Below are positions 1 to 64,000 of a stretch of 64,000 nucleotides of DNA, piece after piece. Made by a program: the position numbers and the translations under genes. The notes below the pieces were generated by a model. It did no database searches and was not told the DNA's origin. It saw nothing but the letters and a program-made list of their open reading frames with translations. Each line of letters begins with the position of its first letter. Within the stretch, counting starts at the first letter, position 1. The DNA lies in assembly GCA_001972305.1 (NCBI GenBank), contig BDDD01001946.1, positions 113,392-177,391 of the forward strand, in the 5' to 3' direction. The DNA is from Cephalotus follicularis. Taxonomy: Eukaryota; Streptophyta; Magnoliopsida; Oxalidales; Cephalotaceae.

Positions 1-307
1 TGTGTTCTTGAGCAAAGAAGAAGACGAAGTTGAAGGTTGGAAGAGTAGAGGATTCAAGAGTCTGGTGCTTTTAGGGTTTGTGAAAATGTAAAAAGGATCC
101 CTAAATAGAGAAAGGGTATTTAAAGACCCTAGGGATGGATCTGGACCGTAGATCCCAGTTACATTCAATGGTGGAGATCCTCTTGTCAAATCAGGAGCGG
201 CAAACCAAAGGTCATGCACGGGCATCGAATCATCAGGCGTTTAAATTTCGTAATTTACGGCGTAATGATTGGTGTTAATTAAGGGGGCACGGCGCGAAGC
301 GACGTCT
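1..307. other. Left-edge sequence, probably interior of an LTR element
   Basis: No convincing gene is seen. A purine-rich stretch (about 270-295, TTAATTAAGGGGGCAC) lies shortly before the LTR that follows, which would fit the 3' end of a Gypsy interior read on the plus strand. It could equally be flanking DNA, because the window starts here and the other LTR is not visible. Confidence 0.35.
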
Positions 308-1231
308 GTCACACCCCATCTTTTCAACATCTGGCATGGGTGATAAGGGTGGGCCCGCATAAGGGTTGGGCCGAGCTAGCCTAACAAAGAGTAAGGTCCC
401 TCTTGGGGCCCCACGAGCCTGCCTCTCCTCTTCCCCTGGTCAGCCCAGGAGGGGTCCTCAAGCCTGCTTCTCCTCTTCCCCTGGTCAGCCCAGAGGGGTC
501 CTCAAGCCTGCCTCTTCGCTTCCCCTGGTCAGCCCAGGGGGGTCCTCAGGCCTGCCCCTCCTCTTCCCCTGGTCATTCCAGGAGGGGTCCTTCCTCGGAG
601 TACTGGCCCGGCTCCTGCTCTCAACTCTACTCCTCCTCCTCTGCCAAGGCCAGAGAAGAAGGACCAGGGGGGCATATGATATGGAAAAAATCCTTTTTTA
701 AGCATAAGGACACGTGCTCAAGGAAAGAAAGACAGATGTCGCTCCAAGGTCTGGGCATGTGGCCAGCCATCACATCAAAGTGGGAAAAGAGACTGGCACG
801 CCGGCACAGCCTCCTAACCTACATACTGGCATGCCTCCACAACCATCTAATCTGTAGATTGGCATGCCGCCATAGCCACCAAATCTGGAGGAGATCAAGG
901 AAAATGCCAAGACCACTGACACTTTTCCCCTAGTGGCAACCAACTCCTGATTAGACGCTCATCAGTCACTGGAATATCTATAAATACCAGTTTCACAGTC
1001 AATACAAAGGTGAGCAATTTGAGCACTCAAAGAACCTCAATACTCTCTGTGCAACCACTAACTTGAGCATCGAAGTGTCCCCGGGAGAACAACCTCCTGG
1101 ACCTTCTACCTTTCTCTCTTACTTGTGCAGGGATCACCACCCATCACCAATCACTCTTTCTCGGACAGATTCAAGCAGTTCTCTAAACAAATCAAGCTCT
1201 CACACCTGGGGTACTGTTGAAGTAAAGATTT
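308..1231 (+). mobile_element. Gypsy-type LTR (single LTR visible)
   Basis: The block starts TGTCACACC and ends ATCAACA, so it has TG...CA ends. It has a TATA-like CTATAAATACC near 976. Further on comes an ACTTGAGCATCGAAGTGTCC-type stretch near 1061-1080, a layout familiar from plant Gypsy LTRs. Its right edge is fixed independently: sequence homologous to 15194 onward in unit A begins directly after it. A 5-bp target duplication cannot be tested because the left partner is outside the window or absent. Lineage is inferred as Tat-like, weakly. Confidence 0.55.
404..593 (+). repeat. About 44-bp tandem repeat, four copies, inside the left LTR
   Basis: The motif CTCTTCCCCTGGTCAGCCCA followed by GGAGGGGTCCTCAAGCCTG recurs four times with small changes. 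It is GC-rich and creates spurious open frames on the plus strand. Within each unit CCCCTGG and CCAGGGG-like parts can pair. Confidence 0.8.
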
Positions 1232-1372
1232 CTGCATCAACACCATGTTTGGTCTTCTAAAATTTCTACAGTTGGAAAAAAAGATATTTCTTTGAACTAA
1301 TTTCTGATTTTGCTAAAGCCACCACTAATTTGGGATAGGAATGCTTGAGCGCTGCAATGGTAAACTATATTC
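1232..1372 (+). other. Sliver of a third duplication unit
   Basis: This 140-bp stretch is nearly identical to about 15194-15321 in unit A, including TTTCTTTGAACTAATTTCTG and GCTTGAGCGCTGCAATGG. Unit B lacks the corresponding stretch. It starts exactly at the end of the LTR on its left and stops where Gypsy copy 1 begins. It therefore looks like what is left of another unit after an LTR insertion on one side and a deletion on the other. Confidence 0.7.
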
Positions 1373-1878
1373 CTGGATGGGGCAAAATTTCTCTTTTTCT
1401 TCCTGGTCGGGGTCCGCGCTGGATCCACATTGAGTTTTTGAACCATTACCTCTGTGTTGATCCTCGGGACCTCCTCTGTAGACCAGGCGAATACATCTTT
1501 ATTATTCTTGAGAATGTAATCAGTTCCTCTTTCTCCACAACTCCCAACTGGGAACCAATCTGGAAGACCTTGTCTATGTTACCTTCTTCTAAGGGCACTT
1601 GCACCATATCCTCTATTGGTTGTGGACGCTCGGGCTCTACCTCTCATCTAGGCTCCACATTTGCTATAAGAAGGGATTTTTCTTTCCCCTTATTCTTTAT
1701 TGCAGTCTGATAACACTGCCTTGCAACTTACTGATCTCCTCTAACTTTTTCCACACCAAACCTGATCGGGAACTTTACAAGCAGGTGCCTTGTTGACACT
1801 ATCGCCTTCATCATGTTCAATCCTAGGTGCCCAATTATTGCGTTGTATGGGCTCAACCACCAGGAAAGTCATATGCAC

Positions 1879-2088
1879 CTAGGTTTGGCAGGGGGTTGTG
1901 CCTGCAATAACAGACAAGTCAATGGATCTCAATGGATGGACCATCTCTCCCGCAAATTCTACCAAAGGAGTCTTCACCAGCTTCAGCTGGTCCTCTGGAA
2001 TTCTCAACTGATCGAAGACCGGTTTGTAGAGGATGTGTCTTGAGATCCCACTATCGAGGAGGATTCTCTTCATGGTAAATAACTCCAC
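1879..2088 (-). pseudogene. Retropepsin remnant of Gypsy copy 1
   Basis: The minus strand reads KRILLDSGISRHILYKPVF, the retroviral-type aspartic protease active-site region (D-S-G) followed by the hydrophobic FDQL segment. The same segment is seen in copies 2 and 3. It belongs to the fossil element around it. Confidence 0.8.
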
Positions 2089-2745
2089 CTAAAGAGTGAC
2101 CACCACTGGGTCATCATGAGAGAGACGTAATCCCTCCAAGTCCTACTCCAAGAAGGATATTACCTCCTCGTCTCCACATATTTTTAACTTTTTTCCCTGC
2201 GCTCGTTGTTGTTGCATGGAAAAGGTTTGTCTAGCATAGGCTTTTCTAGCCTGATTATGATCGCCATCAAATGCGACCCCTCCAGAGATGGTGTGTATCA
2301 CATCTCTGGGTTGTTGCTCCGCTTCTTGCTGTGGAGCTTCGTCTCTGCGCTCCCTTCATCCATGGGGAGCATCCATGTCCACATACTTCCTGAGATGACC
2401 TTTGCAGATCAGATCCTCTATCTGATTTTTCAAATGCCTACACTCATCCGTATCATGCCCATGATCACGATGGTATCGACAATACTTGTTTGAGTCCCTC
2501 TTGTCTGCTGGGGATCTCAATGGAGTTGGCTACTAGATTGAGACAATTTCCTTCTCCACTGCAATAATTATGGTACGTGTCTCCAAGAGAGGGGAGAAAT
2601 TGTTGTAATTGGGAATTAGTGTTCCCCGTTACAGTGAATCCTCCCTCTTGAAGAGTTTGTGCCTGAGATCATCTTTTGACTGCTCTGGCCCCCCTTTCCT
2701 CTTCCGCTTCTTCTCCAGAGCAGTTCTTGGTTGCTCCTCTTTCTC

Positions 2746-3981
2746 CTAGTGATCAGAACATGAGGTATTCTGCTTCCTAGCCGTCAAACCCTCCTCTGCG
2801 TTCACATATTTCTCTGGTCTTCTAAGAAGTTTTACCATATCATAGGCTGGCTTCTTCATCAGGGAGAAGTTGAAAGCTGAGTTGTCTCTAAACCTGTTGT
2901 TCAATGCTACCAGAGCAAAGGAATGCTCCGGGTCCTTTACCATCAGAGACTCCTTGTTGAATCGAGTCAGGTAATCTCTAAGGGATTCATTCTTTCTTTG
3001 CACCACGTTGATTAGATTATTAGAATTCTTTCTCTAGGTGGTGCTGTTAAGGAATTTTGTGACAAACATCTCACTGAACTACTCGAAGTTCACCACTGAC
3101 TTTAGGGGTAACGTGGAGTACTACATCTGAGTTTCTCTCGTTAATGTCATTGAAAACCCTCGGTAAAAGACTGCGTCTGAAGCATGGTGGACAACATGAT
3201 CTGGGTGTAGTACCTCACATGCTGTATTGGGTCAGAGGACCCATCGTATTCTCTGCATGTTGGGAGCATGAACCATCTCGGCACGGGCTCCCTCAATATC
3301 TCTGGAGCGAAGGGAGTGCAGTTTAGAATCCAAATTAGCCGATCGAGTTGAATCCATGTCTTCTAGATTTATATATGGACCAGCTCTGGCGAGGAACTCA
3401 TCCAAGGTTTTTGCTTCCCTCTTGATCTGGGATGAGCGAAACTTTCGATTCTCTAAGCCTTGTGTGACCACTGTCCAGGCCACGGCCTGGTTAAGATCAG
3501 GCTCTGGCTACCGCCAATTTGAATCTTTTCACATACTTTCTCAAGGACTTGTGTGACCTTTGCTTGATACCGAACAAGGTTATTGTCTTCTTCCTTTGGC
3601 TTCTACTAGCAATAAAGTATGAAACAAATTGGTAGCTTAGTTTTTCAAAGGTTGAGATGGAATTGAGAGGCAGACTTGCGAACCAGGACCTTATCGGTCC
3701 TCTAAGGGAGGATGGGAACACACGGCACTTTATCGCATCCCTAAGGCTATAGAAAATAATGAGATCCTCAAAAGCGATAAGATGGTCCCCGAGATCCTCT
3801 TCTCCATCATATCATCAAACTTTGGAAGTTCGAATCCTTCGGGCATGGATTCTTCAGTTATGTTTGTCGTGAAGGGGTGAATGCTACGTCTGAGCAACTC
3901 CTCACTATGGTCGAGTTTGTCTTTCAAAATTCCCAGCATTTTATATGCACACTTTTTCTCTTCTATTCTCTGATCTCTCAA
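2746..3981 (-). pseudogene. Gag region of Gypsy copy 1 (two gag-like blocks)
   Basis: Two stretches resemble the plant retrotransposon gag domain. One near 3497-3721 reads GPIRSWFASLPLNSISTFEK. One near 2746-3006 reads NESLRDYLTRFNKESLMV and ends in a KYVNAEEGL-type tail. Between them a segment near 3232-3483 carries a second tail, ARAGPYINLED. The same order is seen in copies 2 and 3. Fossil, broken. Confidence 0.7.
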
Positions 3982-4912
3982 GTATTGGACGAGTCTTGTG
4001 CCTTAGTGTTTGGCTTTGGTGGGTTCCTTTTCTTCTTAACCCATCTACTGGGTGACGAGCTGTCTTCCCTAGAATTATTCATCACGGGTGATGTTTCCAC
4101 GCGGGCCCATTTTCTTTCTTGACATTCTACAGAGGTTGGGACCTCTTTCTTCCTCGCCTTCTCCTATCCTTTCAAGGGACGACTTGGGCCTCCACGTTCA
4201 ATCTGTCGAACTGATAGAATAGCATCAGCCCGCATCGGATTCACACCTTGCACCAGATAATCCATGCCCAATGATTGGGCGAACAAACACATTTTGTGGG
4301 CCATCTTCTTCGTCTCAGCTTGGGTGGCTAGCCGTTCTCCATTATCCTTCCTACGGATAGGATTGTCAGGAGATCGACAATTGCTGACCTCATGTCCGGT
4401 AGCTAGACTCTGACTATGAGGTTGTTCAGCGTTGGGATACTCATCCCAAAGTTCTCTCTCTGGGTTATTTCTAGTGACTCATTGGCGCGATACTTTGACC
4501 ATCGATTGGTTTTTAGAAGCGACTGTCTTCGATCCTCTCGGTTGTCCAACCATAGGGTTGAGTTGGGATGAACGGAGATTTTGACTAACTTTTTGTCTGA
4601 TTTTCCACAAACGACGCGAATGTTGATGCTCAAATTCGATCAACAACGAATTTGTAATTACCCTTCCCTGAGGTTGAATTGAGTCTGATTACAAGATGTC
4701 TGTCGCGACTGAGGTTGACATGAAATCAGTTAAAAATGGTCAAAAGATAGCTCTGGAGTGGTCTCCGGGACAATCCTCTGATGATCAAGTTAGAGTTCAT
4801 CCTGAGGTAGATGTTTTTGTGTTGAAGTGTGCCACCTGAGGTGTTTTATGCCTTGGTCGAGATGGTTGTGTGCGTATGCCGAGATGATCAAGTAGGTGAT
4901 AGAGTGAGAAAA

Positions 4913-5329
4913 TGTCTAACACCCGTAAATGCAGTAGTTGGGAATATTTTTAAGGGGGGTTATGACATTCGAATGTTCGTTTTGCCCCCGCTATTTGTCT
5001 TCTATTGAGGATGTTTGAGTAATTGCTAGGGTATTAAATGCTGGCCACCTCCCTTGTTACTGCTCTCAAAAATCAAACTAGAGTCAGTGCATGTCCCATC
5101 TTCATTTAAGTGCATTTAAGTCTCATGATGGTAGAGGTACTAGGAGACTAACTAGATAAATGGCACGAGATAATCTGCTGGGGTGAACCTGAGACCTCCG
5201 ATCTCTTATCGGAGAAGCATTGCCATGTCAGCTGGTTGAGATAGATCCCTCTCAGCTGAGATGGGATGATCTGGTATTCGACTTCCATTTTGCCTCTGAT
5301 GTCGGGGGAAGAACCGACGATCCTCAACA
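4913..5329 (-). repeat. Putative 5' LTR of Gypsy copy 1
   Basis: On the minus strand it runs from TGTTGAGGATCG to GTTAGACA and is 417 bp, exactly the length of the matching block at 40650-41066. It lies at the upstream end of gag, where a 5' LTR belongs. No partner LTR is present in any unit, so this is inferred from position and TG...CA ends. A primer-binding site beginning TGG is not obvious beside it. Confidence 0.5.
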
Positions 5330-5691
5330 AATAGTTATTTTATAATTGTAAATCAATTCATTAACTAACTCAAACCTCTCTTTACACAATTTTCAATTTT
5401 TGAGATATATCCTTCAAGCCTCTTTATCTAATTTTCAATCTTTGAGATTTGTCTTTCAAGTTAATTGATTCCTCTCTCATTCTCTGTTTGTGAGTATTTT
5501 AGAGTTTATTATATATATTTTAAATTTTTTATTTCGATAAATAATGATATTATATTAATTTTTGTACAACCTTTTTTTGTCATACATATGATGAACTTGA
5601 ACTTTCCATTTTCTAATTCTACCAGTCTACTGCTATTATTCTCTTAATTTATTTGCTTAATTACTTAGTTATACAGACAAACAAGTTAAAT
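5330..5691 (+). other. AT-rich spacer ahead of the ORF remnant
   Basis: AT-rich with no gene of its own. It ends in a good plant 3' splice-site context (TTACTTAGTTATACAG, ending at 5676) directly before the ATG-bearing ORF, which would make this an intron end if the ORF is an exon. Confidence 0.4.
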
Positions 5692-5774
5692 ATGGACCTT
5701 AATAGACCTGGAGGCCAATTAGGATCAAGCTTTGACTCTGTCAAAAGAAGATGGTGGACATTGCATGGTGTTTT

Positions 5775-6003
5775 TGTTGGATACTTGGGTATCTAATTAA
5801 TATATTTTAATATAAGCCCAATAAGTGAAGGCCTAAGACTTGGGTCTATCTGGACTAGAACCCATAGTAAGGTGAAACCCTAGTATAAAAATAAGTGTGC
5901 TAGCTGGAGGCAACACTGCGGAGTATTCCAAACTTGATACAAAAGGTGTAATGCTTCAAGCCATACACATTAACCTCTCTTAATACAGATAAATACCTCA
6001 ACA
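5775..6003 (+). repeat. Copia 5' LTR
   Basis: It starts TGTTGGATAC and ends CCTCAACA. It pairs with 10756-10984. No clear initiator-Met primer-binding site sits directly after it; a weak TTGGTATCGG lies about 50 bp further on. Confidence 0.95.
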
Positions 6004-6798
6004 ATCTTGAAGCATTAATAGAGTGTTCTATATCTGATTTTGAGCGGTTATTGGTATCGGTGGATATCTTGTTTTACGTGTAATTTGACTGTTCCGAGAT
6101 AGGGATAGTTTGGTCATTATCACGTCAGGGGCAAAACGGTCCAAAAAGGTAACTTTTTGCTCCGGTCACCGTTTGAGGCAAACAAGGTACAGATCTGGTG
6201 TGCCTCAACCAGAGGAATCTGCTGGTGGTGTTGGTTTTCTGAACCGGTGCCGGAATCCCCCGGAAAAGCTTCCTAAAGAGTCAGAAAGCCGCAATCTTTG
6301 AGCTCCTATTCCGGCCGTCTCCGTTGACGTCAGAATCTCGGACCGGTCGGGTTGAACTCGTCTCTTCACGGTCGTTCTTTCCCAGGCGGTGCAGTGTTGA
6401 ACCGTGGCCAGACGGAGGAGATAGTTGGTGAAGCCGCCGCTGTTTGACTTAATTTTCCGGCCACTGGTGAGGTCGGTTCAGGCAGACGAGGGTCGCAGTC
6501 AACTCCTAGCGTTCTGGCAGTCCGTTGGAGAGATCGGTGTCTCCTGTCATCGCCGGAATCGCCGTTTTCCTTCTTGCCGTGGAACCTGCTGCGTTGAAGA
6601 CGAAAGGGACCGGGTGCGTGGCTTCTACGCGCGAGTTGGTGAGGTTGCTGGTGCACGCGCGTGTGGCGCACGTGCGGCAGCGTGAGAGTGGGGCAGTTTG
6701 CTGTTTTTTCAGACTTTGAGGCTCCGTTTGGTTGCTGTTTCTGCTGAAAATTCAGGTGCACTCGTTCTAATTATTATTTAATCTATTTATTTACTGAA
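6004..6798 (+). other. Leader between Copia 5' LTR and gag
   Basis: About 795 bp, GC-richer than its surroundings, with no convincing coding on either strand. An open frame on the minus strand (6366-6761) has no recognisable domain and I treat it as chance. Confidence 0.6.
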
Positions 6799-7896
6799 AT
6801 GGATAAATATATTCCTATTGAGATGGTTAAATTACAATCGTTTGGTGGGTCAGAGTACAACGCTTGGAGGCGTAAGACTCAATTCGGGTTGAAATCCAAT
6901 ATGATATTCTATATTGTTTTGAGTACTTTTTCTGACACTACCGAAGATGTTTCTGAATCTCAATGGTTAAGTGATGAAGACTACTGTAGAGATTACTTGT
7001 TGAATTGTTTATCAGACCGTCTTGCAGAAACCTATAGTAAGTTTAAGACTGCTAAGGAAATATGGGACAATTTAGACGCTCAATTCCGAAAAGAGGAGGA
7101 GCTATCCAAATCTCACCTAGTGGATAAGTTCTTAGATTTCAAGTTCCGTGAGGACATGGAAATCACTCCTCAAGTTACTGATCTCGAGAACATGAGGTCT
7201 AAGATGAACAATGAGAATATTGGTGTAACTGATATTTTTCTGGTTGGTGCTATTATCTATAAGCTACCTGCTGCATGGCATTCTTTCAAAACTGAAATGT
7301 ATAGGAAGAAGGAACATATGGGACTGGATGAGCTCAAACGATACATCCGTATTGAAGATGAGAATCTGGCTAGGAATAACTTGGAGCTAGTTAAGCAGCA
7401 ACAGTCTGTTGGCAATGCTGTAACACAGCCCAAGAAATTTCCTAAGCAGTCCAAGTCACATAAGAGTGAACCCCCGAAGTTGGAGGCTAAGAAAACTATC
7501 GATAAAAAGAAAACGAAAAATAAAATTAAGTGCTACAACTGTGGGAAGTGGGGTCACTTAGCAGCAGATTGTAGGCTACCTAAGAAGCCTCGTGCTGACA
7601 CACTACAGAAGGAAGCTCACATGCTAGTGGGCAAGCCTGAGCCTCGCAACTTTATTGCAATGATGACGGATGGCAGGGCCAGCGCTTCTTCAGAGTGGTG
7701 GTTAGACACTGGAGCTACTTGTCATGCAACCAATAACAAGAGTCTTCTGACAGAGGTCATTGCTACGAAAGAGACTGTTACAGTGGCTAGTGGAGCCGAA
7801 GCACTCGTGACTCACACCGGTACTGTCAACCTGGTCCTTTCTTCAGGTAACATTCTTACTTTAATTTTTCAAGATATTGTCATGTTTATCTGTTGA
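6799..7896 (+). pseudogene. Copia gag and protease region
   Basis: The N-terminal two thirds look like Copia gag (FGGSEYNAWRRK near residue 15). A CCHC knuckle CYNCGKWGHLAADC lies near residue 245, after a Lys-rich stretch. Then comes the Copia protease active-site region WWLDTGATCHATNN near residue 302. In this family gag packages the RNA and the protease cuts the polyprotein. Part of a fossil element. Confidence 0.9.
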
Positions 7897-9776
7897 AATC
7901 GAAGGACGAAGCTTTTGATAAGTTTAGAATTTTCAAAAATCGTGTTGAAAATCAATTAAACTTGAAAATTAAACGATTTAGGAGTGATAGAGGAGGAGAA
8001 TACACAATGACAGAGTTCAAGGAATTCTGTGTCTCTCAGGGCATAATACTTGAAACTACTGCTCCTTACTCACCTCAATCAAATGGCATAGCTGAATGTA
8101 AGAACAGGACGTTAACTGAAATGTTAAACTCTATATTATTGACAACTGGCATGCCTAGTTCCTACTGGGGGGAAGCAGTTTTAACTGCTAATCACATCCT
8201 GAATAGAATGCCACACTCTAAATTAAATTCAATTCCTTATGAATTATGGCATAAACATCCTTGTAGATATGACACTCTCAAGACTTGGGGCTGTATAGCT
8301 TATGTTAGAATACAAGACCCTACGAGACCTAAGGTGGGAACTCGAACCAACACTTGTGTGTACCTAGGTTGTGCAGAAAATAGTGCTGCAAACAGGTTTT
8401 TAGATCAATCTACCAATGCGATTATAGAATCTAGAGATGCTATTTTCTTTGAGGATAAGTTCCTAAGAGACCATGGTTTGACTGTACCTGGCTATACAGC
8501 CGGGGTTAGCGAATTTGAATTTGGTCCTTCTGAAACTAGTTCCACATTGATTCCTGCATCTGTACCTGTGAGAGTATCTATAAGAGATAGAGTACCCAAG
8601 AGTTTTGGTGAGGACTTTGTCACTTACCATTTGGAGGATGATCCATCTTCCTATAAGGAAGCTATGAGATCTAGGGACTCTTTGTTGTGGGCAGAAGCCA
8701 TTGATGATGAAATGAGCTCTCTGTTGCAAAATCACACATGGCAGCTAGTTGATTTGCCAAAAGGGGCTAAAACTGTGGGCTGCAAGTGGGTTTTGAAGAA
8801 GAAACTTAATAGTGATGGATCAATAGCTCGGAATAAAGCACGTTTAGTAGCTAAGGGCTATACACAACAGAGTGGGATTGACTTTTTTGATGTTTATTCA
8901 CCTGTGTGTCATCTATCCACTATACGTATTCTTCTTGCTTTGGTATCTGTTGAGCACTATGTAGTGCATCAAATGGATGTAAAGACAGCTTTCCTTAATG
9001 GAGAGTTGACTGAAGAAATCTACATGAACAAACCTGAGGGGTTTGTCATGGAAGGTTTAGAAAATAAGGTCTGTAAACTGAACAAATCATTGTATGGTCT
9101 TAAACAAGCACCTAAATTGTGGCATCAAAAATTTGATAAAGTAGTAAAGAGCCATGGTTTTCAGACTAGTTACTCGGATAAATGCCTTTACTTTCGTTCT
9201 GTGTCAAATAAGGTTACGATTATCTGAGTGTATGTAGACGACATGTTGATTCTTAGTTCCGACCTCTCTTTAGTGAGGGACGTGAAAACCACATTGGCGA
9301 AGGAATTTGTCATGACAGATCTTGGTGTGGTTAACACCATTCTTGGTATGAAAGTAAGTTTTGAACGGCAAGTCATCTCCCTTAGCCAGACTCATTACAT
9401 TGAGCAACTACTTTCTACTTGGGGATACAGTGAGTGCAAACCCATTGAAACACCATGTGACTATAATAAGAAATTGAACCCTAATGACGGTGCCAGTGTG
9501 AATCAGTTAGAATATTCTAAACTGATTGGTAGTCTCATGTATGCTATGAGTTGCACTAGACCAGACATCGCCTTTGCAGTTGGTATGCTGAGTCGTTTCA
9601 CTAGTAATCCTAGCAATGAGCATTGGGATGCCCTTACGAGGCTGATGAGATACCTTAAAGGTACTAAAGATTATGCTCTATTGAAATATCGAATCTTCCT
9701 TTGTTGGCCAAATATGATAGGCACTTGTTTATATGTTTCATCGATGCTTACGGTTATCGAAAGTCTGAGTGAATAG
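7893..9776 (+). pseudogene. Copia integrase and reverse transcriptase region
   Basis: Integrase core signals come first: FRSDRGGEY, then APYSPQSNG and later [16 protein letters not shown]. Reverse transcriptase follows, with [11 protein letters not shown], the [12 protein letters not shown] motif, SLYGLKQAP and the YVDDM catalytic motif. The order integrase before reverse transcriptase identifies Ty1/Copia. Fossil, broken. Confidence 0.9.
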
Positions 9777-10755
9777 GTTGTCTCATTCCAAACTTGATGA
9801 AGATAGCATATCTCACTTAAGATGTCTTGTTTAGGAAGGTTGTCTCATTCCAAACTTGATGATACAGCTTAACTAAATTTGGATGTCCCATTCCAAACTT
9901 GATGTAAGACAATTTAGCCAAGAAGGATTAGATGACTGTGACATTCCAAATTGAAACATGGAAATGGTTATTTGCGAAAGAAACCTGTTTTGGTCTTGTT
10001 CTTAATTGAAACTTGACAGTAACCGGTTCTTTGCAAAATAAACTGTTTTGATCTTGTTCTTAATTGAAACTTGATACTGATGCTTATGAGCTGATATTGA
10101 TGCTTTATTGACATTGATATATATTTTTCAGTCTATTGATATGATGCTAAGTTCTTCTTGGTAGAACTAGACATTATTATGGTAAATTACACAGATGATT
10201 GGATTCATTTTACATGAAATTCATATATGGTGATTTACTGAGTATGGCAAAAATGGAGGAGCAAATATTGATTGGGATCCTGACCAGGATTATCTACTTG
10301 ATGAGTGATATTATCTTGAGTTGTGGAGATTATGGGAGATTTGTCATCTCTTTGCTGATATAGAGACATTCCACCTGCTGTCCAGTTTATTATTTTTAGT
10401 TCATTTTATTTATGAGATTATGTTGCTTAGCTCATGTATTTGTGAGACCTATGGTCCATTTCGAGTTACCTTTATAGTTTTTGGATACTTCTATTTGGTC
10501 CACATATACTTGAGATTTTATGCATATTTTGATTTTAGACTGTCTTTAAAGCTCTTTATTTGAGACGGTTAGATTGAGCTTAGAACAAGTCTGAAATATT
10601 TGATTAGTCCATTTTTATAATAAAATGCATCTTAGATAAATTCTATCTTGGATTGAATTATCTGAGAATTTTGAATGTGGGTGATCCATATTTTGTTTGG
10701 ACATCACACTGTCCACTGTATTAGTTTGTGCTATATGTAAAACATAGGAGGAGAT
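9777..10755 (+). other. Copia 3' non-coding part with repeated 14-mer
   Basis: No coding is recognised. ATTCCAAACTTGAT occurs at 9785, 9847 and 9890, and the same 14-mer lies in both LTRs (5925 and 10906). A purine-rich tract AACATAGGAGGAGAT directly precedes the 3' LTR and fits a polypurine tract. Confidence 0.75.
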
Positions 10756-10984
10756 TGTTGGATACTTGGGTATCTAATTAATATGTTTTAATATAAGCCC
10801 AATAAGTGAAGGCTTAAGACTTGGGTCTATCTGGACTAGAACCCATAATAAGGTGAAACCCTAGTATAAATATAAGTGTGCTAGCTGGAGGCAACACTGC
10901 GGAGTATTCCAAACTTGATACAAAAGGTGTAATGCTTCAAGCCATACACACTAACCTCTATTAATACAGATAAATACCTCAATA
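10756..10984 (+). repeat. Copia 3' LTR
   Basis: 229 bp, starting TGTTGGATAC and ending CTCAATA. It is followed by the second GTTTT target-site copy. Confidence 0.95.
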
Positions 10985-11073
10985 GTTTTTACTGGTCCGA
11001 GCATGCCGTATTTTGATTCAGAGGATGTCAAAATTCTGAATACCATGCCACACTTGAATGCATACGACATTTA

Positions 11074-12187
11074 CACTCAACCTCGAGACGATTTTAATTT
11101 TGACCCATTCGTGAACGTTGATTTTGTTCAATACCACTTTGCCTAAGAAGATTAACATGAAACACCCTCAAATGCAACAGCCCCTGGGAACCAAGCCTCT
11201 AAGCAAAGTGAACAACCCGAAGCAACGGTTATGCCGTCCGGTGCTGGTAAGCGAAAAATCTTCTGTGGTTATGTCGTCCGGTGTTTTCGTTTCAGCTAGT
11301 CCGAATTGTCTATGTGTAAGGTTGTGCTACCGGGTTATCCGACCTTTTGTTTTGTTGTTGAGGGCCGCTAAGACGATGTCATTGTATAATCAGCTTACCC
11401 AATCGTTGTACTACTTACTTATCCGGGTTTTAGTTTAATGATAATATCTTTCAAAACTTACATTAAAAGTATTAATTGCTCCTAAGATTTCATAACAGCT
11501 CAATCGAGGACATTAACTATCAATTTTAGCTCAATTGAGGACCTGTCATGAGCAAGAACTTAACTTTACGAGATATAATTCTTCAATTTAGGTATTGTTC
11601 TAATCTTGTCTTTAAAGAATTCTACTGATACACTCAACCTCCAGAAGATTTTAATTTTGACCAATTCACGAACGTTGATTTTGTTCAATACCACTTTGCC
11701 TAAGAAGATTAACATGAAACACCCTCAAATGTAGCACCCCTGGGAACCAAGCCTCTAAGCAAACTGAACAACCCGAAGCAACGGTTATGTCGTCCGGTGC
11801 TGGTAAGTGAAAATCTTCTGTGGTTATACCGTCCGATGTTGTCGTTTCAGCTAGTCCGAATTGTCTATGTGTAAGGTTGTGCTACTGGGTTGTCCGACTT
11901 TTTGTTTTGTTGTTGATGGCCGCTAAGACGATGTCATTGTATAATCAGCTCACCCAATCGTTGTACTACTATCTTATCCGGGTTTTAGTTTAGTGATAAT
12001 ATCTTTCAAAACTTATATTAAAAGTATTAATTGCTCATCAAATTTCATAACAGCTCAATGAGGACATTAACTATCAATTTTTGTTCAATTGAGGACCTGT
12101 CATGAGCAAGAACTTAACTTTACGAGATATAATTCTTCAATTTAGGTATTGTTCTAATCTTCTCTTTGAAAAATTCTACTAATACTA
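11074..12187 (+). repeat. 557-bp tandem duplication, unit A
   Basis: The block starting CACTCAACCTCGAGACG at 11074 recurs at 11631. Both halves contain the ORF tail, the donor-like GGTGCTGGTAAG site and the CTCAATTGAGGACCTGTCAT stretch. The same duplication is present in unit B (41594-42705), so it is older than the segmental duplication. Confidence 0.9.
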
Positions 12188-12694
12188 TATCATTGATTTT
12201 TCGTCACATCAGGTTCTCAATTTAACCAAAAGATAGTTTAGATTATCGATTAAATCGTTTTTAAGTCTGGGAGCAATTGATACTTTCGCTATAAGTTCAA
12301 GAAGTAAATTAAGTTTGACAAATTAAAAATAAATCATATCTTTTTACTTCTCTTCTTTCCACCTAATAGTTTTGCATGAAAAACAAAAAGTAAGTGAGAA
12401 ATTTTTAATATTTAATTATATTGAAAATTGAACATAAGATTTAATTTAATTATTGTTTATCACATAAGGCAACAATTATATATTTATATAAAAAGTAAAA
12501 AGACAAAATAATGGTAACGTGCCAATAAGCAATTATCATGCATCAGGTAAAATACAAGTAAGCACACTGATTTTGAAAATCAATCTAAATCGACTGTTGT
12601 AAATCAAGCTAAATCGACCGTTGCACCGAAATATTTGAAATCAGTTTAAAAATCTGAAGAAGCTAGTCGTTTTTTTTTTAAAATCAATATCGTA
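12188..12694. other. AT-rich spacer, unit A
   Basis: AT-rich intergenic-looking DNA with no gene seen. It contains a short direct repeat of AAATC-A-CTAAATCGAC(T/C)GTTG near 12580-12620. Confidence 0.6.
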
Positions 12695-12811
12695 ATTCCC
12701 CTATAAATATAATGATAAAACCATATTCGATAATAAACTACTCACAAGTACAGTTTACCGTTGCTCTTTCATTCTTTGTTAGCTGTTTTTGCGTCTCCCA
12801 TCATCGTTGGT
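12695..12811 (+). promoter_or_regulatory. Promoter-like TATA box and leader, unit A
   Basis: CCCCTATAAATATAATG (TATA box at 12702) is followed by a pyrimidine-rich leader with CTCTTTCATTC. A CATCGTTG|GTAATGG 5' splice-like site lies at about 12809/12810, a typical plant layout of promoter, short leader exon and leader intron. It is conserved in unit B at about 43215-43330. It probably served the R3H-like pseudogene downstream. Activity is unknown. Confidence 0.45.
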
Positions 12812-13855
12812 AATGGTTTTTCGATTTTCGCTTTGTTTACGGCTTTGAATTTCTGCATTTCCGTTTGTTTTATCGATTCCCATTTCTGATTTCTAGCTTT
12901 TGATTTGTTCGATTGTTGTTTAGATTTGGCACGCCATTTTTAGTGCGACTTCTTGAAATAGGATTTCTTCCTGTTTCCAAGAATTTTGTTTTACTCATAT
13001 GTTTTGTTCATTTTGTTTTACTGTTTATTTTTTCAATGTTTGAATGTGATAATTTCTTATAATCTGATGACACCATGACTTTGATTTTCTTTGCCAAGAT
13101 TTCTTCCTGTTTGCCCGCTGTTTATCTTCAGACTGGGTTTTGTTTTCCTTATTTCTTGTTAAGTTTCAATTATTGATGACTCCTTAGCATCCGATGATAT
13201 ATAGTACCAAGATTTCTTCCTGCTTTTCTTGGTTATTTTCAAATTGGGATTTGTTTTACTTGTATGTTTCTTAAATTTTTTCCCCTTGTTATTTGGTACT
13301 AAAGATGAAGATCTCTCATATCGTTGGGGCTGATCCAAAGGGTTTTTGAGAGAAAGAATGGTAAAATCTAGAAACCGCAAATGAACAGGTGAAAATGTAA
13401 AATCTGATAGTTTGGGTTTATTTTAATAACGTATTACTTATTCAAATGTATATTTATGAACAATATATGCACAATTTGAATGATGATTTATGAGTTCCAA
13501 TGTTTGGGTTTATTTTAATAACGTATTACTTATTCAAATGTAAATTTTGGCTTCCTTGGAAGTTATTGAACTATATATACCAGCTCGAGTGAGCAGAATG
13601 AAGATCCTTTTTAGCCATTATGAGAGATGGAAATAGTTGCTAGTTAGTAATTATAGATATGTTATCTCTGTAGCACTCTGAGTAGGGGTGTAGATACATT
13701 GCCAAGGTGTTGATATAATACTGACAGAAATTTGTTGTTGATCTCTACAATTATGCTCTTTTTACAACAAACTGTAAAAGTAGTTTGTTCATATTTCCTG
13801 CTGCATTTTTTTATAAAAAAAAAAAAAAAGAATAACAATGTGGCTAATATTTTGA
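12812..13855 (+). other. Leader-intron-like T-rich sequence, unit A
   Basis: T-rich with repeated TTTCTTCCTG(T/C)TT stretches, as in a plant intron. No coding is seen. A 45-bp stretch, GTTTGGGTTTATTTTAATAA and following, occurs twice (about 13403 and 13503). Unit B instead carries roughly 400 bp of extra sequence here (about 43931-44320). Confidence 0.5.
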
Positions 13856-14264
13856 GTGTTCTCGGAGATGGTTAAATGATCGGTTGTTGATGGAACTTGT
13901 TCCTCGCTTCAATGAAAAGGAAATCAGAGGCTGCTTCACACCCCCTCCTTGGGGTAAAATTATATCTTGGGAATTTAATATCCAATCAACACTTCAAAAT
14001 TTGCCAAATAAGCAAACTAGCAATATCATTCCAAACATATATAGGCACCTTCATGACCAAACCAGAAATGGAAACTGTGAATTGTGGATAATTATACTTG
14101 AAGTAACCCGCTACTTTGTTGTTGCATCATACCTTTCCTTGATTGCTATATTTGAGTGCTTGATAAACTTTCATATCAGTAGCTTTTCTATTGCTCATTA
14201 CTCCGTGCTATTATCTACTTGAGGTTGGAGAGGATATCTACAAATAAGAACAAACGGAAATGAG

Positions 14265-14353
14265 ATCCTCTGCTGCACCTAAGGCAGCACCATTGGATTA
14301 AGTAATTTTGACTTAATCCAATGGTGCTGCCTTAGGTGCAGGCAGCAGAGGAT
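14265..14353. repeat. Tight foldback (hairpin), intact in unit A
   Basis: A left arm of about 39 nt (ATCCTCTGCTGCACCTAAGG... to GATTAAGT) is mirrored by a right arm ending CAGCAGAGGAT, with a 7-nt loop AATTTTG and a 4-nt bulge. It could be a tiny MITE or a small-RNA-type hairpin. It sits in the intron-like gap of the R3H-like pseudogene. The unit B counterpart has lost part of both arms. Confidence 0.85.
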
Positions 14354-15021
14354 TTGTCCTCGAACAAAGGTTGTTGAATTGTTGAAAGTTCTAAGTTGTT
14401 AAACTCTTGTCTTGAAAGTTATCTGATGCATTTTTCAAGAACATTAAATTTAAAACTACTCTTAACAACTTTAAGTTCTAATATTGTCTATTCGTGTCTG
14501 TGGTAATTTTTTCTTCTTGTTGGAAAATGAAAATTTAGTAAGTGGGGTCATCCCTAGGATGCAGGACTTGACTTGAATGATACGGCTGCACTGCAACAGA
14601 CAAAGGTCCTGTAGTATGAGAATCTAAACTCGTTGCTCTTCCCTTTCTTCATTTCCTTAACCCAAAAGGAATGGAGAACGTGAAAAACCATGTCTGTAGT
14701 TAGTGTTCTTTGATTATATTAATGAGTTGCTTCAATTGAAGTATTTCTAGTTATGTTGGCTTCTCCAGATTGTAAATATTGTCGCTACACATGACTTTAT
14801 TGTATCTTGTGGTGTCCCTTAAGGTAAAATCTGTTAAGCATTGGTTACACAGGAATTAAAATGAGTCTTTCTCACAGAATATTATGTTTTCTATGAAATC
14901 ATATCTAGTTGATATACTTTTGAAGCTTTGGTGGCATGTTCTTTTTTTGGTAACAAACCCCATAAGGTGTTGATATATTCAGGCAGGATTTTGTATTTAC
15001 AAGCACCCTCCTTGCAGTTGT

Positions 15022-15485
15022 TTCTTTAAATTAAAACCACTTATAAGTTTGATACTGGTACTGATCTTGTGTTTATATTTCTGGTGATGACGTACCAGTG
15101 TCACCATTTTGCATGATTAATGGGGGAGAGTGACATATTTAGGACTATAGACTTGGATAAAGAGGTTTCTTGCTGATCTTATTACTTAAACCATGTTAGT
15201 CTTCTAAAATTTCTGCAGTTGGAAAAAAAGATATTTCTTTGAACTAATTTCTGATTTTGCTAAAGCCACCACTAATTTGGGATGGGAATGCTTGAGCGCT
15301 GCAATGGTAAACTATATTCCTTGCATATGGTATTTTTTTTTTTTTACTTGACAGACACTGATTTTGATCTCACATAATTTTCTTTTTGCATCTGTATCTT
15401 TTTTAATTGTGACAGAACACAAAACATGCTTAAACAAATATGATGTGCCGTTTTTTTTAATTTTTGTTTGGCATGCTGCAACTGT
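15022..15485. other. Segment present in unit A, absent from unit B
   Basis: About 460 bp lies between GCAGTTGT and AGCTTTCATTTC that unit B skips (its junction is near 45838). Its part at 15194-15321 is also found at 1232-1372. Unit B therefore most likely lost the segment, since two other units have it. No gene is seen. Confidence 0.75.
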
Positions 15486-15711
15486 AGCTTTCATTTCTTT
15501 GGTCATGGCCTAAATCACTACCAAGATTGGTCATGTTGATGCCGATAAGATGGCTATCTTAAATGCATGGCGCAGAATTGACTGTTGAACAAGAGAGTCA
15601 CTTCGTTGCAGCGTTCTTCCAAAACTTATTCAGGCCTATGAGGTGTATGCTTACTCTAGCTTTTAATGGAATGGGTAATGTTGTTGATGTTATCTTACAT
15701 CTTTGCTTTAA

Positions 15712-15860
15712 TCAGCAAACAGATGCTCTTCTCTATTGTTCCTTAATTTTAGCTGGTTCTTCTCTATTGTTCCTTAATTTTAGCAGGTCCTTGGTATCAG
15801 CAAACAAATGCTCTTCTCTACTGTTCCTTAATTTTAGCAGGTCCTTGGTCTGTGGATCCA
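15712..15860 (+). repeat. Short tandem repeat, about 55 bp, unit A
   Basis: ATCAGCAAACAGATGCTCTT and the following CTATTGTTCCTTAATTTTAG recur about three times with partial copies. The same array is at about 46085-46235 in unit B. Confidence 0.8.
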
Positions 15861-17429
15861 AACAGAGATCCATGCCCATATTGTGGCCTGATATCAAAGT
15901 CCACTAGAATTATATTGGCAGTTAAATAGATGATGAAATGAAGATTTGAAACGGTTCTAGCTGTTTTATTCTAACTATAAGTCTGCGTATGTAGTCACAT
16001 GGTACCCAGCCTGATGTGAGCTAACTATAGGCAAAATATGTGTCCTTTGGGTAAGAATGGTCTAAGGTTCTTTCTCTTTAGTCTAACTATCAGGCTGTAT
16101 ATATATTTACATATGATACAGCCTGATGTGAGCTCAATCTTCTATTGTTAAAATCTGGCTCTTGGTATCGAAATAGATCAAGGTTGTTGCCACCACCTTT
16201 ATCTTCATATGGTACAAGTAAAAGTTATAACCTTATGTGAGCTCAAACTTAACTATAGGCAAAAATATGGCTCCTGGGTTTGAAAAGGTCTAGGGTCCCC
16301 CACTCCCTCCCATCTTTCTCTGCTTTGGCCCCGCTACCTAAAGCTGTTGTTTATCTTAATTCAATTGTTTCCCATTGCGCCGATTTTATTTAAATATATT
16401 GAAATGATCTGAACTGAAAAAAACTCAGAAATATTTGCTCAGAATATTTAAAGCCTACTTGATGCTACTACCATGCCTCTTGAAAGGATATGACCAGAGT
16501 TTATTTGGTGGTTTATTGAAACATATTGACTTTTATTTATATATGTAGTCCCACATGTGACATCTAAAATGCTAACATATATCCTATTTATTTCTAGTAG
16601 GCATGTTTTTGCAACTGTAAGTTCGTCCACTTCTTGTCAATTTTCTAAGTGTTTGGGACACCTACTTAATAATTTTGCCAAAACTAAGCTGTTTTGATTC
16701 GCAATCTAATTGTGTGTTTCTTGTCAATTAGTATTTATTTGATATAAACACCATAAATTTGTCATTAATTACTTTAAACGACCATAATTCTCATTGATTC
16801 ATATAATTTGTAGACCCTAGAGGCTATGCAAGTAAGACTAACACTATTATGAACCATTTAAATACGGTAGTTATTTTTTTAATTATTATGTTATATTTTC
16901 ATTTGATGTTAAGTGATTCTAATATCGTTATATATTCAAGAAATTACCTATTTGCACAATTAACACCAAAATTTTTGGTTATTTTTTCCCTTCTTGTCAT
17001 GTTATATTGCCCTTAAAGTACTTGCAAAAAAGGTTTGTTTTTTCTCCTGTGCTTTCTATAAACCAAAATTGGCCTTGATGTCTTCCTTCAATTACTCATT
17101 AGTCATTATGTTGGTTTAATGCATTGATCTTTCTGGTCTTGATGGCATGTTCTTTGTAGCATCTCTTGTCTTTCCCCAATGTACAGGCCCTTTTTTGGTA
17201 ATACTGTTATTATTGCGTATAATGTAAAATTGCTTTACTTTTCATATATTAATTCAGATTCGTGCTGTGCTTAGACTTTGTGACATCTTTGAGTTGACAG
17301 GCAATATTTTCTTCTGACACAAAAGTTGAGACGTCATATTTGGATGATTTTTCATTAACTCTGTCAAGTGGCTGGTTATCGTGGCCAAGAAGGTCCATAC
17401 CCATTGAGGATCACCAACAATACCTTTCC
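15861..17429. other. Spacer, unit A
   Basis: AT-rich, intron-like or intergenic. Repeated CAGCCTGATGTGAGCT phrases occur near 16009 and 16120. No gene is supported. Confidence 0.5.
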
Positions 17430-17569
17430 GTTCAATTGAATAACAGGAGCGAGGTTATTAGATTGTCCATAAGTCTGATGAACGTGATACACTGAATTGT
17501 TAGGTCCGTTTGATTGCGGGTTACGGATTCATCAGACTAGACAATCTAATTAACCTTACTCCTGTTATT
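17430..17569. repeat. Large foldback, unit A copy
   Basis: The left arm (17430-17484, GTTCAATTGAATAACAGG...CTGATGAACG) is the reverse complement, with a few mismatches, of the right arm at 17523-17569. The loop contains TTAGGTCCGTTTGATTGCGG. It is probably a foldback or MITE-like DNA element. Unit A has lost the outer end of the right arm that unit B retains. Confidence 0.8.
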
Positions 17570-18509
17570 AACTTCTCATCACATCATCTGTCCTTGATTC
17601 TGATTTTCCATTTGAACCCCCCATTATTCTGACGAGTATTGTACGAGTGACCCTGAGATGGTTAATTGTGGATACCCAATTTTATTTGAGTCTAAGTCAA
17701 TTCTTCTTATGGTATATTATCCCGGAATACTATTAGAAATCCATTTTTGTAATGATATATAATAATATAGAAAACATATAAATAATAAAACATATATAAT
17801 GATATTGGCACATCATAATGCGCATCTAAATAATAAACATATAAAAAACATACTTACGATGATAACCTTAGTCATTCTTAAAAGATCAGTTATGATGTGC
17901 AGATATTGTTTTAAAGAATTTTTGGGACTTGATAAATTTGCATGCTACTTTTTGCTTTAATGATATGGAGGTAGCTTGACCAATTTTTGATGCATACGGC
18001 ATTTTTTCTACTATCTTTCTATCGTTTTCATTTTTTTTTTAAGGTTATCCATGCTTTGATAATTTTAAAATTTCATTACTTGAATTTGTGTTGATCTGAC
18101 TTCACACTTTAAAGGTTAAGAATTACGCGACTTCTATAGTTATGGCTGATTTCAGGATCTGTTGGTCGTTGGGCATGAATGGATTTGAGTCGTTAGTTTA
18201 TGTATATTGTTGTCTTATATATACTGTTGGTTTATATATATTGTTGGGCTATGAATGGACGTGTTAAGATGGGGTCGTTTTACATGCATATCTTCTCGTG
18301 GTTATATTGAGAGCTTTAATTGCGTGCTTATTGTTAATTTCTGTATCAAGGATTTGAGAACTTTCAGTTTTGTGTTGCACTCAGTAGAGGCAAGTGCACA
18401 GCTTCCTTACTTCTTCTCCTTTCTATGTAGCGTTCTTACTTCTTCTCCTTTTAGTTTATGCATTAGTTTTGATTGTCTATGATGATAATATCTTTGATTA
18501 TTAAATTGG
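17570..18509. other. Spacer, unit A, up to the LINE insertion
   Basis: AT-rich sequence matching unit B from about 48190 to 49235 with small indels. No gene is seen. Confidence 0.55.
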
Positions 18510-18514
18510 TAGTT

Positions 18515-19094
18515 TTTTTTTTTTAATCTGAGGCGAAACTCAGAAACATATTATAAATAAAACAGTCAGGAATTAAATACCTGGACCGGGGAAGGGGAGG
18601 ATGGGGCAGTGCATAAAACTTACCCCTACAAAAGATACTATCATCTCGAGGAGATGGTAAACCAAAAACTTTGGGCAGCATAAGACTTACCCCGCTATAT
18701 TCCCCGCTAATGGAGAACATAACAAAAGTATAGAGCAGTGTGCCCTTGGAAAAAACGCAGTGCATAACTTACCCTTGGAAAAAACCCTCACTAACGAAGG
18801 TAAGTGCATTAACAGAAAGAAGAATCAACCTGCAAAACAGAAAAAATCATAGCAGCAAAAAGAGACAGGGAGGGAAGGGAGTCTATACTGAGGCTAACCC
18901 AAGATGTCAGCCTGGTAAGCAGCGATGCACGAGGGAGGCAGAGAATCCCTGTCAAAAATAGCAATGCCTTGACAAGTGTGGCCATGGGCTGCCAGTCTAT
19001 CCGTTAGCCCGTTGCCTTCCTGTAGACATGAGAATTCGAGGCATTAGGAGGTATGAGATTCTTACAATCTCTCAGAATATACTCACTAGTCATT
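18515..19094 (-). other. LINE 3' end and 3' UTR
   Basis: The remaining 3' part of the LINE, ending in a 12-nt poly(A) (T run on the plus strand). No further domain is recognised. Confidence 0.7.
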
Positions 19095-19275
19095 GAAGCA
19101 GTTGACGATAAAGAGGGAATCCAGTTCCATGGAGGAGATGGTAAGACCTCTCTCCGTGCAGAGGCGTAGGCCCAGGTGCATGGCTTTCGCCTCGGCTTCA
19201 GCACTGTTGCCAGTGCCAAAAGACGAAGAGAAAGCTAGGATGATCTCACCGGACACCCCCCGCACAGGCTGGGAC
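19095..19275 (-). pseudogene. LINE RNase H domain remnant
   Basis: Reading the minus strand by eye gives SAEAEAKAMHLGLRLCTERG followed by MELDS, the conserved core of the plant RNase H (RVT_3) type found at the end of L1 ORF2. The frames on either side are disturbed. Confidence 0.7.
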
Positions 19276-19470
19276 CTGCCAATTGATCCAGGTTCCTTGT
19301 CGAATATCGATAGGAATCTGGTTGATGTTAAGCGAGTTTAAGCTCATATGGTAAGCCTTGCGATTTAGGATTAAAGGAGACGGAAAGATCATGAATACCG
19401 GTGGTAACTTGATTTTTAACTTGATTTTTAATGCTGATCCAGGACATACTGGATCCAGCAAAGCGCGGAG

Positions 19471-20265
19471 TTACGGGAGGGCTGCTATGGCAGTGGTGAC
19501 CATGCCGAATTGGTTAGATAAATTAATTTTGCCCAGCCAATTGGCAAACAAAAAGGGCATCCCAACAAGTAGAGAGGTTGAGAGCTTTGCTGAAATAATC
19601 CCAGATGTTCGTGCCCCCTCTCCTTGGAATAAAAGATGATCCAAGCTTTCAGTGTTGGGATTAGAGCAGCAGGAGCATTTGGAGGCCATAGGGATAAAAG
19701 CATTCCAAAGGAACTTGGCCCAGTGGCAGAGGTTGCCTTTGTGCCGCATTTCTTTATACAGAAGAGACGCGGAGCAGATGCCGGAAGGAGCTAACGTGAA
19801 AACGAGCTTGTCCCCTCTGTGAGGCTTGATGGACTTGGCCACCTCTTGTTGGGGGAAGTCAAGGAGGACATCCAGGAGAGGAGGGATGTCCAGAGTGAAC
19901 CATAGAGAGCAGCCCATCCAGTTCTCTTTCCAGAAGGAAGAGTTCCCCGAGCGATGTTTAGCTATGGCTTTCCAGCAGTGGGAGGAAGAAGGTTTTATGC
20001 CTTTGTGGAGAACGTGGTGCCAAGTACCGTATTTACTTCTCACAATTTGGGCCCAGAGGGATTGTCCTTGGAGGAGGGATTGCATGACAGTGTCCAAATC
20101 CCGAATGCCTAAGCCTCCCTCAACAAAAGGATGACATATCTGACGCCAACTGATCCAGTGAATTCTGTTGTTTCCTTGGGAGCTCCAGAGGCTGGATACG
20201 GTTGGTGACCTTTTTCGGAACTTTAAGAAGGGAAATGATGTGAATTGGCATAGAGCAGAGGACAC
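19471..20265 (-). pseudogene. LINE ORF2 zf-RVT region
   Basis: The open frame reads HWISWRQICHPFVEGGLGIRD, the block after the reverse transcriptase in plant L1 elements. Further on come LLYKEM and FLWNAFIPMASKCSCCSNPN, the zinc-binding zf-RVT domain. It leads toward the RNase H part on the left. Confidence 0.85.
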
Positions 20266-20275
20266 TTTCCGCTCT

Positions 20276-21295
20276 TCAAATACTTTTCAAATTTTGGATT
20301 CTAGAGGAGATGCGCTCCACTGGGTCATCAAAAAAACAGGACTGCGCCCTTCCTTTGAAGAGCGGAATGCCCAAGTATTTGATGGGCAGGGATTGTCCTT
20401 CGAATTGAGACCAGATGGAGATGAGATTAGATCTTTGCCTCGTAAGCTTGGAGGACACAACAAAACAGCTTTTTGCCCGGTTAACCAGTTGGCCGCTGTA
20501 TTCCTCATATTCTTGAAGCATTCAATTTCCCCAGTAGAAATGAGGTGGTTTAACTTACGGCTTAACGCGTCCTGGGCAAGAATGAAGAGGCTGGGCGAGA
20601 GGGGGTCCCCTTGTCGAAGACCTCTCATAGATTTGAAAAAACCAAAGGATTTGCCGTTCAGAAACACGGAGAACCAACAGCTTGAAATGCATCGAAATAT
20701 GAGGTCGCGCCATTGGTTCGAGAAGCCAAAGCGCTCAAGAACTTTGAGGAGGAAGCCCCATTCCAGCCGGTTGAACATGACATTTCCACCTTTGACTTTC
20801 CTGTCTATCTCGTGGACCATCTCGTGGGCCATGGCAAAGCCTTCATGAATAGCCCGACCTTTGACAAAGCCGGACTGCTCATGGCTGACGAGGTCTAAGA
20901 TCCGCAAACGAGTTAGGATTTTTCACTTTGGGAATGAGGGCAAGCGAGGTAGAGGCCACACTTTTAGGAAGGTGTCCTCCCCGGAAAAAGTCGAGAATAG
21001 CAACCTGGAGATCATCCTTTATGTAGTCTATAGCGGCTACATAGAAGTGCCCGGAGAACCCGTCAGGGCCCGGAGCACTGTCCGGGTTAAGGTTCTTAAC
21101 TGCAGACCATATTTCTTTCCAATCAGGAGGGTGGCACAAGAAGTCGTTCTGAGGGGTCGTGACTTTCGTGGGGATAAAGTCAAGAAGGTTGCTGTTTTGG
21201 CGAAAGGATTTATCAAAACTGAGGGGGTGAAGAAACCGATTGGATATGTCAGAGGTCAGGGCTTGGGAGAAGTGTTCGACAGCCATGGGTCCCAA
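20276..21295 (-). pseudogene. LINE ORF2 reverse transcriptase, disabled
   Basis: Recognisable blocks are LNPDSAPGPDGFSGHFY, SLALIPKVKNPNSFADLRP, HEQSGFVKGRAIHEGF, MRGLRQGDPLSPSLFI and YLGIPLFKGR. Three losses are visible. The stretch between FADLRP and HEQSGF is too short. The palm motif A aspartate region (normally KLDMxKAYDR before LEWGF) is missing, the sequence reading GGNVMFNRLEWGF. The FADD catalytic motif that should precede QEYEEYSGQLVN is gone. Frames also shift around these points, so no active polymerase can be made. Confidence 0.85.
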
Positions 21296-22434
21296 TATGT
21301 CCAGATTGTCGGTAAATTGAGCTGCATTTGATTACGCTTCTCTTTGATGCAAGCGTGAAAATATGCAGTGTTGCAGTCGCATTCAGAAAGCCACTTCACC
21401 CGGGCCTTATCCCGCAAAGTGCCTTCCTCCTTAGTAACATAAGAAGTAAGAAGCTGCTGGGCATTGATGAGCTCTCTATGGGAATCCTTGTTGAAAGCCG
21501 TTCGGAGCTTGACCTCAAGATGTTGGATTTGTAGGGAGGTGCCCGAGATATGATTGTGAAGGTCCTCTTTTTTCTGCTTTTGCAACGAGGAGAACGCAAA
21601 TTTACAGCGAAGGAGATTTTTATGGAGTTTCACTAAAGGAGGACCTTCAGTGTTCGTATCCCACGATCGGGAGATAACAGTATGGAAGTCGTCATCCTGT
21701 ATCCATTGTCTGTAAAACTTGAAGTTACGAGGAAATCTAGAGGGTTCGCGGTTGATGGCAACAAGAGGACAATGATCAGATAGGATACGAGGCTTGTGGA
21801 TCAATTTCAGATTCGGGAAAGCTAACGATCCAGCAAGATTGGTAAGAAGCCTGTCCAATCTAAGCCAAATCCTTTTAGGGCCAGCATTGTTGTTGCACCA
21901 AGTGTATTGGTCGCCCAAAAAGCGGACCTCTAATAGGCCGGCGTTAGCAATGAAGTTGTTGAAATGATCCATAGACTTGTAGGAGCATGGCCCTCCTCCG
22001 CATTTTTCGAAGGGTTTGGATATGGTATTAAAATCACCACCTATCAACCAAGGTAGGGAACCTGGGTCGAAATTGGAGAGGTCATGCCAGAGGAGTTGTC
22101 TCTGGGAGGGGTCACAACTGGCGTATACCGTGGTGAGATAGAAGCTTTTGGAGTTATGAGTTATCATAGAGGTAATGAATTGGTCGGAATGGTCCACAAC
22201 ATTGACATCAATGTCATGGTTCCATAACAGCCAAATGTGTTTGTTAATAGGGTTACAATGAACATGATTCGGGATGTGGAGAGCTAGAGAGGTTCTCAAC
22301 AGATGAGAGCCTTCACGCTTCGGTTCGAGGAGGGCACAGAAAGAGATGTTGGAAGATTTAACTTCATGTTTAATGTAGTCGAGTTTGGCGGTAGGCCCCG
22401 TCCCTCTCAAGTTCCATATGAGAAAATTAATCAT
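21256..22434 (-). CDS. LINE ORF2 N-terminal part: APE endonuclease
   Basis: The 392-aa open frame starts MINFLIWNLRGTG, the usual start of plant L1 ORF2. It is an apurinic-type endonuclease that nicks target DNA for target-primed reverse transcription. Visible motifs are LIGGDFNTI near residue 136, RLDRLL near residue 189 and SDHCPLV near residue 216, in family order. The following stretch leads toward the reverse transcriptase (WLSECDCNTAYFHACIKEKR). The frame ends soon after, so ORF2 as a whole is broken while the endonuclease looks whole. Confidence 0.85.
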   Translation of the reverse strand: MINFLIWNLRGTGPTAKLDYIKHEVKSSNISFCALLEPKREGSHLLRTSLALHIPNHVHCNPINKHIWLLWNHDIDVNVVDHSDQFITSMITHNSKSFYLTTVYASCDPSQRQLLWHDLSNFDPGSLPWLIGGDFNTISKPFEKCGGGPCSYKSMDHFNNFIANAGLLEVRFLGDQYTWCNNNAGPKRIWLRLDRLLTNLAGSLAFPNLKLIHKPRILSDHCPLVAINREPSRFPRNFKFYRQWIQDDDFHTVISRSWDTNTEGPPLVKLHKNLLRCKFAFSSLQKQKKEDLHNHISGTSLQIQHLEVKLRTAFNKDSHRELINAQQLLTSYVTKEEGTLRDKARVKWLSECDCNTAYFHACIKEKRNQMQLNLPTIWTYWDPWLSNTSPKP

Positions 22435-24286
22435 GAGGAAGAGGGAAGGGGAGCACCTTTTTTAGTGGCACGAATTTGGGAGCGGATGATACAGAGCCCG
22501 GCGTCCGAGATATAGGAAGCCCACTAACAAAACTTGACGTCATGCTATCCGCTGTGTTTAGCGTGCATATTTGTAGAGAGTCCGAAGAAGCATCCCGAAG
22601 GGCTAGGGTGGGATCCGCGGAATGTGTTGAAGGGGTTGGGAGAGGACTATCAAAGGGGGGAAGGGGAGGGTAGAGAGTGGCTTGTGCTGGTTGATATGGG
22701 CTGGCAAGGATGGCATGAGCAGCTTGAATGCATGCCATGACCGGGGGGTCATTGTCCTGGATATGTAACACATGTTGGGGAGAAGGACTAAGGAGGGCTG
22801 AATTATTAGAAGAAGGAAGACGTTGTTGGGATTGGACAAGGGGCGTATGATCCAGGGGCAAGCTTGGAGATAGGTCGGCATTTTGGAAGGGAGGAGAATC
22901 TGCAGGATTAGTTTGTAAGTTAGCCGGGGAGGGAGTATTTGGCAGGATGGGCAGGAGTGGGGGCAGGGCGTTGGTTGGTTCATATGGGGTGGACAGGGTG
23001 CTGGGATCACCCAAGGTAGGCAAACTAGATAAGTCACAGTCTTCCGTTAGACTGTGGAAAGAGTTGTGGAGGACGATGGGTTGGGAATCATGCCCACTGT
23101 CCAGGTGGTTGGCAGGAGTGGGAGATTGGGCAGGAGCCGAAACCAAGAGTGGGATAGCTGCAGGTTGGGTAGGGCACACAGCATTGAGAGAAGGTAGATC
23201 AATAGCTTGAGTGGTGGGTTGCGAAGGAGGGGGAATTGGGTTACTGAAATGTGTGCTCAAGGTCACATGAGCATTTTGACAAACAGGTGGTGGGATGGGA
23301 TTAGGGGCGGGCTGGTTGGTGACATGGGTTCTGTTAGGATGCCTGGCAACACCTGCAGGCAGAGCAGCACCCACCACAACCGCATTTGAGATTAGGGAAG
23401 ATGCGTTACCTTGCAGAGAAGAGGTGGAAGGCTCGACAGCTTGTGGAGGAGCCTGGGATTGTTTCCTACGGCATATGGATTCTTGGTGTCCTTGGAGGTG
23501 GCAGAAAGTGCAGTATCCAATCCGTAGATCATACTCGATCTTCTGGTGGAAAGGAACCTCTGAGCCTATGGCAATGACGACCACTTCAGGGAGCTTGACT
23601 GCTAAATCCATCTCCACGCATAAACGTGGCGCCATCGGGTGCTTCATTTTTTTGGTTCGTTCGTCCAGGCGCAAGAAACGCCCAAATGAGTTGCCAATGA
23701 TTTCCAAGATAGCCGGGTTTTGACATGGTAAAGGTAAACCTGGGAGGCGTAGCCACATAGCCGAGAGGCTGGAGTCATTGCGTTTGGTGAAGTCAGCTGT
23801 CCATCTGAGGAGAAGATAACGACGATTATAAAAAATTTTGGACTCCCTAGACCAAGCTTTGGCAAAATCCTCTGCTGAATGAAGATGGATTAAAATGTGT
23901 TTAGGGTCTAGCAGCCCCACAGTAGCAGGAAGAATCAACCCCCAGGAAGAGTTGATGTGGTGTTCAAACAAATCCACTGGCGGGCGAAGGAGGCTAAATT
24001 TGGCGATGAGACTGTATGCATGGAAATCTGACGCTAGTTTCACGTCATGGGGAGAAAGATTGACAAGCGGCATACCATGTAAAGATGATGGAGATTTTGG
24101 GTTTATGTGGATCTTGGGAACATCTGGAAGCTGGGAAATGGGAATCAGAGGCGCTGATGAAGGCCGGCCCAGCGCTGATTTGTACGACGGTTTGAGTTGG
24201 AGGAGCGGGCCAGAAGATGTTGAAGGTGCAAAGGGGTGGGAGGGGTCAGGGGGGGTCAGGGCCGGGCTGGGCAGGTGGCACTCCAC
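22427..24286 (-). CDS. LINE ORF1 protein (DUF4283 and zinc knuckle)
   Basis: 619 aa, open throughout. In plant L1 elements ORF1 binds the element's RNA. Residues about 75-235 look like DUF4283 (FHAYSLIAKFSLLRPP, LLLRWTADF, WLRLPGLPLP). A zinc knuckle CTFCHLQGHQESIC (CX2CX4HX4C) follows near residue 258. The C-terminal half is a long Pro/Ser-rich low-complexity tail. The stop overlaps the ORF2 start in ATGATTAA, which suggests coupled re-initiation, an inference. The ATG at 24286 is the first in the frame close to the 5' end. Confidence 0.85.
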   Translation of the reverse strand: MECHLPSPALTPPDPSHPFAPSTSSGPLLQLKPSYKSALGRPSSAPLIPISQLPDVPKIHINPKSPSSLHGMPLVNLSPHDVKLASDFHAYSLIAKFSLLRPPVDLFEHHINSSWGLILPATVGLLDPKHILIHLHSAEDFAKAWSRESKIFYNRRYLLLRWTADFTKRNDSSLSAMWLRLPGLPLPCQNPAILEIIGNSFGRFLRLDERTKKMKHPMAPRLCVEMDLAVKLPEVVVIAIGSEVPFHQKIEYDLRIGYCTFCHLQGHQESICRRKQSQAPPQAVEPSTSSLQGNASSLISNAVVVGAALPAGVARHPNRTHVTNQPAPNPIPPPVCQNAHVTLSTHFSNPIPPPSQPTTQAIDLPSLNAVCPTQPAAIPLLVSAPAQSPTPANHLDSGHDSQPIVLHNSFHSLTEDCDLSSLPTLGDPSTLSTPYEPTNALPPLLPILPNTPSPANLQTNPADSPPFQNADLSPSLPLDHTPLVQSQQRLPSSNNSALLSPSPQHVLHIQDNDPPVMACIQAAHAILASPYQPAQATLYPPLPPFDSPLPTPSTHSADPTLALRDASSDSLQICTLNTADSMTSSFVSGLPISRTPGSVSSAPKFVPLKKVLPFPLPHD

Positions 24287-24374
24287 CAGTCATTGGTGGA
24301 GAAGCCATAGTTGCAGGTCAGGGATGACGACCTGCAACGGGAAAATGTTTGAAAGCTGATTGTTTTTTATAGTT

Positions 24375-25739
24375 AGCCGGGTGTATCTTGTTCAAATACT
24401 CTTTCTTTTGTTGTATCCGATGAATTGAATAACCGTTGGAAAAGTCAAATAGAAACTTCAAAGGCCTAGTACTTCTTGGGAATATTGAATTTAGGCATTT
24501 GACCTTCCTCATGAGGAAAACTTGCCATGGTTACATTTTGTCACAATAAAGTACAAGGTAAATTGGGTTACAGTTTCTGCTGCCCATATTGCTGAATTGT
24601 TTTTTTTTTTTCCAGTAATTTTAGTTGAAAAAATTCTTCTCGATCATCCAAGTATTTTTTTTTTCAACAAAAACATAAAACTTAATTGTCAAAAAATACA
24701 TACTTCTTGTGCATCCCATTTTAGAATGTAGCTTTTGCTTCGTTGTAGTATAAAAACACATCTTTTCACTGAACAAAAGAGAAAAAACACATTTTTTTAA
24801 TCAATCCTATGTTTTTTTTAATTCCTATTTTTTTAATTCCTAAAAAACCTAGTTACAAACGAAATGAATAAGAGAGAATGGTGAGTTTGGAGAGTAGTGT
24901 TAAAAAGACTTTTTTTTGCAAGACGCGTACAGTTTCTGTTGCCCATATTGCTGAAATGTTTTTTTTTTCCAGTAATTTTATTTGAAAAAAATTCTTCTCA
25001 ATCATCCACATATTTTTTTTTTCAACAAAAACATAAAACTTAACTGTCAAAAAATACATACTTCTTGTGCGTCCCATTTTGGAATGCAGCTTTTGCTTCG
25101 GCCTCGTATAAAAACACATCTTTTTACCGAAGAAAAGAGAAAAAACACATTTTTTTAATCAATCCTATGTTTTTTTAATTCCTAAAAAACCTAGTTACAA
25201 GCGAAATGAATAAGAGAGAATGGTGAGTTTGGAGAGTAGTGTTAAAAAGACTTCTTTTTTTGCAAGACGTACGTGAAATTTGCCATATAACAAAATAACA
25301 ATAATAATTAAATTAAATATTTTTTCACTCATTATATATATAGAAAAAGAGGGGGGGAAATTAAGAGATTGAAGTTGTTGCTAACTGAGATGAACCTTGA
25401 ATCTAGAGGAAATGCACGTAGTTTGATAGTTTGACTCGTCTTTTGTGTTTTCACTATCGGATCATTTGATTTATCGTCCTATAGGAGGTTGTTGTTCCAA
25501 ATTCTCTCTTTGTTGGTTCGACTCTCAACTTTTAAAACTCTGCGTCTCTAAATTCTCCGTAACAACTTTAAAACTCTGCGTGTATGTGTGTTTGGTGTCA
25601 TTATTGAAAATAAAATTATTGTTGAGAAAACACTTCAAATCCCACACTTGAAATTTTTGTTTGCCACCACGTAAATTTATTGTGTTTGTTGATTTATGGT
25701 TGTGTTTCTGTGCAAGGAATTACTCTTCAGTTCCTAACA
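24375..25739. other. Spacer with a unit-A-only tandem duplication and a possible LTR remnant
   Basis: The stretch beginning ACAGTTTCTG(C/T)TGCCCATAT occurs at about 24566 and 24929 (offset about 363 bp). Unit B has it once (about 49335), so it duplicated after the units separated. The last few hundred bases, ending CAGTTCCTAACA at 25739, look like the tail of a Copia LTR because a primer-site-like sequence and gag start follow. Its left edge is unclear. Confidence 0.6.
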
Positions 25740-27610
25740 AAGTTGTCAGAGATATGTTCAAAGGTTTGGGTTTCCGTTGCTATAGGTTCCACTAAATTGG
25801 GGTCTCACTGTTGAGAAACTACAATGAAGGTACATCTAAATTTGAGATTTTTTTATTATATGAAAAGAATAATTTTATTTTATGGCAGAGTACCCATTCA
25901 AATTATTCTAGTACAACAAGATTGATTGGACATTAGAAGACGAAAGGCCAGAAGAGGCGACTGATAAATATTGACAGAAAATTCAGAAGAAAGCGATCAA
26001 CACAACACAATCAATTTTGTACTCTTCAATTCTTAACAAAGAGATATCAACAAGAAAAAAAAAAATAAAGGAATAAAAAAAAAAGAAAAAAATAAAAAAA
26101 AAAATATAAAAAAATTAAAAAATATTATATATAAAAAAAAAAAAAAAAAATAAAATATGAAAAAAAAAACAAAAAAAAAATAATAAAAAAAAAAAAAAAA
26201 AAAAAAGAATTAGAAAACGAAATGACATAACGGGTGACTGATAGAAACTAGCAGAAAATTCAGAAGAAAGCGTGACGTCAAACACAAGCAGGTTAGCACT
26301 CTTCAATTCCTAATAAAGTTGTATCAGGGACAGGTCCAAAGGTTTTAGGGTTTTCGCTGCTGAGAATATTACAATTGAAGGTATGTCTAAATTTGAGATT
26401 CCTTTGGAAATAACAATTTTACTGTGACAGAAATTCAAAATGTTTTGGTACACAACAAGTCATTGATTGGATATTAGAAGAAGAAACGTCAGAAGGGGCT
26501 ACTAATAGAGACTTGCAGAAAATTCAAAAGAAAACGATCAACACAATCAGGTTAACACTCTTCAATTCCTAGCAAAGTGCTTTCAGAGACAGGTTTAAAG
26601 GTTTAGTGTTTTCCACTACTGAGAAGACAACAATGGAAAAAGGTATGTCTAAATTTGAGATTCTTTTATTTATTGGAAAGAACAATTTTACTTTATGACA
26701 GAGTACTCATTCAAAATTTTCTGGTACAACAAGACATTGATTGAGCATTAGAAGACAAAAGGCCAGAAGGGGTTACTGATAGACACTGACAAAAAATTCA
26801 GAAAAAAGCAAGGTTAGCACTCTTCAATTCCAAAAAAAAAAAAGTGGTATCGGGGACAGATTTAAAGGTTTAGGGCTTTCCGTTGCTGAGAAGACTACAA
26901 TGGAAAAAGGTATCTCTAAATTTGAGATTCTTTTATTTATTGGAAACAACAATTTTACTTGGTGACAAAACTCATTCAAAATGTTCTGGTACAACAAGAC
27001 ATTGATTGAGCATTAGAAGATGAAATGCCAGAAGGGGTTATTGACAGAGACTGACAAAAAATTCAAAAAAAAGAAAGGTTATCACTCTTCAATTTCAAAA
27101 AAAAAATGGTATCCGAGACAGGCTCAAATGTTCAGGGGTTTTTGCTGTTGAGAAGAGTACAATGGAAGATATGTCTAAATTTGAGATTCCTTTGGAAAGA
27201 ACAATTGTACTTTGTGACATAGTATTTATTTAAAATGTTCTGGTACAACAGGGCATTGATTGGACATTAGAAGATAAAAGCCCATAAAGGGTGACTGATA
27301 GAAACTGGCAGAAAATTAAAAAGAAAGCGGTTAACACAATCAAGTTAGCACATTTCAATTCCTTAAAAAGTGGCATCAGAGATGGGTTCAAAGGTTTAGG
27401 GGCTGAGAAAACTATAATTAATGTATGTCTAATTTTGAGATTCTTTTATTTGATGGAAAGAACAATTTTACTTTGTGACAGAGTACTCATTCAAAATGTT
27501 CTGATACAACAAGACATTGATTGGGTATTAGAAGAAGAAATGCCAGAAGGGATGACTAATACAGACTATCACACAATCAGGTTAGCTCTTGCTCTAGAAA
27601 TAAAGTGTTG
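25740..27610 (+). repeat. Seven-monomer tandem array derived from a Copia gag start, unit A
   Basis: Monomers start at about 25740, 26037, 26315, 26575, 26842, 27105 and 27370, a period near 265 bp. Each begins with a tRNA-Met primer-site-like AAGTGGTATCAGAG, then TTCAAAGGTTTAGGG, then the start of a Copia gag (ATGTCTAAATTTGAGATTC, GTTCTGGTACAACAAGACAT). Each ends with CTCTTCAATTCCT, which resembles an LTR end. It is a fossil of a Copia element whose 5' region was amplified. Unit B has the same seven. Confidence 0.85.
26042..26227. other. Base-overwritten patch: every difference from unit B is to A
   Basis: Aligned by hand to 50456-50641 with no gap, about 80 positions differ. Every one of them is C, G or T in unit B and A here. 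The 25 or so surviving non-A bases all match unit B in place. Flanks of about 100 bp are essentially identical. This looks like missing base calls written as A in the assembly. A long minus-strand Phe-rich open frame here is a by-product. Confidence 0.9.
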
Positions 27611-28900
27611 AAGGAGACCATACTGAAGGATTTAATAAGCAAACTCAAGACTATACATTGAAGTCATTGACGAAATAGATTGATTATGTTTGAAGATAGG
27701 TTTATTCGTTGAAGATGGATGAAGGTACGGGTCTTTAATGCTCAATTAATAAATATTTTTTAGGATGACTTAAAAGTAAGAAGAAAAGGCATTGTTCTCT
27801 ACCTTGCCCAGATCTTACAGTTCAGACAATGTTAGCAGACAAATTTACGTAGAAGTTGGATGGTGTGATTGTCTTGTTACGTGAGAATGAAAGACTAATG
27901 GAAAATGTAAACTCAACAGACGAGGGGAATGCACTAGTTGTGGAGACTTATAATCGATGTAGGACTCAAGAAAGGGGAAGCAGTGACACAAGTTATGAAG
28001 ATCAAAATCAAAGCCTCGAGATGATAGTAAGATTGAATGTTACTAAAACGGTTGAGAGAATGGCCATACAAAATATCGTTGCAGGAAGTTCAAGGAGAAT
28101 TTGATGAGCTTCAAAACGTCCAAAGATAAGGTCAATCTAAAGGATGATAATGACTCTGGTACAAATGCGTTTATCTGGCAAGATGATCGTGATGTTATCT
28201 TGGCTAATAACATGAATGAAAACCACTTGAGATTGAATGTTACTACTATGGTGTGGAGGGTCATATCCAATATCGTTGTAAGATGTTCAAGGAGGATTTG
28301 ATGAGCTTCAAGAACTTTATAGAAAGCGATCAACACAATCAGATTAGCTCTTGCTTTCAAAGGATTTATGGAGCAAACACGAGAATATCTATCACTTTTC
28401 AATGAATAAATCCATCTTCAAACACAATTTTACAAACCATTATCAATGAATTTAATAAGCTAGTGTCTCAATTATTAAATATTTCTAAGGATAAGTTGAA
28501 GTAAGAAGAAAAAGTGTTGTTGTTGTTAGCAGACAAATCTACGTTGAAGTTGGATGATGTGACTGACTTGTTACATAAGAATGAGAGACTAATGGAGAGT
28601 GTGAACTAAACAGACAAGTGGAATGCACTAGCCGTGGAAACTTCTAATCGACAGAGGACTTGAGAGAGGGGATATCGTGGCACAAGTTGGAGATAAAATT
28701 CAAAGTCTCGAGATGATAATGAAATTGAATGCTACTATTGTGGAGAGAAGGGTCATCATCATATCCAATATCGTTGCAAAATTTTTTAGGAGGATTTGAT
28801 AAGCTTGAAGAAGTCCAAAGAAAAGTTATAGCTCAAGGAAGATAATGACTCTGGTACAACTGCAACTATCTGGCAAGATGGTGGTGATGTACCCTAATAA
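27611..28900 (+). mobile_element. Copia gag remainder with repeated zinc-knuckle block, unit A
   Basis: Downstream of the array, pieces of the rest of a Copia gag are visible. The zinc-knuckle block appears in three versions, near 28020-28100, 28220-28300 and 28710-28800. The last is the clearest (CYYCGEKGHHHIQYRC). Neighbouring segments such as GAAAGCGATCAACACAATCA are repeated as well. Fossil, broken. No pol is seen. Confidence 0.7.
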
Positions 28901-30044
28901 TATTAAGAATAGTACATAAGGAGGCGAGTTTGTACATTGTGATTACACAAAACAAAATTTAAATACAAAGGGGGATCACACAAACTTGATACTAATCACA
29001 CAAAACTTTTGGTAACAAATTCACCTAACCCAAATCCAGACCCTCTATGATTGAACTTTTATCGTCATTCCCAATCAACCCACTTATCAACTAAGTCAAC
29101 TCTCTATTAACTAAGAATACTAATGGAGACTCACTTGGTTGTTATCTCTGCTTTGCCTAATCACCAGGAGCCACCACTCCCTCATACCGATTCATGGTCA
29201 TACGAATTCATCTTCACCACCACCATTGGTTGACCGCATCACGCCTTTGGCTGCACGCATGGGCAATAACATTGGCTTTACCATCTTAGTTTTTGGTATT
29301 AGGCTAACAAAAAATAAAAGGCTACTTGCTCACAAAGATTGGGAAAACAGAGTTTAAGTATATGAACTTATGTATGCATATATCTGTGTTTTGGAGTGAG
29401 AGTGGGTCGCATTAGATAGAGAAAAGGGAGAGGTGAAAGAGATGAAAGGGTGTTTTTGATATGTTTAAATAAATGTTGGTTGACTAACAATTTATCTTTT
29501 TTTTTTTGGTAGGATTTTTGAATAGTTCAAGGAGTTATGAATCATTTCGGATATTGAAGGGATGCTTTTATTGTGAAACCTAACTTTAGGAAGGTTTTTG
29601 TGATTGCCATTATCTTTGATTAATAAAGATGGTGGTTTTGTGTTAGATCTAGTTGTTCTGCTAATTGTTACCTTTGTAGCATGAATAACTTTTTAGTTTC
29701 AGGTAGACTGTTGACAAATATTTTGATAGATGAGCTACTTATAAAAAAAAACTGGTAGTTGAGCTCAGATTTTTTTTCCCATATCAAAATTTACCATGAA
29801 ATGAATAACCTATGATGACAATGAGACCATAGTTTTTGGATACCTTTTCAAAAATCAAAGTGTGCGCTGCCAATACTCTAAGATAAGAAGCATGCTTTGA
29901 CACCTCTTTGATTCCAGGCAAGAAACAATGCCCTTGTTTTGATCACTGGCTCATTAAGTATGTCAAGCTATCGGTATGTGATAATTATTGGTTGACTTAA
30001 TATTCTTGAACTGTATGTCCTTTCTTTTTATGTTACTCTGGGGA
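28901..30044. other. Spacer to the truncated Gypsy end, unit A
   Basis: No gene is supported. A 72-codon plus-strand open frame (29139-29357) is shared with unit B, but the copies are too similar for that to show selection. AT-rich, with T-runs. Confidence 0.5.
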
Positions 30045-30375
30045 CCCTAAATCTGCATATGATTGATTTCTAAACAAAGCTCTCTGTCTTGTTCTCTGTT
30101 ATTATAGCTAGGGGCTCTGCTTCCACCCATTTGGTGAAGTAATTTACTGCCACGATCATGAACTTTCTTTGCTGCGATGATAGGGGTAACGGTCCCGCAA
30201 AATCCATTCCTCACTGCGTGAAGGGCCAAGGTGCAGTGATTGATGCCAGAGGTTCTGAAGGTCTTCTACTTATGTTGGCATTCCTCTGATACTTATCACA
30301 TTTTTGCACAAATTAGATGGTATCTTGGTGCATGGTTATCCCGAAATATCCTTGTCTCAATAATTTTTTGGACAA
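30045..30375 (-). pseudogene. Gypsy copy 2 integrase part
   Basis: The minus strand reads a zinc-finger end (CDKYQR), then GMDFAGPLP and KFMIVAVNYFTKWVEAEPLA, the start of the Gypsy integrase core. It ends abruptly near 30045. The upstream part of the integrase lies beyond the nested Copia element, at about 33097-33350 (YALREVHKGICENH). Confidence 0.8.
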
Positions 30376-30380
30376 GGTTC

Positions 30381-30804
30381 TTGTTGGATATATTGGTGCA
30401 TTAGCATAAAGCTAATTTAATATTTCACGCGGAAAGAAATTTAAGAGAGGAAAAGGAATTAGAAAATTGCATAGAAGAAATAATTTGAGAAAATGAATGA
30501 GAGAATTTGAGGGATGAAAAAGTGTTAATGGAGAAAAACTCTTACTGCCTTATAAATTTCCTTACAAAGAGCACATATTTATAGTACAAGGAAAACATTA
30601 AAATAAGAGCAATAGAATTCCAAATGGAATTCTATGTTGACCACATTCAAACTTCAAGCCATTCAAAAGCACACATGGCTTGAATACATTGAATTTATTG
30701 TACTTTAATATAAAATCATCACAACTTTCACATGGGCTGCCACATTTGAATATGGTGATCAATGTAGGTGTGCTACCAACCGTGGAATGGTTGACAATTC
30801 AACA
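30381..30804 (-). repeat. 3' LTR of the nested Copia
   Basis: TGTTGGATATATTGG to CAATTCAACA. It lies beside a purine-rich tract (on the minus strand GTCAAGGAGGAG) that fits the polypurine tract. Confidence 0.95.
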
Positions 30805-31317
30805 CTCCTCCTTGACACTCATTCCACGAACTCCAAGTTTGTCCCGCAGAAATTCAAACTTAGCCTTTGGAAGTGCTTTAGTAAAAATATCTGCAATTTG
30901 TTCGTCAGTGCCGCAGTGGATTAAGCTGATTTCACCATTGCTTTCAGCTTCCCTGAGAAAATGATATTTTATCTGGATGTGTTTTGTTTTGCGGTGTTGG
31001 ACCGGATTTTTGGCAATCGCAATTGCCGACTTACTATCGCAATACAACACAGTTGACTTTTGCTGAATTTCACCCATTTCAGCAAGAATTCTTCTCAGCC
31101 AAATTGCTTGATTTGCCGCTGCACAGGCTGCAATGTACTCTGCTTCAGCGGTGGATTGAGCCACTGTTGCTTGTTTTTGTGATAGCCATGAGAACACACC
31201 ATTTCCAAATGAAAAAGTGTAACCGGATGTACTTTTCATGTCATCCAATGATCCAGCCCAATCACTATCCGTGTAGCCAACTAGATCTGCATTTTTTGAC
31301 GGTTTGTAAAAAATACC
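30805..31317 (-). pseudogene. Copia RNase H region
   Basis: The minus strand reads SGYTFSFGNGVFSWLSQKQA, then STAEAEYIAACAAANQAIWL, CDSKSAIAIAKNP and GTDEQIADIFTKAL. This is the C-terminal RNase H domain of Copia pol with its usual acidic positions. Its upstream end runs into the gap. Confidence 0.9.
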
Positions 31318-31814
31318 NNNNNNNNNNNNNNNNNNNNNNNNNNNNNNNNNNNNNNNNNNNNNNNNNNNNNNNNNNNNNNNNNNNNNNNNNNNNNNNNNNN
31401 NNNNNNNNNNNNNNNNNNNNNNNNNNNNNNNNNNNNNNNNNNNNNNNNNNNNNNNNNNNNNNNNNNNNNNNNNNNNNNNNNNNNNNNNNNNNNNNNNNNN
31501 NNNNNNNNNNNNNNNNNNNNNNNNNNNNNNNNNNNNNNNNNNNNNNNNNNNNNNNNNNNNNNNNNNNNNNNNNNNNNNNNNNNNNNNNNNNNNNNNNNNN
31601 NNNNNNNNNNNNNNNNNNNNNNNNNNNNNNNNNNNNNNNNNNNNNNNNNNNNNNNNNNNNNNNNNNNNNNNNNNNNNNNNNNNNNNNNNNNNNNNNNNNN
31701 NNNNNNNNNNNNNNNNNNNNNNNNNNNNNNNNNNNNNNNNNNNNNNNNNNNNNNNNNNNNNNNNNNNNNNNNNNNNNNNNNNNNNNNNNNNNNNNNNNNN
31801 NNNNNNNNNNNNNN
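31318..31814. other. Assembly gap, 497 N
   Basis: A run of N inside the nested Copia element. Between gag on one side and RNase H on the other, a Copia element normally carries protease, integrase and reverse transcriptase, around 3 kb. The stated gap length is therefore probably not the true one, unless the element is internally shortened. Confidence 0.95.
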
Positions 31815-32500
31815 TTGTCTCCGTTGAGATTTTCCACCTTTCGGTTGAAATTTATTTTTGTGCTTTGATTGAAAAGCACCTTCGATGGAAACTTCTGTCC
31901 TCCTGGAGATTCTTTGTTCGTGAGCTTGTAGAGAACCGACAAGTTCGGTGACGGAGAGTTCAGAAAGATTTCTGGTCTCTTCGATGATATTTACCACAGA
32001 ATCAAACTTTTCGGTGAGGGAAATTAAAAATTTCTCAATTATTCGTTGATTCGTGATGTTGCCGCCGTAGGACTTCATTTGGTTGAAAACTTCAATTGCT
32101 CTAGAAGAGAAATCTTTGATAGTCTCCCCTTTTGTCATTCGGAGATTCTCAAAGTCTCTTCGAAGAGTTTGAAGTTTGACGGCCCGAATTTTAACGGTGC
32201 CTTTGAACTCGTCTTGTAATGTGTCCCATGCTTCTTTTGCCGATGTAGAATTCATGATTCTCGGAAAAATGGAATCCGACACAGCTAGATGAATTTTGGC
32301 GAGTGCGCCTGCATCTTTTTTCTGCCATTCCTTCATTGGGACTGTTGTCGGTGAGCTTTCGGATTTTGTGGTAGTAGTGGTCGTGCTTTCCGCAGCTTCC
32401 GTTTTTTCTTTTAACGGAGCGGCGACTTTTGGAATGCTGTTTTCCACTACTTCCCACAAATCGTAGGCTCGTAAAATGGTTTTGATTTTTATGCTTCAAA
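31815..32500 (-). pseudogene. Copia gag region
   Basis: The minus strand reads WQKKDAGALAKIHLAVSDSI, then SAKEAWDTLQDEFKG, LQTLRRDFENLRMTKGET and KFLISLTEKFDSVV. This is the UBN2-type gag of plant Copia elements, which forms the RNA-packaging particle. It enters the gap at its C-terminal side. Confidence 0.9.
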
Positions 32501-32651
32501 AATCAAAATTTTCGCCGGAGAAGACGGGTATCGCGTTTGCTGAGGTTGAAGAAGCCATAGCGGAAAAAATCGGAGTATTGTCGGAGTAATGCCGCGGTGG
32601 TGCCGGAATAGTGCTAAAATTGTGCCGGTAATTGTGCCGTCGAGATCGACT

Positions 32652-32668
32652 AGTTCTCTGATACCAGT
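32652..32668 (-). other. Primer-binding site of the nested Copia
   Basis: On the minus strand ACTGGTATCAGAGAAC lies directly after the LTR end. TGGTATCAGAG matches the 3' end of initiator tRNA-Met, the usual Copia primer. Confidence 0.85.
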
Positions 32669-33091
32669 TGTTGGATATATTGGTGCATTAGCATAAAGCT
32701 AATTTAATATTTCATGCGGAAAGAAATTTAAGAGAGGAAAAGGAATTAGAAAATTGCATAGAAGAAATAATTTGAGAAAAGGAATGAGAGAATTTGAGGG
32801 ATGAAAAAGTGTTAATGGAGAAAAACTCTTACTACCTTATAAATTTCCTTACAAAGAGCACATATTTATAGTACAAGGAAAACATTAAAATAAGAGCAAT
32901 AGAATTCCAAATGGAATTCTATGTTGACGACATTCAAACTTCAAGCCATTCAAAAGCTCACATGGCTTGAATACATTGAATTTATTGTACTTTAATATAA
33001 AATCATCACAACTTTCACATGGGCTGCCACATTTGAATATGGTGATCAATGTAGGTGTGCTACCAACCGTGGAATGGTTGACAATTCAACA
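32669..33091 (-). repeat. 5' LTR of the nested Copia
   Basis: Near-identical partner of 30381-30804, directly followed on the plus strand by the second GTTCT. Confidence 0.95.
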
Positions 33092-33399
33092 GTTCTCCTC
33101 CCCATGTGATTTTCGCATATTCCTTTGTGGACTTCTCTCAGAGCATAATCAGCCTCTATGGGAATTAGACATCTTAACAAATGAAAAGAGAAATACCTTT
33201 TGTACAAAATTCCTTCTTTGTATTTATAGCGATTGGATCTGTTCACCAACTTTCTCGCCTCTTCTGGATCCTCTGGCAAAACGCCATCCCTTAGCCAACT
33301 AATGAATGGAGTCATCCAATTTGGCTCTTGCTGGATATCGATGTCTATCACCTATAACGCAGAAATACTGGGTTTGTCTAGATAGTCTATCAGCACAGT

Positions 33400-33588
33400 T
33401 TAATTTTGTTCCAATTCTTTGGCTGTAGCTAGTTTCGACAACAGATCTGCTCTGGTATTTTCTGCTCTGGGAACTTTAAAAATCATGCAGACTTGGAAAG
33501 CAAACTTCAAGTTTTGCACATGGGCCAAGTACTTAGCCATGGTATCTTCTTTGGCTTCGTACTCTCCACTGATCAGACCAACCACCAA
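33400..33588 (-). pseudogene. Second RNase H-like domain of Gypsy copy 2
   Basis: The minus strand reads VVGLISGEYEAKEDTMAKYL and KVPRAENTRADLLSKLA. This is the extra RNase H typical of Tat-clade Gypsy elements, lying between the pol RNase H and the integrase. The copy 3 counterpart is at 55057-55245. Confidence 0.75.
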
Positions 33589-33855
33589 CTGAGAATCACT
33601 AGAGGCTTATAGTTTTTGAACCTCCAAGTGCTTCGCTATTGTCAGTCTGACAATCAGAGCTTCCCATTTTGCCTCATTATTTGTTGCTTTGAATACAAAT
33701 CTCAGATCATACTCTAAGGTTCACCCATCTGGGCTACTTAGTTTTAATCCTGCTCCACTTCCAGAAAGCATGATGACCCATCAATGGATAGCTTCCACAT
33801 GCCCTTCTCACTCCCCACTATCAGAGGAGTCTTCTTCCATATATTTTATGGGTGT

Positions 33856-34869
33856 TGTTGGAAGTCTAGAGGGGGGGTGAATAGACTTATAAAAAATAAT
33901 CTAGCAAATATACCACCAATTTTTAAATAAATACACAAACACACAATGCGGAAAGTAAAGAGTGTAGGGTTTAGAAGGTGCAAACGGATTTATAGTGGTT
34001 CGGCAAACCGCCTACGTCCACTCCCCAAGGCTTCCCCTTGAGTATTCACTAGTATGCCCCAATCCGGGCTTGGAACTCCAACCGAGCTCCAACAAACTTT
34101 CGCTTCAACCAAGCGAAATACAATTTGCTCCAACCGAGCAATACAAGAGACAACCTCTCTTGTAAGGATGAAAATGAAGGTTTAAGAGTTTACAAATTCG
34201 TAGAGAATTTGTTTACAATGAAGCACAACTTTAAACAAAGCTATAAGTGTATACAAGGTAAGAGTAAAGCTTTGTGAATGTGTAAGATTTGCTTTGGATT
34301 TGATCTCTTGTGATTGATTGAATGATTGGTATTGAACTTGAGATAGCTTGAGAGTATGTGTACTTTGAATGCTTGATCAATCTTCTAAGAGTTCCAAATT
34401 TCCTTAAATAGGTAAGCCTCCAACGGATCTATTTTTAACTGACTTTAACAAAACCAGTCGACTGGATTTGGACGGCAGCTGGCTGGATTAATGGCGCGTT
34501 TATTTGAATATAGCCGTTGGGAGAGGGCAGTCGGCTGGACTGTGTAGGCAGCCGGCTGGAGTGTACGGCAGTCGGCTGATCCCCTGCTTCAGTCGGCTGA
34601 TGAGGCTGAATTGAGAATTTGCAAAGCTTCTGTAAAAGTCGGCTGGATCTTGGACAGCCGGCTGGAATCCTGGACAGTCGGCTGGAATTGATGGCAGCCG
34701 GCTGGAATTGCCTGTACCTGCATACACAGCCTTGGCACAACTTTGGACACAAGATTAAGTGAGTAAATGCATTTATAACTCAAGGAATTTATGCGTAGAA
34801 GTAATTTACGTTTGTTAATCATCAAAATAACATGTGAAAAACATTTAATCGGGGTGGCAAAGGCCAACA
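33856..34869 (-). repeat. SIRE-like LTR, left copy
   Basis: TGTTGGAAGTC to GGCCAACA, 1014 bp. On the minus strand it stands after the polypurine tract, so it is the 3' LTR. Confidence 0.9.
34450..34720. repeat. Cluster of the near-palindromic CAGYCGGCTG motif in the SIRE-like LTR
   Basis: Variants of CAGCCGGCTGGA or CAGTCGGCTGGA occur about ten times in 270 bp at irregular spacing. CAGCCGGCTG is its own reverse complement. The right LTR carries the same cluster at about 35482-35752. It produces Pro/Ser-rich spurious open frames. It may be a binding-site cluster or recombination-prone repeat; this is inference. Confidence 0.85.
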
Positions 34870-34887
34870 ATCTCCCCCTTTTTGATT
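34870..34887 (-). other. Polypurine tract, the only interior left between the SIRE-like LTRs
   Basis: AATCAAAAAGGGGGAGAT on the minus strand, directly before the TGTTGG of the 3' LTR. In this family the tract primes plus-strand synthesis. Confidence 0.85.
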
Positions 34888-35901
34888 TGTTGGAAGTCTA
34901 GAGGGGGGGTGAATAGACTTATAAAAAATAATCTAGCAAATATACCACCAATTTTTAAATAAATACACAAACACACAATGCGGAAAGTAAAGAGTGTAGG
35001 GTTTAGAAGGTGCAAACGGATTTATAGTGGTTCGGCAAACCGCCTACGTCCACTCCCCAAGGCTTCCCCTTGAGTATTCACTAGTATGCCCCAATCCGGG
35101 CTTGGAACTCCAACCGAGCTCCAACAAACTTTCGCTTCAACCAAGCGAAATACAATTTGCTCCAACCGAGCAATACAAGAGACAACCTCTCTTGTAAGGA
35201 TGAAAATGAAGGTTTAAGAGTTTACAAATTCGTAGAGAATTTGTTTACAATGAAGCACAACTTTAAACAAAGCTATAAGTGTATACAAGGTAAGAGTAAA
35301 GCTTTGTGAATGTGTAAGATTTGCTTTGGATTTGATCTCTTGTGATTGATTGAATGATTGGTATTGAACTTGAGATAGCTTGAGAGTATGTGTACTTTGA
35401 ATGCTTGATCAATCTTCTAAGAGTTCCAAATTTCCTTAAATAGGTAAGCCTCCAACGGATCTATTTTTAACTGACTTTAACAAAACCAGTCGACTGGATT
35501 TGGACGGCAGCTGGCTGGATTAATGGCGCGTTTATTTGAATATAGCCGTTGGGAGAGGGCAGTCGGCTGGACTGTGTAGGCAGCCGGCTGGAGTGTACGG
35601 CAGTCGGCTGATCCCCTGCTTCAGTCGGCTGATGAGGCTGAATTGAGAATTTGCAAAGCTTCTGTAAAAGTCGGCTGGATCTTGGACAGCCGGCTGGAAT
35701 CCTGGGCAGTCGGCTGGAATTGATGGCAGCCGGCTGGAATTGCCTGTACCTGCATACACAGCCTTGGCACAACTTTGGACACAAGATTAAGTGAGTAAAT
35801 GCATTTATAACTCAAGGAATTTATGCGTAGAAGTAATTTACGTTTGTTAATCATCAAAATAACATGTGAAAAATATTTAATCGGGGTGGCAAAGGCCAAC
35901 A
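34888..35901 (-). repeat. SIRE-like LTR, right copy
   Basis: 1014 bp, same ends as the left copy. It is the 5' LTR by orientation. The TG...CA ends and the following GGTGT are clean. Confidence 0.9.
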
Positions 35902-36136
35902 GGTGTATTGTCTCGCACAAAATCAGCCAAGACCTGAGACTTTATCGTTGGTCTGGCTTCATATCTCACATCGTATTCGCCCCTTTGACAGACCACTTGA
36001 CTAGCCTTCCTGAAGTATCTGGCTTTGCTAGCACCTGTCTAAGTGGTTTATCAGTTAATACTTTGATGGTGTTGGCTTGAAAATACGGCCTAAGTTTTCT
36101 CAACGCAATGATCAATGCATATGCACATTTTTTCAC

Positions 36137-36923
36137 CTATGGATACCTTCCATCAGCATCGTTCAAGGCCTTGCTCACGTAATATACCGTCCTCTGAACT
36201 TTGTTTTCTTCTCTTACCAACACCGCACTTACCACGCCTTGTGTCACCGCTAAGTACAAATACAAGTCTTCCCCATCTTTCGGCTTTGACAAAATAGGAG
36301 GGGAAGCCAAATATTCCTTCAATTCTTCAAAGGCTGCTTGACACTCTTCTGTCCAAAGGAACCCCTTCGGGTCCCTTAAAACTTTGAAGAAAGGAAGACA
36401 CTTCTCCGCTGACTTGGAGATAAATCTGCTCAGAGCTGCAATCTTGCCGTTTAGCCTCTACACATCCTTTATAGATTGTGGAGGTTTCATGCTCTGTACA
36501 GCTGAGATCTTTTCTAGGTTGGTCTCCATTCCTCTGTCGGAGACCATAAACCCGAGAAACTTTCCAGAGGTGACCCCAAAAGTCCATTTGGAAGGATTGA
36601 GGCGCCTCCTGTATTTTCTCAACACCCCAAAGGTCTCCTCCATGTCCTTTATGTGCAGGCTCCTTGCTGGGGTTTTTAACTAGCATGTCGTCAATGTAGA
36701 CCTCCATATTTTTCCCGATTTGGGGCTGAAATATATTATTGATCAACCGTTGGTAGGTCGCTCCAGCATTTTTTAAACCAAAGGGCATGACTTTATAACA
36801 ATACATACCCTTGTCTGTGATGAAGGCTGTCTTGTTCCCATCTGGTCCATACATAAGAATCTGATTATAGCTAGAATAAGCATCCAAGAAGCTAAGCATC
36901 GTATAGTTGGAGGTCGCATCCAC
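36137..36923 (-). pseudogene. Gypsy copy 2 reverse transcriptase and RNase H region
   Basis: The minus strand shows LSFLDAYSSYNQILM (palm aspartate region), CYKVMPFGLKNAGATYQR and the catalytic VYIDDMLVK. Toward 36137 comes the RNase H start, YLASPPILSKPKDGEDLYLY with KVQRTVYYVSKAL. Ty3/Gypsy order. Fossil, broken. Confidence 0.9.
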
Positions 36924-37454
36924 TAGCTGGTCAATCTTTGGGGCAAGCCTTGTTGAGGTCTGTGAAGTCTATACACATCCTCCACTTGTTGTTTGCTTTC
37001 TTTACTAGTACCGGGTTTGCCAACTAGTCAGAGTACTGCACTTCCCTGATAAAGCCTGCTTGCAAAAGTTTATTCACCTCGGCCGTTATTGCTTGTTGCC
37101 TCTCTTAGGCAAAATTTCTCTTTTTCTGCCTCGTCGGGATCCGCGATGGATCCACATTTAGTTTGTGAACCATTACCTCTGTGTTGATCCCTGAGACCTC
37201 CTCTGTAGACCAGGTGAATACACCTTTATTATTCTTGAGAATGTAATCAGTTCCTCTTTCTCCACAACTCCCAACTGGGAACCAATCTGGAAGACCTTGT
37301 CTGTGTTGCCTTGTTCTAAGGGCACTTGCACCACATCCTCTATTGGTTGTGGACGCTCAGGCTCTACCTCCCATCTAGGCTCCACATTTGTTATAAGAAG
37401 GGCTTTTTCTTTCCCTTTATTCTTTATTGCAGTATGATAATACTGCCTTGCAAC

Positions 37455-37823
37455 TTACTGATCTCCTATAACTTTTTCCACACCAAACCTGATCGAAAAC
37501 TTTACGAGTAGGTGCCTTGTTGACGCTATCGCCTTTATCATGTTCAATCCCGGGTGCCCAATTATTGCGTTGTATGGGCTTGGTGTATCAACCACTAGGA
37601 AAGTGGTATGCACCTGGGTTTGGCAGGGGGTCCTGCCTGCAATAACAGACAAGTCAAAGGATCCCAATGGATGGACCATCTCTCTCACAAATCCTACCAA
37701 ATGAGTCTTCACTGGCTTCAGCTGGTCCTCTGGAATTCTCAACTGATCGAAGACCGGTTTGTGGAGGATGTCTGTTGAGATCCCACTATCGAGGAGGATT
37801 CTCTTCATGATAAATAACTCCAC
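37455..37823 (-). pseudogene. Gypsy copy 2 retropepsin
   Basis: The minus strand reads RILLDSGISTDILHKPVFDQ and later VVDTPSPYNAIIGHPGLN, the two conserved ends of a Gypsy aspartic protease domain (D-S-G active site; the I-I-G-H-P-G flap-side block). It is the longest and clearest of the three copies. Confidence 0.85.
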
Positions 37824-37877
37824 CTAAAGAGTGACCACCACTGGGTCATCATGAGGGAGACGTAATCCCTCCAAGTC

Positions 37878-39717
37878 CTACTCCGAGAAGGATATTACCT
37901 CCTCTTCTCCGCTAATCTTCAACTTTTTTGCCTGCGCTCGTTGTTGTTGCACGAAAAAGGTTTGTCTAGCATAGGCTTTTCTAGCCTGATTATGATCGCC
38001 ACCAAATGCGACCCCTCCAGAGATGGTGTGTATCACATCTCTGGGTTGTTGCTCCGCTTCTTGCTGTGGAGCTTCGTCTCTGCGCTCCCTTCTTCCCCGG
38101 GGAGCATCCATGTCCATATACTTCCTGAGATGACCTTTGCATATCAGATCCTCTATCTGATTTTTCAAATGCCCACACTCATCCGTATAATGCCCATGAT
38201 CACAATGGTATCGACAATACTTGTTTGAGTCCCTCTTGTCTGCTGGGGATCTCAATGGAGTTGGCTACTGGATTGACACTATTTCCTTCTCCACTGCCAT
38301 AATTATGATACGTGTCTCCAAGAGAGGGGAGAAATTGTTGTAATTGGGGATTAGTGTTCCCCGTTTCGGTGAATCCTCCCTCTTGAAGAGTTTGTGCCTG
38401 AGATCATCTTTTGACTGCTCTGGCCCCCCTTTCCTCTTCTACTTCTTCTCTAGAGCACTTCTTGGTTGCTCCTCTTTCTCTTGGTGATCAGACCAGGAGG
38501 TCTTCTGCTTCCTAGTCGTCAAACCCTCCTCTGCGTTCACATATTTCTCTGCTCTTCTAAGAAGTTTTGCCATATCATAGGTTGGCTTCTTCATCAGGGA
38601 GAAGGTGGAAGCCGAGTTGTCTCTCAACCCGCTATTCAAGGCTACCAGAGCAAAGGAAGGCTCCAGGTCCTTTACCATCAGAGACTCCTTGTTGAATTGA
38701 GTCAGGTAATCTCTGAGGGATTCATTCTTTCCTTGCACCACGTTGATCAGATGATTAGAATTCTTTCTCTAGGTGGTGCTGTTAAGGAATTTTGTGACGA
38801 ACATCTCACTGAACTGCTCGAAGTTCACCACTGACTTTAGGGGTAACGTGGAGTACCATGTCTAAGTTTCTCTCGTTAATGTCATCGAAAACCCTCGGTA
38901 AAAGACTACGTCTGAATCTTGGTGGACGACATGATCTGGGTGTAGTACCTCACATGCTGTATTGGGTCAAAGGACCCATCGTATTCTCTGCATGTTTGGA
39001 GCATTAACCATCTCGCCATGGGCTCCCTCAATATCTCTGGAGCGAAGGGAGTGCAGTTTAGAATCCAAATTAGCCGATTGAGTTGAATCCGTGTCTTCTA
39101 GATTTATATATGGACCAGCTCTGGCGAGGAACTTATCCAAGGTTTTTGCTTCCCTCTTGATCTGGGATGAGTAGAACTTTCCCTTCTCTAAGCGTTGTGT
39201 GACCACTGCCGAGGCCACGGCCTGGTTAAGATCAGACTCTGGCTACCGCCAATCTGAATCTTTTCACATACTTTCTCAAGGACTCATGTGACCTTTGATT
39301 GATGCCGAACAAGTTTATTGTCGTCTTCCTTTGCCTTCTACTAGCAATGAAGTATGAAACAAATTGGTAGCTTCGTTTTTCAAAGGTTGAGATGGAATTG
39401 AGAGGCAGACTTGCGAACCAAGACCTTATCGGTCCTCTAAGGGAGGATGGGAACACACGGCACTTTATCGCATCCCTAAGGCTATAGAAAATAATGAGAT
39501 CCTTGAAAGCGATAAGATGGTCCTCGAGATCCTCTTCTCCATCATATTGATCAAACTTTGGAAGTTCGAATCCTTCAGGCATGGATTCTTCAGTTATGTT
39601 TGTCGTGAAGGGGTGAATGCTATGTCTGAGCAACACCTCAATATGGTTGAGTTTGTCTTTCAAAATTCCCAGCCTTTTATATGCACACTCTTTCTCTTCT
39701 ATTCTTTGATCTCTCAA
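37878..39717 (-). pseudogene. Gypsy copy 2 gag region with two gag-like blocks and zinc knuckle
   Basis: From the right: block one reads GPIRSWFASLPLNSISTFEK (about 39232-39500). Next is a tail, ARAGPYINLED, near 39110. Then a second block starts near 38985 (DPIQHVRYYTQIM) and continues to NESLRDYLTQFNKESLMV and LLRRAEKYVNAEEGL (38439-38741). The Tat-type knuckle YCRYHCDHGHYTDECGHLK lies near 38175-38240. The gag module appears to be present twice in series. Confidence 0.75.
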
Positions 39718-40649
39718 GTATTGGACGAGTCTTGCGCTTTAGTGTTTGGCTTTGGTGGGTTCCTTTTCTTCTTAACCCATCTACTGGCTGACGAGCTGTC
39801 TTCCCTAGACTTATTCTTCCAGGGTGATGTTTCCACGCGGGCCCATTTTCTTTCATGACATTCTACTGAGGTTGGGACTGCTTTCTCCCTCGCCTTCTCC
39901 TATCCTTTCAAAGGACGACTTAGGCCTCCACGTTCATTCTGTCGAACTGATAGAATAGCATCAGCCCGCTTCGGATTCACTCATTGCACCAGATAATCCA
40001 TGCCCAATGATTGGGCAAACAAAAACATTTTGTGGGCCAACTTCTTCGTCTCAACTTGGGTGGCTAGCCATTCTCCATTATCCTTCCTCTGGATTGGATT
40101 GTCAGGGAGATCAACGATTGCTGACCTCATGTCCGGTAGCTAGACTCCGACTATGAGGTTGTTCAGCGTTGGGATGCTCATCCCAAAGTTCTCTCTTTGG
40201 GTTGTTTCTAGTGACCCGTTGGAGCGATACTTTGACCATCGATTGGTTTTTAGAAGGGATTGTCTTCGATCCTCTCGGTTGTCCAAACATAGGGTTGGGT
40301 TGGGACGAACGGAGATTTTGACTAACTTTTTGTCTAATTTTCCAAAAACGACACGAATGTTGATGCTCAAATTCGATCAACAATGAATTTGTAATTACCC
40401 TTCCCTGAGGTTGAACTGAGTGTGATTGCAAGATGCCTGTCGCGACTGAGGTTGACATGAAATATGTTAAAAATGGTCAAAAGATAGCTCTGGAGTGGTC
40501 TCCGAGACTATCCTCTGACGATCAAGTTAGAGTTCATCCTGAGGCAGATGTTTTTGTGTTGAAGTGTGCCACCCGAGGTGTTCTATGCCTTGGTCGAGAT
40601 GGTTGTGTGCGTATGCCGAGATGATCAAGTAGGTGATAGAGTGAGAAAA

Positions 40650-41066
40650 TGTCTAACCCCCGTAAATGCAGTAGTTGGGAATATTTTTAAGGGGGGTTAT
40701 GACATTCGAATGTTCGTTTTGCCCCCGCTGTTTGTCTTCTGTTGAGAATGTTTGAGTAATTTCTAGGGTATTAAATGCTGGCCACCTCCCTTGTTACTGC
40801 TCTAAAAAATCAAACTAGAGTCAGTGTCTGTCCCATCTTCATTTAAGTGCATTTAAGTCTCATGATGGTAGAGGTACTAGGAGACTAACTAGATAAATGG
40901 CCCGAGATAATCTGCTGGAGTGAACCTGAGACCTCCGATCTCTTATCGGAGAAGCATTGCCATGTCAGCTGGTTGAGATAGATCCTTCTCAGCTGAGATG
41001 GGATGATCCGGTATTCGACTTCCATTTTGCCTCTGATGTCGGGGGAAGAACCGATGATCCTCAACA
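40650..41066 (-). repeat. Putative 5' LTR of Gypsy copy 2
   Basis: 417 bp, TGTTGAGGATC to GTTAGACA on the minus strand, nearly identical to 4913-5329. Same reasoning and same caveat as for copy 1. Confidence 0.5.
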
Positions 41067-41426
41067 AATTGTTATTTTATAACTGTAAATCAATTCATTA
41101 ACTAACTCAAACCTCTCTTTACACAATTTTATATTTTTGAGATATATCTTTCAAGCCTCTTTATCTAATTTTCACTCTTTGAGATTTGTCTTTCAAGTTA
41201 ATTGATTCCTCTCTCATTCTCTGTTTGTGAGTATTTTAGAATTTATTATATATATTTTAAACATTTTATTTCGATAAATAATGATATTATATTAATTTTT
41301 TACAACCTTTTTTGTCATACATATGATGAACTTGAACTTTCAATTTTCTAATTCTACCAGTCTACTGCTATTATTCTCTTAATTTATTTGCTTAATTACT
41401 TAGTTATACAGACATACAAGTTAAAT

Positions 41427-41666
41427 ATGGACCTCAATAGATCTGGAGGCCAATTAGGATCAAGCTTCGACTCTGTCAAAAGAAGATGGCGGACACTGCC
41501 TGGTGTTTTTACTGGTCCGAGCATGTCGTATTTTTATTCAGAGGATGTCAAAATTCTGAATACCATGCCACACTTGAATGCATACGACATTTACACTCAA
41601 CCTCGAGACGATTTTAATTTTGACCCATTCGCGAACGTTGATTTTGTTCAATACCACTTTGCCTAA
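41427..41666 (+). CDS. Hypothetical 79-aa ORF or exon, uninterrupted copy
   Basis: ATG follows a splice-acceptor-like TTATACAG (ending 41411). It encodes MDLNRSGGQLGSSFDSVKRR and ends in NFDPFANVDFVQYHFA. I recognise no domain. The protein is acidic and aromatic-rich toward the C-terminus. The stop is followed by a 100-bp stretch that in another frame reads like protein and ends at a GGTGTTG|GTAAGC donor-like site, so it may be a decayed exon of a larger gene. The unit A copy is split by a Copia element. Confidence 0.35.
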   Translation: MDLNRSGGQLGSSFDSVKRRWRTLPGVFTGPSMSYFYSEDVKILNTMPHLNAYDIYTQPRDDFNFDPFANVDFVQYHFA

Positions 41667-42705
41667 GAAGATTAACATGAAACACCCTCAAATGCAACAG
41701 TCCCTGGGAACCAAGCCTCTGAGCAAACTGAATAACCCGAAGCAATGGTTATGTCGTCCGGTGTTGGTAAGCGAAAATCTTCTGTGGTTATGTCGTCCGG
41801 TGTTGTCGTTTCAGCTAGTCCGAATTGTCTATGTGTAAGGTTGTGCTACCGGGTTATCCGACTTTTTGTTTTTTTGTTGATGGCCGCTAAGACGATGTCA
41901 TTGTATAATAAGCTTACCCAATCGTTGTGCTACTTACTTATCCGGGTTTTAGTTTAATGATAATATCTTTCAAAACTTACATTAAAAGTATTAATTGCTC
42001 CTAAGATTTCATAACAGCTCAATCGAGGACATTAACTATCAATTTTTGCTCAATTGAGGACCTGTCATGAGCAAGAACTTAACTTTACGAGATATAATTC
42101 TTCAATTTAGGTATTGTTCTAATCTTGTCTTTAAAGAATTCTACTAATACACTCAACCTCCAGACGATTTTAATTTGGACCCATTTGCGAACATTGGTTT
42201 TGTTCAATACCACTTTGCCTAAGAAGATTAACATGAAACACCCTCAAATGCAACAACGCTGGAAACCAAGCCTCTAAGCAAACTGAACAACCCGAAGCAA
42301 CGATTATGTCGTCCGGTGCTGGTAAGTGAAAAGCTTCTGTGGTTATGCCGTCCGATGTTGTCGTTTCAGCTAGTCCGAATTGTCTATGTGTAAGGTTGTG
42401 CTACTGGGTTGTCCGACTTTTTGTTTTGTTGTTGATGGCTGCTAAGACGATATCATTGTATAATCAGCTTACCCAATCGTTGTACTACTTACTTATCCGG
42501 CTTTTAGTTTAATGATAATATCTTTCAAAACTTACATTAAAAGTATTAATTGCTCCTCAAATTTCATAACAGCTCAATAAGAACATTAACTATTAATTTT
42601 TGCTCAATTAAGGACCTGTCATGAGCAAGAACTTAACTTTACGAGATATAATTCTTCAATTTATGTATTGTTCTAATCTTCTCTTTGAAAAATTCTACTA
42701 ATATT
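41594..42705 (+). repeat. 556-bp tandem duplication, unit B
   Basis: Second half starts at 42150. Same arrangement as 11074-12187 in unit A, so it was inherited through the segmental duplication. Confidence 0.9.
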
Positions 42706-43214
42706 ATATACTCACTCTTATATCATTGATTTTTCGTCATATCAGGTTCTCAATTTAACCAAAAGATAGTTTATGTTATCGATTAAATCGTTTTTAAGTC
42801 TAAGAGCAATTGATACTTTCGCTATAAGTTCAAGAGGAAAATTAAGTTTGACAAATTAAAAACAAATCATATCTTTTACTTCTTTTCTTTCCACTTAATA
42901 GTACAAAAAGTAAGTGAGAAAATTTTTAATATTTAATTATATAGAAAATTGAACATAAGATTTAATTTAATTATTGTTTATCACATAAGGCAACAATTAT
43001 ATATTTATATAAAAAGTAAAAAGACAAAATAATGGTAACGTGCCAATAAGCAATTATCATGCATCAGGTAAAATACAAGTAAGCACACTGATTTTGAAAA
43101 TCAATCTAAATCGACTGTTGTAAATCAAGCTAAATCGACCGTTGCACCGAAATATTTGAAACCAGTTTAAAAATCTAAAAAAGCTAGTCGTTTTTTTTTA
43201 AAACTCAATATCGT
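42706..43214. other. AT-rich spacer, unit B
   Basis: Counterpart of 12188-12694. No gene seen. Confidence 0.6.
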
Positions 43215-43332
43215 AATTCCCCTATAAATATAATGATAAAACCATATTCTATAATAAACTACTCACGAGTACAGTTTACCGTTGCTCTTTCGTTCTTTGT
43301 TAGCTGTTTTTGCGTCTCCCGTCATCGTTGGT
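43215..43332 (+). promoter_or_regulatory. Promoter-like TATA box and leader, unit B
   Basis: CCCCTATAAATATAATG at about 43219, then a pyrimidine-rich leader and CATCGTTG|GTAATGG near 43329. It matches the unit A leader closely. Confidence 0.45.
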
Positions 43333-44711
43333 AATGGTTTGTCGATTTTCGCTTTGTTTACGGTTTTGAATTTCTGCATTTCCGTTTGTTTTATCGATTC
43401 CCATTTCTGATTTCTAGCTTTTGATTTGTTCGATTGTTGTTTAGATTTGGCACGCCATTTTTAGTGCGACTTCTTGAAATAGGATTTCTTCCTGTTTCCA
43501 AGAATTTTGTTTTACTCATATGTTTTGTTCATTTTGTTTTACTGTTTATTTTTTCAATGTTTGAATGTGATAATTTCTTATAATCTGATGACACCATGAC
43601 TTTGATTTTCTTTGCCAAGATTTCTTCCTGTTTGCCCACTGTTTATCTTCAGACTGGGTTTTGTTTTCCTTATTGTTTTCCTTATTTCTTGTTAAGTTTC
43701 AATTATTGATGACTCCTTATCATCCGATAATATATAGTACCAAGATTTCTTCCTGCTCTTCTTGGTTATTTTCAAATTGGGATTTGTATGTTTCTTAAAT
43801 TTTTCCCCTTGTTATTTGGTACTAAAGATGAAGATCTCTCATATCGTTGGGGCTGATCCAAAGGGTTTTTGAGAGAAAGAATGGTAAAATCTAGAAACCG
43901 CAAATGAACAGGTGGAAATGTAAAATCTGAGGGCATTATGATGTTCCTCATTTTATGGTAGTTTTCAATTTGAATCAAATTCAGTTTGCTGCTTGTTTTC
44001 CTTTCTTCTATTTCCATGGTTTCATCAGTGGCTTTTTTTTTTTATCTTGAGAGCTTGACAGGACGTGTAATTTTTTCTCCTCAATGGCTTTTTTTAGTTT
44101 ATTTGTCAATTGTTTTTTTTTGTTTGAATGGTTTATTTGCCCAATTTTAATCTCAAATTATGGTGCTTGATTGCATTTTCTTCAATATATTATTATCTGA
44201 TTTATTTTCCACAAGTTGAATGGTTAGGTAGTGGTGTTAACATTGATGAGATTGGACTTGAGCTTCTTGGTATGATTTTTTATCTATCTCTCCTAGATTG
44301 AAGAATTTAATGTATATTATGAACAATATAGCACAATTTGAATGATGATTTATGAGGGTTTGCTTTAAATTCCAAAATGTATGTGACTGTTGAAATGTTT
44401 GGGTTTATTTGAATAACATATTACTTATTCAAATGTAAATTTTGGCTTCCTTGGAAGTTATTGAACTGTATACCAGCTCGTGTGAGCCAAATGAAGATCC
44501 TTTTTAGCCACTATGAGAGATGAAATAGTTGCTAGTTAGTAATTATAGATATGTTAATATTATCTCTGTAGCACTCTGAGTCATGTGCAGGTGCTTAGGG
44601 GTGTAGATACATTGCCAAGTGTTGATATAATACTGACAGAAATTTGATGTTCATATTTCCTGCTGCATTTTTTTTTATAAAACAAAATAACAATGTGGCT
44701 AATATTTTGAG
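43333..44711 (+). other. Leader-intron-like sequence, unit B
   Basis: T-rich, no coding recognised. It includes about 400 bp (about 43931-44320) that is missing from unit A, where a short local duplication stands instead. Confidence 0.5.
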
Positions 44712-46041
44712 TGTTCTCGGAGATGGTTAAATGATCGGTTGTTGATGGAACTTGGTCCTCGCTTCAATGAAAAGGAAATCAGAGGCTGCTTCACACCCCC
44801 TCCTTGGGGTAAAATTATATCTTGGGAATTTAATATCCAATCAACACTTCAAAAATTGCCAAATAAGCAAACTAGCAATATCATTCCATATATATATAGG
44901 CACCTTGAAATGGAAACTGTGAATTGTGGATAATTATACTTGAAGTAACCAGCTATTTTGTTGTTGCATCATATTGCTGTATTTGAGTGCTTGATAAACT
45001 TTGATATCGGTAGTTTTTCTATTGCTCATTACTCCGTGCTATTATCTACTTGAGGTTGGAGAGGATATCTACAAATAAGAACAAAGGGAAATGAGATCCT
45101 ACCTAAGGCAGCACCATTGGATTAAGTAATTAGGTGCAGGCAGTAGAGGATTTGTCCTCGAACAAAGGTTGTTGAATTGTTGAAAGTTCTGAGTTGTTAA
45201 CATTTTGTTTGGTTTTTCGACTCTTGTTTTGAAAGTTATCTGACGTTATTTTTCAAGAACATTAAATTTAAAACTACTCTTGACAACTTTAAGTTCTAAT
45301 ATTGTCTATTCGTGTCTGTGGTAATTTTTTCTTCTTGTTGGAAAATGAAAATTTAGTAAGTGGGGTCATCCCTAGGATGCAGGACTTGACTTGAATGATG
45401 CGGCTGCACTGCAACAGACCAAGGTCCTGTAGTATGAAAATCTAAACTCGTTGCTCTTCCCTTTCTTCATTTCCTTAACCCAAAAGGAATGGAGAACGTG
45501 AAAAAACATGTCTGTAGTTAGTGTTCTTGATTATATTAATGAGTTGCTTCAACTGAAGTATTTCTAGTTATGTTGGCTTCTCCAGATTGTAAATATTGTC
45601 ACTACACATGACTTTATTGTATCTTGTGGTGTCCCTTAAGGTAAAATCTGTTAAGCATTGGTTACACAGGAATTAAAATGTGTCTTTCTCACAGAATATT
45701 ATGTTTTCTATGAAATCATATCTAGTTGATATACTTTTGAAGCTTTGGTGGCATGTTCTTTTTTTGGTAACAAACCCCATAAGGTGTTGATATATTCAGG
45801 CAGGATTTTGTATTTACAAGCACCCTCCTTGCAGTTGTGCTTTCATTTCTTTGGGGTAGGCTAATATTATTCGTTGCCTAAATCTCTCGACTACCAAGAT
45901 TGGTCATGTTGATGCCGATAAGATGGCTATCTTAAATGCATGGCGTAGAGTTGACTGTTGAACAAGAGAGTCACTTCGTCGCAGCTTTCTTCCAAAACTT
46001 ATTCAGGGCTATGAGGTGTATGCTTACTCTAGCTTTTAGAA
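44712..46041 (+). pseudogene. Decayed gene resembling a plant R3H-domain protein, unit B
   Basis: Block one (44712-44808) encodes the same RWLNDRLLMEL...PPPWG and ends at GG|GTAAAA. Block two (45899-46041) reads DADKMAILNAWRRVDC, TGA stop, then TRESLRRSFLPKLIQGYEV, which is closer to the expected family sequence than unit A (LRRSF, QGYEV). The shared TGA shows decay before the duplication. Only about 1.1 kb separates the blocks here. Family assignment rests on memory of plant R3H-associated proteins and is moderate. Confidence 0.45.
45095..45154. repeat. Degenerate counterpart of the unit A hairpin
   Basis: Keeps CACCATTGGATTAAGT and the outer AGGTGCAGGCAGTAGAGGAT, but the inner right arm and part of the left arm are gone, so it no longer folds as in unit A. 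Confidence 0.75.
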
Positions 46042-46084
46042 TGAGTAATGTTGTTGATGTCTTATCTTACATCTTTGCTTTAAT

Positions 46085-46235
46085 CAGCAAACAGATGCTC
46101 TTCTCTATTCCTTAAATTTAACCGGTCCTTTGTATCAGCAAACAGATGCTCTTCTCTATTGTTCCTTAATTTTAGCAGGTCCTTGGTATCAGCAAACAAA
46201 TGTTCTTCTCTACTGTTCCTTAATTTTAGCAGGTC
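46085..46235 (+). repeat. Short tandem repeat, about 55 bp, unit B
   Basis: Three copies of CAGCAAACA(A/G)ATG-TCTTCTCTA with the following TTAATTTTAGCAGGTCCTTG. Counterpart of 15712-15860. Confidence 0.8.
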
Positions 46236-47978
46236 CTTGGTCTGTGGATCCAAACAGAGATCCATGCCCATATTGTGGCCTGATATCAAAGTCCACTAGA
46301 ATTATATTGGCAGTTAAATAGATGATGAAATGAAGATTTGAAACGGTTCTAGCTGTTTTATTCTAACTATAAGTCTGCGTATGTAGTCACATAGTACCCA
46401 GCCTGATGTGAGCTAACTATAGGCAAAATATGTGTCCTTTGGGTGTCTAAGGTTCTTTCTCTTTTAGTCTAACTATCAGGCTGTATATACATATGATACA
46501 GCCTGATGTGAGCTCAATCTCACTATTGTTAAAATCTGGCTCTTGGTGTCGAAATAGATCAAGGTTCTTGCCACCTTTATCTTCATATGGTACAAGTAAA
46601 AGTTATAACCTTATGTGAGCTCAAACTTAACTATAGGCAAAATATGGCACCTGGGTTTGAAAAGGTCTAGGGTCCCCCCTCCCTCCCATCTTTCTCTGCT
46701 AATTTGGCCACCGGTGGTGAAGAAAAGGTTCATTCAAGGCTTGCATGATTCCCTGATACCTAAAGCTGTTGTTTATCTTAACTCAATTGTTTACCTGGTT
46801 AAAATACTAAGATTCTGCGAGGTTATATTCTCACGTTGTTTCAATTTGTAGTCCCGTTGCGCCGATTTTATTTAAATATATTGAAATGATCTGAACTGGA
46901 AAAAACTCAGAAATATTTGCTCAGAATATTTAAAGCCTACTTGATGCTACTACCATGCCTCTTGAAATGATATGACCAGAGTTTATTTGGTGGTTTAATG
47001 AAACATATTGACTTTTATTTATATATGTAGTCCCACATGTGACATCTAATGAAACATATTTAATGACATGTGACTTTTATTTATGGTGGTTTAATGAAAC
47101 ATATTTATTTCTAGTATGCATGTTTTTGCAACTGTAAGTTGACATGCGTCCACTTCTTGTCAATTTTATAAGTGTTTGGGAGACCTACTTAATAATTTTG
47201 CCAAAACTATGCTGTTTTGATTCGCAATCGAATTGTGTGTTTCATGTCAATTAGTATTTATTTGATATAAAACACCATAAATTTGTCATTAATTAGTTTA
47301 AACTACCATAATTCTCATTGATTCATATAATTTGTAGCATGTTATCACATGTTATCTATGCAAGTAAGACTACACTATTATGAACCATTTAAATACGGTA
47401 CTTATTTTTTTTAATTATTATGTCTTATATTTTCATTTGATGTTAAGTGATTCTAATATCGTTATATATTCAAGAAATTACCTACTTGCACAATTAACAC
47501 CAAAATTTTTGGTGAATTTTTCCCTTCTTGTCATGTGCCCTTAAGGTACTTGAAAAAAAGGTTTGTTTTTTCTCCTGTGCTTTCTATAAACTAAAATTGG
47601 CCTTGATGTCTTCCTTCAATTACTCATTAGTCATTATGTTGTTTTAATCCATTGATCTTTCTGGTCTTGATGGCATGTTCTTTGTAGCATCCCTTATCTT
47701 TCCCCAATGTACAGGCCCTTTTTTGGTAATACTGTTATTCTTACGTATAATGTAAAATTGCTTTACTTTTATATATTAATTCAGATTCGTGCTTTGACTT
47801 TGTGACATTTTTGAGTTGACGGCAATATTTTCTTCTGACACGAAAGTTGAGACGCCATATTTGGATGATTTTTCACTAACTCTGTCAAGTGGCTGGTTAT
47901 TATGGCCAAGAAGGTCCATACCCATTGAGGATTGAACACCCTCTTGTAGTTGTTGAGAGTCACCAACAATACCTTTCC
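46236..47978. other. Spacer, unit B
   Basis: Matches 15861-17429 with indels, including local duplications of a GGTGGTTTAATGAAACATAT stretch near 46990-47100. No gene supported. Confidence 0.5.
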
Positions 47979-48127
47979 GTTCAATTGAATAGCAGGAGCA
48001 AGGTTATTAGATTGTCCATAAGTCTGATGAACGTGATACACTGGATTGTTAGGTCCGTTTGATTACGGGTTACGGATTCATCAGACTGGACAATCTGATT
48101 AACCTTGCTCCTGTTATTTAATTGAAC
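47979..48127. repeat. Large foldback, fuller copy in unit B
   Basis: Arms of about 55 bp (47979-48033 and 48072-48127), GTTCAATTGAATAGCAGGAG against CTCCTGTTATTTAATTGAAC at the tips, with a loop of about 38 bp holding AGGTCCGTTTGATTACGG. Resembles a foldback or MITE-type element. No obvious target duplication could be assigned. Confidence 0.85.
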
Positions 48128-50152
48128 AGAGAGAAAGATATGGCTGGTTGTCAGGCAAATATCAATCGCTTGTTTTGTTCTTCTTGCCTCTTTATGTGGT
48201 GCTTTTTAACTTCTCATCACATCATTTATCCGACTCTAATTTTTCATTTGTACCCCCATTATTCTGACGAGTATTGTACGAGTGACTCTGAGATGGTAAA
48301 TTGAATACCCTATTTTATTTGAGTCTAAGTCAATTCTTCTTATGGTATATTATCCCGGAGTACTAATAGAAGTCCATTTTTGTAATGACATATAGAAAAC
48401 ATATAAATAATAAAACATATATAATGATATTGGCACATCATAATCTAAATAATAAACATATAAAAAACATACTTATGATGTGCATATAACCTTAGTCATT
48501 CTTAAAAGATCAGTTATGATGTGCATATATTGTTTTAAGGAATCTTTGGGACTTAATAATTTTGCATGATACCTTTTGCTTTAATGATATCGAGGTAGCT
48601 TGACCAATTTTTGATGCTTACGGCATTTTTTCTACTATCTTTCTATCGTTTCCATTTTTTTTAAGGTTATCCATGCTTTGTCAGGTTTATGGCAGCATCT
48701 AGCATGAGAGTTTGATAATTTTTAAATTTCATTACTTGAATCTGTGTTGGTCTGACTTCACACTGTAAAGGTTAATAATTACGCGACTTCTATAGTTATG
48801 GCTGATTTCAGGATCTGTTGGTTGTTTGGCATGAATGGATTTGAGTCGTTGGTTTATGTATATTGTTGTGTTATATATCCTGTTGGTTTATATATATTGT
48901 TGGGCTATGAATGGACTTGTTAAGATGGGGTCGTTTTACATGCATATCTTCCAGTGGTTATATTGAGAGCTTTAATTGCGTGCTTATTCTTAATTTCTGT
49001 ATCAAGGATTTGAGAACTTTCAGTTCTGTGTTGCACTCAGTAGAGGCAAGTGCACTAAGCTATTGGCTTCCTTCATTCCTTTATGCATTTTATATATGCA
49101 TGGGTCGTGTTGTCATATGGGGCCCATGCACTAGGCTATTGGCTTTTCTATGTAGCGTTCTTACTTCTTCTCCTTTTAGTTTATGCATTAGTTTCGATTG
49201 TCTATGATGATAATATCTTTGATTATTAAATTGATAGTTACCGGGCGTATCTTGTTCAAATACTCTTTCTTTTGGTGTATCCGATGAATTGAATAACCGT
49301 TGGAAAAGTCAAAATAGAAACTTCAAAATAGATTTGTATCTGTTGCCCATTTTGCTGAAATGTTTTTTTTTTCCAGTAATTTTAGTTGAAACAATTCTTC
49401 TCAATCATCCAAATATTTTTTTTCAACAAAAACATAAAACTTATTTGTCAAAAAACACATACTTCTTGTGCGTCCCATTTTGGAATGTAGCTTTTGCTTC
49501 GGCGGAGTATAAAAACACATCTTTTTACTGAACAAAAGAGAAAAAACACATTTTTTTAATCAATCCTAAGTTTTTTTAATTCCTAAAAAACCTAGTTACA
49601 AGCGAAATGAATAAGAGAGAATGGTGAGTTTAGAGAGTAGTGTTAAGAAGACAATTTTTTTTTTGCAAGACGTGCGTGAAATTTGCCATATAACAAAATA
49701 ACAATAATAATTAAATTTAAATTAAATTAAATGTTTTTTCACTCATTATATATATAGAAAAAGAGGGGAGGAAATTAAGAGATTAAAGTTGTTGCTAACT
49801 GAGATCAACCTTGAATCTAGAGGAAATGCACATAGTTTGATCGTTTGACTCGTCTTTAGTGTTTTCACTATCGGATCATTTGATTTATTGTCCTATAGGA
49901 GTTTGTTGCTCCAAATTCTCTCTTTGTTGGTTCGACTCTCAACTTTTAAAACTCTGCGTCTCTAAATTCTCGGTAACAACTTTAAAACTCTGCGTGTATG
50001 TGTGCTTGGTGTCATTATTGAAAATAAAATTATTGTTGAGAAAACACATCAAATCCCACACTTGAAATTTTTGTTTGCCACCACGTAAATTTATTGTGTT
50101 TGTTGATTTATGGTTGTGTTTCTGTGCAAGGAATTACTCTTCAGTTCTTAAC
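48128..50152. other. Spacer, unit B, with empty LINE site
   Basis: AT-rich, no gene. GATAGTTACCGGGCG near 49231-49245 is the uninterrupted equivalent of the LINE target in unit A. The end (before 50153) is the possible Copia LTR tail. Confidence 0.55.
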
Positions 50153-51985
50153 AAAGTTGTCAGAGATATGTTCAAAGGTTTGGGTTTCCGTTGCTATAGG
50201 TTCCACTAAATTGGGGTCTCACTGTTGAGAAACTACAATGAAGGTACATCTAAATTTGAGATTTTTTTATTATATGAAAAGAATAATTTTATTTTATGGC
50301 AGAGTACCCATTCAAATTATTCTAGTACAACAAGATTGATTGGACATTAGAAGACGAAAGGCCAGAAGAGGCGACTGATAAATATTGACAGAAAATTCAG
50401 AAGAAAGCGATCAACACAACACAATCAATTTTGTACTCTTCAATTCTTAACAAAGTGATATCAGCGAGATTCAAAGATTTAGGGGTTTCAACTGCTGAGA
50501 AAACTATAATGGAAGGTATGTCCAAATTTTAGATTCTTTTATTTGTTGATGAAAAGAACAATTTTACTTTGTGACAGAATACCCATTCAAAATATTCTGG
50601 TACAACAAGGCATTGATTGAGTATTAGAAAACGAAATGCCGTAACGGGTGACTGATAGAAACTAGCAGAAAATTCAGAAGAAAGCGTGACGTCAAACACA
50701 AGCAGGTTAGCACTCTTCAATTCCTAATAAAGTTGTATCAGGGACAAGTTCAAAGGTTTTAGGGTTTTCGCTGCTGAGAAGATTACAATGGAAGGTATGT
50801 CTAAATTTGAGATTCCTTTGGAAATAACAATTTTACTGTGACAGAAATTCAAAATGTTTTGGTACACAACAAGTCATTGATTGATATTAGAAGACGAAAG
50901 GTCAGAAGGGGATACTAATAGAGACTTGCAGAAAATTCAAAAGAAAGCGATCAACACAATCAGGTTTGCACTCTTTAATTCCTAGCAAAGTGGTATCAGA
51001 GACAGGTTTAAAGGTTTAGTTTTTTCCACTGTCGAGAAGACTACAATGGAAAAAGGTATGTCTAAATTTGATATTCTTTTATTTATTGGAACAAAAAATT
51101 TTACTTTGTAACAGAGTACCCATTCAAAATTTTCTAGTACAACAAGACATTGATTGAGCATTAGAAGACAAAAGGCCAGGAGGGGTTACTGATAGAGACT
51201 GACAGAAAATTCAGAAAAAAGCAAGGTTACCACTCTTCAATTCAAAAAAAAAAAGAAAAGTGGTATCGGAGACAAGTTTAAAGGTTTAGGGCAATCTCTA
51301 AATTTGAGATTCTTTTATTTATTGGAAAGAACAATTTTACTTGGTGACAAAAATCATTCAAAATGTTCTGGTACAACAAGACATTGATTGAGCATTAGAA
51401 GATGAAATGCCAGAAGGGGTTATTGATAGAGACTAACAGAAAATTCAGAAAAAAGCAAGGTTATCACTCTTCAATTACAAAAAAAAAATGGTATCCGAGA
51501 CAAGTTCAAATGTTCAGGGGTTTTTGCTGTTGAGAAGGCTACAATGGAAGATATGTCTAAATTTGAGATTCCTTTGGAAAGAACAATTTGTGACAGAGTA
51601 TTTATTTAAAATGTTCTGGTACAACAGGGCATTGATTAGACATTAGAAGATAAAAGCCCATAAAGGGTGACTGATAGAAACTGGCAGAAAATTAAAAAGA
51701 AAGCGGTTAACACAATCAAGTTAGCACTTTTCAATTCCTTAAAAAGTGGCATCAGAGATGGGTTCAAAGGTTTAGGGGCTGAGAAAACTATAATGAAGTT
51801 ATGTCTAAATTTGAGATTCTTTTATTTAATGGAAAGAACAATTTTACTTTGTGACAGAGTACTCATTCAAAATGTTCTGATACAACAAGACATTGATTGG
51901 GTATTAGAAGAAGAAATGCCAAAAGGGATGACTAATACAGACTAACACACAATCAGGTTAGCTTTTGCTCTAGAAATAAAGTGTT
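50153..51985 (+). repeat. Seven-monomer tandem array derived from a Copia gag start, unit B
   Basis: Monomers begin at about 50153, 50452, 50730, 50986, 51258, 51487 and 51744. The content and order equal the unit A array, so the amplification predates the segmental duplication. The second monomer is intact in base composition here, unlike the overwritten patch in unit A. Confidence 0.85.
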
Positions 51986-53280
51986 GAAGGAGACCATACT
52001 GAAGGATTTAATAAGCAAACTCAAGACTATACATTGAAGTCATTGACAAAATAGATTGATTATGTTTGAAGATAGGTTTATTCGTTGAAGATGGATGAAG
52101 GTACGAGTCTTTAATGCTCAATTAATAAATATTTTTTAGGATGACTTAAAAGTAAAAAGAAAAGGCATTGTTGTCTTCCTTGCCCAGATCTTACAGTTCA
52201 GACAATGTTAGCAGACAAATTTATGTAGAAGTTGGATGGTGTGATTGTCTTGTTATGTGAGAATGAAAGACTAATGGAAAATGTACACTCAACAGACAAG
52301 GGGAATGCACTAGTTGTGAAGACTTATAATCGATGTAGGACTCAAGAAATGGGAAGCAGTGACACAAGTTGTGAAGATCAAAATCAAAGCCTCGAGATGA
52401 TAGTAAGATTGAATGTTACTAAAACTGTTGAGAGAATGGCCATATCAAATATCGTTGCGGGAAGTTCAAGGAGAATTTGATGAGATTCAAAACGTCCAAA
52501 GATATGGTCAATCTAAAGGAAGATAATGACTCTGGTACAAATGCGATTATCTGGCAAGATGATCGTGATGTTATCTTGGCTAATAACATGAATGAAAACC
52601 ACTTGAGATTGAATGTTACAACTATGGTGTGAAGGGTCATATCCAATATCGTTGTAAGATGTTCAAGGAGGATTTGATGAGCTTCAAGAACTCTATAGAA
52701 AGCGATCAACACAATCAGATTAGCTCTTGCTTTCAAAGGATTTATAGAGCAAACACGAGAATATCTATCACTTTTCAATGAATAAATCCATCTTCAAACC
52801 CAATTTTACAAACCATTATCAATGAATTTAATAAGATAGTGTCTCAATTATTAAATATTTCTGAGGATAAGTTGAAGTAAGAAGAAAAAGTGTTGTTGTT
52901 GTTAGCAGACAAATCTACGTTGAAGTTGGATGATGTGACTAACTTGTTACGTAAGAATGAGAGGCTAATGGAGAGTGTGAACTAAACAGACAAGAGGAAT
53001 GCACTAGCTGTGGAAACTTCTAATCGACAGAGGACTTGAGAGAGGGGATATCGTGGCACAAGTTGGAGATCAAATTCAAAGCCTTGAGATGATAATGAAA
53101 TTGAATGCTACTACTGTGGAGAGAAGGGTCATCATCATATCCAATATCGTTGCAGGAAATTTGAGGAGGATTTGATAAGCTTGAAGAAGTCCAAAGAAAA
53201 GTTATATCTCAAGGAAGATAATGACTCTGGTACAACTGCGACTATCTGTCAAGATAGTGGTGATGTACCCTAATAATATT
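51986..53280 (+). mobile_element. Copia gag remainder with repeated zinc-knuckle block, unit B
   Basis: Counterpart of 27611-28900, with the knuckle block again in three versions (last near 53090-53170). Fossil, broken. Confidence 0.7.
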
Positions 53281-54411
53281 AAGAATAGTACATAAGGAGG
53301 TGAGTTTGTACATTGTGATTACACAAAACAAAATTTAAATACAAAGGGGGATCACACAAACTTGATGCTAATCACACAGAACTTTTGGTAAAAAATTCAC
53401 CTAACCCAAATCCAGACTCTCTATTATTGAACTTTTATCATCATTCCCAATCAACCCACTTATCAACTAAGTCAACTCGCTATTAACTAAGAATACTAAT
53501 TGAGACTCACTTGGCTTTTATCTCTTCCTTGCCTAATCACCAGGAGCCACCACTCCCTCATATTGATTCATGGTCATACGAATTCATCTTCACCACCACC
53601 ATTGGTTGACTGCATCACGCCTTTGGCTGCACGCATGGGCAATAACATTGGCTTTACCATCTTAGTTTTTGGCATTAGGCTAACAAAAAATAAAAGGCTA
53701 CTTGCTCACAAAGATTGGGAAAACATAGTTTAAGTATATGAACTTGTGTATGTATATCTGTGTTTTGGAGTGAGAGTGGGTCGCATTAGATAGAGAAAAG
53801 GGAGAGATGAAAGTGATGAAAGGGTGTTTTTGATATGTTTAAATAAATGTTGGAAGACTAACAGTTTATCTTTTTTTTTTTGGTAGGATGTTTGAATAGT
53901 TCAAGGAGTTATGAATCATTTCGGATATTGAAGGGATGCTTTTATTGTGAGACCTAACTTTTGGAAAGTTTTTGTGATTGCCATTATCTTTGATTAATAA
54001 AGATGGTGCTTTTGTGTTAGATCTTGTTGTTCTGCTAATTGTTACCTTTGTAGCATGAATAACTTTTTAGTTTCAGGTAAACTGTTGACAAATATTTTGA
54101 TAGATGAGCTACTTATAAAAAAACTGGTAGTTGAGCTCGGATTTTTTTCCCCATATCAAAAGTTACCATGACATGAATAACCTATGATGACAATGAGATC
54201 GTAGTTTTTGGATACCTTTTCAAAAATCAAAGTGAGCGCTGCCAATACTCTAAGATAAGAAGCATGCTTTGACACCTCTTTAATTCCAGGCAAGAAACAA
54301 TGCCCTTGTTTTGATCACTGACTCATTAAGTATGTCCAGCTATCGGTATGTGATAATTATAGGTTGACTTAATATTCTTGAACTGTATGTCCTTTCTTTT
54401 TATGTTGCTCT
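53281..54411. other. Spacer to the truncated Gypsy end, unit B
   Basis: Matches 28901-30044. No gene supported. Confidence 0.5.
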
Positions 54412-57078
54412 GAGAACCCCAAATCTGCAGATGATTGATTTCCAAACAAAGCTCCCCGTCTTGTTCTCTGTTATTATAGCTAGGGGCTCTGCTTCCACCC
54501 ATTTGGTGAAGTAATTTACTGCCACGATCATGAACTTTCTTTGCCCCGATGCTAGGGGTAATGGTCCCACAAAATCCATTACTCACTGCGTGAAGGGCCA
54601 AGGTGCAGTGATTGATGTCAAAGTATCTAAAGGTCTTCTGCTTATGTTGGCATTCCTCTGATACTTATCACATTTTTGCACAAATTAGATGGTATCTTGG
54701 TGCATGGTTAGCCATAAATAGCCTTGTCTCAATAATTTTTTGGACAATGTTCTGCTCCTCGTGTGATTTTCGCATACTCCTTTGTGGACTTCTCTCAGAG
54801 CATAATCAGTCTCTAGGGGAGTTAGACATCTTAACAAATGAAAAGAGAAAGACTTTTTGTACAAAATTCCTTCTTTGTATTTGTAGCGATTGGATCTGTA
54901 CACCAACTTTCTCGCCTCCTCTGGATCCTCTGGCAAAACACCATCCCTTAGCCAGCTAATGAATGGAGTCATCCAATTTGGCTCCTGCTGGATATCGATG
55001 TCTATCACCTGCACCTCAGAAATACTGGGTCTGTCTAGATAGTCTATCAGCACAGTTTAATTTTGTTCCAATTCTTCAACTGCAGCTAGTTTCGACAACA
55101 GATTTGCTCTGGTATTTTCTTCTCTGGGAACTTTCAAAATCACGCAGACTTGGAAAGCAGACTTCAAGTTTTGCATATTGGCTAAGTACTTAGCCATGGT
55201 GTCTTCTCTGGCTTCGTACTCTCCACTGATCAGACCAACCACCAATTGAGAATCACTAGAGGCTTATAGTTTTTGAACCTCCAAGCGCTTCGCTATTGTC
55301 AGTCCGACAATCAGAGCTTCCCATTTTGCCCCATTATTTGTTGCTTTGAATACAAATCTCAGATCATACTCTAAGGTTCACCCATATGGGCTAGTCAGAA
55401 CTAATCCTGCTCCACTGCCAGAAAGCATGATGACCCTTCAACAGATAGCTTCCACATGCCCTTTTCACTCCTCACTTTCAGAGGAGTCTTCTTCCATATA
55501 TTTTATAGGTGTATTGTCTCACACAAAATCAGCCAAGACCTGAGACTTTATCGTTGGTCTGGCTTCATATCTCACATCGTATTCGCCCAATTTGACAGAC
55601 CACTTGACTAGCCTTCCTGAAGTATCTGGCTTTGCTAGCACCTGTCTAAGTGGTTTATCGGTTAATACTTTAATGGTGTTGGCTTGAAAATACGGCCTAA
55701 GTTTTCTCGTCGCAATGATCAATGCATATGCACATTTTTTCACCTATGGATACCTTCCCTCAGCATCGTTCAAGGCCTTGCTCATGTAATATACCGGCCT
55801 CTGAACTTTGTTTTCTTCTCATACCAACACCGCACGTACCGTGCCTTGTGTCACCGCTAAGTACAAATACAAGTCTTCCCCATCTTTCGGCTTTGACACA
55901 ATATGAGGGGAAGCCAAATATTCCTTCAGTTCTTCGAAGGCTGCTTGACAGTCTTCTGTCCAAAGGAACCCCTTGGGATCCCTTAAAACTTTGAAGAAAG
56001 GAAGACACTTCTCTGCTGACTTGGAGATAAATCTGCTCAGAGCTGTAATCTTGTCGTTTAGCCTCTACACATCCTTTATAGATTGTGGAGGTTTCATGCC
56101 CTGCCAGCTGAGATCTTTTATGGGTTGGCCTCCATTCCTCTGTTGGAGACCATAAACCAGAGAAACTTTCTAGAGGTGACCCCAAAAGTGCATTTGGAAG
56201 GATTGAGGTGCATCCTTTATTTTCTCAACACCCCAAGGGTCTCATCCAAGTCCTTTATGTGGAGGCTCCTTACTTGGGGCTAAAATATCTTATTGACCAA
56301 CCGTTGGTAGGTCACTCCAGCATTTTTTAAACCAAAGGGCATGACTTTATAACAACACATACCCTTGTCTGTGATGAAGGTTGTCTTGTTCTCATCTGGT
56401 CCATACATAAGAATCTGATTGTAGCCAGAATAAGCATCCAAGAAACTATGGAGGTCGCATCCACTAGCTGATCAATCTTTGGGGCAAGCCTTGTTGAGGT
56501 CTGTGAAGTCTATACACATTCTCCACTTGTTGTTTGCTTTCTTTACTAGTGTCGGGTTTGCCAACCAGTCAGAGTACTGCACTTCCCTTATAAAGCCTGC
56601 TTACAGAAGTTTATTCACCTCCGCCGTTATTGCTTGTTGCCTCTCTTGGGAAAAATTTCTCTTTTTCTGCCTGGTCGGGGTCCGCGCTGGATCCACATTG
56701 AGTTTGTGAACCATTACCTCTATGTTGATCCCTGGGATCTCCTCTGTAGACCAGGAGAATACATCTTTATTATTCTTGAGAATGTAATCAGTTCCTCTTT
56801 CTCCACAACTCCCAACTGGGAACCAATCTGGAAGACCTTGTCTGTGTTGCCTTCTTCTAAGGGCAATTGCACCACATCCTCTATTGGTTGTGGACGCTCG
56901 GGCTCTACCTCTCATCTAGGCTCCACATTTTCTATAAGAAGCTCTTTTTCTTTCCCCCTATTCTTTATTTTAGTCTTATAACACTGCCTTGCAACTTACT
57001 GATCTCCTCTTAATTTTTCCACACCAAACCTGATCGAAAACTTTACGAGCAGGTGCCTTATTCACACTATCGCCTTTA

Positions 57079-57363
57079 TCATTTCAATCCTGGGTGCCCA
57101 ATTTTTGCGTTGTATGGGCTTGGTGTATCAACCACCAGGAAAGTCATATGCACCTGGGTTTGGCAGGGGGTTGTGCGTGCAATAACAAACAAGTCAATGG
57201 ATCTCAATGGATGGACCATCTCTCCCACAAATCCTACCAAAGGAGTCTTCATCGGCTTCAGCTGGTCCTCGTGAATTCTCAACTGATCGAAGACCGATTT
57301 GTAGAGGATGTCTACTGATATCCCACTATCGAGGAGGATTCTCTTCATGGTAAATAACTCCAC
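57079..57363 (-). pseudogene. Gypsy copy 3 retropepsin
   Basis: LLDSGISVDILYKSVFDQL and VVDTPSPYNAKIGHPGLK on the minus strand, aligning with copies 1 and 2. Confidence 0.8.
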
Positions 57364-57604
57364 CTAAAGAGTGATCACCACTGTGTCATCATGAGGGAGA
57401 CATAATCCCTCCAAGTCCTACTCCGAGAAGGATATTACCTCCTATTCTCCACTAATCTTCAACTTTTTTTCCCTGCACTCGTTGTTATTGCACGGAAAAG
57501 GTTTGTCTAGCATAGGATTTTCTAGCATGATTATGATCGCCACCAAATGCGACCCCTCTAGAGATGGTTTGTATCACATCTCTGGGTTGTTGCTCCACTT
57601 CTTG

Positions 57605-59261
57605 CTATGGAGCTTCGTCTGTGCGCTCCCTTCTTCCCTGGGGAGCATCCATGTCCATATACTTCTTGAGATGACCTTTGCAGATCAAATCCTCTATCTG
57701 ATTTTTCAAATGCCTACACTCATCCGTATCATGCCCATGATCACGATGGTATCGGCAATACTTGTTTGAGTCCTTATTGTCTGCTGGGGATCTCAATATA
57801 GTTGGCTACTGGATTGAGACTATTTCCTTCTCCACTGCCATAATTATGGTACGTGTCTCCAAGATAGGGGAGAAATTGTTGTAATTGGGGATTAGTGTTC
57901 CCCGTTTCGGTGAATCCTCCCTCTTGAAGAGTTTGTGCCTGAGATCATCTTTTGATTGCTCTGGTCCCCCTTTCCTCATCTGCTTCTTCTCTAGAGCACT
58001 TCTTGCTTTCTCCTCTTTCTCCTGGTGATCAGACCAGGAGGTCTTCTGCTTCCTAGTCGTCAAACCCTCCTCTGCGCTCACATATTTCTCTGCTCTTCTA
58101 AGAAGTTTTACCATATCATAGGATGACTTCTTTATCAGGGAGAAGGTGAAAACCCAGTTGTCTCTCAACCCACTGTTCAACGCTACCAGAGCAAAGGAAG
58201 GCTCCAGGTCCTTTACCATCAGAGACTCCTTGTTGAATCAAGTCAGGTAATCTCTGAGGGATTCATTCTTTCCTTGCACCACGTTGATCAGATGATTAGA
58301 ATTCTTTCTCTAGGTGACGCTGTTAAGGAATTTTGTGACGAACATCACACTGAACTGCTCGAAGTTCACCACTAACTTTAGGGGTAACGTGGAGTACGAC
58401 GTCTGAGTTTCTCTCGTTAATGTCATCGAAAACCCTCGGTAAAAGACTACGTCTGTGGCTTGGTGGACAACATGATCTGGGTGTAGTACCTCAAATGCTG
58501 TATTGGGTCAGAGGACCCATCGTATTCTCTGCATGTTGGGAGCATGAACCATCTTGGCATGGGCTCCCTCAATATCACTGGAGCGAAGGGAGTGCAGTTT
58601 AGAATCCAAATTAGCCGATCGTGTTGAATCCGTGTCTTCTAGATTTATATATGGACCAGGTCTGGCGAGGAACTCATCCAAGGTTTTTGCTTCCCTCTTG
58701 ATCTGGGATGAGCGGAACTTTCCCTTCTCTAAGCCTTGTGTGACCACTGTCGAGGCCACCACGACCTGGTTAAAATCAGACTCTGGCTACCGCCAATCTG
58801 AATCTTTTCACATACTTTCTCAAGGACCCGTGTGACCTTTGCTTGATGCCAAACAAGTGTATTGTCGTCTTCCTTTGCCTTCTACTAGCAATGAAGTATC
58901 AAACAAATTGCTAGCTTAGTTTTTCAAAGGTTGAGATGGAATTGAGAAGCAGACTTACGAACCAAGACCTTATCGGTCCTCTAAGGGAGGATGGGAACAC
59001 ACGGCACTTTATCGCATCCCTAAGGCTATAGAAAATAATGAGATCCTTGAAAGCGATAAGATGGTCCTCGAGATCCTCTTCTCCATCATATTGATCAAAC
59101 TTTGGAAGTTCGAATCCTTCGGGCATGGATTCTTCAGTTATGTTTGTCGTGAAGGGGTGAATGCTATGTCTGAGCAACACCTCAATATGGTTGAGTTTGT
59201 CTTTCAAAATTCCCAGCCTTTTATATGCACACTCTTTCTCTTCTATTCTTTGATCTCTCAA
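57605..59261 (-). pseudogene. Gypsy copy 3 gag region
   Basis: Knuckle YCRYHRDHGHDTDECRHLK near 57715-57775, then to the right the two gag-like blocks in the same order as copies 1 and 2 (58420-58762 holds the intervening YINLED tail; 58911-59261 the first block, EGFELPKFDQYDGEEDLEDH). Confidence 0.75.
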
Positions 59262-60344
59262 GTATTGGACGAGTCTTGCGCTTTAGTGTTTGGCTTTGGT
59301 GGGTTCCTTTTCTTCTTAACCCATCTACTGGGTGACGAGCTGTCTTCCCTAGACTTATTCTTCCAGGGTGATGTTTCCACGCAGGCCCATTTTCTTTCAT
59401 GACATTCTACTGAGGTTGGGACCGCTTTCTCCCTCGCCTTCTCCTATCCTTTCAAAGGACGACTTAGGCCTCCACGTTCATTCTATCGAACTGATAGAAT
59501 AGCATCAGCCCGCTTCGGATTCACTCATTGCACCAGATAATCCATGCCCAATGATTGGGCAAACAAAAACATTTTGTGGGCCAACTTCTTCGTCTCAACT
59601 TGGCTGGCTAGCCATTCTCCATTATCCTTCCTCTGGATTGGATTGTCAGGGAGATCAACGATTGCTGACCTCATGTCCGGTAGCTAGACTCCGACTATGA
59701 GGTTGTTAAGCGTTGGGATTCTCATCCCAAAGTTCTCTTTCTAGGTTATTTCTAGTGACCCATTGACGCGATACTTTGACCATCGATTGGTTTTTAGAAG
59801 CGACTCTCTTCGATCCTCTCGGTTGTCCAACCATAGGGTTGGGTTGGGACGAACGTAGATTTTGACTAACTTTTTGTCTGATTTTCCACAAACAACGCGA
59901 ATGTTGATGCTCAAATTCGATCAACGAAGAATTTGTAATTACCCTTCCCTGAGGTTGAACTGAGTCTGATTGCAAGATGTCTGTCGCGACTGAGGTTGAC
60001 ATGAAATCAATTAAAATGGTCAAAAGATAGCTCTTGAGTGGTCTCCGGGACTATCCTCTGACGATCAAGTTAGAGTTCATCATGAGGTAGATGTTTTTGT
60101 GTTGAAGTGTGCCACCCGAGGTGTTTTATGCCTTGGTCGATGTTTAGCATAAAAATGTGTGATTTTTAATGATATATTTGTGGTATTTTTATGTTTGGAA
60201 TGGACTACTTTGGTTGTGTGTTAATAATTTTCAGGTACAAGTGTTTAAAGACCAAAGTGCAAGAATATTACCCCAAAGTGTGCATAATTGAAACTTAAAG
60301 CATAAAATTGAAGAATTGCAGAATTCTGCAGAAAACAGGACAAA

Positions 60345-60720
60345 GAAGTCGACTCCTTTCAATAGAAGTCGATGTCTTTTCTGGGTTGGAGCTAAAGCAT
60401 CGACTCCTTTCAATACAAGTCAATGTCTTTTCTGGGTTGGAAAATGTAGTCGACGTCTTTCCTTTAGAAGTCGACGTCTTTTCTGGGCAACACAACAATC
60501 TTCAAGGAGATATGAAAAAGAAGTCGACGCCTTTCATGCAGATCGACGTTTTTCACTCAACACATCGATGTCTTTCAACAAAATTGTCCTGTAACTTTTG
60601 AGCAAAAGAAGTCGATGCCTTTCAAGAAGAAGTCGACGCCTTTCTCTCGCATCTCAGCAAGGTCGCGATTTTTACACAAAGAAGTCGACTACTTTCCAAA
60701 TAAGTCGACGCTTTTCTCTG
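60345..60720. repeat. Cluster of AAGTCGAYGYCTTTC motifs in the Athila-like LTR
   Basis: AAGTCGAC or AAGTCGAT followed by a CTTTC/CTTTT stretch occurs a dozen or more times at irregular spacing. The core GTCGAC is palindromic. Confidence 0.85.
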
Positions 60721-61134
60721 CAGCAGAAATAGAAAGTTTAGATTTTTGCCATATTTTGTAACTATGATTGCTTTTATTCCGTTTTTGATCAACTTAGTAG
60801 TATATAAACAATGTTAGCCGGCCAAAAACAGTAGATTAGATCAGAGAGAGGGTGGTGACAACCCTAATCCTTCTTTTCTCATTAGTTTAGTTTTCATTAT
60901 GCTTAGTAGCTAGTTTTTCAAGGTTTTGAGTTAGAACAAAGCCTATATTGTTATTGTTTCAATTCCATCAATAAAAAACCCTTGAATATTTTATTTGTTC
61001 TTCAATATTTCTGCCTTTGCACACACTTTGTTTGTCTGATTAAAATCCGCACTCATCTTGTCGGTAAAGCTGAAAGTTGGTGAATAAATGGAGCTTAATT
61101 CAACGGAGTCTACTCATACGATTTGTCGCATCGA

Positions 61135-61262
61135 ACACACTTCGTATAGACCTAGCATGACTACTCATACGTCTTGTCTGATTAAAATCCACACTACGTA
61201 TAGACCTAGCATGACTACTCATACGTCTTGTCATCACCGCCACACTCCGTATAGACCCAGCT
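61135..61262 (+). repeat. About 57-bp tandem repeat in the Athila-like LTR
   Basis: CGTATAGACCTAGCATGACT then ACTCATACGTCTTGTC recurs two to three times. Confidence 0.85.
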
Positions 61263-61652
61263 GCGTTGATTACCAAGGTATGATCATTCAATTACATGAA
61301 AATTGTTCAATACAATCTACGGTGAGTTTCTATACCCTAAACCACTTTTTAGTTATATTTTCTCTTAGTTTTTATTTATTGCTTTAATTAGTTTTAATTT
61401 GCACGTGTTCTTTTCAATTATTTTATTTTAGTCCGATATTTTATTTTATTTATTTCTTTCTTGTTTTCAATTATTTTATTATTTTGGCATAATTAGGAGT
61501 AGTTTTTAATATTTATCTCAAATTTGGTATACTTCGCCTAGGTTGAATAAATTATAACTAGTTTACGTTTCCCTGTGTTCGACCCGTTACTTCATGATCC
61601 GTGCACTTGCGGCTATAAAATTTAAAACATTCTTTTTACGTGAACAAGTTTT

Positions 61653-61669
61653 TGGCGCCGTTGCCGGGG
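61653..61669 (+). other. Primer-binding site, tRNA-Asp type
   Basis: TGGCGCCGTTGCCGGGG complements the 3' end of plant tRNA-Asp(GTC) (from knowledge of that tRNA). It lies about 6 bases after the LTR end. Confidence 0.85.
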
Positions 61670-62292
61670 AAACATTTAAATTAGTTTAAATTTATTCGAC
61701 TGATTCGTAGTATTTAGTTTAGATTTAATTTCAAAAAAAAAAGGATTAAATTACTGTGATTTTTTCTGCTTTAATTGGTGTTAGTTAGTATAATTAGTTT
61801 ATTAGTGTGTGCTCTACGTTAATTTTTATTTTTATTATTTTTTTATTATTCTTATTTTTATTTTCCGTTTTTTTTATAAAAAAAACTGGTTTGTTTTATT
61901 CTGTGATTTTTTCTGCTTTGATCTGTGTTAGTTAGAATAATTAGTTTATTAGTGTGTGCTCTACGTTAATTTTTATTTTTATTATTATTTTCTGTTTTTA
62001 GTTTCTGTTTTTTTTTTTTTTGTGTTTTTCTAACAATTTCTAACTTAGATAATTGGGTTCAGCATAATTATTAACAAACATTTAACTTCATTCGCATAAA
62101 TTTTAACAAGTCTCCAACATATATTAATTAGGTTTCTTGCCTTGACTTTAGTGTTTCCGTTAGCTTAGTTTAATTAGGGAATTGCATAAGCTTTAAACAA
62201 CAAATTCTCATAATCTTTGCATAAGGTTTAAACAAACCCTAATTTTGCTAAGTTAATTTTTATCATTAGTTTAGGATTCCTAGCAGTAGTGT
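61670..62292 (+). other. Athila-like leader, AT-rich with an internal repeat
   Basis: T-rich, no coding. A stretch of about 90 bp containing GTGTTAGTTAG(T/A)ATAATTAG and TGTGTGCTCTACGTTAATTT occurs at about 61755 and again at about 61905. Confidence 0.7.
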
Positions 62293-63790
62293 ATGACCGA
62301 TTGGGTGCGTGGTCCAAATAATCGTTTAGAAAGAATTCATCAACCAAGACCAATGACGGACGCACGCCCACTTCAAACTCTTTGTGATAAATTCTACCCC
62401 GCTAGGACAACGCAACCATCCAGTATTCTGTTGCTTGCACCTAACGGGAACAATTTTGAGTTAAAATCGCAATTCATTAATATGCTCTTGCACTTTCATG
62501 GTGTGCCCAATGAGGATGCATATCTCTTCCTTTTCCGAGTTTGAGGAGGTATGTGCCCTCATGAAACTTCAGCAACTATCAGATGATGATATCAAGTTGC
62601 GATTCATCAATTTTGCTCTTAAAGACGGAGCTAAGAAGCATTTATTTGATCCCCCAGCTCCTTTTCCGAAGAGATTAGAGAAAAATAAGAAAGCCCCAGC
62701 AATGGAAAAGATCATCAAAACATTTAAACAAGTTCAAATCAATATCCCATTGCTTGAAGCCATTGAGCAGGTGTCCTCTTACGCAAAAGTCCTAAAAGAC
62801 TTATGCACTAAAAAGAGGATCCTTCAGACTCCCAAAAAGGCTTTCTTGGCAGCCAACATTAGTGCAATGTTTTCGCAACCCACGATGCGAAAGTATAAAG
62901 ATCCTGGCTGCCCGACAATCTCTTGTGTGATAGGCAACACCAAAATCGATCATGCCTTGCTCGATTTAGAAGCAAGTGTGAATTTGTTGCCTTCTTCAGT
63001 TTTTGAGCAACTAGGTTTAGGAGAGTTGCGCCCGACCAATAGGACTTTGCAATTAGCTGATAGATCGGTGAAATTGCCAAAAGGAAAAATTGAGGATGTT
63101 TTGATAAAGGTTGGTGAGTTTTTCTTTCCTGTCGACTTTGTCGTATTAGATACCCAACCTGTTGTGAATATAAAAGATCAAATCCTAGTTATCCTTGGTA
63201 GACCATTCTTGGCCACGAGTAATGCATTGATCAATTGCCGAAATTGTCTCATGAAGTTGAGTTTTGGAAAGTCGTCGATGGACTTTAACACCTTTCGTTT
63301 GGGAAAACATCAATCTGACTTTGATGATGTCTACGTGATTCGCTCGATTCCTGATACCATTGATTCGTATTTTAATATCGACTTTGATCGCTATGTCAAG
63401 AGAGAATTCAAGATGGAAAAAGCTAAGAAAAAGGATAGATTGATGTGGCTAGAAAATGAGGAAGCGTTAGCATGGTTAGAAAAGAAGCTCAATGAGCCAA
63501 CATCGGATAGTGAATGGGATCATCTATCCCATTACACACACAAACTCGCTACGCCTGACCAAACATATTTTGACGACGATTTTGATAAACACTTCATGGA
63601 ATGCTTGAGAGAGTTCGAGGAATTGGAGGCCACACAAAAGGAGATATTAAGTTGGTTGGACGATGGGGACGTTGATTCAATTTTGGAAGTTCAATGGGAT
63701 GATCTGTCCATTTCACTCACAAACTTAGCACGCTATCTCACCTTCACACCATCCTCGAAAATAACTTTTTCTTTACTAAAGATCAATTAG
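62293..63790 (+). pseudogene. Athila-like gag and protease region
   Basis: Begins with a gag N-terminal stretch (NGNNFELKSQFINMLLHFHG), followed by LSDDDIKLRFINFALKDGA. The protease zone follows: SCVIGNTKIDHALLDLEASV, NLLPSSVFEQLGLGEL and VILGRPFLATSNALINC, which is the Athila protease layout. Gag is shorter than usual for the family. The C-terminal part is acidic (WLENEEALAWLEKKLNEP). Fossil, broken. Confidence 0.85.
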
Positions 63791-63810
63791 GATGGAGGGT
63801 GTGCATTCAT

Positions 63811-64000
63811 ATGGACCGTGTGTGCGATTGGTTGGTTGGGCATGATTATTCGTGTTCTATTTATTATTTTTACTGGTGGAAATCCTATTGGGACGATTAT
63901 TCTATTGTTGAAAATGTTTCTCATTGTTTTGGTCCTCTTAATGGTTTTTATTGGAAGACGTCATGGTGGGATACTTCTCATTTTGCAATAATTGTTTTCT
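63811..64000 (+). CDS. Open frame running off the right edge, unknown
   Basis: From an ATG at 63811 a frame stays open to the window end (at least 63 codons). It is rich in Trp, Tyr and Asp (MDRVCDWLVGHDYSCSIYYY, later YWKTSWWDTSHF). It is not the reverse transcriptase expected next in an Athila element, and I do not recognise it. It may be chance or a non-standard cargo. Confidence 0.25.
   Translation, partial: MDRVCDWLVGHDYSCSIYYFYWWKSYWDDYSIVENVSHCFGPLNGFYWKTSWWDTSHFAIIVF

Follow-up and report, generated by a model that had tools for sequence, protein, structure and literature searches.

The A-rich patch at positions 26042-26227 of the window, by which we mean the whole 64-kb stretch of DNA analyzed (1-64000), is almost certainly an assembly artifact in which two versions of the locus, no longer in register, were combined one column at a time, with their conflicts written as A. 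Directly observed are the offset rule that the surviving bases follow, the presence of A for each type of conflict, the bias toward the forward strand of the contigs, and further patches that obey the same rule. The patch is not biology, and its biological interest is low. An artifact of this kind carries no N, however, and so leads astray gene prediction, repeat masking, and analyses of composition.

The patch and its copies

Aligned with its duplicate at 50456-50641, the patch shows no gap over 186 positions, as the initial annotation had stated, and the accompanying statements that every replacement is to A and that surviving bases match in place also hold. Each of the 81 mismatches is a change to A (36 from T, 26 from G, and 19 from C), 67 A's remain A, and 38 non-A bases are kept in place (23 T, 10 G, and 5 C). 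The earlier estimate that about 80 of roughly 105 non-A bases had been replaced was right in its first figure and low in its second, the fraction being 81 of 119. The flanks are nearly identical in the two copies, again as described, with 0 mismatches at 141 positions on the left (25901-26041) and 4 at 173 positions on the right (26228-26400), none of these to A. The sequence is normal in a third copy (L003, C1946:67489-68690), which lies on this contig 72 kb upstream, so A is the changed state in the patch. Coordinates of the features are collected in Table 1.

Scanned in 100-base windows with a threshold of 62% A, the 64-kb stretch contains no other A-rich segment. A general excess of A at isolated differences was considered and rejected: when mismatches outside 26035-26235 were counted across 16 pairs of duplicates in the window, A was involved in 621 and T in 580. 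Since these pairs show no such excess, the artifact must be local and merging confined to special places, which would most simply be filled gaps or collapsed paths in repeats.

Table 1. Coordinates of the patch, its parts, and the copy used for comparison (window positions)
Feature	Position	Strand	Description
Whole patch	26042-26227	+	All differences from the duplicate copy are changes to A
Patch core	26054-26210	+	Column-by-column merge with a version having 2 extra bases upstream; agreement retained, conflict written as A
Left edge	26042-26053	+	Three isolated changes to A (26042, 26050, 26052), outside the 2-bp offset rule
Right edge	26211-26227	+	Versions in register again; two isolated changes to A (26225, 26227)
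Duplicate copy	50456-50641	+	Normal sequence; reference for comparison

An offset rule for the surviving bases

In the offset test, a base is predicted to be kept if the copy equals itself at an offset d and to become A otherwise. As a control for the window core and for one further patch (L062), the surviving positions were shuffled 1000 times, and the best of 120 offsets was taken. With d = -2, meaning the same base two positions upstream in the copy, the prediction is correct at 101 of the 102 non-A positions of the core, compared with 83 for the best shuffled mask (1000 shuffles, 120 offsets); a single offset applied to the entire patch is correct at 107 of 119. Survival is not random: a base is kept where the copy, shifted by 2 bp, matches itself. 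Because this rule fits the core, we conclude that the column-by-column merge joined two versions of the locus standing 2 bp out of register. Within the core, conflicts read A in 109 of 109 cases, and non-A agreements are kept in 26 of 27. Even where neither of the conflicting letters is A, an A was written (41 of 41), which excludes voting with A as a mere tie-breaker.

Relative to the duplicate, the third copy carries a 2-bp insertion at the point where the offset begins, which shows that the copies vary in length by 2 bp there. L003 itself was rejected as the second merged version, since with it the T at 26057 would have survived and since it lacks differences at 26042, 26050, and 26052. We interpret the isolated A's at both edges as sites where the two versions differ by a single base, likewise turned into A.

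Strand bias across the assembly

The assembly was scanned as a whole (1.577 Gb in 9746 contigs). Runs of at least 24 A's, counted once per run, occur 578 times on the forward contig strand and 68 times on the reverse (p = 1e-101). Because contig orientation is arbitrary, this 8-to-1 bias must arise in the making or storing of the assembly. Overlapping matches to A44 with up to 3 mismatches number 11037 forward and 207 reverse, and interrupted A runs number 10 and 0. The first 100 places listed for runs of at least 24 A's make up 69 sites, 59 forward and 10 reverse; several runs fall in one site in 11 forward and 0 reverse cases among these same first 100 places. In a table of 30 loci drawn from the listed places (20 distinct forward and 3 reverse sites), 13 of the 20 forward sites hold A-rich segments 80 bp or longer, with lengths up to 1538 bp and ~2.2 kb, and 0 of the 3 reverse sites hold a T-rich segment longer than 41 bp.

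Two controls lean in the same direction, slightly but significantly: A runs of exactly 14 (2956 forward versus 2524 reverse; p = 6e-9) and C runs of at least 14 (1265 versus 1086; p = 2.4e-4). The forward lean of the C runs falls outside what the merge model explains and counts against it. A simple screen compares the numbers of long A runs and long T runs along the contig strand; the two should balance, an expectation from which this assembly departs widely.

Other patches in the same assembly

The initial annotation had suggested a search for all-to-A patches elsewhere in the assembly, and such patches were found. Along with the window patch, four others (L062, L048, L061, and L057), chosen for length from the 13 A-rich forward sites counted above, were compared with their copies. 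A 1-bp offset accounts for two of them along their whole length, a third follows offsets of 15 and 1 bp in different parts, and the fourth follows none.

The patch on contig C50 (L062), compared over 474 bp with a near-identical copy on C1936, keeps 68 non-A bases and differs at 210 positions, each time by a change to A. The survivors sit in doubled letters, which suggested the idea of comparing a copy with its own shifted self; d = +1 is correct at 270 of 278 positions, and the best shuffle reached 210 (1000 shuffles, 120 offsets). For L061 (C47), compared with a partner copy 7 kb away, an offset of 1 is correct at 306 of 313 positions, the best of 300 shuffles being 216. In L048 (C16), a single offset over the whole patch is hardly better than the shuffle maximum (141 of 183 versus 137), so more than one offset is needed. 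In two stretches of it selected after the offset scan, an offset of 15 is correct at 86 of 90 positions (1401-1540; shuffles up to 78) and an offset of 1 at 67 of 72 (1546-1640; shuffles up to 55). Where the two letters conflicted and neither was A, an A was written in 115 of 118 cases in L062, 124 of 126 in L061, and 37 of 37 and 31 of 33 in the two stretches of L048.

The remaining patch, L057 (C40), behaves differently. No single offset of its copy fits (best 329 of 477; shuffles reach 347), which counts against the merge model, and its right flank found no match among 40 scored candidates. Nevertheless, one register of the copy accounts for 94 of its 100 non-A letters, the next best for 40. 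L057 may be a merge with another sequence.

The very long segments noted above have the same look, 81-84% A and on the forward strand: the one of 1538 bp lies on C11 (1304273-1305618; L043-L046) and the one of ~2.2 kb on C32 (258003-259566; L052-L055 joined).

Origin of the patches and alternative explanations

On the reading we favor, two versions of a repeated locus, either two alleles or two near-identical paralogues, would have been merged with no realignment past an indel. One version would lag the other by 2 bp from ~26054 to 26210, so that an agreeing base was retained and a disagreement became A. The merging step was probably gap filling or path merging. By the likeliest route, the merge would have written ambiguity codes or no-calls, which a later two-bit step (A = 0) stored as A while retaining true N gaps as N; this conversion presumably came after the contigs had received their final orientation. 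In the loci checked, the only letters are A, C, G, T, and N; N gaps remain N, and there is no ambiguity letter. Because neither N nor an ambiguity letter marks them, such patches would stay hidden.

Where in this chain the A's entered is a separate matter. One version of the merge explanation holds that the deposited assembly has ambiguity codes and that the copy analyzed here had every letter other than A, C, G, T, and N made into A. The retained N's, the lack of ambiguity letters in the loci checked, and the appearance of A on the contig strand whichever two letters conflict are all consistent with it, but had the assembly pipeline itself made the conversion, the result would look identical, and we regard this storage-only version as a real possibility that falls somewhat short of an even chance.

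The initial annotation was correct in ascribing the patch to an assembly or gap-fill artifact on one strand; it erred in taking missing calls as the cause, the A's being conflicts between out-of-register versions. Low-coverage or low-quality no-calls filled with A, independently of the neighboring sequence, would account for the all-to-A changes, the lack of indels, and the strand bias. They predict, however, survivors that are independent of sequence, whereas those of the window core follow the 2-bp offset far beyond any of the 1000 shuffles, and further patches obey offsets as well. The offset rule thereby separates the merging of conflicts from missing data. As a sole cause, missing calls are refuted for the window patch, L062, and L061, a verdict that does not extend to L057, for which no offset was found; overall we consider this explanation very improbable. 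A biological process, with A inserted opposite a run of abasic sites or by poly-A insertion, is more improbable still and hardly to be entertained. It would fit changes that are all to A and on one strand, but across the genome that strand is the arbitrary orientation of the assembly, and no biological process knows the assembly strand. Damage at abasic sites, which the initial annotation had offered as a far-fetched alternative, should leave A patches and T patches equally often on an arbitrary strand, and it is rejected on the counts of long A runs, which are strongly forward. A poly-A tail or other A-rich insertion was likewise rejected, as the gap-free alignment leaves no extra bases between the flanks: length and register are preserved, so nothing was inserted. 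The survivors' obedience to an offset is a further point against biology of either kind.

Relation to known systems

Two-bit storage in assemblers can turn ambiguous bases into A. It would put an A at each conflict, on whichever strand the sequence is stored, and may be what produced the letters seen in the patches. Of the gap-filling tools, Sealer accepts up to two paths per gap by default, and the consensus of these paths bears IUPAC ambiguity codes at mismatched bases (PMC4515008). The patches are like Sealer output in pointing to a two-version merge that marks its conflicts. They are unlike it in that the conflicts read A where Sealer would write an ambiguity code, and in that the indel was followed by no realignment of the versions. 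Konnector v2.0 uses multiple sequence alignment for several paths (PMC4582294); such an alignment should open a gap and so avoid the offset seen here. Either tool serves as an analogy and not as an identified cause.

Among the titles listed in our literature search, none describes such an artifact, which is not proof of absence. We give about an even chance to the broader proposition that this is an undescribed class of error in public assemblies, with hundreds of out-of-register merges in one plant genome, conflicts written as A, and patches of up to ~2.2 kb. If it is such a class, it should be recognizable by strand-biased, A-rich patches and could touch other genomes made or stored in the same way.

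Sequence context of the window

Large segments of the window are present two or three times, ~93-96% identical and spaced about 35.7, 24.4, and 19.5 kb apart, and an assembler could therefore confuse copies there. In Pfam, reading frames around the patch have matches to the gag and reverse transcriptase of copia, to RVT_1, to an endonuclease domain, and to DUF4283, a combination suggestive of a plant. The sole N run of the window, 497 bases at 31318-31814, was retained as N while conflicts were written as A; by the look of the reading frame, it lies inside a copia-like element. Two 1015-bp copies that are 99.8% identical stand nearly back to back at 33855-34869 and 34887-35901, and this pair is either very recent or another effect of assembly.
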